This document shows, piece by piece, positions 1 to 38,071 of a stretch of DNA of 38,071 nt (positions are counted from its first letter, which is position 1; every line of letters starts with the position of its first letter). The stretch comes from Clostridia bacterium (lineage in GTDB: Bacteria; Bacillota; Clostridia; Christensenellales; Borkfalkiaceae), in assembly GCA_017623605.1 (NCBI GenBank), contig JAGAOR010000037.1, forward strand, positions 1 to 38,071, given 5' to 3'. The translations under genes and the position numbers were made by a program. The notes under the pieces are model-generated. The model had not been told where the DNA came from and did no database searches. It saw only the letters and a list, made by a program, of their open reading frames with translations.

Positions 1-236
1 GGAATCCCTCCCACTCCTTATATCTTTCTGTATACATTGAATTTGTATTTAGTAAAATGCAGACAACACCACGGATCGGCTTTTGGTTGGACAATTCCAA
101 CCAAACACCACAGCAGACAGCAGAAAACATTCTGAACGCTAATACAGGGCACGGATTATATGACTTGACGCTCGATAAATATGTATTGATAACCCACGAC
201 AACGTGAGTGAATTTGTCGGACACTCGTTTGCTTAA
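1..236 (+). CDS. 3' end of a truncated protein (start lies upstream of the window)
   Basis: An open frame runs without a stop from the left edge (first full codon at 3) to TAA at 234-236, giving about 77 residues. The visible part contains the stretch GFWLDNSNQTPQQTAENIL followed by a Gly-Leu-Tyr tail. A 'W-[IL]-D-x-S-x-x-T-P-x-x-T-x-x-x-I-L' pattern is common near the C-terminus of small P-loop nucleoside or sugar kinases. That resemblance is only suggestive, because no Walker motif is in view. A hairpin at 273-322 follows and may end the transcript. Since the start is missing, coding status rests on the open frame and plausible protein composition alone. Confidence 0.55.
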   Translation, partial: NPSHSLYLSVYIEFVFSKMQTTPRIGFWLDNSNQTPQQTAENILNANTGHGLYDLTLDKYVLITHDNVSEFVGHSFA

Positions 237-272
237 AATACGCTTTCTTAAAGCGAAAACAGCATAAATCAA

Positions 273-322
273 TAGACAATCTGGGAGGCTCCCTGCATAA
301 GAGAGCCTTTTTGTGCTGTCTA
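273..322 (+). terminator. possible nested hairpin terminator after the truncated gene
   Basis: An inner stem AGGCTC (286-291) pairs with GAGCCT (303-308) and runs into five Ts. An outer stem TAGACA (273-278) pairs with TGTCTA (317-322), followed by a T-rich stretch. A small perfect hairpin, CGCTTT-CTT-AAAGCG, lies just before at 241-255. The rest of the gene-free stretch 237-559 is AT-rich and holds the two promoters listed separately. Confidence 0.45.
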
Positions 323-334
323 TTTTCTTTTTAA

Positions 335-363
335 TTGACTTTCGGGAGGAAAAAGTGTATAAT
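335..363 (+). promoter_or_regulatory. sigma-A promoter P1 upstream of the small-peptide unit
   Basis: TTGACT (335-340) and TATAAT (358-363) are separated by exactly 17 bases. Transcription would start near 370 and give a leader of about 190 bases before the first small gene. A lone TTGACA at 441-446 has no matching -10 box. Confidence 0.65.
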
Positions 364-472
364 AGAACGGCTAAAATCGGTGTTTTTTGTGAACGAAATA
401 AAAAATTTTCAAAAAAATTCAAAAAATTACTGAAAAAGGCTTGACAAATCACACAAAAATCTTAAAAAAGAC

Positions 473-501
473 TTGACAGGACGTTTTTGCTATGTTATAA
501 T
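473..501 (+). promoter_or_regulatory. strong sigma-A promoter P2 of the small-peptide unit
   Basis: A perfect TTGACA (473-478) and a perfect TATAAT (496-501) are separated by 17 bases. The resulting leader (about 508-559) contains an 8-base inverted repeat, TTTAAGCG (505-512) and CGCTTAAA (537-544). This lies just before the Shine-Dalgarno GGGAGG at 548-553. Consensus-quality boxes suggest high expression of the downstream peptides. Confidence 0.85.
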
Positions 502-559
502 GTGTTTAAGCGATAAAAGGATCGGTGTGTTTGTCGCGCTTAAAAACGGGAGGAAGAAT

Positions 560-682
560 ATGAAAAAATCTTTTGAAACGCCGATCGTAAAAGTGATTGC
601 ATTGGACAAGCAAGACGTTTTGGCGGCAGGTTCAGGCGAAGTGGAAGTGGAAAACGAAGCACATTGGACGGCTTTTTATTGA
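560..682 (+). CDS. small peptide, 40 aa, ending in WTAFY (first of three)
   Basis: The product is a 40-residue peptide with no signal sequence. Its N-terminal half has the pattern M-K-K-x-x-E-T-P-x-V-x-V-I-x-L-x-x-x-D-V-L followed by A-A-G-S-G and an acidic stretch. I recall many unannotated short Clostridia proteins with this N-terminal pattern, but have no functional assignment. The C-terminus is H-W-T-A-F-Y, with W at residue 36. The start is fixed by GGGAGG at 548-553 and the position just downstream of promoter P2. The next two genes encode lipoproteins ending in the same five-residue pattern, so the three probably belong to one system. Function is unknown; precursor of a processed or modified peptide is one possibility. 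Confidence 0.8.
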   Translation: MKKSFETPIVKVIALDKQDVLAAGSGEVEVENEAHWTAFY

Positions 683-704
683 TTCTTTATTGGTTCGGGA
701 AAAA

Positions 705-923
705 ATGAAGAAATTGTTATTGGTAATTTTTAGCGTTGCGCTTGCCGTTTTCGCGCTTGCGGCTTGTAATTTAAACAATTCTACGGATTTGGGTATTTTC
801 GAGGGCTCTTCTTCAAGCCAAGAAAGTAGCTCGTCGCAAAGCTCTTCAAGTGAAGACGAAGAAAGCAGTTCAACCAAAACGGAAGAAGACGATCAAGACG
901 AGGGTTGGACAGGTTGGTATTAA
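705..923 (+). CDS. small Ser/Glu-rich lipoprotein, 72 aa, ending in WTGWY (second of three)
   Basis: Residues 1-20 form a lipoprotein signal peptide: M-K-K, a hydrophobic core and lipobox L18-A19-A20-C21. The mature part is a low-complexity linker of serine runs and acidic residues, ending G-W-T-G-W-Y. The expected location is anchored by lipid to the outer face of the membrane, with the linker extending the aromatic C-terminus outward. The gene starts 22 bases after the first peptide gene and ends 17 bases before the next, so co-transcription is expected. The Shine-Dalgarno is weak (CGGGAA just before ATG). A longer frame reading back to 597 overlaps the first peptide gene and was not used, because the signal peptide begins exactly at 705. 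The family is not recognised. Confidence 0.8.
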   Translation: MKKLLLVIFSVALAVFALAACNLNNSTDLGIFEGSSSSQESSSSQSSSSEDEESSSTKTEEDDQDEGWTGWY

Positions 924-940
924 GTGAAAGAGGGCGAGAT

Positions 941-1063
941 ATGAAAAAAATTCTGACGATATGTTTGTGTGTGCTTGTCGGTTTGTGTTCGTTTGCCGGT
1001 TGCGCTGCAAACGACAATTCGGATAAGCCTAATGAAGATTCTGAGTGGACGGATTTTGTTTAA
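941..1063 (+). CDS. small lipoprotein, 40 aa, ending in WTDFV (third of three)
   Basis: The protein has a lipoprotein signal with F18-A19-G20-C21 as lipobox. Phe at -3 is less common, but the form is otherwise good. The mature part is only about 20 residues: a short Asn/Asp/Glu-rich stretch ending S-E-W-T-D-F-V. The Cys is at residue 21, as in the preceding lipoprotein. The Trp is five residues from the C-terminus, as in both upstream peptides. The start is supported by the GA-rich Shine-Dalgarno AGAGGGCGAG at 930-939. A clear terminator begins ten bases after the stop. Such a tiny mature lipoprotein can hardly be an enzyme; a signal peptide, surface ligand or bait is more plausible. Function is unknown. 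Confidence 0.8.
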   Translation: MKKILTICLCVLVGLCSFAGCAANDNSDKPNEDSEWTDFV

Positions 1064-1072
1064 ATGGCAACG

Positions 1073-1103
1073 CCTTTTCGGTTTTATCCGAAAAGGTTTT
1101 TTG
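1073..1103 (+). terminator. intrinsic terminator of the three-peptide unit
   Basis: A perfect 9-base-pair stem, CCTTTTCGG (1073-1081) with CCGAAAAGG (1088-1096), encloses a 6-base loop and is followed by six Ts. It closes the transcript that begins at P1/P2 and separates it from the flavoprotein gene. Confidence 0.88.
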
Positions 1104-1133
1104 TTTTCGTGCATACTAAAAGGGGGGCTATCT

Positions 1134-2036
1134 ATGACGGATTGTATTATTATAGGAAGTGGCACGGCGGGTATATCCGCCGCACTCACGCTGAAAGCAA
1201 ACGGTAAAAATTTTATCATATTCGGATCGGCTTCTCTTTCCGAGAAGATCGAAAAGGCGGAAAGCATACGCAATTATCCGGGACTTTCCAACGCTACAGG
1301 GAAAGCGTTTGTCGCCGCGCTCAAAACGCAGCTTTCAGATATGGAGATCGCGGTTACGGAAGAAAAGGTGATAGGCGTGTACGCGATGAACGATAAATTC
1401 GGCGTGGCAACGCAAAATGGAAATTACTACGAAAGTAAAGCGGTGATCCTTGCTTGCGGCGTAGAATCGGTGAAGACGATTGAGGGAGAAACGGAATTTG
1501 CAGGTAGAGGCGTAAGCTTTTGTGCAACCTGCGACGGCGCGTTGTATAAAGAAAAAACGATCGCCGTTTTTTGCACGTCCAAGCGTTTAGAACACGAGAT
1601 CGAGTATTTGGCGGGTTTTGCGAAAAAGGTCTATTTGATTCCGATGTATAAGCCCGTGGAGATTGAGAGGGAAAATATTGAAATTGTGCGAAAAATGCCC
1701 GTCAAAATTGCAGGAGAAACGCGCGTAAATAAATTGATTTTCAAGGACGGGGAATTAAAAATCGACGGCTTATTTTCCCTTCGTGAAAGCGTTTCGCCCG
1801 TAACGCTCGTAAACGACTTGAAAACGGAGGGCGGACACGTTTGCGTTACTCGAAAGATGGAAACCAATCTGAAAGGTCTGTTTGCGGCGGGCGATTGCAC
1901 GGGCAGACCGTATCAATACGCAAAAGCGGTAGGGGAAGGGAACGTAGCGGCGCACGCCGTGAGCGAATATCTTATGGGGGAAATGATGCTGAATGGAAAA
2001 GCGCAAACGGGTGATCTTACATTCCGATTTGAATAA
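1134..2036 (+). CDS. thioredoxin-reductase-like flavoprotein lacking NADPH motifs (FFTR-like)
   Basis: The 300-aa protein follows the thioredoxin reductase plan. A FAD-binding G-S-G-T-A-G lies at the N-terminus, the redox pair C-A-T-C-D-G is mid-protein, and the second FAD motif G-L-F-A-A-G-D-C is near the end, followed by Y-A-K-A-V-G-E-G. Between the CATC and the last motif, NADPH-dependent TrxR has GGGxSA and HRRxxxRA. Here that stretch reads T-I-A-V-F-C-T-S-K-R and neither motif is visible. Pyridine-nucleotide-independent, ferredoxin-linked flavin thioredoxin reductases (FFTR) of clostridia share this loss and size. I infer electron delivery from ferredoxin to a thioredoxin-like partner, although no thioredoxin gene is in view. 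The ATG at 1134 follows AGGGGGG (1121-1127). The 3' end overlaps dinB by 44 bases. Confidence 0.75.
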   Translation: MTDCIIIGSGTAGISAALTLKANGKNFIIFGSASLSEKIEKAESIRNYPGLSNATGKAFVAALKTQLSDMEIAVTEEKVIGVYAMNDKFGVATQNGNYYESKAVILACGVESVKTIEGETEFAGRGVSFCATCDGALYKEKTIAVFCTSKRLEHEIEYLAGFAKKVYLIPMYKPVEIERENIEIVRKMPVKIAGETRVNKLIFKDGELKIDGLFSLRESVSPVTLVNDLKTEGGHVCVTRKMETNLKGLFAAGDCTGRPYQYAKAVGEGNVAAHAVSEYLMGEMMLNGKAQTGDLTFRFE

Positions 2037-3243
2037 TTTTTTCGCTTCGGTAGAAATTGCTTTGCATCCCGAATACGCGGGCAAGCCGCTTATCGTATGC
2101 GGTGATCCGAAGCTGCGGCACGGAATCGTGCTTGCAAAGAGCGAAGAGGCGAAAAAATACGGAATCAAAACGGCGGAAACGGTATATTCCGCGCTAAAAA
2201 AATGCCCCGATCTGTTGCTCGTTGGTTCGCATTTTCACGAATATAAACGGTATTCGGAAATGGTAAAGGCGATTTACGGGAGATATACGGAAAAGATCGA
2301 GGAATGTAGCATTGACGAGTGTTCGCTCGATATGACGGAAAGCGTTGCGTTGTTTGGAAGCGGTGAGCAGATCGCCGAGCGAATCCGAAAGGAAGTGCAG
2401 GCGGAGCTGGGCGTTACGGTATCCGTGGGGGTAAGCTTTAACAAGGTGTTTGCAAAGCTTGCTTCGGAGCTGAAAAAGCCGAACGCGGTTACGGTGATTT
2501 CGGAGGAAAATTATAAAAACGTCGTGTTTCCATTGCCTGTTACGCAGTTGCTATTCGTGGGCGCGTCCACGGCGAAAACGCTCGCTTCGATCGGCGTACG
2601 CACGATCGGCGAGCTTGCCAAGGTGGACGAAACCCTGCTTTTCAAGCGTTTGGGAAAACGAGGCAAACAGCTTTTAACGTACGCGCGCGGCGAGGATAAT
2701 GAACCCGTACGTTGGCAAAAGACGAGTGAGGACTTAAAATCAATCGGTAATTCCGCGACGCTACCCAAGGATATAACCTCTCGCGCGGAGGTGAAGCGTT
2801 GGTTTTTCGCGCTTTCGGAGAGCGTTGCGGCGCGGCAACGCGCGGCGGACGTTGGGCGCGCGAATACCGTGCATATCGTCGTACGGAACGAGCGGCTTGA
2901 AGATTTTACGTGGCAGACGAAAGTGCTGCCTACCGCCCTTTGCGGAGATATAGCCAAAACGGCGTTCGAGCTGTTTTGTAAGCATTATCCAGAGGGGGCA
3001 AAGGTGCGTATGCTGGGCGTTACGGTTTCTGGCTTTGATCATCATATCGAGCAGCTGACGATCGGAGAAACGTTAGGCGGCGGGAACGCTTACGAAAAGA
3101 AAGAACGCGTAGAAAACGCCGTGGCGAAGTTGAGGGAAAAATACGGCTACGCCACCTTACAAAGGGGCGTCGTTATGGAAGATGCAAAGCTGAACGGATT
3201 TGATATTCGCGGTCAAAAAGAAAATTCAAAAAAGGACGAATAA
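1993..3243 (+). CDS. dinB: DNA polymerase IV (Y-family translesion polymerase)
   Basis: The 416-aa protein has the Y-family N-terminus H-S-D-L-N-N-F-F-A-S-V-E, with catalytic D12 and steric-gate aromatics F16-F17. The second catalytic block is S-I-D-E-C-S-L-D (D108, E109), where most relatives have S-[IV]-D-E-[AV]. The palm motif S-V-G-V-S-F-N-K-V-F-A-K-L-A-S follows. A helix-hairpin-helix thumb and a little-finger domain reach to about residue 390, and the tail is lysine-rich. It carries out error-prone bypass synthesis at damaged DNA. The ATG at 1993 lies inside the preceding flavoprotein gene. A GGGGG tract at 1976-1980 can serve as ribosome site, so the two genes are probably co-translated. 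No LexA-type box was recognised nearby. Confidence 0.93.
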   Translation: MEKRKRVILHSDLNNFFASVEIALHPEYAGKPLIVCGDPKLRHGIVLAKSEEAKKYGIKTAETVYSALKKCPDLLLVGSHFHEYKRYSEMVKAIYGRYTEKIEECSIDECSLDMTESVALFGSGEQIAERIRKEVQAELGVTVSVGVSFNKVFAKLASELKKPNAVTVISEENYKNVVFPLPVTQLLFVGASTAKTLASIGVRTIGELAKVDETLLFKRLGKRGKQLLTYARGEDNEPVRWQKTSEDLKSIGNSATLPKDITSRAEVKRWFFALSESVAARQRAADVGRANTVHIVVRNERLEDFTWQTKVLPTALCGDIAKTAFELFCKHYPEGAKVRMLGVTVSGFDHHIEQLTIGETLGGGNAYEKKERVENAVAKLREKYGYATLQRGVVMEDAKLNGFDIRGQKENSKKDE

Positions 3244-3266
3244 AAAACAAAGTCCCGCGCATACTA
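3238..3266 (+). promoter_or_regulatory. candidate forespore sigma-G-type promoter after dinB
   Basis: GAATA (3238-3242) and CATACTA (3260-3266) are 17 bases apart and match the sigma-G pattern of Bacillus (GNATR and CATNMTA). The transcript would run about 110 bases to the terminator at 3335-3386. It holds no convincing gene: the only short frame with an upstream GAGGGG encodes 11 residues (3297-3332). It may produce a small RNA, or be a chance match. Confidence 0.35.
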
Positions 3267-3334
3267 AAATTGTCGGCGAGGGGATAAGATGATGAGATGA
3301 TGAGATTGATCAATTCTTTCGCTTGGATATAGAA

Positions 3335-3386
3335 AGAGATCAAAGAAAGACTTGCTGAAAGTGTTTCCTTGATCTCTCGTTTTTTT
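3335..3386 (+). terminator. intrinsic terminator downstream of dinB
   Basis: A 9-base-pair stem, AGAGATCAA (3335-3343) with TTGATCTCT (3369-3377), encloses a 25-base loop. Seven Ts follow at 3380-3386. It separates dinB from the oppositely oriented SRP RNA gene. Confidence 0.75.
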
Positions 3387-3424
3387 GTATTTGTATAAAA
3401 TAAAAAACTGCGCGATCCTTTTTT

Positions 3425-3676
3425 GCCGACGCTTACCGAAGCGGAAACGCCGCAGGTAACTCCTGCAAAGCTACCTTATGGCACACGCAAACATCCGCTT
3501 AGAGCTGCTACGTTCCCGTCCTGACACGGTTCACGGCATTGCGTTGCATAAGACCTTGCTATCAACGTTCCTTACGGCGCGCGGACCTTCCATAAACGAC
3601 GTCGAGAAAGGCGTTCGACTCTGCTATAGCGGATTTCAGATACAGGGTGCCGCTAACTCCCCGCCTACGCGCAGCC
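3425..3676 (-). ncRNA. ffs: signal recognition particle RNA (large bacterial type)
   Basis: Read on the minus strand, the sequence begins with the Alu-domain signature (GGGGAGTTAGCGGCACCC, then GCTATAGCAGAG). The conserved SRP54-binding helix 8 lies at 3504-3527: GTGTCAGGACGGGAACGTAGCAGC is split by the tetraloop region GGGAA and the bulge AGCAG. The 5' and 3' parts can close a long helix 5. About 250 nt with an Alu domain is the form found in Bacillus and Clostridium, not the short 4.5S RNA. It works with Ffh and FtsY in targeting membrane proteins. The 5' end is set from the promoter at 3682-3710. The 3' end is approximate, just before an A/T-rich stretch. Confidence 0.93.
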
Positions 3677-3681
3677 TATAT

Positions 3682-3710
3682 AGTATACAACATTTTTTTT
3701 GAAAACGCAA
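3682..3710 (-). promoter_or_regulatory. promoter of SRP RNA
   Basis: On the minus strand TTGCGT (3710-3705) and TATACT (3687-3682) are 17 bases apart. The predicted start at about 3676-3675 coincides with the first G residues of the SRP RNA. Confidence 0.8.
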
Positions 3711-3760
3711 CCGTTTTTACGCAACTTTTTTTGGAAAAGCTATTTGACGGGAGAAATACC

Positions 3761-3789
3761 TTGACAAAGGGCGCGGGAAAGTGTATAAT
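3761..3789 (+). promoter_or_regulatory. sigma-A promoter of the Mrp ATPase gene
   Basis: A perfect TTGACA (3761-3766) and a perfect TATAAT (3784-3789) are 17 bases apart. An AAGGAG ribosome site (3803-3808) precedes the ATG at 3823. The promoter probably serves both the ATPase and the metallo-hydrolase one base downstream of it. Confidence 0.88.
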
Positions 3790-3822
3790 AAATTGGAAAA
3801 TTAAGGAGAAAAAGAAAGAAAT

Positions 3823-4659
3823 ATGAGTGAAAATTGTACGCACGATTGTTCGAGCTGTTCATCAAACTGCTCTTCGCGCAAAAAAGAAAGCTTCTTGAAA
3901 GAACCGCATAAGTCGTCCTCGGTTAAAAAAGTGATCGGGGTAGTTAGTGGCAAGGGCGGCGTTGGAAAATCGTTGACCACCGCGCTTTTGGCTTCACTTG
4001 CACAAAAACAAGGAAAATCGGTAGGGATTATGGACGCGGATATAACGGGACCTTCTATTCCGCATTTATTCGGCGTTACCGACCACGCAACGGGAAGTGA
4101 AGCAGGGATCGACACGGTGCTTACCCCCTCGGGTATGCAGCTTATGTCTATGAATTTATTACTTGACGAAGCGACGATGCCTGTCGTTTGGCGCGGTATG
4201 GTCATTTCGGGAACGGTAATGCAATTTTGGACGGACGTGATTTGGAAAGATCTTGATCTACTGTTTATTGATATGCCTCCCGGCACGGGCGACGTACCCT
4301 TGGCGGTATTCCAAAGCATACCGCTTGCGGGGATTGTGATCGTAACCACGCCGCAGGAGCTTGTGAAAATGGTGGTGGAAAAAGCGGTAAATATGGCGAA
4401 AATGATGAATATTCCCGTGCTTGGTCTCGTGGAGAATATGAGCTATCTTCCCTGCCCCGATTGCGGAAAAAAGATCGAGGTGTTCGGGCATAGTCAAGCG
4501 GAACGCATTGCCTCGGAATACGGTATTCCCGTAGTGGCGAAAATGCCGATTGATCCCAAAATTTCCGCGCTTGCCGACGCGGGCAGAATTGAGGATTACC
4601 AAACGGACGCGCTTTCGGGTGTGTTAGAACAGATCGAAAAAGCGGAAAGAACGTTGTAA
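3823..4659 (+). CDS. Mrp/NBP35-family Fe-S cluster carrier ATPase
   Basis: The 278-aa protein has a deviant Walker A S-G-K-G-G-V-G-K-S at residues 42-50. The switch motif is D-M-P-P-G-T-G-D at 150-157. The C-terminal C-P-D-C pair (C211, C214) binds the bridging cluster in this family (ApbC/Mrp/Nbp35). Mrp proteins carry and deliver Fe-S clusters to apoproteins in the cytoplasm, usually as dimers. An extra N-terminal cysteine cluster, C5-x3-C9-x2-C12-x3-C16, recalls the ferredoxin-like N-terminus of NBP35 but with different spacing. The gene has its own consensus promoter, and the stop is one base before the next gene's ATG. Which apoproteins it serves cannot be read from the sequence. Confidence 0.92.
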   Translation: MSENCTHDCSSCSSNCSSRKKESFLKEPHKSSSVKKVIGVVSGKGGVGKSLTTALLASLAQKQGKSVGIMDADITGPSIPHLFGVTDHATGSEAGIDTVLTPSGMQLMSMNLLLDEATMPVVWRGMVISGTVMQFWTDVIWKDLDLLFIDMPPGTGDVPLAVFQSIPLAGIVIVTTPQELVKMVVEKAVNMAKMMNIPVLGLVENMSYLPCPDCGKKIEVFGHSQAERIASEYGIPVVAKMPIDPKISALADAGRIEDYQTDALSGVLEQIEKAERTL

Positions 4660-4660
4660 T

Positions 4661-5650
4661 ATGGGCTACGAAGCGGAAAAAATTAAGGTTGAGCGGCGTA
4701 TAAAACGCATCAAAACGATGGCGATACTTATCGTCGTTGCGGTGCTTGGCTCGCTTTGCCTGTTTTCCGTTTGGTGTCCTGCGGAAACGTGGAAATACTA
4801 TTTCAATTATCCCAAAGCGGGCACACGCAAGGCGGGTGAAATGCGGGTGCATTTTCTCGACGTGGGGCAGGGCGATTGCGAGATTGTCGAGCTTCCCGAC
4901 GGAAAGATTATGCTCATCGACGGCGGCGCGAACGAGGAGAGCGCAACGCGGATTATGCGTTACTTAAACGCCTTGCAAATAGATACGATTGATTACCTGT
5001 TGATCACGCACGCCGATAGCGATCATTGTGGCGGCTTAAAAACCGTGGTGAAATATAAAAAGATAGATCGAGCGTTTTTGCCTCGAACGGACGAAACGGA
5101 AAACGGGGCGTACGCCGCCGTATACGCGGAAATACTTGAAAAAGGCTACAAGTGGGAATATTCCGCGCGAAGTGTCGATTTGAGCTCGGACGGCGAATTT
5201 TCTTATACGCTACGTTTTTTATATCCGTATAGTTTAGACGAGGGAAAGCCTATCACCAATAACGAAAGTTCGGCGGTGGTGTGGCTCGATTATCAAGGCG
5301 CGAGCGTGCTTTTGACGGGCGACGCGCCTGCGGAGACGGAAGAGTTGCTTATGCGCGACGATCGTTTGGGCTTGCTTAGCGAGGAGATCGAGCTCACGGA
5401 AACGGAGCTTTTAAAGGTTGCGCATCACGGTAGCAGCGATTCTACGAGCGCGGAATTTATTGAATATTTAGGCGTGGAACAAGCCGTGATCTCTTGCGGG
5501 GTGAATAACCCTTACGGACACCCGACGGCAGAAGTACTTACCGCGTTGTCAGCGCGAGACGTAGAGGTTTATCGGACGGACGAGCAGGGGGATTTGATAT
5601 GGACGGTATCCAAAGCAGGCGATCACGCGTTCCGAGCTTTAGGAAAATAG
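4661..5650 (+). CDS. membrane-anchored ComEC/Rec2-type metallo-beta-lactamase-fold hydrolase
   Basis: The 329-aa protein has a basic N-terminus, one membrane segment at about residues 19-38, and then an extracytoplasmic metallo-beta-lactamase domain. That domain starts at F-L-D-V-G-Q-G-D, the hallmark of the ComEC C-terminal domain. The metal motif is H117-A-D119-S-D121-H122. Later come L-L-T-G-D-A-P and A-H-H-G-S-S, also typical. ComEC itself carries this domain behind a ten-helix channel; here the channel part is absent, so this is a stand-alone surface hydrolase. Members are suspected nucleases or phosphodiesterases, but the substrate is unknown. Translation is probably coupled to the Mrp ATPase gene (one-base gap). 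Confidence 0.85.
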   Translation: MGYEAEKIKVERRIKRIKTMAILIVVAVLGSLCLFSVWCPAETWKYYFNYPKAGTRKAGEMRVHFLDVGQGDCEIVELPDGKIMLIDGGANEESATRIMRYLNALQIDTIDYLLITHADSDHCGGLKTVVKYKKIDRAFLPRTDETENGAYAAVYAEILEKGYKWEYSARSVDLSSDGEFSYTLRFLYPYSLDEGKPITNNESSAVVWLDYQGASVLLTGDAPAETEELLMRDDRLGLLSEEIELTETELLKVAHHGSSDSTSAEFIEYLGVEQAVISCGVNNPYGHPTAEVLTALSARDVEVYRTDEQGDLIWTVSKAGDHAFRALGK

Positions 5651-5693
5651 AAGAAATTTTTTAAGGATTACACATAATTTCACCGCATTTTCA

Positions 5694-5722
5694 TTGTAAT
5701 AAGCGGAAAAATTTGTTATAAT
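5694..5722 (+). promoter_or_regulatory. promoter of the ecfA fusion gene, giving an almost leaderless mRNA
   Basis: TTGTAA (5694-5699) and a perfect TATAAT (5717-5722) are 17 bases apart. The ATG at 5731 is only 8 bases after the -10 box, so transcription should start at or within a few bases of the start codon. No Shine-Dalgarno sequence is present. Confidence 0.75.
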
Positions 5723-5730
5723 AGTGAATA

Positions 5731-7617
5731 ATGGAAGCTGTTAAATTCGAAAAAGTGCATTTTTCCTATCCGAGCGGAGGGAACGTAGCGACGGACGAAG
5801 ATATTTTTTCGTCCGACGCCTCTTTTTCATTGAATGGAATTGATTTTTCTGTGCAAGAGGGTGAATTTATCGCCGTACTTGGGCATAACGGTAGCGGCAA
5901 ATCCACGTTGGCACGGCTCACGAACGGACTACTTACGCCCGATTCGGGTAAAATTACCGTGTTAGGCTTGGACGCAACGAACGAGGAAAACCTTTTTAAT
6001 ATCCGAAAGCAGGTAGGAATCGTCTTTCAAAACCCCGATAATCAAACGGTCGCTTCGATCGTAGAGGACGACATCGCGTTCGGTCCTGAAAACGTTGGGA
6101 TTGCGCGCGAGGAGATTGGGAAGCGTATTGATTTTGCATTAAATGCGGTGGGAATGAGTGAATACCGCCATTCTACCACGTCCCGTCTTTCCGGTGGACA
6201 AAAACAACGAATTGCAATCGCGGGCGTGCTTGCTTTAAAGCCTCGCGTTATGATCTTGGACGAATCGACGGCTATGCTCGATCCGCGCGGCAGAAAAGAA
6301 GTGATCGACGTCGTTTTGAAACTAAATAAAGAAGAGAAGATTACCGTCATTTTAATCACGCATTTTACGGAAGAAGCGTTGCTTGCCGATCGCGCGGTAG
6401 TAATGCACCGCGGCGAGATCGTAATGCAAGGAAAACCTGAGGAAGTGCTTAAACGGGAAAAGGAATTGGAAAAATGCTCGCTTACCCTTCCTCGTCCCAT
6501 TAAAATTTGTCAAAAACTCCGAGAGGGCGGCTTGCACGTGCAGGACGCGTTGACGAGTGAAACGCTTTCAGATGAAATTGTCCGCGAACTTGAAAATATC
6601 CCCGTAACCCTGCCCGCGATTTGGGAAAAGGAAGAAGCGCCGGAGCAGAAGTTTGGCGGTGAGATCGGACGGGTAGAATGTAAAAATTTATCCTTTACGT
6701 ACAATCCCGCCTCGCCTTTCGCTACGCACGCGTTAAACGGCGTAGATTTAGAGATCGGCGCGGGAGAATTTTTCGGGATTATCGGGCACACGGGTAGCGG
6801 TAAATCGACGTTCGTGCAGCATTTGAACGCGCTTATTAAATTGCCGACGGCGGAAAAGAAGTATAAAGAAAAGAGAAAAAAAGTGCAAGAAAATCCCACG
6901 GTTTTAACTGTGGACGGCTTTGATCTTACGAAAAAGACAACCGACTTTAAGGCACTTCGTAAAAAAGTGGGTATGGTGTTTCAATATCCCGAATATCAGC
7001 TTTTCGCGGAAACGGTATTTGAGGACGTAGCGTTTGGGCTCAAAAACTTTGCGGAAGATTTGAGTGAAGCGGAAATTGAAAGAGAAGTGAAAGAGGCGAT
7101 TGAGATCGTAGGATTGAATTATGAAGAGGTAAAAAACCGTTCTCCGTTCGAGCTTTCTGGTGGGCAGAAACGGCGCGTGGCGATTGCGGGCGTACTCGTA
7201 ACAAGGCCCGAAATTCTCGTTTTAGACGAACCTGCGGCAGGGCTCGATCCGCTTGGGAAAGAAGAGATTATGTCACTTTTGCATAAATTGCACGCTTTGT
7301 GGTGTAAAACGATCATCGTCGTTTCGCACGATATGGACGAGATAGCGGAAAATTGTACGCGCGCGGCGATTTTTTCAGAGGGAAAAATTCTTGCTGTAGG
7401 TACGCCCAAGCAGTTGTTTGAGAGAAGCGCGGCTATGGAAAAGGCGGGCTTGGACGTGCCGTTCGTGGCAAAGCTCGTAAACGCTTTAAAGGCGCGCGGT
7501 GTGGAAATTGATTGTGATTTAACCGTTTCGGATTTTATAGAAAAAATACTGAAAAGAGCGAAAACAGGCGGGGCAGGTATGCGTTTAAGCGAAATCGGAG
7601 GGCAAAACGATGCGTGA
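5731..7617 (+). CDS. fused EcfA1-EcfA2 ATPase of an ECF transporter
   Basis: The 628-aa protein holds two complete ABC ATPase domains. The first has Walker A G-H-N-G-S-G-K-S-T (51-59), the Q-loop F-Q-N-P-D-N-Q, signature L-S-G-G-Q (153-157), Walker B ending D-E at 177-178 and switch His at 211. The second has Walker A at 352-360, the Q-loop F-Q-Y-P-E-Y-Q, signature L-S-G-G-Q (475-479) and Walker B ending E500. The Q-loop forms and the EcfT gene next door identify the energy-coupling ATPases EcfA1 (CbiO1) and EcfA2 (CbiO2). These are two separate genes in most Bacillota; here they form one polypeptide, with all catalytic residues kept in both halves. Role: ATP hydrolysis driving vitamin or metal uptake through S components. 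No S component lies in the window. It overlaps ecfT by 8 bases. Confidence 0.92.
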   Translation: MEAVKFEKVHFSYPSGGNVATDEDIFSSDASFSLNGIDFSVQEGEFIAVLGHNGSGKSTLARLTNGLLTPDSGKITVLGLDATNEENLFNIRKQVGIVFQNPDNQTVASIVEDDIAFGPENVGIAREEIGKRIDFALNAVGMSEYRHSTTSRLSGGQKQRIAIAGVLALKPRVMILDESTAMLDPRGRKEVIDVVLKLNKEEKITVILITHFTEEALLADRAVVMHRGEIVMQGKPEEVLKREKELEKCSLTLPRPIKICQKLREGGLHVQDALTSETLSDEIVRELENIPVTLPAIWEKEEAPEQKFGGEIGRVECKNLSFTYNPASPFATHALNGVDLEIGAGEFFGIIGHTGSGKSTFVQHLNALIKLPTAEKKYKEKRKKVQENPTVLTVDGFDLTKKTTDFKALRKKVGMVFQYPEYQLFAETVFEDVAFGLKNFAEDLSEAEIEREVKEAIEIVGLNYEEVKNRSPFELSGGQKRRVAIAGVLVTRPEILVLDEPAAGLDPLGKEEIMSLLHKLHALWCKTIIVVSHDMDEIAENCTRAAIFSEGKILAVGTPKQLFERSAAMEKAGLDVPFVAKLVNALKARGVEIDCDLTVSDFIEKILKRAKTGGAGMRLSEIGGQNDA

Positions 7618-8422
7618 GGTTTCATTCGGTCAATATTATCCCGCCGATTCGTTCGTGCATAAATGCGATCCTCGAACAAAGCTTTTGTTTTTAATTGCGT
7701 ATATCGTAGCGGTGTTTTTAGCGCAAAATTTCTACGCACTCGGTGCGTGTATCGCGGTGTTTATCGTAATAGCCGCGTTTTCGGGTGTAAGATTTTCAAG
7801 CTTGCTCCGTTCGGTGAAGGCGATTACCTTTTTGCTCGTGTTCACGGCGGTGCTAAACTTATTATTTCATTCAGGAGAAAAAGTACTTTTCTCGTGGTGG
7901 GTGATTACGATTACGGAAGAAGCGGTATATTTCACGATCTTTTTAGCGGTGCGGCTATTCTTACTCGTGCTCTCGTCGGCGATTTTAACGCTGACGACTA
8001 CGCCCGTCGCGCTTACCGACGGCATTGAAAGCCTGTTAAAACCTTTGAAATGGATACGTTTTCCCGTACACGAGCTCGCTTTGATTATGTCGATCGCCTT
8101 GCGGTTTATTCCCATTTTAACGGACGAAACGGGACGGATTATGAACGCGCAAAAAGCGCGCGGAGCAGATTTTGAAACGGGCGGGCTTATCAAGCGCGTG
8201 AAAGCGGTGATCCCCGTGCTGATTCCGCTTCTCATTAGTGCGTTTCGAAGAGCGGATGAGCTTGGAGATGCGATGGACGCACGCTGTTATTCGGGGAGTA
8301 AGGTGCGCACGAAATATAAAAAGCTCACGTTCGGGTGGCGCGATCTGATTGCCGCGCTAATCGTGGCGGCGTTATTTGCAGGGATTGTATTGCTTCGTAT
8401 CTATACGCAAGCAATCGTATAA
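7610..8422 (+). CDS. ecfT: EcfT transmembrane component of ECF transporter
   Basis: The 270-aa protein has about five to six hydrophobic segments and a long cytoplasmic coupling region. The two coupling motifs are A-Q-K-A-R-G (180-185) and A-M-D-A-R-C-Y (221-227), the latter with Cys where most relatives have Gly. These helices contact the two ATPase domains. The start ATG lies inside the end of the ecfA fusion (8-base overlap), so translation is coupled. With no substrate-binding S component adjacent, this is probably a group II ECF module shared by several S components elsewhere in the genome. The order ecfA-ecfT-truA is conserved in Bacillota near the ribosomal protein operons. Confidence 0.92.
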   Translation: MREVSFGQYYPADSFVHKCDPRTKLLFLIAYIVAVFLAQNFYALGACIAVFIVIAAFSGVRFSSLLRSVKAITFLLVFTAVLNLLFHSGEKVLFSWWVITITEEAVYFTIFLAVRLFLLVLSSAILTLTTTPVALTDGIESLLKPLKWIRFPVHELALIMSIALRFIPILTDETGRIMNAQKARGADFETGGLIKRVKAVIPVLIPLLISAFRRADELGDAMDARCYSGSKVRTKYKKLTFGWRDLIAALIVAALFAGIVLLRIYTQAIV

Positions 8423-8440
8423 CGGAAAAAGGAGAGGCGT

Positions 8441-9190
8441 ATGCGCTACGTTTTAAAAATTGCATACGACGGTACGGCGTATGCGGGTTGGCAACGCCAA
8501 AAGACTGCGTTGTCCGTGCAGGAAGCGTTGGAAAACGCGGTAAAAAGCGCCTTGGGGCTTACCGTAAAAACGACGGCGAGCGGTAGGACGGACGCGGGCG
8601 TGCACGCGGCGGGGCAGGTGTGTCATTTCGACGTAGACGAATGTAGCGTGCCTCCTGAAAAAATGCCCGATTGCCTAAACCGTTTTCTTCCGCCCGATAT
8701 TCGCGTGATCGAGGGTTGGGGTGCGGGTGAAGCGTTTGATAGCAATCGAAGTGCTAAACGGAAAACGTACGTCTATTGTCTATACGTTTCCAAACGCGAA
8801 ATGCCGCTCAAAGAACGCTACGCCGTGCGGATAGACGATGCGCCCGATATAACCGTTTTGAAAAAAGCGGCGAAGCTTTTTGAGGGAGAGCACGATTTCA
8901 AAGCCTTTTGCGCTTCGGGTTCAGCGGTAAAAACAACCGTTCGCACGGTGTATGAGGTGCGTGTAGAGGCGGGTGAAAGCTGGGGAAGCAGAGATTTGAA
9001 AATTTACGTTACGGGCAACGGCTTTTTATATAATATGGTGCGTACGCTTGTGGGCGAACTTTTAGAGCTTGCGCGTGGAAAAAAGAGTGAAGAAAGCTTA
9101 AAAACGGCGTTTGAAACGGGGGCACGGAAATTGCTCGGAAAAACAATGCCCGCCAAAGGCTTAACTTTGTTGCAGGTTGTTTACGATTAA
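8441..9190 (+). CDS. truA: tRNA pseudouridine(38-40) synthase
   Basis: The 249-aa protein has the TruA hallmarks. The N-terminus is Y-D-G-T-A-Y-A-G-W-Q-R-Q, and the catalytic motif is G-R-T-D-A-G-V-H-A with D51 as nucleophile. Later motifs are D-F-K-A-F-C and G-N-G-F-L-Y-N-M-V-R. It converts U38, U39 and U40 of the tRNA anticodon arm to pseudouridine in the cytoplasm. The length is normal. A GGAGAGG ribosome site precedes the ATG, and the gene follows ecfT by 18 bases, as in many Bacillota. Confidence 0.95.
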   Translation: MRYVLKIAYDGTAYAGWQRQKTALSVQEALENAVKSALGLTVKTTASGRTDAGVHAAGQVCHFDVDECSVPPEKMPDCLNRFLPPDIRVIEGWGAGEAFDSNRSAKRKTYVYCLYVSKREMPLKERYAVRIDDAPDITVLKKAAKLFEGEHDFKAFCASGSAVKTTVRTVYEVRVEAGESWGSRDLKIYVTGNGFLYNMVRTLVGELLELARGKKSEESLKTAFETGARKLLGKTMPAKGLTLLQVVYD

Positions 9191-9205
9191 ACTTGGAGAG
9201 AAGAT

Positions 9206-10069
9206 ATGGAAATTTTTAATTTATATAACGGAATGAAAATTATGTTTTCTATGGTGGGTGTTGCCGTACCTGCCGTGTTCTATTACGCGCTTGCACTCGC
9301 GGTATTTGTATGGCTCGGCTTGTTTATTTTACAGGGCTTTGGGTTGTATACTATGGCCAAGAAACGGGAAATGAAAGGCAAATGGAAAGCGTTCGTGCCG
9401 TTCGTGAATATTCATTATATTGGAAACTTGGCGGGGGAATGTCATATTTTCGGGCAAAAAGTAAAGCGCGCCGGCTTATACGCTATGCTTGCACAAATTT
9501 TGGTTACGGTGCTTTGCGCGTTCGTTGCAGCTTCGGAAATTTATCTTTATACAACCTGCGGTATGCCTAAATTCGACGAATGGGATGTGCCGTATTGGAC
9601 GGATTTGCAGGGCTTTTCCTTGACGGTATTTCGATTTTACGACGTGAGCGGGTATATCTTGTCCACCGTACAGCTCGTGTACGAAGTGCTTATGCTCGTT
9701 CTACTTCTCGGATTATATAAAAAATACAACCCCAAGAATTATATGGTGCTCGGCTTTTTAGCGTTGTTCGTGCCCATTTCCCGATTTATCGTCATTTTCG
9801 TGCTTCGCAACCGCCAAGCGATTGATTACGAAGCGTATATGCAGGCACGCTACGAAGCTTATATGCGGCATAGACAACAGCAGCAAAACCCTTATGGAAC
9901 GTCTTACGGTAATCCCTATGGAAATCCGTACGGAAATCCTTATTCAAAACCGCAGACGCCGCAAAACGCACCCGAGCCAGAAGATCCGTTCGCGGAATTT
10001 GGCGGCGATAAAAACAGGGAGGAAACGCCACCGCAAAACGCGGACGATCCCGACGAATTTTTCTCGTAA
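9206..10069 (+). CDS. membrane protein of unknown function with NPYG-repeat cytosolic tail
   Basis: The 287-aa protein has four to five hydrophobic segments (about residues 10-50, 90-115, 150-175 and 180-200). A cytosolic-looking tail follows: tyrosine/methionine/arginine-rich, then glutamine-rich, then four tandem N-P-Y-[GS] units at about residues 230-247. The end is a proline- and acid-rich stretch closing in D-E-F-F-S. I do not recognise the family. The signature D-x-[IV]-G-N-L-A-G around residue 70 recalls DUF-type membrane proteins of Clostridia, but I cannot name one. It follows truA by 15 bases with a GGAGAG ribosome site and is closed by a strong terminator. It is therefore the last gene of the ecfA operon. 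Confidence 0.7.
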   Translation: MEIFNLYNGMKIMFSMVGVAVPAVFYYALALAVFVWLGLFILQGFGLYTMAKKREMKGKWKAFVPFVNIHYIGNLAGECHIFGQKVKRAGLYAMLAQILVTVLCAFVAASEIYLYTTCGMPKFDEWDVPYWTDLQGFSLTVFRFYDVSGYILSTVQLVYEVLMLVLLLGLYKKYNPKNYMVLGFLALFVPISRFIVIFVLRNRQAIDYEAYMQARYEAYMRHRQQQQNPYGTSYGNPYGNPYGNPYSKPQTPQNAPEPEDPFAEFGGDKNREETPPQNADDPDEFFS

Positions 10070-10090
10070 GCATAAAATCAAAAAAGAAAA

Positions 10091-10130
10091 GACGGAAAAT
10101 AAGAAAAACTTATATTTTCCGTCTTTTTTT
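10091..10130 (+). terminator. strong intrinsic terminator of the ecfA-truA operon
   Basis: An 11-base-pair stem, GACGGAAAATA (10091-10101) with TATTTTCCGTC (10113-10123), is followed by seven Ts. Flanking AAAA and TTTT lengthen the stem, so it could also work on the minus strand. Confidence 0.92.
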
Positions 10131-10154
10131 ATACGTACGGCGGGGTGAAACGGT

Positions 10155-10183
10155 TTGCGTTTTGCGTGAAACTGTGGTATAAT
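10155..10183 (+). promoter_or_regulatory. promoter of the mnmE operon
   Basis: TTGCGT (10155-10160) and a perfect TATAAT (10178-10183) are 17 bases apart. The -35 variant is the same as in the SRP RNA promoter. It probably drives mnmE through gltX. Confidence 0.8.
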
Positions 10184-10213
10184 ATAAGCATAGGTTATAA
10201 CGAGGAGAAAAAA

Positions 10214-11578
10214 GTGAACGGCGCGAGATGTATGGAGGACAATATAGCGGCGATTGCAACGGCTGCGGGAAAAGGTGGCGTGGCGATCGTTCGCGTGAGC
10301 GGGAAAAGTCCGCTTGCGATAGCGGCGAAAATGTTCCGACCTGTGGGAAATATAAAGGTTGAGGATTTCGAGCCGTATAAAATGTACGCAGGGCAAATCG
10401 ACGGTGGTAGTTTCACCGATTTCGGGCTTTGCGTATATTTCCAAGCCCCCAAAAGCTATACGGGCGAGGATATAATCGAGTTTCATTGCCACGGCGGCGT
10501 GAATATTGCGCGTGGAATATTGAAAAAAACCTTTTCGCTTGGCGCAAGGAGCGCGGAAAAGGGGGAATTTACTCGCCGAGCCTTTCTCAACGGGAAGCTT
10601 TCGTTGGCGGCGGCGGAGGGGATCGCCGATATGATCAACGCGGAATCGGACGCGGAGGTGCGTGCGGGCTATAATCTGTATACCAAATTACTCACGGATA
10701 AGGTGAACGCGTTTCAAGCGGAGCTCACCACTGTGCTTGCGAAAATCGACGTAACGATTGATTATCCCGACGAATATGAAGAAGACTTAGAGAAAGAAAC
10801 GCAGGAGATCAAGCGTTTGCTTGAGCGTACGGCGAAAAAGCTAAACGAGCTCGCGCTTCGCTATAACACGGAAAAGAAGATTAAATCGGGGGTAACGGTT
10901 GCGCTTTGCGGCAAACCGAATACGGGCAAAAGCTCGCTTTTGAACACTTTGCTCGGTTACGAAAAGGCGATCGTTTCTTCCGTCGCGGGTACGACGCGGG
11001 ACGCGGTAGAGGGTACGATTGAAATCGAGGGCAGAAAATTCAATCTCTACGACACGGCGGGCGTGCGGGAAAGCGGCGACCAAATCGAAAGTATTGGGAT
11101 CGATCGCGCGGAAAAGATTATTCGCTCGGCGGACGTGGCGGTATTCGTTGCCGATTTAACGCAAGGGCTTTCGGAAGAGGACGCGCGCGTTTTAGAAATG
11201 CTTAAAGGAAAGCCTTTGATTAAGGTGATCAATAAATCCGATCTTTTAAACGACGATACGGATACGGACGCCGACGCGCTCGTTTCTGCGCATACGGGCG
11301 AGGGGATTGCAAGGCTGAAAGCGTTGCTGTTTAAAAAGGCATACGGCGCGCAGGAAAATCTGCACGAGGCATTTTTAATCGAGCAGCGGCATTATAACGC
11401 GCTAACAAGGGCGAACGAAGCGGTTAATCGCGCGATCGGGGCGTGTGGGAACGAGCCGCTTGAAATCGTTGCGCTCGGTGTGAAAGAAACGTGGGACGTG
11501 CTCGGCGAGATCACGGGCGAAACGGCAACGGAAACGATCATAGGGGAAATCTTTTCAAAATTCTGCGTGGGGAAATGA
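10214..11578 (+). CDS. mnmE: tRNA modification GTPase MnmE
   Basis: With GTG at 10214 the protein is 454 aa, the usual MnmE length. An N-terminal folate-binding domain begins M-E-D-N-I-A-A-I-A-T and contains the T-G-E-D motif. A helical domain encloses a G domain with G-K-P-N-T-G-K-S-S, D-T-A-G and N-K-S-D. The C-terminus F-C-V-G-K carries the catalytic Cys. With MnmG it forms the 5-carboxymethylaminomethyl group on U34 of tRNAs. GTG was chosen because GAGGAG at 10202-10207 sits six bases upstream. An in-frame ATG at 10232 matches where many relatives begin but has only a weak ribosome site. No mnmG is in the window. Confidence 0.94.
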   Translation: MNGARCMEDNIAAIATAAGKGGVAIVRVSGKSPLAIAAKMFRPVGNIKVEDFEPYKMYAGQIDGGSFTDFGLCVYFQAPKSYTGEDIIEFHCHGGVNIARGILKKTFSLGARSAEKGEFTRRAFLNGKLSLAAAEGIADMINAESDAEVRAGYNLYTKLLTDKVNAFQAELTTVLAKIDVTIDYPDEYEEDLEKETQEIKRLLERTAKKLNELALRYNTEKKIKSGVTVALCGKPNTGKSSLLNTLLGYEKAIVSSVAGTTRDAVEGTIEIEGRKFNLYDTAGVRESGDQIESIGIDRAEKIIRSADVAVFVADLTQGLSEEDARVLEMLKGKPLIKVINKSDLLNDDTDTDADALVSAHTGEGIARLKALLFKKAYGAQENLHEAFLIEQRHYNALTRANEAVNRAIGACGNEPLEIVALGVKETWDVLGEITGETATETIIGEIFSKFCVGK

Positions 11579-11582
11579 GAAT

Positions 11583-12467
11583 ATGGTAAATTTAGACTTA
11601 TACAGAGTGTTTTACACGGTTGCAAAAAGCGGGAGCTTAACGAAAGCGGCGGAAGAATTATATATTTCCCAGCCCGACGTTTCTCGTTCGATCAAACAGC
11701 TTGAAACCCAGCTCGGCGTTTCGTTGTTTACTCGTACGCATAGAGGTATGACGTTATCCGCGCAAGGCGGAAAGGTGATTTTTAACGAAGTAGAGCGCGC
11801 GCTTTCTCTTTTAAACGAAGCGGAAAGCCGCATTGAGGAGAAGAAAAATTCCGCGACGGGCGTCATTCGGATCGGTGCAAGCGATACGATTTTCGAATAT
11901 TTCCTCGCCGATAAAATCGTGGAATTTCACGAACGGTTTCCCGCGGTGAAATTCGAGCTTATGGCGGATTTCACTCCCGATACGATTGAAAAGCTCAAAG
12001 CGGATAAATGCGACGTGGCGTTCGTTAATTTACCCATTTCTCCCGATCCCGATCTTAAATTAAACGGAAATTGTATGCGGTTAAACGACGTGTTCGTTGC
12101 GGGGGAAAAATATAAAGAGCTTGCCGAAAAAACGGTTTCGTTAACGGAGCTTAAAGATCGTCCGCTTATTTTTATGGAACAAAACACGGTAGCAAGGCGC
12201 ACGTTAGAGGGCTTTTTATCTACGCTTGGAATTGATTTACAACCCTCGATTGAGGTGGGAAGCTGGGATCTTATGAAACGGCTTGTGCATCGCGGTATGG
12301 GCGTGGGGGTTATTCCAAGAGAATACGCGGCGAGTGAAATCGAAAAAGAGGCGTTGTTTGAGATAAAAACCGATCCCACGTTGCCCGTGCGCTCGGTAGG
12401 TATGTTGCTTCCCAAAAACGCGCCCGTATCTTACGCGTTGCACAGTTTTATCGAAAATTTTCAATAA
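11583..12467 (+). CDS. LysR-family transcriptional regulator
   Basis: The 294-aa protein has the standard layout. The N-terminal winged helix-turn-helix covers residues 1-60, with G-S-L-T-K-A-A-E-E-L-Y-I-S-Q-P-D-V-S-R-S-I-K-Q-L-E as its core. A linker helix and a two-lobed periplasmic-binding-like effector domain from about residue 90 follow. The effector is unknown. LysR regulators usually control a divergent neighbour. This one instead lies four bases after mnmE and nine before lepA, in the same direction, so its target is not evident from position. A cysB- or cynR-like identity cannot be supported. Confidence 0.9.
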   Translation: MVNLDLYRVFYTVAKSGSLTKAAEELYISQPDVSRSIKQLETQLGVSLFTRTHRGMTLSAQGGKVIFNEVERALSLLNEAESRIEEKKNSATGVIRIGASDTIFEYFLADKIVEFHERFPAVKFELMADFTPDTIEKLKADKCDVAFVNLPISPDPDLKLNGNCMRLNDVFVAGEKYKELAEKTVSLTELKDRPLIFMEQNTVARRTLEGFLSTLGIDLQPSIEVGSWDLMKRLVHRGMGVGVIPREYAASEIEKEALFEIKTDPTLPVRSVGMLLPKNAPVSYALHSFIENFQ

Positions 12468-12476
12468 GGAAACATT

Positions 12477-14285
12477 ATGGCAAAACCTAATTCACGTTTA
12501 AGAAACTTCTGTATCATTGCCCATATCGACCACGGAAAAAGTACTCTTGCGGACAGACTTATGGAACGCACGGGGCAGGTTTCCAGTCGCGATATGGAGG
12601 AACAACTTCTTGATAGTATGGATATTGAGCGGGAGCGTGGGATCACGATCAAGCTCACGCCCGTTCGAATGTATTATACGGCAAAGAACGGTCAGGAATA
12701 CGAATTTAATTTAATTGATACTCCGGGACACGTAGACTTTACGTATGAAGTCAGTCGTTCGCTTGCGGCGTGTGAGGGTGCAATCTTGGTTGTGGACGCA
12801 ACGCAGGGCGTGGAAGCGCAAACGCTTGCAAACGTCTATCTTGCCATTGAAAACAATTTAGAAATTTTACCCGTAATCAATAAAATTGATCTGCCGAGCG
12901 CGCGCATTGACGAGGTAAAAAAGGAAATCGAGGACGTAATCGGCTTGGACGCTTCGGGGATTCCTTGCGTTTCAGCGAAAGAGGGCACGAATATTGAGGA
13001 TTTGCTTGAAGCGATCACACAGTATTTCCCCGCGCCGAGCGGCGACACGGACGCTCCGCTCAAAGCCTTGATTTTCGATAGCTACTACGATAATTATAAA
13101 GGCGTTATCCTGTTCGTACGGATCAAGGACGGCGAAGTGAAAGTGGGGGATAAAATCAAAACGTTTTTATCAAGTACCGTATACGACGTTACGGAGGTTG
13201 GCGCGTTCGCGCCCTCGCCGCTCCCGAAAGAACGGCTTTGCGCGGGAGAGGTTGGATATATTGCCGCTTCGATTAAGTCTATTCAAGACGTTGCGGTGGG
13301 CGATACGGTAACAAGTGCGCTCAAACCGGCAAGCGAGCCGCTTCCCGGCTATAAACAAGTGCAACCCGTGGTGTTTTGTGGTATTTATCCGTTAGACGGA
13401 AGTAAATTTAACGATTTAAAAGAAGCGATTTTGAAATTACAATTAAACGACGCCTCACTCATTTTCGAGCCCGACAATTCGGTTGCGCTCGGCTTTGGTT
13501 TCCGTTGCGGCTTTTTAGGGCTTTTGCATATGGAGATTATTCAAGAACGTATCGAGCGGGAATTTAATTTAGATATTATCACTACCGCGCCAAGCGTTAG
13601 TTATCTCGTGCATAAAACGAATGGCGACGAGTTTTACGTGGACAATCCCTCGCATTTGCCAGAGGCTTCGGATATTGAATATATGGAAGAACCGATCGTT
13701 AAAGCGGAAATTTACACCCCGCCCGATTATATGGGTTCGGTTATGGATCTTTGCAAAGAAAAACGCGGCGTGTTCAAGAATATGACGTATATGGACGAGC
13801 GGAGAGTAAAGCTCGAATACACCCTCCCCTTAAACGAGATCGTTTACGATTTCTTCGACGGGCTCAAATCGCGCACGAAAGGGTATGCAAGTTTCGATTA
13901 CGAGCTTGCGGGGTATCAACGCTCCAAGCTCGTACGGCTGGATATTCTGCTCAACGGTGAAATTTGCGACGCGCTTTCCACGATCGTGTTCGAGGGCAGA
14001 GCGTACGAACGGGGCAGAACGCTTTGTGAAAACTTAAAAGACGCCATTCCCCGTCAGCTGTTTGAAATCCCCGTGCAGGCGGCGGTTGGCGGGAAAGTAA
14101 TTGCCCGCGAAACGGTAAAAGCCGTGAGGAAGGACGTTCTCGCCAAATGCTACGGCGGCGATATTACGCGAAAGAGAAAGCTTTTAGAAAAACAGAAAGA
14201 GGGCAAAAAGCGTATGCGCAAGGTCGGTTCGGTGGACGTACCCAGCGAAGTGTTTATGGAAATACTCAAAACGAATAAGGATTAA
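12477..14285 (+). CDS. lepA: elongation factor 4 (LepA, ribosome back-translocase GTPase)
   Basis: The 602-aa protein is of full LepA length. Its GTPase motifs are [10 protein letters not shown] (near residue 16), D-T-P-G-H-V-D-F and N-K-I-D-L-P. The effector loop E-R-E-R-G-I-T-I-K is also visible. The LepA-specific C-terminal domain ends around [12 protein letters not shown] and lacks EF-G domain IV. It remodels stalled ribosomes and assists assembly. AAGGA lies just before the ATG. The next gene is hemW, a neighbour pair common in Bacillota. Confidence 0.96.
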
Positions 14286-14289
14286 AATT

Positions 14290-15408
14290 ATGGCAGGAAT
14301 ATATATCCACGTGCCCTTTTGTAGGCACAAATGCTCCTATTGCGATTTCACTTCCTTTCCCGATAAAACCGAATATGCGGAAGCGTATATGGCTTGCGTG
14401 TATAAGGAAATGAAAATGCGCGGCGAGGAGCTCAAAGATTACACGTTCGACACGGTATATTTCGGAGGCGGAACACCCTCGTATATTCCGCCCAAGCTCA
14501 TTTTGGGCGCGATGAACCGTATCAAAGAATGTTTTAAACTCACCAAAGACGCGGAAATCACGTTGGAGCTTAACCCCGGCACGATTGGGGAGAGTAAGGT
14601 GCAAACGTATCTGCAAGCGGGGATAAACCGCTTTTCGATCGGCTTGCAAACGGCGATTGATCGTCAGCTTGCCGATTTGAATCGTATCCACAACGTACGG
14701 GACTACGTGTTCGCAACCAAGCTTTTGAAAGGGCAAAATTTCAGTACGGACGTTATGCTTGGGCTTAAAAATCAAACGAAAGAGGACGTGCAAAAAACGA
14801 TCGAGCTCGCGGCGGCTTGCGGATCGAAGCACATATCCATGTATGCGCTCACGGTAGAAGACGGCACGCCCATCTACACCGATTATCTCAACGGTGAATT
14901 GCCCGATTCCGACGAGGTTGCAGAGCTTTACGATTTTGGACGTAAGCTTTTGCAGGAAAAGGGATTCGAGAGATATGAAATCTCCAATTTTGCGAAAAAG
15001 GGCTATGAGAGCAGGCACAATCTCAATTATTGGAAACGTGGCGAATATATCGGCTTTGGGGTTTCGGCAAGCTCGTTTATGCGCGGAAAACGCTTTACGA
15101 ACACGTTCGATCTTGACGAATATATGAAGTGCGTTATTTCCGGCTTCTATCCCGCGATTACGAGCGAAGAGGTAAACGAAACGGACGCGAAATTCGAATT
15201 TATTATGCTTGCGCTCCGTACGAGTAAAGGCGTTTCTATGCAGGAATATAAAGAAAAATTCGGCACGTCGCTTGGGGACGATTTCCCCAACGCCTTGAAA
15301 AAAACGGTGAAATATTTAGAGCTTGACGGCGAGCGTTTGAAGATCAAAGACGAATTTTTATATGTACAGAACTCGATTTTAATGCCCTTTATGGAAGAGG
15401 AACGATAA
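14290..15408 (+). CDS. hemW: radical SAM heme chaperone HemW (HemN-like)
   Basis: The 372-aa protein has the radical SAM Cys motif C11-x3-C15-x2-C18 within H-V-P-F-C-R-H-K-C-S-Y-C-D-F. The SAM-binding F-G-G-G-T-P-S, an E-L-N-P-G-T strand and the R-Y-E-I-S-N-F-A-K motif of HemW follow. Coproporphyrinogen oxidase HemN proper carries further N-terminal residues, so HemW, a heme-handling protein, is the better call. Adjacency to lepA supports this. The ATG at 14290 lies four bases after the lepA stop and has only a poor ribosome site, suggesting translational coupling. No heme biosynthesis genes are in the window. Confidence 0.9.
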   Translation: MAGIYIHVPFCRHKCSYCDFTSFPDKTEYAEAYMACVYKEMKMRGEELKDYTFDTVYFGGGTPSYIPPKLILGAMNRIKECFKLTKDAEITLELNPGTIGESKVQTYLQAGINRFSIGLQTAIDRQLADLNRIHNVRDYVFATKLLKGQNFSTDVMLGLKNQTKEDVQKTIELAAACGSKHISMYALTVEDGTPIYTDYLNGELPDSDEVAELYDFGRKLLQEKGFERYEISNFAKKGYESRHNLNYWKRGEYIGFGVSASSFMRGKRFTNTFDLDEYMKCVISGFYPAITSEEVNETDAKFEFIMLALRTSKGVSMQEYKEKFGTSLGDDFPNALKKTVKYLELDGERLKIKDEFLYVQNSILMPFMEEER

Positions 15409-15424
15409 AGCAAAAGAGGTTTTT

Positions 15425-15922
15425 ATGAGTAATATTGTATTGATAGGTATGCCCACTTCGGGTAAAACGACGATCGGCACGGAGCTTTCCGCAATCATCG
15501 GCTACGGTTATATTGATAGTGATAGCGTAATCGTAGCGCGCGCGGGGAAAAATCTGCGCGATTTGATTGCCGAGCTTGGCAATGAGGGATATTTAGATTT
15601 TGAAGCGAAAGTGAATGCGGAAATCGCGGCAGATCGTTGCGTAATCGCCACGGGCGGTAGCGCGATTTATCGTGAAAACGGAATGAAAAAATTAAAACAA
15701 AACGCCACGGTTGTGTATTTGAAAATGAGCTACGAGGAAATGCGAAAGCGACTTGGCGATATAGCGGCGCGCGGCGTGGTGCTTAAAGCGGGCTTTACGC
15801 TTTTAGATATGTATAACGAGCGCATACCTTTATATGAAAAATACGCCGACGTAACCGTTGAAATCGACGGAAAAACGCTTGCCGAGTGCGTAACATTAGT
15901 AAAAGAGGCACTGCAAAAATGA
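15425..15922 (+). CDS. shikimate-kinase-like P-loop kinase, substrate uncertain
   Basis: The 165-aa protein begins with Walker A G-M-P-T-S-G-K-T-T (residues 8-16) and has a D-S-D following the second strand, as in AroK/AroL. However, the shikimate-binding F-R-x-x-E motif is replaced by Y-L-D-F-E-A-K, so the substrate Arg is absent. The G-G-G loop reads A-T-G-G-S-A-I-Y. The lid reads A-A-R-G-V and the end has P-L-Y-E-K-Y-A-D. I recall similar proteins in Clostridia and some proteobacteria that are routinely labelled shikimate kinase. Whether they phosphorylate shikimate is doubtful from the residues. The stop overlaps the next gene's ATG (ATGA), so the two are co-translated. Confidence 0.75.
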   Translation: MSNIVLIGMPTSGKTTIGTELSAIIGYGYIDSDSVIVARAGKNLRDLIAELGNEGYLDFEAKVNAEIAADRCVIATGGSAIYRENGMKKLKQNATVVYLKMSYEEMRKRLGDIAARGVVLKAGFTLLDMYNERIPLYEKYADVTVEIDGKTLAECVTLVKEALQK

Positions 15923-16950
15923 AAATCGCAATCTACGGCGCGGGCGCAATGGGTACGGTACTTGGCGCGCTTCTGACGAAAGGCGGGGTAAACGTCGATC
16001 TGATCACGAGAAACGAGGCGCACGTGCAAGGCTTAAAGGAAAAAGGCGCGCAAATCGTTTGCGCGGCGGATAAAACGGAATGGAATATTCCCGTAAACGC
16101 ACTTTTGCCAAACGAAATGACGGAGCAATACGACGTTGTTTTCTTAATGACCAAGCAACGCCATAATGCGGAAATTCTGGAATTTTTATTGCCGAAGCTG
16201 ACAGATGACGGCGTGATTTGCACCACGCAAAACGGCTTGCCCGAAGAAAGTGTAATGCAAGCGGTTGGAGCAGAGCGCACGTACGGTTGCGTAGCTTCCT
16301 ACGGCGCAAGCTTTATCGGCGAGGGCAAGGTTGCGCTTACGTCCGAGATCAAAGCAATGAGCGTAACGGTGGGCGGCTATCGTGGCGGCGGAGAAAAAAC
16401 GGCACTTTTACAAGAAATTTTAAGCCACGCGGGAAAAGCGACGGGAAATGAAAATTTTGCGAAAGCCACGGAGAATCTTGCGGGTGCAAGGTGGAGTAAG
16501 CTTGCGATTAACGCGGCGTTTTCAGGGCTGTCCGTCGTAACGGGGCAAACGTTCGGCGAAATTGCTAAAAAGCGTAAATCGAAACGGATTGCGCTTGGCG
16601 TTTTGCGGGAATGTTTGGACGTGGCGAACGCAAAAGGCGTAACGCTTGCAAAAATGCAAGGGCACGATATGCAAAAAATGCTTGGCAACCGCAGCTTTTT
16701 CGGCACGGCGTTTGCCTTGATTGCGTTACCTTTTGCAATGAAACGGCATAAAAACCTGCGTTCGGGTATGCTCGCGGACGTGGAAAACGGCAGAAAATGC
16801 GAAATAGATTTTATCAACGGTGTCGTTTGTAAAGAGGGCAAAGAATTGGGCGTGGAAACGCCTCTTTGCGAAAAGATTGTAGAAATCGCGCACGGCATTG
16901 AAAACGGACTGTATGAAATTTCTCCCGCGAATTTAGATTTTATCATTTGA
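15919..16950 (+). CDS. ketopantoate reductase family protein
   Basis: The 343-aa protein has an N-terminal Rossmann motif G-A-G-A-M-G (residues 7-12) for NADPH. The C-terminal helical domain contains W-S-K-L-A-I-N-A, with the catalytic Lys, and D-V-E-N-G-R-K-C-E-I-D, with the substrate-binding acid. This matches ApbA/PanE, which makes pantoate for coenzyme A. The family has many side branches of unknown substrate. The usual second Asn after the Lys motif (N-P-L) is Ser-Gly-Leu here, and the protein is longer than typical PanE (about 300 aa). Genuine PanE activity is therefore likely but not certain. No panB, panC or panD is nearby. The start was chosen at ATG 15919, overlapping the kinase stop. 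Confidence 0.8.
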   Translation: MKIAIYGAGAMGTVLGALLTKGGVNVDLITRNEAHVQGLKEKGAQIVCAADKTEWNIPVNALLPNEMTEQYDVVFLMTKQRHNAEILEFLLPKLTDDGVICTTQNGLPEESVMQAVGAERTYGCVASYGASFIGEGKVALTSEIKAMSVTVGGYRGGGEKTALLQEILSHAGKATGNENFAKATENLAGARWSKLAINAAFSGLSVVTGQTFGEIAKKRKSKRIALGVLRECLDVANAKGVTLAKMQGHDMQKMLGNRSFFGTAFALIALPFAMKRHKNLRSGMLADVENGRKCEIDFINGVVCKEGKELGVETPLCEKIVEIAHGIENGLYEISPANLDFII

Positions 16951-16975
16951 AAATAAGAAAAGGAAGTATAGAAAA

Positions 16976-18610
16976 ATGGATTTAAACAAACTTGCTAACG
17001 CGTTAATTCCCGACGAAAACGTAAAACCGCTCGAATACTACGAAGAAAAATACCCCGAGCGCGACTTGCCCAAGGGAGCGCAGGTAACCCGCCTTGCCCC
17101 CAGCCCTACGGGCTTTATGCATTTGGGTAATTTATTCGTCGCGCTTGCGAACGAACGTATCGCGCACCAAAGCGGCGGCACGTTCTATCTTCGCATTGAG
17201 GACACGGACGAAAAACGTAAAGTTGAGGGCGCAGTGGAAGTCATTCACGCTTCGCTTAAATATTTCGGCGTGAATTTCGACGAGGGTGCGGATCTTTGCG
17301 GCGAATACGGACCGTATTATCAACGTCAGCGTGCGGAAATTTACCACGCTTACGCAAAAGAACTTATCAAAAAAGGCTTAGCGTATCCTTGTTTTTGCAC
17401 GGAAGAAGAAATGGAAGAGATTCGGAATCAGCAAACGGAAAATAAGCTTCTTCCCGGTTACTACGGCGAATTCGCGAAATGTAGAAATCTTTCAGAAGAA
17501 GAAATTTACGACAATTTGAAAGCGGGCAAGCCTTACGTAATCCGTTTGAAATCGCAAGGCAACGTCGAAGTGAAACACACGTTCCGCGACGAAGTGAAAG
17601 GGGAAATCACGGTTACGGAGAATAATCAAGACGTAGTCATTTTGAAATCGGACGGAATTCCCACGTACCATTTTGCGCACGCAATCGACGATCATTTTAT
17701 GCGCACGACGCTCGTTATTCGCGGCGAAGAATGGCTTTCGTCCTTGCCGATCCATATCGAGCTTTTCAAAGCGCTCGGTTTCCGTCTGCCTAAATACGGA
17801 CACAACTGTTCTATTCAAAAACAGGACGGCGAAACGCGCAGAAAACTTTCCAAACGTAAAGATCCCGAAGCGTCGCTTACGTTCTATCGCGAACAGGGGT
17901 ATCACCCGACGGCAGTTCGGACGTATATGATGACGCTTCTCAATTCCAACTTCGAAGAATGGCTTTTAAAATTCCCTGATAAACCGATTGAGGAATTTAA
18001 ATATTCAATCGGTAAAATGGGCAAGAGCGGCGCGCTTTTCGACATTTTGAAATTAAACGACGTGTCGAAAACGATGATGGCAACGCTGAATGAAAATGAA
18101 ATGTACGATTTCTTAAAATCGTGGGCGGAAGAATTTGGCACGGAAACGCAAAAAGCGTATTTTAACGACAAGGAATATATGCTCAAAGTGCTTGTTCTGT
18201 GTATGGGCGTAGGCGGCAAGAAGCGTAGAAAGGATTTCGTTTGCGCCAAGCAAGCGATGGAGAGTATTGCCTATTTCTTCGACGAAAGCTTCGCGCCTGC
18301 GTATGAATACCGCTTCGATCAAGAAACGGTGAAAAAGATACTTTCGTCGTTTGCGGAAATTTACGACGAAAAGGACGACAATTCCGCGTGGTTTGATAAG
18401 CTCAAAACGGTGGCGGGAAATTACGGTTTTGCAACGGATATGAAAGCGTATAAAGCCGATCCAACGGCGTTTGTAGGCAACGTTTCCGACGTTGCGGAAA
18501 TGCTCCGAATCGGGGTGACAGGTCTTGCGAACACCCCCGATCTTTGGACGATTATGCAAATACTCGGCAAAGACAGAACGCTTAAAAGATTAGAAAAAGC
18601 GCTTCAATAG
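16976..18610 (+). CDS. gltX: glutamyl-tRNA synthetase (class I)
   Basis: The 544-aa protein carries A-P-S-P-T-G-F-M-H-L-G-N at residues 41-52 (HIGH motif), Y-L-R-I-E-D-T-D at 71-78 and K-L-S-K-R-K-D at 290-296 (KMSKS motif). These residues define the GluRS/GlnRS class. There are about 35 residues before the HIGH region, where GluRS usually starts within ten, and total length exceeds the common 480-490. Among clostridial GluRS this longer type exists, and whether it also charges tRNA-Gln cannot be read here. The ATG at 16976 follows a GGAAG ribosome site. The gene ends the run begun at mnmE and is followed by a 16-base-pair hairpin. Confidence 0.93.
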   Translation: MDLNKLANALIPDENVKPLEYYEEKYPERDLPKGAQVTRLAPSPTGFMHLGNLFVALANERIAHQSGGTFYLRIEDTDEKRKVEGAVEVIHASLKYFGVNFDEGADLCGEYGPYYQRQRAEIYHAYAKELIKKGLAYPCFCTEEEMEEIRNQQTENKLLPGYYGEFAKCRNLSEEEIYDNLKAGKPYVIRLKSQGNVEVKHTFRDEVKGEITVTENNQDVVILKSDGIPTYHFAHAIDDHFMRTTLVIRGEEWLSSLPIHIELFKALGFRLPKYGHNCSIQKQDGETRRKLSKRKDPEASLTFYREQGYHPTAVRTYMMTLLNSNFEEWLLKFPDKPIEEFKYSIGKMGKSGALFDILKLNDVSKTMMATLNENEMYDFLKSWAEEFGTETQKAYFNDKEYMLKVLVLCMGVGGKKRRKDFVCAKQAMESIAYFFDESFAPAYEYRFDQETVKKILSSFAEIYDEKDDNSAWFDKLKTVAGNYGFATDMKAYKADPTAFVGNVSDVAEMLRIGVTGLANTPDLWTIMQILGKDRTLKRLEKALQ

Positions 18611-18630
18611 CTTTAAGAATGTTTAAAATT

Positions 18631-18668
18631 TTAAGCCCCGCCGAATATTGCAATTCGGCGGGGCTTAA
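18631..18668. terminator. bidirectional hairpin between gltX and the XRE gene
   Basis: A perfect 16-base-pair stem, TTAAGCCCCGCCGAAT (18631-18646) with its complement (18653-18668), closes a 6-base loop. A T-rich tract is clearer on the minus side. It lies between two convergent genes and can stop transcription from both. Confidence 0.85.
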
Positions 18669-18689
18669 CGCGTATATTCGTGAAATGAT

Positions 18690-19055
18690 TTAGAAATCCT
18701 GCTTTTCTGTATCGATTATGTTAGAAAGTTTTTCCATATAACTATTGGCGCGGCTACGTAAATCCGTGGGCAGTTTTCGGTAAAATTTTATAAGCTCATA
18801 CTCTTCGGAAGAGAGTATATTTTCGTATTCTCCGTTGATAATAATATTCCCAAAATCGTCTTCTCTGCCCAATAAATAATCGGTACTGCATTCAAAGAAA
18901 TTCGCATAGCGAATCAACGTATTTGCCGTTGGTTCGTTTTTTCCTATCTCGATCATAGAAATGCAAGCCTTGCTCACGTTCAATGCTTGTGCTAATTGTA
19001 CCTGCGATAATCCCTTTTCTTTCCGTAAATATTTTGACTTCTCTGAAAAATCCAT
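18690..19055 (-). CDS. XRE-family regulator, probable repressor of the divergent secreted-protein operon
   Basis: The 121-aa protein has a helix-turn-helix at residues 8-62 (L-R-K-E-K-G-L-S-Q-V-Q-L-A-Q-A-L-N-V-S-K-A-C-I-S-M-I-E) that ends in the S-T-D-Y-L-L-G form of many SinR/Rst-type regulators. A second helical segment at about residues 82-115 may dimerise or bind a partner. The ATG is preceded by AAAGGGG. The gene is divergent from the secreted-protein/signal-peptidase operon, and the shared region holds repeated AGGCAT/ATGCC boxes (19105-19171), so it likely represses that operon and itself. In Bacillus subtilis SinR, also XRE, represses tapA-sipW-tasA. The arrangement here is analogous, but I cannot show that it is orthologous. 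Confidence 0.88.
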   Translation of the reverse strand: MDFSEKSKYLRKEKGLSQVQLAQALNVSKACISMIEIGKNEPTANTLIRYANFFECSTDYLLGREDDFGNIIINGEYENILSSEEYELIKFYRKLPTDLRSRANSYMEKLSNIIDTEKQDF

Positions 19056-19104
19056 ACTTTTTTCCCCTTTTTGTTTTCCCTATATAAAAAATTTTACCAC
19101 AAAA

Positions 19105-19171
19105 ATGCCCAAAATACTTGACAAGGCATAAAAGTGTGTGATATACTACTTGCATAGGCATAAAAATGCCT
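19105..19171. promoter_or_regulatory. repeated AGGCAT/ATGCC operator boxes around the operon promoter
   Basis: Four half sites are visible: ATGCC at 19105-19109, GGCAT at 19125-19129, GGCAT at 19157-19161 and ATGCC at 19166-19170. The block AGGCATAAAA occurs twice (19124-19133, 19156-19165), and AAAAATGCC twice. The last two sites form the palindrome AGGCATAAAAATGCCT. The boxes flank the -35 and -10 elements, as expected for a repressor blocking RNA polymerase. Confidence 0.65.
19118..19147 (+). promoter_or_regulatory. promoter of the secreted-protein/signal-peptidase operon
   Basis: TTGACA (19118-19123) and TATACT (19142-19147) are 18 bases apart. The elements lie between the AGGCAT/ATGCC boxes. 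GGAGG at 19231-19235 serves the first gene. Confidence 0.8.
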
Positions 19172-19241
19172 GCGCGGATTATAGTATTTACATTTTAGAA
19201 TGCGTGCATACAAGGGAAAACAATTTTTTTGGAGGTCTTTT

Positions 19242-19778
19242 ATGAAAAAGAGAATATCTATTTTAGCAACAGTGGCATTATGTATTACTGTGGGCAGTGT
19301 ATACGCAACGTGGACGTATGCGCAAGAAGCAGCGAACGCTTTAACCGATGTTTCGATTAATAAAACATTAGAAAGCGAATCTCTTGTTGAAAAAGGTGAC
19401 ATTGAGCTTGTTGAAAACAAGTTGAATCTTATAGTGGATAAAAAAAGTGATAGTTATCAAGCAAAGTTAATCTGCGACGGCTATATTGAAGTTACATTTA
19501 AACCACATGATTTGGCAAGTGTTACAGAAATTAATTTACAGTATGAAATCACAGGCGATAATTTAGAGTATGAAGGAGCGAATATATTCAACTTACCTGC
19601 TAGTGCCGTACAAAGTAATGGAGCAGTAAAGACATGGAGAATAAACTGTGCGGATTTAGGTATTACGATGGGCAATATTACGCTTCCTACGTACGATGAT
19701 TATAAAGCATTCAAAACGGCGTTTGAGGCTGTTTCTTTGAAAATCACGTTTAGTGAGGTGGCAGGGGCAACCGAGTAA
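19242..19778 (+). CDS. secreted protein with SipW-type signal, TasA/CalY-like candidate
   Basis: The 178-aa protein starts with M-K-K-R, a hydrophobic stretch at residues 6-19 and the motif V-Y-A-T-W-T-Y-A-Q at 20-28. Aromatic-rich motifs at this place mark substrates of SipW-type signal peptidases (TasA, camelysin). The mature part has no cysteine-rich or catalytic pattern and looks beta-rich with alternating hydrophobic residues. That fits a structural or surface protein; one Cys is near residue 145. The next gene is a SipW-type peptidase, and the third gene carries the same motif. The base composition is visibly more AT-rich than that of mnmE-gltX. The ATG at 19242 was chosen over a frame-extending ATG at 19200 because GGAGG stands at 19231-19235 and the signal peptide starts there. 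Confidence 0.78.
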   Translation: MKKRISILATVALCITVGSVYATWTYAQEAANALTDVSINKTLESESLVEKGDIELVENKLNLIVDKKSDSYQAKLICDGYIEVTFKPHDLASVTEINLQYEITGDNLEYEGANIFNLPASAVQSNGAVKTWRINCADLGITMGNITLPTYDDYKAFKTAFEAVSLKITFSEVAGATE

Positions 19779-19797
19779 TGAAAAGAGAATAAGCACT

Positions 19798-20706
19798 ATG
19801 ACAGGGTACGAAAGTTATATATTTTTGCTTTGCTTATTAGTCTTTGTTGCTTTGACGAGTATACTTGCGGCCATGACGGCAGAGTTAAGTTGTGCTTCGA
19901 TTCATTTAATAAGAAGTGGCGCGGAAGATGAAAAAATAGAGAAAAACTATAAAAAATCATTGTGTCGAAAAAAAACGAAAAGCAAGCTTTCGAAATGGAT
20001 AACGGGTATTATCAGCGGTATAGCGATTTGTCTTTTCGCATTTTCCGTGTATGTAAACGTAATGGAAAATAAATTTACGAAAAGTGTTCCTGTTTTTCGC
20101 GTAGTAAAAACAGAGTCTATGTCAAATAGAAACAAGGAAAATAAGTATTTATATGAACATAATCTTACTAATCAGTTTTCGGCGTTTGATTTGATTATAA
20201 CGCATAAAATTCCTGCCGAAAAGGATTTAGAATTATATGACGTAGTCGTTTACGAAATTGACGACATACTGCTTGTGCATCGTATTGTAGGGATTGAAGA
20301 ACCCAACGAAAAACACCCGTCCGAGCGATATTTCCTTTTGCAAGGGGACGCCGTGGGCGCGCCAGACCGCTTTCCTGTGCTATACAAACAAATGAAAGGT
20401 ATATACCGAGGGCAAAAACTTCCTTTTGTGGGAAGCTTTGTGCTATTTTTACAATCGCCTGCGGGGTATATGTGCATGGCGTTGATTATATTCGCCAACG
20501 TTGTTTTACCGATTATGGAGAAAAGAATCGACAAGGAAGAACAAAAGCGGCTTACCTTTTTATTGCGTTGTAAAAAAGACGTGAAAAAGCAAGAAAATAA
20601 GCAAGTTGTGGAAAACACTCCACCGTTAATTTTACCGCCTATCGTGTTTTATCCCGAGTATTATCCTATTCCAAATAAAGATTTCTTCCGGGGAAAAAAA
20701 CCATGA
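19798..20706 (+). CDS. SipW-type (Ser-His) signal peptidase I with extra membrane segments
   Basis: The 302-aa protein has membrane segments at about residues 8-28 and 69-87, an extracytoplasmic catalytic domain, and a third segment at about 215-238. The serine motif is T-E-S107-M-S. The second catalytic position is H161 in L-V-H-R-I-V, as in archaeal, ER and SipW peptidases, where most bacterial enzymes have Lys. The box L-L-Q-G-D-A-V-G-A-P-D (180-190) completes the fold. The first segment, separated from the second by a Lys/Glu-rich linker, is extra relative to plain SipW, and the C-terminal tail is proline/tyrosine-rich. The start was set at ATG 19798 despite a weak ribosome site (AGAGAA). 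The stop overlaps the next ATG (ATGA). It probably cleaves the two flanking secreted proteins. Confidence 0.85.
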   Translation: MTGYESYIFLLCLLVFVALTSILAAMTAELSCASIHLIRSGAEDEKIEKNYKKSLCRKKTKSKLSKWITGIISGIAICLFAFSVYVNVMENKFTKSVPVFRVVKTESMSNRNKENKYLYEHNLTNQFSAFDLIITHKIPAEKDLELYDVVVYEIDDILLVHRIVGIEEPNEKHPSERYFLLQGDAVGAPDRFPVLYKQMKGIYRGQKLPFVGSFVLFLQSPAGYMCMALIIFANVVLPIMEKRIDKEEQKRLTFLLRCKKDVKKQENKQVVENTPPLILPPIVFYPEYYPIPNKDFFRGKKP

Positions 20707-21365
20707 AATGCGCCTTATTGAAATGTTTTTTACTGTCTATTGGGTTTGTAACATTGATTTTGAGCAATCAAGTATATTCCACTTGGTGTTATGCGCAACA
20801 AAAAGTGGGTGATATAACAAGTGCGCTTTCCGCTTCGTTGCAAGTGTTTGAGTACGCACCCGAAGAGGTTCTACCCGACGATGAGGAGGGTAAAAATCAC
20901 GTTGCGTTGGTGGAGAGTTTGGTTGAGGGCGAAAACGGATTAAACAATCCCGATTCCTATTTGAATGAACAAATTAAAAGTCGTCAAAACGGCGGTTTCT
21001 TTAAGCCGAAGCGGGATACGTTAGGCAGTATGGGCGTAGACCAAGGCGACGAGCTTGAAAAGCTATTTTCCTTGGATTCAAAAAATTTATCGTTTTTAAT
21101 TCAGTTTATCAACGATAATATGTATTACATTTTTACGACAGAAGTGGATTTGGGTACAAACGGCAATCCAAACTATACAATAGGAGAAGAATATATTTCG
21201 CCTGTTTATCGTACTGTTGTGGAAAGAATCGACGGTATATGGGTATCGCAAACCAGTGCCAAAGGATACGCATTATCCGCATATTACGAAGAAAGTAACG
21301 TGTTGGGCAACGTTACCAAAATACCCTCGTTTGCCCCCGATACGTGGACGGCGGGAACGCCGTAA
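20703..21365 (+). CDS. second secreted protein with the same SipW-type signal motif
   Basis: The 220-aa protein has a hydrophobic N-terminal stretch (residues 5-21) and V-Y-S-T-W-C-Y-A-Q at 24-32, nearly identical to V-Y-A-T-W-T-Y-A-Q of the first protein. The mature sequences otherwise look unrelated. This one has an acidic segment after residue 50 (P-D-D-E-E-G-K), then a region rich in aromatic and beta-forming residues. It ends with P-D-T-W-T-A-G-T-P. I do not recognise a domain. Translation is coupled to the signal peptidase by a 4-base overlap. A structural, assembly or anchoring partner of the first protein, as TapA is to TasA, is an inference from gene order only. Confidence 0.75.
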   Translation: MKCALLKCFLLSIGFVTLILSNQVYSTWCYAQQKVGDITSALSASLQVFEYAPEEVLPDDEEGKNHVALVESLVEGENGLNNPDSYLNEQIKSRQNGGFFKPKRDTLGSMGVDQGDELEKLFSLDSKNLSFLIQFINDNMYYIFTTEVDLGTNGNPNYTIGEEYISPVYRTVVERIDGIWVSQTSAKGYALSAYYEESNVLGNVTKIPSFAPDTWTAGTP

Positions 21366-21372
21366 TGCACGT

Positions 21373-21415
21373 AAAAATACGCGCTTTAAGTGTAAAACTT
21401 TAAGCGCGTATTTTT
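21373..21415. terminator. bidirectional terminator between the secreted-protein operon and dapB
   Basis: AAAAATACGCGCTT (21373-21386) pairs with AAGCGCGTATTTTT (21402-21415) around a 15-base loop. It carries a T-run on either strand, so it can end both convergent transcripts. Confidence 0.88.
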
Positions 21416-21444
21416 CTAAAATAACATTATAGTCGTTAATTTTT

Positions 21445-22197
21445 CTAATCTAAAATATCTTTCATCTCGTACCTGCCTGCGCCTTTTCCGTGCAAGAACT
21501 TCGCCGCGCGGATCGCACCGACTGCGAAAACGCGCTTGGATCTCGCGCTGTGCGTGATCGTGATAATTTCGTCCTCGCCTGCGAACATCACTTCGTGTTC
21601 GCCTACGATCGTGCCGCCGCGAACGGCGTGCATTCCGATTTCTTTTTTATCGCGCGCGCCCACAATTCCGCTTCTTCCGTCCACGTAGGTTTTCTCTCCG
21701 TTAAACGCTTCGTTCACGCTATCTGCAAGCATTAAAGCCGTGCCGCTCGGCGCGTCTTTTTTTAAGTTGTGGTGTTTTTCAATAATTTCCACGTCGAAAT
21801 TATCGCCCAAAACCTGTGCTGCCGCCTTGCAAAGGGCTTGCATTAAATTCACCCCCAAAGACAAATTCGCCGTTTTAAAAATTGCCGTTGATTTTGCGTA
21901 TTCGTCGATCAAGGCAAGATCGGCAGGGGAGAAACCCGTTGAGGCGAGCACGATCCCAAGGTTATGGGATTTCGCATATTCTAAACGTTCGGCAACACCG
22001 TCTGCGGAAGAGAAGTCGATAATCACGTCCGCTTCTTCTTTCACGTCCGCAAAATTTTTATACACGGGAATACCGATTTCTTTCGGGTATAAGTCCACGC
22101 CGCAAACGGCTTCGGCTTCATTGTCATCTGCAAGCAACGATAATACGTTACCGCCCATTTTTCCGCAAGCACCGCAAAGTATAATTCTCGTTTTCAT
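21445..22197 (-). CDS. dapB: 4-hydroxy-tetrahydrodipicolinate reductase
   Basis: The 250-aa protein has the NAD(P)-binding motif G-A-C-G-K-M-G near the N-terminus. The dinucleotide loop is I-I-D-F-S-S-A, and the catalytic/substrate motif is E-K-H-H-N-L-K-K-D-A-P-S-G-T-A. R-G-G-T-I-V-G-E-H-E-V is also typical. It reduces hydroxy-tetrahydrodipicolinate in the lysine/diaminopimelate pathway. The ATG at 22197 overlaps the dapA stop; an in-frame GTG one codon earlier is also possible. It is the last gene of the riboswitch-controlled asd-dapA-dapB operon. Lys-Lys-Asp-Ala-Pro-Ser-Gly-Thr carries the expected catalytic Lys. Confidence 0.95.
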   Translation of the reverse strand: MKTRIILCGACGKMGGNVLSLLADDNEAEAVCGVDLYPKEIGIPVYKNFADVKEEADVIIDFSSADGVAERLEYAKSHNLGIVLASTGFSPADLALIDEYAKSTAIFKTANLSLGVNLMQALCKAAAQVLGDNFDVEIIEKHHNLKKDAPSGTALMLADSVNEAFNGEKTYVDGRSGIVGARDKKEIGMHAVRGGTIVGEHEVMFAGEDEIITITHSARSKRVFAVGAIRAAKFLHGKGAGRYEMKDILD

Positions 22198-23087
22198 CAC
22201 GCTTTTATCTCCAAACCGTACGTTTTCATTTCGGAAATCAGTTTTTCGCGGTTATTTTCTTCTATCACCGTAAGGGGAGCGCGGGGTACGCCCACGTTGT
22301 AGCCCAAAAGTCCTACGGCATCTTTCACGGGGATAGGATTGACTTCGATAAAGCAAGCGTTGGCAAGAGGCAAAAGTTTATCATTCAAAGCCGCCGCTTC
22401 TGCAAGCTTGTTTTCTTTAACGAGAGTGCAAAGCTTTTTCACGTCCGCGGGAACGATATTGGAAAGCACGGAAATCACACCCGCGCCGCCGCAAGCAAGG
22501 ATCGGGAAATTGAGCGCGTCTTCGCCCGAATACACGTCGCATTTTTCACGCACTAAACGGAACGTTTCCATGGTTTTGCTCATATTTCCGCCCGCGTCCT
22601 TGATGCCTGCAATATTTGGAATATCTGCAATTTTCGCCATAGTGGCAGGTTGAATTTCTACGCCCGTGCGCCCAGGAACGTTATAAGCGATCACGGGGAT
22701 AGACACCGCCGCACAGATCGCTTTATAATATTCTACAAGCCCGTTTTGCGTACATTTGTTGTAATAAGGGGTTACGGCAAGCAAGCCGTCCGCACCAAAC
22801 TTTTCGGCGGCTTTTGCCGTCATCACCGCGTCCGCCGTGCAGTTACTTCCGCAACCGAAAATCACTTTGCATCTGCCGTTCACCGTTTTCACGGCGTAGT
22901 CCATAAGTACGTGTTCTTCCTCAAACGTCATAGTGGACGGTTCGCCCGTCGTACCGAGAAACACGATCGCGTCCGTTCCGCCCGCAATTTGGCGTTCGAT
23001 GAGCTCGCCGAGCACCGCGTAATTCACGCCCGTTTCGTCAAAGGGGGTAATGAGTGCGGTTGCGCTACCGTTAAAAAATCCTTTCAT
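22197..23087 (-). CDS. dapA: 4-hydroxy-tetrahydrodipicolinate synthase
   Basis: The 296-aa TIM-barrel protein has G-T-T-G-E-P-S-T near residues 45-52, Y135 in A-Y-N-V-P-G-R-T-G and the Schiff-base Lys K163 in A-G-I-K-D-A. These distinguish DapA from general N-acetylneuraminate lyase relatives. It condenses pyruvate with aspartate semialdehyde, the first committed step to diaminopimelate and lysine. AAGGAG precedes the ATG. It lies between asd (32 bases upstream) and dapB (overlapping), which supports the assignment. Confidence 0.95.
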   Translation of the reverse strand: MKGFFNGSATALITPFDETGVNYAVLGELIERQIAGGTDAIVFLGTTGEPSTMTFEEEHVLMDYAVKTVNGRCKVIFGCGSNCTADAVMTAKAAEKFGADGLLAVTPYYNKCTQNGLVEYYKAICAAVSIPVIAYNVPGRTGVEIQPATMAKIADIPNIAGIKDAGGNMSKTMETFRLVREKCDVYSGEDALNFPILACGGAGVISVLSNIVPADVKKLCTLVKENKLAEAAALNDKLLPLANACFIEVNPIPVKDAVGLLGYNVGVPRAPLTVIEENNREKLISEMKTYGLEIKA

Positions 23088-23119
23088 ATCGTTAATATAT
23101 TCTCCTTATCATTAAATTG

Positions 23120-24199
23120 TTAATCGAAATAACCTTTCGCCGCGAGAAGTTCTGCAAGGAGCACCGCGCCGCCTGCCGCTCCGCGCAGGGTATTGTGGGA
23201 AAGCCCCACGAATTTATAATCGAAGAGAGTATCCTCACGCAGTCTGCCCACGCTCACGCTCATACCGTTCCCTTCCATTCTGTCGAGCTTCGCTTGGGGA
23301 CGGTTGTCTTCTTCGAAATAGCGAATAAATTGATCGGGCGCAGAGGGCAACGAAAGCGTTTGCGGTTCGGCTTTGAAATTTGCCCAAGCCTTTAAAATTT
23401 CTTCCTTTGTCGGTTTCGTTTTAAATTTTACGAACACAGCCGCCGTATGTCCGTCGGAAACGGGCACACGCAAGCATTGCGCCGTGATCACGGGGGAGGC
23501 CGCATTCACGATCTCGCCGTTTTCAATAGAGCCCCAAATTTTAAGCGGCTCTTGTTCGCTTTTTTCCTCTTCGCCGCCGATATAGGGGATAATGTTATCA
23601 AGAATTTCAGGCATTGTTTTAAACGTTTTCCCCGCGCCCGAGATCGCCTGATAGGTGCACACCGCCGCGTGCTCAATACCAAACGCTTTCAAGGGGTGCA
23701 AAAGCGGTACGTACGATTGAAGAGAGCAGTTTGATTTTACGGCAATAAAACCGCGCTTCGTGCCGAGGCGTTTTTTCTGCGATTCAATCACTTGGATGTG
23801 CTCCGCATTGATTTCGGGAATTACCATAGGCACGTCGGGGGTGAAGCGGTGCGCCGAGTTGTTGGAAACCACGGGCACTTCCTTTTTTGCGTACGTTTCT
23901 TCAAGGGCTTTTATTTGTTCTTTATCCATATTCACCGCGCAGAACACGAAATCAACTTTTTTTGCGAGTTCGTCAATATCCGCTTCCGCGTCTAAAACCG
24001 TCATATCGCGGTATTTTTCAGGGATAGGGGTTTCAAACGCCCATTTGTTGCCCACGGCTTCAAGATAGCTTTTACCTGCGGAACGCGCGGACGCTGCAAG
24101 TGCGACCACGTTAAACCAAGGGTGATTTTCGAGCAGGAGCATAAACCGTTGTCCGACCATACCCGTTGCGCCGATAACGCCTACGTTAAATTTTTTCAT
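23120..24199 (-). CDS. asd: aspartate-semialdehyde dehydrogenase, archaeal/fungal-type length
   Basis: The 359-aa protein has G-A-T-G-M-V-G-Q at residues 10-17 for NADP, catalytic C158 in K-S-N-C-S-L-Q-S, and the later S-D-G-H-T-A with the catalytic His. Together with insert patterns such as S-N-N-S-A-H-R and P-L-L-H-P-L, these point to the Asd branch typical of archaea and fungi but also found in Clostridia. It makes aspartate semialdehyde for lysine, threonine and methionine. ATG 24199 was chosen over an upstream frame extension because AAGGAG lies just before it and the extension runs through the riboswitch terminator. It is first in the asd-dapA-dapB operon. Confidence 0.93.
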   Translation of the reverse strand: MKKFNVGVIGATGMVGQRFMLLLENHPWFNVVALAASARSAGKSYLEAVGNKWAFETPIPEKYRDMTVLDAEADIDELAKKVDFVFCAVNMDKEQIKALEETYAKKEVPVVSNNSAHRFTPDVPMVIPEINAEHIQVIESQKKRLGTKRGFIAVKSNCSLQSYVPLLHPLKAFGIEHAAVCTYQAISGAGKTFKTMPEILDNIIPYIGGEEEKSEQEPLKIWGSIENGEIVNAASPVITAQCLRVPVSDGHTAAVFVKFKTKPTKEEILKAWANFKAEPQTLSLPSAPDQFIRYFEEDNRPQAKLDRMEGNGMSVSVGRLREDTLFDYKFVGLSHNTLRGAAGGAVLLAELLAAKGYFD

Positions 24200-24236
24200 A
24201 ATATAAATCTCCTTTTGGATAAAAATTAAAACAATG

Positions 24237-24262
24237 TAAAAGGGCGGGAAACCGTCCCGCCC
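24237..24262 (-). terminator. terminator of the lysine riboswitch
   Basis: On the minus strand GGGCGGGA pairs with TCCCGCCC (plus positions 24242-24249 and 24255-24262). It is followed by TTTT, about 40 bases before the asd ATG. It is the expression platform: when lysine is bound, it should form and stop transcription. Confidence 0.85.
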
Positions 24263-24315
24263 GAAGATAACAAAGTTACGTATCCGAATGCCCAAAAAAA
24301 AGGGTAATTCCAGAT

Positions 24316-24489
24316 AAATAGCACATCACGTGGCGCGACAGTCATACGGGTATTCTCCCGTATGCCCAGCGTGGAACGGACGGTTTTCACGCTTCGGCGG
24401 GGATACCCTTTCCCAAATCGCCGCGCGCTCCGTCGTTTCGTCCGAAAACCGTGCGCGGCAGGTACTGATGTTCACCCGCTCCTCTATTT
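24316..24489 (-). promoter_or_regulatory. lysine riboswitch (L-box) controlling asd-dapA-dapB
   Basis: On the minus strand the RNA begins TAAATAGAGGAGCG and ends GTGCTATTTA, so AAATAG (24489-24484) pairs with CTATTT (24321-24316) as helix P1. Internal signatures follow the L-box order: AGTA after the first helix, GGGAAAGGGTATCCCCGCCGAAGCG, then CTGGGCATACGG, GACTGTCGC and a GTGCTAT close. It senses lysine and, through the terminator at 24237-24262, turns off the three downstream lysine-pathway genes. Those genes confirm the class. Confidence 0.92.
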
Positions 24490-24498
24490 AACAATTTT

Positions 24499-24527
24499 AT
24501 TTTATCATATTCGTAAACAAAAGTCAA
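24499..24527 (-). promoter_or_regulatory. promoter of the riboswitch-dap operon
   Basis: On the minus strand TTGACT (24527-24522) and TAAAAT (24504-24499) are 17 bases apart. Transcription would start about nine bases before the first P1 base of the riboswitch. Confidence 0.75.
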
Positions 24528-24597
24528 GATTTTTACTGTATTTTTTTGCTTGTGCGCAGATTTTTTTGAAATAATTCGAAATTTTCTTGAAAATCCC

Positions 24598-24626
24598 TTG
24601 AAATAATCACGATTTTGTAGTAAAAT
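24598..24626 (+). promoter_or_regulatory. promoter of the membrane-protein/hsp33 gene run
   Basis: TTGAAA (24598-24603) and TAAAAT (24621-24626) are 17 bases apart. It is divergent from the riboswitch promoter. The leader is about 60 bases. The gene-free stretch 24528-24693 holds nothing else I can support. Confidence 0.65.
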
Positions 24627-24693
24627 AGAAAGAGTGAACGCGAGGTAAACGCCGTTGCGTCTAAAAAAGATAAGTAAAATGGAGTTTTGATAT

Positions 24694-25989
24694 ATGGCAC
24701 AACAAAAGAAAAGCCTAATCACACGCCTTATCGAAGGCAAGGAAAAAAGCGAGGAGTATGCAAGAAGTACGCTTCCCACCAACCGTTGGCAGTTGTTTTG
24801 GGATATATTCAAGGGTAATTTCGGGAAGATCGTAAAAGTCAATCTGCTCACGCTTATTTTCTTCGTGCCCCTCGTTGCCGTGATTCTTTTTTATACGATG
24901 CTCGTGGAAAGTAACGGGATTATTTGGCCTTTCGGGGCAAATCTCGGGGTTGGGTATCCCGCCGCACCTATGCAACAGGGCATTGCCGAGTTGTTAGCCA
25001 TACAAAACAGCTTCGTGTTATACGCGGGGTTGATCTTGACGGGCTTTATCGCAGCCGTTGGGCTTTCAGGCGGTATGTACGTCGTTAGAAATATGGTTTG
25101 GACGGAGGGTATTTTCGTAACCAACGATTTTTGGCGCGGCATAAAACTTAATTATAAAAACGCCTTGCAAACGATGCTGGTGTTTACGATCACTCTGCTG
25201 TTGACGGGAACGATGATTCAATTTGCCGAATTTTCTATCGTCGTGGAGGAGCTTACGGGTTTTCAACTCGTGATTATGCGGATTTCGCAAGGTACGAGCT
25301 ACGTTCTGATTGCTCTCGTTGCGATGATGTGCTTTTGGATGATTGCGCTTGGCGTAAATTATAAATTCAAATTTACGTCTATGGTGCGTAATGCGTTCTT
25401 GCTTACGATTGCAACCATACCGCAAACGATTTTCTTCGGCGCGCTTGCGTTGCTTCCTTTCGTTTGCTTCTTGATCGGCGGTTCGTTGTTTATCACGATC
25501 GGCGTAGTGCTCGTGATCCTGTTTGGGCTCTCCTACGCACTTCTCGTTTGGCTCGATTTTGCACAATGGATATTTGATAAATATCTCAATCCCAAAATCC
25601 AAGGTGCGAAAGTGGGTAGAGGTATTTATAATCGGGACGGTTCTTCGCCGATTACGAGTAGCGATAGCGGCGCGGCAATCGAATATCAAAAAGCGCTGTT
25701 GGCACACGGTAAATCTCGCTTAATCGCCCGTCCGATCAAGCCGATCGACGATTCCTTGCAAGTATACGAGCTTCCCGGTACATTTACGCGTGAGGATTTG
25801 AAACGTCTTCGCGAAAGCAAACAAAATATCGCCGAAGATACGGAGAAATACGCGGAAGAGCACAAGAACGATTTGCGTTACGTGGAATATAATAAGCAAT
25901 TTGAAGAGCGCGAAAAGGCACTTCAAGACGAAGTGGACGCTAAAGGTAGAAAGAAGAAGCGTAAACCTCCAAAGCTTTTAGGTGAGTGA
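24694..25989 (+). CDS. polytopic membrane protein with charged C-terminal tail (DUF624/YesL-like?)
   Basis: The 431-aa protein has about six hydrophobic segments between residues 45 and 290. A roughly 135-residue cytosolic tail dense in Lys and Glu follows, with coiled-coil-like repeats near residues 360-415 and a basic end (R-K-K-K-R-K-P-P-K). The segment G-N-F-G-K-I-V-K-V-N-L-L-T-L-I-F-F-V-P and the spacing of helices resemble YesL/DUF624 membrane proteins. The resemblance is weak and function is unknown. The start is M-A-Q-Q-K-K with a GGAG ribosome site. The stop lies 5 bases before the methyltransferase ATG. Confidence 0.75.
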   Translation: MAQQKKSLITRLIEGKEKSEEYARSTLPTNRWQLFWDIFKGNFGKIVKVNLLTLIFFVPLVAVILFYTMLVESNGIIWPFGANLGVGYPAAPMQQGIAELLAIQNSFVLYAGLILTGFIAAVGLSGGMYVVRNMVWTEGIFVTNDFWRGIKLNYKNALQTMLVFTITLLLTGTMIQFAEFSIVVEELTGFQLVIMRISQGTSYVLIALVAMMCFWMIALGVNYKFKFTSMVRNAFLLTIATIPQTIFFGALALLPFVCFLIGGSLFITIGVVLVILFGLSYALLVWLDFAQWIFDKYLNPKIQGAKVGRGIYNRDGSSPITSSDSGAAIEYQKALLAHGKSRLIARPIKPIDDSLQVYELPGTFTREDLKRLRESKQNIAEDTEKYAEEHKNDLRYVEYNKQFEEREKALQDEVDAKGRKKKRKPPKLLGE

Positions 25990-25994
25990 AAACT

Positions 25995-26729
25995 ATGGAA
26001 AGACAAACGGCATACGTCAATCTTGCCAAGTGGTTTGAATATCTCAACGACGACTGCGGCTATGAAAATTGGTCGCAGTATTTAATTACGAAGCTGAGAA
26101 ATTATCCCGTAAAAGCGGGACTAGACGTCGGTTGTGGCGGCGGTTGGTTTACGCGCGCATTTGCGCGGGCGGGGTATACCGTTACGGGCTTGGATAAATC
26201 TGCTGAAATGCTCGATTTTGCGCAAGCAAAGGCGATTGAAGAGGGGGTGCGCGGGGAATATATCCTCGGGGATATTGCCGCTATGAAATTACCCAAACGC
26301 TTCGACTTCGTAACGGCGATTAACGATTGTATCAATTATATTCCTAAAAATAAACTCTGTTCGGCGTTAAAAAATATTGGTGGCGCGCTTAAAAAAAGCG
26401 GGGTGTTTCTCTTCGATATAAGTTCACCGCGTAAATTTAACGAAAAGATTGCAAATACTGTTTGCGCCGATGATCGCGAGGAGGTAACCTATCTTGCTTT
26501 CAATCGCGTCCACGGCGACGAAGTAACGATGGACGTTACGCTGTTTACGAAAAGAGCAGACGGAGCGTTTGAGCGCGCGGACGAAACGCACGTGCAATAT
26601 ATTTATACAGAAGAGGAAATTGCGCTTGCGTTAGAGAAAAGCGGTTTTTTGCTTTTACAAACGGAGGGGCATTTAGGAGAAGATAAAACGCAAAGCGATA
26701 GGCTTTGTTTTTTGGCGGTGAAGAAGTGA
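25995..26729 (+). CDS. class I SAM-dependent methyltransferase, substrate unknown
   Basis: The 244-aa protein has motif I L-D-V-G-C-G-G-G-W-F-T-R (residues 43-54), the acidic post-motif T-G-L-D-K-S, and I-N-D-C-I-N-Y-I as motif IV. This is a small-molecule-type methyltransferase similar to many in Clostridia; the methyl acceptor cannot be inferred. ATG 25995 is preceded by AGGTGAG at suitable spacing, which is why the earlier GTG at 25986 was not chosen. The stop overlaps the GTG start of hsp33. Confidence 0.88.
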   Translation: MERQTAYVNLAKWFEYLNDDCGYENWSQYLITKLRNYPVKAGLDVGCGGGWFTRAFARAGYTVTGLDKSAEMLDFAQAKAIEEGVRGEYILGDIAAMKLPKRFDFVTAINDCINYIPKNKLCSALKNIGGALKKSGVFLFDISSPRKFNEKIANTVCADDREEVTYLAFNRVHGDEVTMDVTLFTKRADGAFERADETHVQYIYTEEEIALALEKSGFLLLQTEGHLGEDKTQSDRLCFLAVKK

Positions 26730-27568
26730 AAGAAATTAAAAATACGCTTCGGACGCTCGTATTCGACGGGCAGGTTTCTTTAACGCTCGCCGATACGACC
26801 GAAACGGTAAAAGAAGCAGAAAAATTGCATAAGCTTTCCCCCGCTTCAACGGTAGTGCTTGGCAAAGCACTTTCGGCAATGACGTTTGCAAGCGCTTGTT
26901 TAAAGGAAACAACGGGTGAAATTTCTCTGTCGCTCCAATGTGACGGCGCGGTAGGAAGTATCGGGGTTTCGGGCAATCGCGCACTGCGGCTTCGCGGATA
27001 TATCGATAACACGCAAATCGAGGAGGGTGGAGCGGAGCTTTTGGGGAACGGCTCGCTTACGATTATTCGCGACGACGGCTATAACCGTCCGTTCGTAGGC
27101 GCGTGTGCCCTTCCGAATGGGGGTGTAGACGAAGCGTTCGAGGAATATTATCGGATCAGCGAACAGCTTCCTACCTATTTAAAAACTACGGTAGAATTGA
27201 ACGAAAAGGGCGAGTGTGCGTTTGCAGGCGTAGCCGTTTTGCAACCGCTTCCCTTTGCGAGCGAACAAACGCTTGAAAAGGTTAAAAATACGCCGCTATA
27301 TAAGCTGATAGCAGAGATAAAAACTTTGGGGGTAGAGGGCGCGGCAAAGTCGTGGTTTTCTCCCGATGAAAGCGTTTGGGATTTGCGGAAAGCGGTTTAT
27401 AAATGTAATTGCTCGAAAGGCTATTTAACGCGGGTGCTCGTACCTTTGGGGGAGGAAGAGCTTCGCCGTATCGTACGCGAGGACGGCGCGGTGAAAATTC
27501 ATTGCCATTATTGTAATAGCGATTACGAATTTACGGATAAAGACGTGGACGGAATTTTTAAAAAATGA
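26726..27568 (+). CDS. hslO: redox-regulated chaperone Hsp33
   Basis: With GTG at 26726 the protein is 280 aa. It has the conserved chaperone core and the C-terminal zinc-binding redox switch C227-x-C229 and C260-x2-C263. Oxidation releases zinc and activates holdase function, protecting proteins against hypochlorite and heat-plus-oxidant stress in the cytoplasm. The GTG overlaps the methyltransferase stop (GTGA). GGCGGTG lies 7 to 13 bases upstream. A TTG further upstream would only extend into the methyltransferase frame. The stop overlaps the next ATG (ATGA). Confidence 0.94.
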   Translation: MKEIKNTLRTLVFDGQVSLTLADTTETVKEAEKLHKLSPASTVVLGKALSAMTFASACLKETTGEISLSLQCDGAVGSIGVSGNRALRLRGYIDNTQIEEGGAELLGNGSLTIIRDDGYNRPFVGACALPNGGVDEAFEEYYRISEQLPTYLKTTVELNEKGECAFAGVAVLQPLPFASEQTLEKVKNTPLYKLIAEIKTLGVEGAAKSWFSPDESVWDLRKAVYKCNCSKGYLTRVLVPLGEEELRRIVREDGAVKIHCHYCNSDYEFTDKDVDGIFKK

Positions 27569-29268
27569 GAAAGAAAGGTAAAGTGGAAAAAATTGATTAC
27601 GATATAGACCGTCTCGGGTTTATGGCGGATAAATATTACAACGAGGGTAAATTTTTGTCCGCGTTACGCTTTGCTTACCGTCAATACGAGCTCTGCGGCG
27701 GCGACGGCGATATTTTCACCCGCCTTGCGGATATTTACGAGGGTATGGGCTTGCACGCTTCCGCGATCAACTGGCTATATAAATATATGGACGTTGGTGA
27801 GGAACAGGATTTTCCTGAAATTTTCGAAAGCCTTGCGGTGAATTATTTGAATATGGGACAGGAAAATTGTTCTGCGTATTATTATAATCGCCTGATCGAC
27901 GTGGACGAATCCTTGCCGATAGAGGCAAAACAGGACATATTAGACGTTTTTTCCAAGCCGAAAAACGCGGGCTTCCGTTTCGTGTACCCGCCCGAAGCGG
28001 CAGATTATTCCAAAGAACTTGACGCGGGCTCGCGTGCGCTCAAAGCGGGGGATTGTAAACGCGCGGTGGAGATGTTTAGGCAAATCGAAAAGGGCTCGAA
28101 GCAATACGCGCAAGCCAAAGAAATGCAGGCGGTGGCGCACCTGCTCGCAGGGGAAGAGGACGAGGCGGAACGGATATGCTTGGAACTTTTGGAAACGAAG
28201 CCAGAGGATACTCGCGCGCTTGCTACGCTTTCCGCGGTATATTTGGAACAGGAAAAAAAGGAAGAAAGCCAAAAAATCGCTTTAAAGCTTTACGAATCCA
28301 AACAGGACAATTCAGACGATTTATATAAAGTGGCAACGGTGTGTTGCGAAAACGGTTTACACGAACAGGCGTTTGAAAAATTTTGCGAGCTGGAAAAGCT
28401 TTTGCCTTTTGACGGGCGAATGTTATATTTTAAAGCCGTAGCCGCGTATAAATGCGGGAAATTAGAGGAATCGGAAAAAGCGTTCGACGTTCTTTGTGGC
28501 GTATATCCCGACGCAGAGGTGGCGAAATATTATTTGCGTGCGCTTCGGCGGCGGGAAGTGGGAGAAACGCTTAACGAAGCGGACGCGCCCGATTATTTAT
28601 ATCACTTGCCGAAAGCAGAGCGGGAAAGCCGTTGTCGTTCGCTGTTGCAGATCGGCAGTTGTCCCAAGGACGAAGCACAACTGTTTGGTTTGATTGCCTT
28701 GCACGACGGATATTTCCGTTGGTGTTTCGACGAAATGGACGGGGCTGATCACGATTTGCAATATTTAGGGATTGTTACCGCCGTGCACGTGCGGGCAGAC
28801 GATTTTTTGCGCGACGTATTGCTCGATTGTGAAGTGGTTGACGTGTTAAAAGTGGAAACGCTTCGGCTTTTATACGAGCGTAACGAGGATATGAACTTGG
28901 GGCTGGTATTGAGTCATATTTACCGCCGCTTACGTTTGCGTAAAATAAAAATCGGTAGAAAAAAGCGCAAACGCTTTCTCGCGGGCTATGCAAAAATCGC
29001 CTCCCGCTTCGTTGCGGTACACTTCGGCTATTCCGAAACGATGAAAAACGCGGCGGAAAATCTATACGCCGCACTTGAAGAGAGGGAGAAGCTTGATTTG
29101 ATTGAAAAGGAAGACGACGTAGCTTGCGCGATCTATCTGCTTTCCCGCTTCAAAGAGCTTGGAAACGATCTCGTTGCGGTGGCGAAAGCGTTCGATGCAA
29201 ACGTGGAAAGGGTAGCGGAGCTTAAAGAAATTGCGATAGACAGATACGAAGCGGTTAGAGGAGAATAA
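27565..29268 (+). CDS. TPR-repeat protein of unknown function
   Basis: The 567-aa soluble protein shows repeated two-helix units of about 34 residues from residue 18 to about 330. Examples are A-D-K-Y-Y-N-E-G-K-F-L-S-A-L, L-A-D-I-Y-E-G-M-G-L-H-A-S-A-I and K-A-V-A-A-Y-K-C-G-K-L-E-E-S-E-K-A-F. These are tetratricopeptide repeats serving protein binding. The C-terminal third is helical without clear repeats and is lysine-rich near residues 465-480. There is no signal peptide or membrane segment. Overlap with hsp33 and a three-base gap to the next gene indicate one transcript. Partners are unknown. Confidence 0.8.
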   Translation: MRKKGKVEKIDYDIDRLGFMADKYYNEGKFLSALRFAYRQYELCGGDGDIFTRLADIYEGMGLHASAINWLYKYMDVGEEQDFPEIFESLAVNYLNMGQENCSAYYYNRLIDVDESLPIEAKQDILDVFSKPKNAGFRFVYPPEAADYSKELDAGSRALKAGDCKRAVEMFRQIEKGSKQYAQAKEMQAVAHLLAGEEDEAERICLELLETKPEDTRALATLSAVYLEQEKKEESQKIALKLYESKQDNSDDLYKVATVCCENGLHEQAFEKFCELEKLLPFDGRMLYFKAVAAYKCGKLEESEKAFDVLCGVYPDAEVAKYYLRALRRREVGETLNEADAPDYLYHLPKAERESRCRSLLQIGSCPKDEAQLFGLIALHDGYFRWCFDEMDGADHDLQYLGIVTAVHVRADDFLRDVLLDCEVVDVLKVETLRLLYERNEDMNLGLVLSHIYRRLRLRKIKIGRKKRKRFLAGYAKIASRFVAVHFGYSETMKNAAENLYAALEEREKLDLIEKEDDVACAIYLLSRFKELGNDLVAVAKAFDANVERVAELKEIAIDRYEAVRGE

Positions 29269-29271
29269 CGA

Positions 29272-30105
29272 ATGAAACTTATAGATTTTGACGGGCTGTT
29301 CGACGAGAAGCTCGCACAGTTTATGGAAGAAAATAAAAACAAATACACCGAAAAGCAATGGGAGGATATTATCCCCAAGCTGTATAAGAAATTCGGGGAT
29401 ACGTTTGTTGCGAAGGTGAAATGCACGCCCAAGGAATATTACGCGAAAATGACGGAAGCGGAGCTTGTAGAAACGCTTCGTGCGCATTTGCGCGAGGACG
29501 TACCCGTGCCCGAATTCTTGTGCACAGAGATCGAAAGTCGAGGGGAAGTGGAAACCCTCGCGCCTATGCTTTTCGACGAGGATGAAGCGGCAGTTTCCTA
29601 TGCGATCAATTTAATCGGGGACGATCCTAATGCCTACGACGCATATTTCACGATCCTGGAAAGGAATTTATCCACCGAGGACGTGCGTAGCGATCTTGCC
29701 GATATTTTCAAATTACACGCGGACGAGGTGAAAACGCGTGCTTTTGAAAATTTACAAAAGGGCGTAGCGGAAGAATATATGCTGGAAATCCTCTCACGTG
29801 TAAAGGAAAAGGAGGATCGAATCTTCGAGGCGTTATTATCGGCGTTTTTAAGCGGCGAAAACGTGCCTATGCGCGCAAGTTATTTGGCGGCGTATAACGA
29901 CGAACGCGCGCTTTCGTATCTACTCAAAAAAATAGAGGATAGGACGATCGGCTTCGTGGAGTTTCAAGAGCTTAAATACGCGATCGAAGCACTTGGCGGG
30001 GAATACGACGAGCCCCGTGATTTTACGGACGATAAAGATTATCTCGCCGTCGAGGCGGCGGCTTCGAAAAGTTCGAAAACGAGCGAGGGCGAGTTTAGAA
30101 GTTGA
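29272..30105 (+). CDS. acidic all-helical protein of unknown function
   Basis: The 277-aa soluble, Glu/Asp-rich protein reads as a series of amphipathic helices. E-x-x-x-L/F-D-E-D patterns (A-P-M-L-F-D-E-D-E-A-A-V-S-Y-A-I) recall HEAT-like repeats, in the middle and again near residues 195-240. The tail is Ser/Lys-rich. I recognise no catalytic motif. It follows the TPR gene by three bases with a GAGGAG ribosome site, so the two may work together. It is the last gene before a terminator. Confidence 0.7.
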   Translation: MKLIDFDGLFDEKLAQFMEENKNKYTEKQWEDIIPKLYKKFGDTFVAKVKCTPKEYYAKMTEAELVETLRAHLREDVPVPEFLCTEIESRGEVETLAPMLFDEDEAAVSYAINLIGDDPNAYDAYFTILERNLSTEDVRSDLADIFKLHADEVKTRAFENLQKGVAEEYMLEILSRVKEKEDRIFEALLSAFLSGENVPMRASYLAAYNDERALSYLLKKIEDRTIGFVEFQELKYAIEALGGEYDEPRDFTDDKDYLAVEAAASKSSKTSEGEFRS

Positions 30106-30124
30106 AAAAATTCTTCTTAGTCTT

Positions 30125-30153
30125 ACATAAACGGCAATTTCTCCGCATATAGT
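30125..30153 (+). promoter_or_regulatory. candidate sigma-E-type promoter of spoIVA
   Basis: ACATAAA (30125-30131) and CATATAGT (30146-30153) are 14 bases apart. The -10 differs from the sigma-E box CATACANT at one place; the -35 is a weaker match. spoIVA is a sigma-E gene in Bacillus and Clostridium, which supports the reading. The -10 lies inside the terminator hairpin of the preceding operon. Confidence 0.5.
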
Positions 30154-30186
30154 AAACCGTAAGGTTTGCCAGCGGAGATTTTTTTA
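30141..30186 (+). terminator. terminator of the 24694-30105 gene run
   Basis: CTCCGC (30141-30146) pairs with GCGGAG (30172-30177), and AAACC (30154-30158) with GGTTT (30163-30167) in the inner part. An AT-rich run with seven Ts follows. Confidence 0.8.
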
Positions 30187-30222
30187 TACCACACTTCGCG
30201 CAATCACGATGGGAGGTCGTTG

Positions 30223-31692
30223 ATGGAAAATTACAACGTATATCAAGACATTGCAAATCGCACGGGCGGGGATATTTACATAGGCGTGGTTGGTCCCGTG
30301 CGTACGGGGAAATCGACGTTTATTCGGCGTTTTATGGAAACGCTTGTAATCCCCGTTGCGGCTGAAAACGAACGCGCGGTCATGACGGACGAATTACCGC
30401 AAGCGGGTTCGGGGCGCACGATTATGACGACGGAGCCGAAATTCGTGCCCGCCAAAGCCGTGAAAATCAGCGTTGCCGAGGGGGCGGAAGCCTCCGTGCG
30501 GCTCGTCGATTGCGTAGGCTACGCCGTAGAGGGTGCGAGCGGCTTTGAGGAAGAGGGCACGCCACGGCTTGTGAAAACGCCTTGGCAGGAAACGCCTATG
30601 CCCTTTGAGCGGGCAGCGGCGATTGGCACCGAAAAGGTGATTCGCGATCATTCTACGATCGGCGTTCTAATGACCACGGACGGAAGTATCGCAGAGATAG
30701 AAAGAAGCGGATATATTGCCGCAGAGGAGCGCGCGGTGAAAGAGCTAAAAGCCCTTGGAAAACCGTTCGTGATCGTGTTGAATTGTCGAGATCCGCTCTC
30801 CTCGGCCGCGCTCAAAACGTCGCTTGAAGAAAAATACGAAGCACCCGTGGTCGCGTTGAATGCGGAAAATATGGGCGAAGCGGAGATTATAGAAGTGCTC
30901 AAAACCGCGCTTTTTGAATTCCCTGCCTCACGTATCGACGTGAATATACCTCAATGGGTGCAGTCGTTCCCTGAAACGCACGCGACGGTTGCTTCGGTGC
31001 TTGCGGCATTGAAAAAAAACACGGCAAAAATCGCAAAAATGCGCGATTGCTTTGCGCTGGAAAGTTTGTTCGAGACAGACGACGATTTTGAAAACCCGAT
31101 CGGTATTCGTATGGATTTAGGAAAAGGTAACGTAGAGATTACGATCGAAGCGAAGCCCGATCTGTTCTATCGCGTTTTGACGGGAGAAAGCGGCGAAAAA
31201 ATCGAAAGTGATTTGGAGCTTATGCAATACGTCCGCTCGCTTGCACAGACGAAGAAAGAATACGATAAAGTGAAAGACGCGCTCAAAGAAGCGGAGAAAA
31301 ACGGCTACGGAATCGTATACCCGACGGAAGCGGATTACGAGCTGGAAAAGCCGCGCCTCGTTAAAAAAGGCGGAACGTTCGGCGCGCAATTCCGCGCGAA
31401 CGCTTCGAGTTATCATATCGTAAGAGTCAACGTTACGGGCGCGGTGAACACGATTATCGGTACGAAAGAGCAGGGCGAGGAATTTATATCAGCTACGCAG
31501 GAAGCGTACGAGGCGGGCGGAGAAGGCGTTTGGGAAACGAATATTTTCGGAAAGACCTTGCGTGATTTGGTGCAGGGTGAGCTTTCGGGGAAAGCGGGGA
31601 CGATGCCAAACGAGTTGCGCCGAAAGATGCGCCGTACGATCACGAAGATTGTCAACGACGGAAAAAATAACGCGATCTGTTTCTTGTTTTAA
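30223..31692 (+). CDS. spoIVA: stage IV sporulation protein A, spore coat morphogenetic ATPase
   Basis: The 489-aa protein matches SpoIVA (about 492 aa in Bacillus) from the first residues, M-E-N-Y-N-V-Y-Q-D-I-A-N-R-T-G-G-D-I-Y-I. Walker A is G-P-V-R-T-G-K-S-T at residues 24-32, inside a TRAFAC-type GTPase fold that acts as an ATPase. The family C-terminus (N-A-I-C-F-L-F) is kept. It polymerises on the forespore surface as the base of the spore coat and is needed for cortex formation, normally under sigma-E in the mother cell. ATG 30223 follows GGGAGG (30211-30216); an upstream frame extension was rejected. It shows the organism is, or recently was, a spore former. Confidence 0.96.
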   Translation: MENYNVYQDIANRTGGDIYIGVVGPVRTGKSTFIRRFMETLVIPVAAENERAVMTDELPQAGSGRTIMTTEPKFVPAKAVKISVAEGAEASVRLVDCVGYAVEGASGFEEEGTPRLVKTPWQETPMPFERAAAIGTEKVIRDHSTIGVLMTTDGSIAEIERSGYIAAEERAVKELKALGKPFVIVLNCRDPLSSAALKTSLEEKYEAPVVALNAENMGEAEIIEVLKTALFEFPASRIDVNIPQWVQSFPETHATVASVLAALKKNTAKIAKMRDCFALESLFETDDDFENPIGIRMDLGKGNVEITIEAKPDLFYRVLTGESGEKIESDLELMQYVRSLAQTKKEYDKVKDALKEAEKNGYGIVYPTEADYELEKPRLVKKGGTFGAQFRANASSYHIVRVNVTGAVNTIIGTKEQGEEFISATQEAYEAGGEGVWETNIFGKTLRDLVQGELSGKAGTMPNELRRKMRRTITKIVNDGKNNAICFLF

Positions 31693-31695
31693 TTA

Positions 31696-31725
31696 GAATA
31701 AATTGATGAAAAATCGGGCATACTT
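31696..31725 (+). promoter_or_regulatory. sporulation-type promoter candidate before the small gene
   Basis: GAATA (31696-31700) and CATACTT (31719-31725) are 18 bases apart. They resemble forespore sigma-G boxes (GNATR, CATNMTA; last base off). No sigma-A boxes are visible in the 65-base gap after spoIVA. Confidence 0.35.
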
Positions 31726-31757
31726 TTTATAAAATTTCCTTGCGGAGGAATCAGGTA

Positions 31758-31919
31758 ATGAGTAAAGCTTCGAAAAACAAAAACGGTAAAGTACCCAAGA
31801 TCACGGAAGCGGAATACGCCGCCTATGTTTCAGCGCTCAAATCAACGGAAGAGGAGCAGACGCCTCGGGTGGATAAAACGCTCGTGCCGCCTATAACCGA
31901 TCAAAAAAACGGAAATTAG
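31758..31919 (+). CDS. small hydrophilic protein, 53 aa, unknown function
   Basis: The 53-aa protein has an N-terminus rich in Lys, Asn and Ser (M-S-K-A-S-K-N-K-N-G-K) followed by a helical, acidic middle and a Pro/Val-rich end. There is no signal peptide or membrane helix. GCGGAGG (31742-31748) lies ten bases before the ATG. It is followed at once by a hairpin. The family is not recognised. Its place after spoIVA and the candidate sporulation promoter suggest a role in the spore, but it lacks the known small acid-soluble protein signatures. Confidence 0.65.
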   Translation: MSKASKNKNGKVPKITEAEYAAYVSALKSTEEEQTPRVDKTLVPPITDQKNGN

Positions 31920-31931
31920 TATAAAAGAAAG

Positions 31932-31953
31932 CCGCCGCGATTTTTCGCGGCGG
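31932..31953. terminator. bidirectional terminator after the small gene and araC-family gene
   Basis: CCGCCGCGA (31932-31940), loop TTTT, TCGCGGCGG (31945-31953). On the minus strand CTTTCTTTTA follows. On the plus strand a weaker AAACG/CGTTT hairpin with seven Ts lies further on. Confidence 0.85.
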
Positions 31954-31962
31954 TAAAACGTT

Positions 31963-32757
31963 TTAGCGTTTGTTTTTTTGGTGCTTGCGGTAATTTGCGG
32001 GAGAAAGATTTTCTTTCTTTTTAAAGATAAGACCGAAATAATTCGAGGAGGAAAATCCGCAAAGCTCGGAAATTTCGTTCACGCTCTTTTTTGTGTTCAA
32101 AAGAAGTTCTTTCGCTTTGGTGAGGCGTACGTTTAAAAGGAAATCAATCAAGGAACAATTCGTATACTTTTTGAAATTATAAATAAGCGTAGATCGTGCA
32201 ACGAAAAAATTTTTAGCGAGCTCGTCCAGCGTTTGCTTCTGATCGTAATTTTCGTTGATATAGTCGATCACTTTTAAAATGAGCGGTGGTATACTGCTTT
32301 TCGTTTCCGTGTGCGGGGTTTGCCCCGCACTTTTTAATTGACTGACCGTAATCACGAAATAGGAAAAGAGGGTGTTGAGTATGTATTCGCCGTACTTTTG
32401 TCGCCGATCGACGTTTTCCAATAAGCTTAAAATATGTAAAAGCTCCGCAGCCTCCGTTGCCGTCGGCTTCATAATACAAAGTGCCTTTTTTTCAAGCGAT
32501 TCTTTTTCGAAATCGTTTAAGTAATCGACGGATACGTTAAGATTATAGCGTTCGAACGCGCCGCCCTCCGTTTTATGCATCACGTGCGGGGGGATTGCGA
32601 CGATTGCCGGCGCTTCCAATTTATATAAGGCGTTGGAAAGGAAAAAGGAACGACTACCTTTGCTTAAAAAATAAAATTCGTAATGGGGGTGGGAATGTAA
32701 ATCGTGCATTGCCCACTCGCTTTGATGTACCCATTTTTCAATTTCGATAAAAGCCAT
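31963..32757 (-). CDS. AraC-family regulator, probable activator of the uxa operon
   Basis: The 264-aa protein has an N-terminal cupin-type ligand domain with H-D-L-H-S-H-P-H-Y-E at residues 18-27. Two helix-turn-helix motifs occupy the C-terminal 100 residues (T-L-D-E-L-A-K-N-F-F-V-A-R-S-T-L and V-N-E-I-S-E-L-C-G-F-S-S-S-N-Y-F). The gene is divergent from uxaB. A good sigma-A promoter (32800-32828) faces it, while the uxa side has a -10 without a proper -35. This favours activation of uxaBAC in response to a hexuronate, although the ligand is inferred. AAGAGG precedes the ATG. Confidence 0.9.
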   Translation of the reverse strand: MAFIEIEKWVHQSEWAMHDLHSHPHYEFYFLSKGSRSFFLSNALYKLEAPAIVAIPPHVMHKTEGGAFERYNLNVSVDYLNDFEKESLEKKALCIMKPTATEAAELLHILSLLENVDRRQKYGEYILNTLFSYFVITVSQLKSAGQTPHTETKSSIPPLILKVIDYINENYDQKQTLDELAKNFFVARSTLIYNFKKYTNCSLIDFLLNVRLTKAKELLLNTKKSVNEISELCGFSSSNYFGLIFKKKENLSPANYRKHQKNKR

Positions 32758-32799
32758 AAAAACCTCTTTGATTTTAGAATATATATGTAATTTTAAAAA

Positions 32800-32828
32800 A
32801 TCTTATCATTTTTTGTATTGAAAGTCAA
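32800..32828 (-). promoter_or_regulatory. promoter of the AraC-family gene
   Basis: On the minus strand TTGACT (32828-32823) and TAAGAT (32805-32800) are 17 bases apart. Its -35 sits where the -35 of the divergent uxa promoter would be, so the two promoters may compete. Confidence 0.7.
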
Positions 32829-32843
32829 GTAAATTTATGGTAT

Positions 32844-32849
32844 TATAAT
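32844..32849 (+). promoter_or_regulatory. -10 box of the uxaBAC promoter without a good -35
   Basis: A perfect TATAAT is at 32844-32849. At 17-base spacing the -35 position reads AAAGTC, a poor match; TTGAAA at 32818-32823 would need a 20-base spacer. This is consistent with an activator-dependent promoter. Confidence 0.6.
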
Positions 32850-32880
32850 AGTGTTAAATAAATAAACAGGAGATTTTTTT

Positions 32881-34254
32881 ATGATTAAGGTAATGCAATA
32901 CGGCGAAGGTAACTTTTTGCGCACGTTCGTGGACGCGTATTTCCATACGCTGAACGAAGAAGGAGGCGACTACGGCGTGTATATCGTTAAGCCGATTACG
33001 TTCGGTACACTCGAACGCTTTGAAAAGCAGAATAATCTTTACAATATCGTTTTGCGCGGCGTGGAAGAGGGGAAGCCCGTGGAAAAGGTACATAAAATCC
33101 GTTCGCTGCAAGCGGTGATTGATCCGTTTGCAGACAGTGAAGCGTATTATGCGCTTGCAAAAGACGAAGAGCTTAAAATTATCGTTTCGAACACGACGGA
33201 AGCGGGTATCTGCTATAACGAAGCGGACGAAATGAGTGATTTCGAAAAGATTACGTATCCCGCGAAACTTACGAAGTTTTTATACGAGAGATTCAACGCG
33301 GGGCTTGGAGGCGTATATCTTATGCCCGTAGAGCTTATTGATAACAACGCGGACGAACTGAAAAAGTGCGTCGATTTGTATATCAAGCTTTGGAATCTTC
33401 CCGAAGCGTTCAAAAAATGGAACGACGAGAACAATTTCTACTGCAACACGCTCGTAGATAGAATCGTATCGGGTTACCCTCGCGACGAGGAAACCAAAAA
33501 GCATTTGGAAGAGTTGATCGGAGAAAAAGACGAGCTCGTTTCGATTGGTGAACCGTTCGGGCTTTGGGCGGTAGAAAAGAAAGGGAATATCGCCGATTAT
33601 ATTCAAGAGGGCGTACACAATATCGAAGTCGTGCTCACGAATAATATCGGGTATTATAAAAAGAGAAAGGTGCGCGTTTTGAACGGTAGCCATACCAACC
33701 TCGTGCCCGCAGGGCTTATGCTTGGCGCGGAAACGGTATACGATTGTATGAACGATCAAAAGCTTTCTTCGTTCGTGAATAACGCGCTTAAAGAGGAAAT
33801 CATTCCGTTCGTTTCCGACGATATTGCGGCAACGACGGCGTTTGCGGATAGTGTAAAGGAACGGTTTATGAATCCGTATCTGAATCATCAGCTTATCTCC
33901 ATTTCCCTCAATTCCATTTCCAAATGGCGTGCTCGCGTTCTGCCGAGCTTTAAGGATTACGTCGCAAAATACGGCGTGCTTCCCAAATACCTCACGATCG
34001 GTTTCTCCTATCTTATGGCGCTTTATTCGAAGATCGAAAAGAACGGAGATAAATACGAGGTTGCGCTTGCAAACCGCACGGTGGAACTCAAAGACGATCA
34101 ACCGTATCTCGATTATTTCGCGGCGAAAAAGTCCGTTTGTGAATTTATGGCAAACGAAAAAATTTGGGGCGAGGATTTAACGAAATACGCAGGCTTTGCC
34201 GACGCCGTGAATGCGAACGTGAAAGCTATTTTAAGCGGAGAGGTTTTGTTGTAA
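32881..34254 (+). CDS. uxaB: tagaturonate reductase (altronate oxidoreductase)
   Basis: The 457-aa protein of the long-chain mannitol dehydrogenase family has an N-terminal Rossmann part (Q-Y-G-E-G-N-F-L-R). The catalytic Lys-Asn-His set lies in K-V-R-V-L-N-G-S-H-T-N-L at about residues 262-273. It interconverts D-tagaturonate and D-altronate with NAD(H). uxaA and uxaC follow, supporting UxaB rather than UxuB (fructuronate reductase). A CAGGAG ribosome site precedes the ATG. It is the first gene of the operon divergent from the AraC-family gene. Confidence 0.93.
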   Translation: MIKVMQYGEGNFLRTFVDAYFHTLNEEGGDYGVYIVKPITFGTLERFEKQNNLYNIVLRGVEEGKPVEKVHKIRSLQAVIDPFADSEAYYALAKDEELKIIVSNTTEAGICYNEADEMSDFEKITYPAKLTKFLYERFNAGLGGVYLMPVELIDNNADELKKCVDLYIKLWNLPEAFKKWNDENNFYCNTLVDRIVSGYPRDEETKKHLEELIGEKDELVSIGEPFGLWAVEKKGNIADYIQEGVHNIEVVLTNNIGYYKKRKVRVLNGSHTNLVPAGLMLGAETVYDCMNDQKLSSFVNNALKEEIIPFVSDDIAATTAFADSVKERFMNPYLNHQLISISLNSISKWRARVLPSFKDYVAKYGVLPKYLTIGFSYLMALYSKIEKNGDKYEVALANRTVELKDDQPYLDYFAAKKSVCEFMANEKIWGEDLTKYAGFADAVNANVKAILSGEVLL

Positions 34255-34264
34255 GGATAGCGTT

Positions 34265-35668
34265 ATGAAAGAAACGGTTATTATTAACGAGAAAGATAAC
34301 GTAGGGATTTCGCTCGCAGGTGCGGGCGAGATTCCCGCGGGGCATAAATTCGCGCTTCGCGATATTCCCAAGGGCGAATACGTGATAAAATACGGCGAAA
34401 TTATCGGCAGAGCCACGTCGGATATAAAGAAAGGCGAATGGGTGCATACGCATAACGTAAAATCGCATTTAGACGAAAGCGTGGCGTACACCTACGATTA
34501 TGCCGCCAACGAACCTGCGAAAACGAAAGCGACGTTCAAGGGCTTTAAGCGCGCGTGGGGTAGAGCGGGGATTCGCAACGAAATTTATATCATTCCCACC
34601 GTGGGTTGCGTGAATAATGCGTGTATGCGTCTTGCAAAGGAAGCACAAAAGCTTGTTTCGGGCAGTATCGACGGTATCTTTGCGCTTACGCACCAATTCG
34701 GTTGCTCGCAGCTTGGCGCAGATAACGAAAATATTAAAAAGCTTTTGTGTGCGGTTGCACTCAATCCCAACGCAAGCTTCGTGCTTTTCGTAGGGCTCGG
34801 CTGTGAAAATAACGGAATGGACGCTATCAAAGAATATCTCGCGCCGTTTGGACGGGATAATATTGAATATTTCAACTGCCAAGACGTAGAGGACGAGCAC
34901 GCTTACGGTATGGCAATTTTGGAAAAATTCGCGGCAAAAGCAAAGGATTTCAAGCGCGAAGAAGTAGATTTTTCCGAACTTTGTATCGGGCTTAAATGTG
35001 GCGGAAGCGACGGGTATTCGGGCTTGACAGCAAACCCGCTCGTCGGTAAAATCACCGATCGAACGGTAGGTGCAGGCGGTAGCGCGATTTTAACGGAAGT
35101 ACCTGAAATGTTCGGTGCGGAACAGCTGCTTATGAATAAATGCCGCACGCAAGAAGTGTTTGAAAAATATAAAAAGATGATCGAGGATTTCAAGGCGTAT
35201 TACACGACGCAAGGCTTCCCCGTATACGAAAATCCCAGTCCTGGTAACAAAAAAGGAGGAATTACCACGCTTGAAGAAAAATCGCTCGGTTGCGTGGAAA
35301 AGGCGGGGAGCAGTAAAATTGTGGACGTTTTAGCCTACGGCGAGCTCGTAAAAGAGGTAGGCGTGTCCGCGCTCAACGCACCCGGAAACGATTTAATCGC
35401 GGCGACGGCTTTGGCTGCGAGCGGTTGTCAAATCGTGTTGTTTACGACGGGCAGAGGTACGCCGTTTTCAACGTTCGTGCCGACGATGAAAATTTCAACG
35501 AACTCGCGTATCGCGGCGCATAAAAACAACTGGATTGATTTCGACGCCTACTCAATGGACGAGGACGGGCTGTTCGATTTGCTCGTGAAAACGGCAAGTG
35601 GCGAATATACTTGTAAGAGCGAGGACGTTCGCGAAATTGCGTTCTATAAAACGGGTGTAACGCTTTAA
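34265..35668 (+). CDS. uxaA: altronate dehydratase
   Basis: The 467-aa protein has an N-terminal SAF-type domain (residues 1-90: E-I-P-A-G-H-K-F-A-L-R-D-I-P-K-G-E). The large GD-AH dehydratase domain follows, with T-V-G-C-V-N-N-A, T-H-Q-F-G-C-S-Q-L-G, C-G-G-S-D-G-Y-S-G-L-T-A-N-P and the Cys residues expected to hold the metal. It dehydrates D-altronate to 2-keto-3-deoxygluconate. The gap to uxaB is 10 bases. Being full length, it needs no separate small subunit. Confidence 0.93.
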   Translation: MKETVIINEKDNVGISLAGAGEIPAGHKFALRDIPKGEYVIKYGEIIGRATSDIKKGEWVHTHNVKSHLDESVAYTYDYAANEPAKTKATFKGFKRAWGRAGIRNEIYIIPTVGCVNNACMRLAKEAQKLVSGSIDGIFALTHQFGCSQLGADNENIKKLLCAVALNPNASFVLFVGLGCENNGMDAIKEYLAPFGRDNIEYFNCQDVEDEHAYGMAILEKFAAKAKDFKREEVDFSELCIGLKCGGSDGYSGLTANPLVGKITDRTVGAGGSAILTEVPEMFGAEQLLMNKCRTQEVFEKYKKMIEDFKAYYTTQGFPVYENPSPGNKKGGITTLEEKSLGCVEKAGSSKIVDVLAYGELVKEVGVSALNAPGNDLIAATALAASGCQIVLFTTGRGTPFSTFVPTMKISTNSRIAAHKNNWIDFDAYSMDEDGLFDLLVKTASGEYTCKSEDVREIAFYKTGVTL

Positions 35669-35697
35669 TTAAAGAAAAATTAAAAGGAGTATCAATT

Positions 35698-37089
35698 ATG
35701 AGCTACGTAAAAGAAAACTTTTTGTTAACGAACGAAACGGCTGAAAAGCTGTATTTCACCTATGCAAAGGATATGCCGATTTTCGACTATCATTGCCACT
35801 TACCTGAAAAGCAAATTTTGGAAAACAAACCGTTTAACGACGTGTTTGAAATTTGGCTTGCGGGCGATCATTACAAATGGCGTTTGATGAGAAACTACGG
35901 CGTCAACGAAGAATATATCACGGGCAAATCGACGACGAATAAGGAAAAATTCGTAACCTATTGTCGCGTACTCGGTACGGCGTTTGGTAATCCCCTGTAT
36001 CATTGGTCACAAGTGGAGCTTGAAGAATTTTTTAATTGCACGAAAGAAATCAACGAGGAAAATGCCGAAGCGATCTGGGACGAATGTAACGCGTATATTA
36101 AAGAAAACAACGTAACGCCGCAGAGCTTGATCGAGCGTTCGAACGTTTCTTGCGTGTTCACGACGAACGAAATTTTCGACGATCTTTCGACGTTTGTGGA
36201 AATCAAGAAAAAGGATTATAAATTCCAAGTGATCCCTGCGTTCCGCGCAGATAAGATTATGAATATCGACGCAAAAGGCTATCAGGGCTTTATTCAAAAG
36301 CTCGAAGCACTCACGGGAGAAATTAAAAATATCGACGCGCTTGAAACCGCGCTTGAAATGCGCCTTAACGAATTTATCAAGGTTGGCACGCGGGCAAGCG
36401 ATATTGCCGTAGAAAGCGTATATCCCGTAGCGGATAAAGCGTCGGCGGATAAGGTGCTCAAAAAAGCGCTCAAAGGCAAGGAAATTAGCGAAAAAGACGC
36501 GCAAATTTTCAAAGGCTACTTGACGTATTTCCTGTTTAAGTTGTACGCAAAATACGATATTGCCACCGAGCTTCATATGGGTGCAATGCGTAATAACAAC
36601 GGCGTTATGCTTGAAAAGCTTGGATTGGATACGGGCTTTGACAGCATTTCCGACGAAAACAGCATCAAATACGCTTCCCGCCTGTTCGATCGGCTGAATA
36701 ATGAAAACGCGCTTCCTAAAACGATTTTGTTTAACCTCAATCCAAAAATGAACGCGGAAATTATGACCTTGATCGGTTGCTTCCAAAACGATAGCGCGAA
36801 AGGTAAAATGCAATACGGTCCCGCTTGGTGGTTCTTGGATAATAAGGTTGGTATGGAAAAGCACTTGGAAGACTTAACGGCAACGGGACATATCGGCGCG
36901 TTTATCGGTATGCTTACGGATAGCAGATCCCTTCTTTCCTATCCCCGTCATCACTATTTCAGACGTATTCTTTGCAATTATCTTGGCGGTATGATGGAAA
37001 AAGGTGAAATGACGCAAAACGAAGCGTTGGTTGGCGAAGTTGTTAAAGACGTATGTTACCGCAACGCGATCGCATATTTTAAACTTTAA
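35698..37089 (+). CDS. uxaC: glucuronate/galacturonate isomerase
   Basis: The 463-aa amidohydrolase-fold protein begins its metal site with D-Y-H-C-H-L-P (residues 25-31). Later it has W-S-Q-V-E-L, E-L-H-M-G-A-M-R-N-N-N and L-T-D-S-R-S-L-L-S-Y-P-R-H-H-Y-F-R-R, all typical of UxaC. It isomerises D-glucuronate to fructuronate and D-galacturonate to tagaturonate. In this operon it would feed UxaB and UxaA. AAGGAG precedes the ATG. No kdgK, kdgA or transporter follows in the window, so KDG use must be encoded elsewhere. Confidence 0.95.
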   Translation: MSYVKENFLLTNETAEKLYFTYAKDMPIFDYHCHLPEKQILENKPFNDVFEIWLAGDHYKWRLMRNYGVNEEYITGKSTTNKEKFVTYCRVLGTAFGNPLYHWSQVELEEFFNCTKEINEENAEAIWDECNAYIKENNVTPQSLIERSNVSCVFTTNEIFDDLSTFVEIKKKDYKFQVIPAFRADKIMNIDAKGYQGFIQKLEALTGEIKNIDALETALEMRLNEFIKVGTRASDIAVESVYPVADKASADKVLKKALKGKEISEKDAQIFKGYLTYFLFKLYAKYDIATELHMGAMRNNNGVMLEKLGLDTGFDSISDENSIKYASRLFDRLNNENALPKTILFNLNPKMNAEIMTLIGCFQNDSAKGKMQYGPAWWFLDNKVGMEKHLEDLTATGHIGAFIGMLTDSRSLLSYPRHHYFRRILCNYLGGMMEKGEMTQNEALVGEVVKDVCYRNAIAYFKL

Positions 37090-37131
37090 TCAAAAAATGG
37101 TCGAAAAACCGTAGATTTTTATCTTTACTTG

Positions 37132-37140
37132 TGTTATAAT
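37132..37140 (+). promoter_or_regulatory. extended -10 promoter of the YitT-family gene, almost leaderless
   Basis: The extended -10 TGTTATAAT (37132-37140) has no convincing -35. The ATG at 37151 is ten bases after it and no Shine-Dalgarno is present. The mRNA would start within a few bases of the start codon. Confidence 0.6.
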
Positions 37141-37150
37141 AGAAATGATT

Positions 37151-38056
37151 ATGGATAAAAAAGATTTAATAAAGATATGGATTTGGGATATTCTCGTAGC
37201 TTCCTTTGCGGGGATTATCGTAGGGTTTGCTTATTATTTCTTTCAAAACAGTAACGGTTTTGCACCAGGCGGTGTCGGCGGTTTGGCAACGATCACGTAT
37301 TATCTGTTGGGATATAACGTTTCGTGGGCGCTTTTGATGCTCGCGTTCAACATTCCTATATTCGTGCTCGTGAGTATTTTCGTCAATCGGCGTTTGGGCG
37401 TTATTTTAATCGTATATATGCTCGTGCAATCGTTCAGTACCGAAGTGTTCGAACTTTGCGGTTGGCTTCCGTATTGTAGGGCGTATAACGGCGACGATTT
37501 TGAAATCGTGTTTGCGTGTATCGCCACGGGCGTCATTTCAGGAATCGGGTTTTCGGTGATGCTTCGTCGTTTCGGTGCAAGCGGGGGCACGTACGCCATT
37601 TCCGCGCTCATAAAGCGTTGGAAGCCCGCAACGAACGTTGCCTACGTTTCCTTTTTATTGGATAGTAGCGTGGTGGGAATTGCGTTTTTCGTATACGGAA
37701 TGAAAATTACGCCCGTCATTTGTACGCTCATAAACCTGTTCATTGCGAACGTGGTGGTGGATAATATGCTTTCGGGGCTTCGCAACGGTTATAAATTTGA
37801 AATTGTTACGGACAAGCCCGACGAGCTTTCGGCAGAGCTGATTGAAAGGCTCAAACACGGCGTCACGGAGATTCGGGTGCAGGGTATGTATTCGCACACG
37901 GAAAAATTTATGCTCGTTTGCATTATCCGTAAAAAGCAGGTGGGCGAGATGATGAAAATTATTCAGCGTTATCCAGGCACGTTTGCAAGCTTCGGACAGG
38001 TAAACGAAGTATTCGGTCGATTTAAAAGCGATAAAGAATTAAAAAACAAAAAATAA
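37151..38056 (+). CDS. YitT-family membrane protein with DUF2179 domain
   Basis: The 301-aa protein has five to six membrane segments in residues 8-205, including G-G-V-G-G-L-A-T-I and the family stretch G-A-S-G-G-T-Y-A-I-S-A-L. A cytosolic DUF2179 domain at about 210-290 follows (G-V-T-E-I-R-V-Q-G-M-Y-S-H, ending Q-V-N-E-V-F-G-R-F). Members are widespread in Bacillota; the transported substrate is unknown. ATG 37145 (two codons earlier) would lie upstream of the predicted transcript start, so 37151 was chosen. It is not clearly part of the uxa operon because it has its own promoter. Confidence 0.9.
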   Translation: MDKKDLIKIWIWDILVASFAGIIVGFAYYFFQNSNGFAPGGVGGLATITYYLLGYNVSWALLMLAFNIPIFVLVSIFVNRRLGVILIVYMLVQSFSTEVFELCGWLPYCRAYNGDDFEIVFACIATGVISGIGFSVMLRRFGASGGTYAISALIKRWKPATNVAYVSFLLDSSVVGIAFFVYGMKITPVICTLINLFIANVVVDNMLSGLRNGYKFEIVTDKPDELSAELIERLKHGVTEIRVQGMYSHTEKFMLVCIIRKKQVGEMMKIIQRYPGTFASFGQVNEVFGRFKSDKELKNKK

Positions 38057-38071
38057 AAAACAAAAAATAAA

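What the first reader, a model, noticed from the sequence alone, without database searches (positions are those of the whole stretch)
473..1103. Three tiny co-transcribed genes whose products share a W-T-x-[F/W]-[Y/V] C-terminus
A 40-aa leaderless peptide and two small lipoproteins (72 and 40 aa) lie in a row between a consensus promoter and a terminator. They end HWTAFY, GWTGWY and EWTDFV, always with Trp five residues from the end. The bodies are unrelated (E-T-P/D-V-L type, Ser/Glu linker, short Asn/Asp linker), so the shared end is probably the working part. Two would be displayed at the surface and one stays inside or is exported by another route. I infer a peptide signal, a self/non-self tag or a substrate tail for a protease or modifying enzyme. 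No known system of this layout comes to mind.
Basis: partly seen in the sequence, partly recalled or inferred. Interest (0 to 1): 0.75.

Follow-up and report, generated by a model that had tools for sequence, protein, structure and literature searches.

The report
Shared C-terminal tag on surface lipoproteins
In a group of uncultured gut bacteria, a tiny cytosolic peptide and several unrelated surface proteins end in the same kind of five-residue tail, which changes in step within each genome and is linked to a peptide-modifying gene set, so it may be an undescribed tag read by one dedicated machine.

Summary
Window 473-1107 holds a 12/12 promoter, three small ORFs ending HWTAFY, GWTGWY and EWTDFV, and a terminator. 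Three same-genus species keep the operon or part of it with the tail; pairwise, tail residues are identical at 61 of 75 sites, the rest at 295 of 634. The same kind of tail ends 61 ORFs in 35 of 57 genus genomes; 57 fit W-[T/S]-x-[F/W/N]-[Y/H/F/V]-COOH. They are small lipoproteins, larger surface proteins and a few cytosolic peptides. None of these genomes mixes F/W with N; 36 of 36 within-genome pairs agree (shuffled mean 20.3). The 40-aa peptide is not leaderless: its class ([Y/F]xx[P/A] ... DVITTS) lies beside HprK-like kinase genes in 12 distant loci, 11 of them with PqqD (RRE) and S26-like genes. This genome has that machinery on another contig. In 10 of 24 slots read, a tailed anchored micro-protein lies directly upstream of the kinase. 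Best reading: the tail is the client mark of a RiPP-like kinase/RRE/peptidase/ABC system. The chemistry is unproven; my open-access searches found no description.

The parts
473..501 (+). sigma-70-type promoter, TTGACA-17-TATAAT, extended -10
   Evidence: 12 of 12 consensus matches; a consensus match, not proof of function
560..682 (+). P1: 40-aa RRE-type precursor-class peptide MKKSFETPIVKVIALDKQDVLAAGS|GEVEVENEAHWTAFY; the bar is an inferred cleavage point
   Evidence: orthologues in G012, G017, G009; same class beside HprK-like genes of distant Clostridia
705..923 (+). P2: 72-aa lipoprotein, Ser/Glu/Asp linker, C-terminus GWTGWY
   Evidence: lipobox LAAC read from the sequence
941..1063 (+). 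P3: 40-aa lipoprotein, short Asn/Asp linker, C-terminus EWTDFV
   Evidence: lipobox FAGC read from the sequence
665..679 (+). tail codons of P1 (W-T-A-F-Y)
   Evidence: pattern search
906..920 (+). tail codons of P2 (W-T-G-W-Y)
   Evidence: pattern search
1046..1060 (+). tail codons of P3 (W-T-D-F-V)
   Evidence: pattern search
1072..1107 (+). intrinsic terminator, 10-pair stem plus T run
1134..2036 (+). downstream FAD/NAD(P) oxidoreductase (Pyr_redox_2), syntenic anchor used to find the orthologous locus; probably not part of the system, since 50 of 57 genomes have it

Best explanation
P1, P2 and P3 are clients, encoded in trans, of one RiPP-like machine present elsewhere in the genome: an HprK/PEPCK-fold kinase, a PqqD-type RRE protein, an S26-like peptidase and an ABC exporter (G000 contig 10). 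The shared C-terminal pentapeptide W-T-x-[F/W]-[Y/V] is the client mark. Shown here: the tail is real, conserved, found in 35 of 57 genomes of the genus, coherent within each genome as to F/W versus other, and physically linked to the kinase gene in ten other species. Inferred: (1) P1 is held by the RRE through its F-x-x-P strand, cut near DVLAAG/S by the S26-like peptidase and exported by the ABC protein as an acidic peptide ending in the tail. (2) The kinase recognises the tail and probably phosphorylates its conserved Thr (or the terminal Tyr), as lasso kinases do at the C-terminal residue of their precursors. (3) The same mark on lipid- or membrane-anchored proteins makes part of the cell surface a substrate, or a partner, of the same system.
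For: Linkage: a tailed anchored micro-protein lies directly upstream of the HprK-like gene in 10 of the 24 genomes whose slot was read (33 genomes have the gene); 11 of the 12 anchored peptides seen in those 24 slots carry the tail, one of them as YTDNY. P1 class: 14 [Y/F]xx[P/A]...D[VI][IV]x[TAVG]S ORFs in 12 of the 80 HprK relatives fetched, all on the kinase strand and within about 2.5 kb; 5 have P and 9 have A in the fourth place. PqqD and S26-like genes lie on the same strand in 11 of those 12 loci (all but L323), including Ruminococcus torques ATCC 27756, Faecalibacterium and Pseudoflavonifractor. Machinery in this genome: PqqD, HprK-like gene 1053-1766, S26-like gene with SMLPML, ABC exporter. 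The kinase model (pLDDT 92) matches PEPCK and HprK structures. Coherence: 36 of 36 within-genome pairs agree on F/W versus other, shuffled mean 20.3; one tail per contig, 11 of 11 versus 7.2, P 0.004. The label needs 3 changes on the kinase tree, at least 2 forced by well-supported branches. G011 and G067 have purB with other neighbours, no HprK and no hits with the two tail patterns. Precedent: PadeK and PsmK phosphorylate the C-terminal Ser of the precursor (PMC9266682, passages); YxxP is the lasso RRE motif (PMC12710340, passages).
Against: The machinery is unlinked to P1-P3 in this genome. In 13 of the 24 slots read no anchored peptide lies next to the kinase (one of these, G009, is cut by the contig start), and in one (G066) the peptide has no tail; G002 has an untailed hydrophobic ORF upstream of its kinase. 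Nine HprK-positive genomes gave no tail with my patterns. P2 and P3 have signal peptides and no FxxP leader, so the RRE cannot hold them the way it would hold P1, and a cytosolic kinase would have to act before export. The P1-class peptides of the distant clusters and those in front of large secreted proteins do not carry the tail. The S26-like assignment rests on a motif and on matches below the curated cut-off. No modification, cleavage or export was observed. Eleven tail-positive genomes lack a detected HprK; ten of them also lack purB, which hints at assembly gaps, but three HprK-positive genomes (G027, G032, G062) lack purB too.
Confidence: 0.5

Rival explanations
1. The tail is an extracellular ligand. 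P1 is cut and exported as a soluble peptide, and the lipoproteins display the same end on the cell, so that one receptor or adhesin reads both (species-specific signal, decoy or self tag). The HprK-PqqD link concerns only export of the peptide.
For: Tail at the free C-terminus of long acidic or Ser-rich linkers on anchored proteins and of larger surface proteins; the variable residue also agrees within genomes, 14 of 36 pairs versus 4.9 shuffled.
Against: No receptor candidate was looked for or found; tailed anchored peptides sit next to the kinase in loci where I noticed no P1-class peptide.
Confidence: 0.22
2. The tail is a C-terminal sorting or attachment signal for surface proteins, comparable in logic to LPXTG or PEP-CTERM, with an unknown transpeptidase or protease.
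For: Many-to-one pattern: 61 ORFs with unrelated bodies share the extreme C-terminus.
Against: No hydrophobic segment or basic end follows the motif; at least 38 of the 61 have a lipobox or strongly hydrophobic segment near the start by a crude test, so many are already anchored; the cytosolic P1 also has it.
Confidence: 0.12
3. The tail is a C-terminal degron or PDZ ligand read by a membrane protease (CtpA, HtrA type), giving regulated turnover of these proteins.
For: Short hydrophobic free C-terminus; inference from known protease specificities, no call.
Against: The most variable residue is the third of the five, two before the end, unlike usual PDZ ligands (recalled, not tested); does not explain P1 or the kinase linkage.
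Confidence: 0.08
4. Recent duplication or gene conversion inside one operon copied the end without function.
For: Within the operon the P1 and P2 tails are alike in G012 and G017.
Against: Same kind of tail at unlinked loci on unrelated proteins, different codons, 20 synonymous differences in the tail sites; the reversed-pattern control gives 3 matches against 38.
Confidence: 0.03

Closest known systems
Phosphorylated lasso peptide systems (paeninodin PadeK/B1, pseudomycoidin PsmK/PsmN)
   Same: HprK-like kinase beside a PqqD-type RRE; precursor with YxxP-type leader; kinase acts on the extreme C-terminus of the precursor (PMC9266682, passages). The nearest NCBIfam model of the G017 PqqD is a lasso PqqD (E 3e-9, 36.8 of 80 bits). 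An NTP_transf_5 gene lies by one of our loci (G029)
   Different: No lasso B2 protease over cut-off in 57 genomes, S26-like peptidase instead; clients would include lipoproteins; C-terminus is an aromatic pentapeptide, not Ser
SynChlorMet cassette (ScmC/ScmD, NCBIfam)
   Same: ScmC is the nearest named relative of the G017 kinase (E 7e-8); ScmD is among the relatives of its PqqD (E 2e-5)
   Different: Scores far below the curated cut-offs (32.1 of 125 and 24.8 of 100 bits)
GlyGly-CTERM/rhombosortase, PEP-CTERM/exosortase, LPXTG/sortase
   Same: Logic of one C-terminal tag on many unrelated surface proteins paired with dedicated machinery (titles and abstract starts of PMC3237569 and PMC1569441 in the listing; LPXTG recalled)
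   Different: Tail is five residues at the very end, with no hydrophobic helix or basic stop; also on a cytosolic peptide; linked partner is a kinase/RRE operon

Membership tests
RRE-dependent RiPP precursor (for P1) | short precursor with N-terminal recognition sequence (YxxP type) | tested here: met
   F-x-x-P in P1 of G000, G012, G017 and G009; [Y/F]xx[P/A] in the distant class, 5 of 14 with P. Sequence only; binding not tested
RRE-dependent RiPP precursor (for P1) | RRE protein encoded in the same genome | tested here: met
   PF05402 in G000 contig 10, E 3.6e-16; 32 of 57 genomes, 11 of 12 of the best ones
RRE-dependent RiPP precursor (for P1) | precursor gene clustered with tailoring genes | tested here: inconclusive
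   not in the window genome; yes for the same peptide class in 12 of the 80 fetched HprK loci, 11 of them with PqqD and S26-like genes
RRE-dependent RiPP precursor (for P1) | modified and leader-cleaved core peptide | not testable with these tools
   needs mass spectrometry
Lasso peptide | B2 leader protease (PF13471) | tested here: not met
   0 of 57 genomes over cut-off, 3 weak matches below it
Lasso peptide | C-protein macrolactam cyclase | not tested
   no search done; none recognised by eye beside the operon in the loci read
HprK-like kinase (operon gene) | HprK/PEPCK fold with P-loop | tested here: met
   GRSGTGKSTHT in the sequence; model pLDDT 92; Foldseek PEPCK E 1e-6 and HprK/P E 2e-5, TM-score to query 0.3-0.6; no Pfam match
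Lipoprotein (P2, P3) | N-terminal signal with lipobox Cys | tested here: met
   LAAC and FAGC, read from the sequence and conserved in G012 and G017; lipidation itself not testable
LPXTG / PEP-CTERM / GlyGly-CTERM tags | motif followed by TM segment and basic residues | tested here: not met
   the motif is the last five residues in the 61 ORFs listed; the list was selected for that

The most novel reading that the evidence does not exclude
A genome-wide C-terminal address code: one kinase/RRE/peptidase/ABC system marks both a processed peptide and a chosen set of surface lipoproteins through a free pentapeptide tail, and the tail is rewritten in concert across its clients as species diverge, giving each species its own surface mark.
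Probability: 0.35. Interest if true: 0.9.

Novelty: categorically new. Interest (0 to 1): 0.74.

Why it matters
If right, RiPP-type recognition and tailoring is not confined to small natural products but also acts on, or shares its code with, part of the cell-surface proteome. The tail gives a simple sequence handle (W-T-x-[FN]-Y-stop) to find candidate clients in a genome, and its concerted F/N switching makes the recognising partner findable by co-variation. It also gives a testable role to a micro-peptide class ([Y/F]xx[P/A] ... DVITTS) for which the members I scanned had no NCBIfam match over cut-off (ten peptides besides P1) and P1 no Pfam match.

Tried and rejected
Family look-ups of P1-P3 gave nothing for P1 and only matches below cut-off, mostly to lipoprotein and low-complexity models, for P2 and P3. 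In NCBIfam, two tailed P1-class peptides and eight more gave no match, except weak ones below cut-off for two of the eight (FxLYD domain, E 0.05; lasso_cyano, E 0.18).

The first tail pattern, over 61 genomes, gave many chance matches (many end in TGG). Outside the genus only that pattern was searched; W-T-x-N-Y was not. In the seven same-order loci I opened (L060-L062, L064, L065, L067, L072) the only tailed ORFs were two of 36 and 24 aa ending WTRWY without a ribosome-binding site.

Idea that large secreted proteins downstream of P1-class peptides share the tail: rejected; the six that I read to their ends do not. In 11 of the 15 untailed loci a signal-peptide protein follows closely; the others are L004 (about 500 nt away), L007 (peptide ORF unclear), L014 (ABC transporter) and L021 (another gene).

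Idea that tail-negative genomes use another obvious tail on InlB-repeat proteins: not seen in the C-termini read from ten genomes, eight of them HprK-positive, but few complete ORFs were available.

Presence/absence of HprK against tails in the 34 genomes that retain purB: 22 of 30 HprK-positive and 0 of 3 HprK-negative genomes have tails, P 0.03; 0.09 if G010 is added. G069's purB is cut, so only G011 and G067 are clear absences. Suggestive only.

Limits of the coherence test: the 61 ORFs came from 47 hand-chosen loci, and the regular expression included odd tails already seen. Four of the 61 do not fit W-[T/S]-x-[F/W/N]-[Y/H/F/V]: WTGIY, WGGQY, WTPHL, YTDNY. Two pattern searches over all 57 genomes are less biased. 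F pattern: 20 matches, 15 verified as ORF ends, in 7 genomes; 5 rejected (TGG or no ORF); 9 control matches. N pattern: 38 matches, 36 with a true stop, in 24 genomes; 33 verified, 3 not opened, 2 rejected; 3 control matches. No genome is in both sets; P 0.016 without correction for kinship. Relatedness inflates all these figures.

Literature: DVITTS, DVITAS, DVIxTS, DIITTS anywhere, 0 papers; PqqD/HPr kinase combinations and C-terminal tag combinations listed no paper that describes this system by title or abstract start. Only open-licence papers are held. I saw listings and, for PMC10368454, PMC12710340 and PMC9266682, passages only.

Full report
What is in the window. A single transcription unit is likely: a perfect sigma-70-type promoter at 473-501, three small ORFs, then a terminator at 1072-1107. 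P1 (560-682) has no signal peptide. P2 (705-923) and P3 (941-1063) have short hydrophobic signals and lipoboxes LAAC and FAGC. The ends are HWTAFY, GWTGWY and EWTDFV.

Orthologues. A search of 61 genomes with P1 gave clear relatives in G012 and G017 and a weaker one in G009 (E 0.07), all of the same genus. G012 and G017 keep all three genes (WTAFY, WTAFY, WTDFH; WTGFY, WTGFY, WTDFH); G009 keeps P1 and one lipoprotein (WTKFY, WTGWY), there in front of dinB. Over pairwise comparisons the tail is identical at 25 of 30 (P1), 23 of 30 (P2) and 13 of 15 (P3) sites, the remainder at 98 of 197, 136 of 331 and 61 of 106. W and T never change in these sequences, while 20 synonymous codon differences lie in the tail sites.

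The tail in the genus. Patterns for W-T-x-F-[Y/H]-stop and W-T-x-N-Y-stop over all 57 held genomes gave 20 and 38 matches, against 9 and 3 for the reversed patterns. I verified 15 and 33 of them as the ends of ORFs; 5 and 2 were rejected, and 3 of the second set were not opened. Together with loci found in other ways, 61 tailed ORFs in 35 genomes are listed; 57 of them, in 34 genomes, fit W-[T/S]-x-[F/W/N]-[Y/H/F/V]. They include small lipoproteins, List_Bact_rpt/InlB-repeat proteins, an LRR_5 lipoprotein (G029), an M23-peptidase lipoprotein (G012) and a beta-helix protein (G017), plus P1-like peptides in G000, G012, G017, G009, G005 and G018 and a weaker one in G014. Thirty-eight of the 61 have a lipobox or a strongly hydrophobic stretch in the first 75 residues by a crude test; for many of the others the fetched DNA or my start choice leaves out the N-terminus. 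No similarity between the main classes was seen other than the end.

Concerted change. Upstream of the oxidoreductase that follows the window operon, G005 has three genes ending WTSNY, WTSNY and WTSNF; G008 has WTPNY and WTPNF; G031 has WTPHL and WTPNF; G061 has WTQNY and WTGNY. So the ends of neighbouring genes change together while bodies are replaced. In the listed set the F/W-versus-other class agrees in 36 of 36 within-genome pairs (shuffled mean 20.3, none of 20,000 as high); with one tail per contig it is 11 of 11 against 7.2 (P 0.004). The variable residue agrees in 14 of 36 pairs against 4.9 (P 0.0004), and in 4 of 11 against 1.5 with one per contig (P 0.05). The last residue shows no excess over all pairs (23 of 36 against 25.3) and a small one with one per contig (11 of 11 against 8.4, P 0.02). 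On a tree of the kinase (30 rows, 22 labelled; G063 was left out because its gene was not read as one ORF) the F/N label needs 3 changes and well-supported branches force at least 2. Kinship among genomes inflates these numbers, but a repeated switch shared by unrelated proteins is hard to explain without a common reader of the tail.

Link to a machine. P1 resembles peptides of the form MKKxYxxPxVxVhxxxxxDVITAS. Because YxxP is the recognition motif of lasso-type RREs (PMC12710340, passages), I searched for PqqD. It occurs in 32 of 57 genomes, with a second weak hit only in G032, and in 11 of the 12 best assemblies. It sits in an operon: HprK-like kinase, PqqD, S26-like peptidase with an SMxPML motif, ABC exporter. 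The kinase and the peptidase have no Pfam match; the peptidase matches signal peptidase models only below cut-off. The window's own genome has the operon on contig 10, kinase 1053-1766 and PqqD 1797-2060. The kinase model matches PEPCK and HprK/P structures.

Two independent connections tie the finding to this operon. First, in 10 of the 24 genomes whose slot upstream of the kinase was printed (of 33 with the gene), a small anchored protein lies there ending WTNNY (G006, G020), WTKNY (G065, and G022 with a second one, WSKNY), WTGNY (G027), WTDNY (G035, G014), WTNNH (G016), WSDFY (G032) or YTDNY (G071). In G066 the slot lipoprotein ends EEWN, and 13 genomes have none (G009 is cut by the contig start). 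Second, among 80 loci fetched with the kinase alignment, 12 distant ones hold 14 P1-class ORFs ([Y/F]xx[P/A], then D[VI][IV]x[TAVG]S) on the kinase strand; 5 have P and 9 have A in the motif, and 13 of 14 have a ribosome-binding-site-like sequence, as none of the 10 other matches of the same expression does. Profiles of the genus PqqD and S26-like proteins find both genes on the same strand in 11 of these 12 loci, all but L323. They include R. torques, Faecalibacterium and Pseudoflavonifractor; two of those checked (L292, L312) have a radical SAM/SPASM gene beside the peptide. None of the 14 peptides ends in the tail.

Presence and absence. HprK is found in 33 of 57 genomes. Of the 35 tail-positive genomes 24 have it; 10 of the other 11 also lack the usually adjacent purB gene. 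That hints at missing regions in those assemblies, but G027, G032 and G062 have HprK without a purB hit, so it is no proof. G011 and G067 keep purB with other neighbours, have no HprK and gave no hits with the two tail patterns. Nine HprK-positive genomes gave none either. The association is therefore suggestive, not strict.

Mechanism proposed. [quoted passage not shown] PMC9266682, passages). The simplest reading is that the kinase reads the free C-terminal tail and modifies its Thr or its terminal Tyr; that the RRE serves P1 through its leader; that the S26-like enzyme cuts after the small residues of the DVITAS-type motif; and that the ABC protein exports the acidic core. All of this sentence is inference. 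Why lipoproteins carry the same tail is the open point: they may be modified before export, or may display the tail for the same partner outside.

Membership. P1 fits an RRE-type precursor by leader and by machinery in the genome, but binding and modification are untested. It does not meet the lasso definition: no B2 protease over cut-off in 57 genomes; the cyclase was not searched for. The tail is not an LPXTG, PEP-CTERM or GlyGly-CTERM signal, since no hydrophobic segment or basic end follows it.

Verdict. Real, more than chance, and broader than described. I rate it categorically new because I know of no described tag of this layout and found none in the searches named, although every component belongs to a known kind. 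Confidence in the link to the HprK-PqqD system is about two thirds; in tail modification by the kinase about one third; the explanation as a whole is put at 0.5.

Noticed in passing
window 19200-21365: Three adjacent genes look like a SipW-type signal peptidase between two TasA/camelysin-like secreted proteins (...VYATWTYAQ...). Recognised by eye from memory; Pfam gave no match.
   Followed up: partly
L005, L006, L009, L011, L012, L015-L018, L020, L022: Untailed P1-class peptides (YxxP...DVITAS type) lie directly before large signal-peptide proteins, several of which share, by eye, a G-[AIV]-x-[IVL]-R...G-[ILM]-R-F segment near the start.
   Followed up: partly
L292, L302, L312: In Faecalibacterium, Pseudoflavonifractor and a relative, the HprK-PqqD-S26 cluster with a P1-class peptide also has a gene of the radical SAM/SPASM kind (tested for L292 and L312; by eye for L302). 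The L302 and L312 peptides contain TWSNQ(N/S)GV and end GLTAS. Looks like an unnamed RiPP cluster.
   Followed up: no
L248 248-2116 (G021): A 622-aa lipoprotein upstream of the oxidoreductase ends WGGQY, in a genome with no HprK, PqqD or purB found; possibly a decayed tail.
   Followed up: no
G000 contig 44, L014 1477-1593: A second YxxP peptide of the window genome (...IIVDDWYE) precedes an ABC transporter gene and lacks both the DVITAS motif and the tail.
   Followed up: no
L114 1648-6651 (G035): A 1667-aa secreted protein behind a P1-class peptide has a sub-threshold Hint/pretoxin-Hint match near its C-terminus.
   Followed up: no
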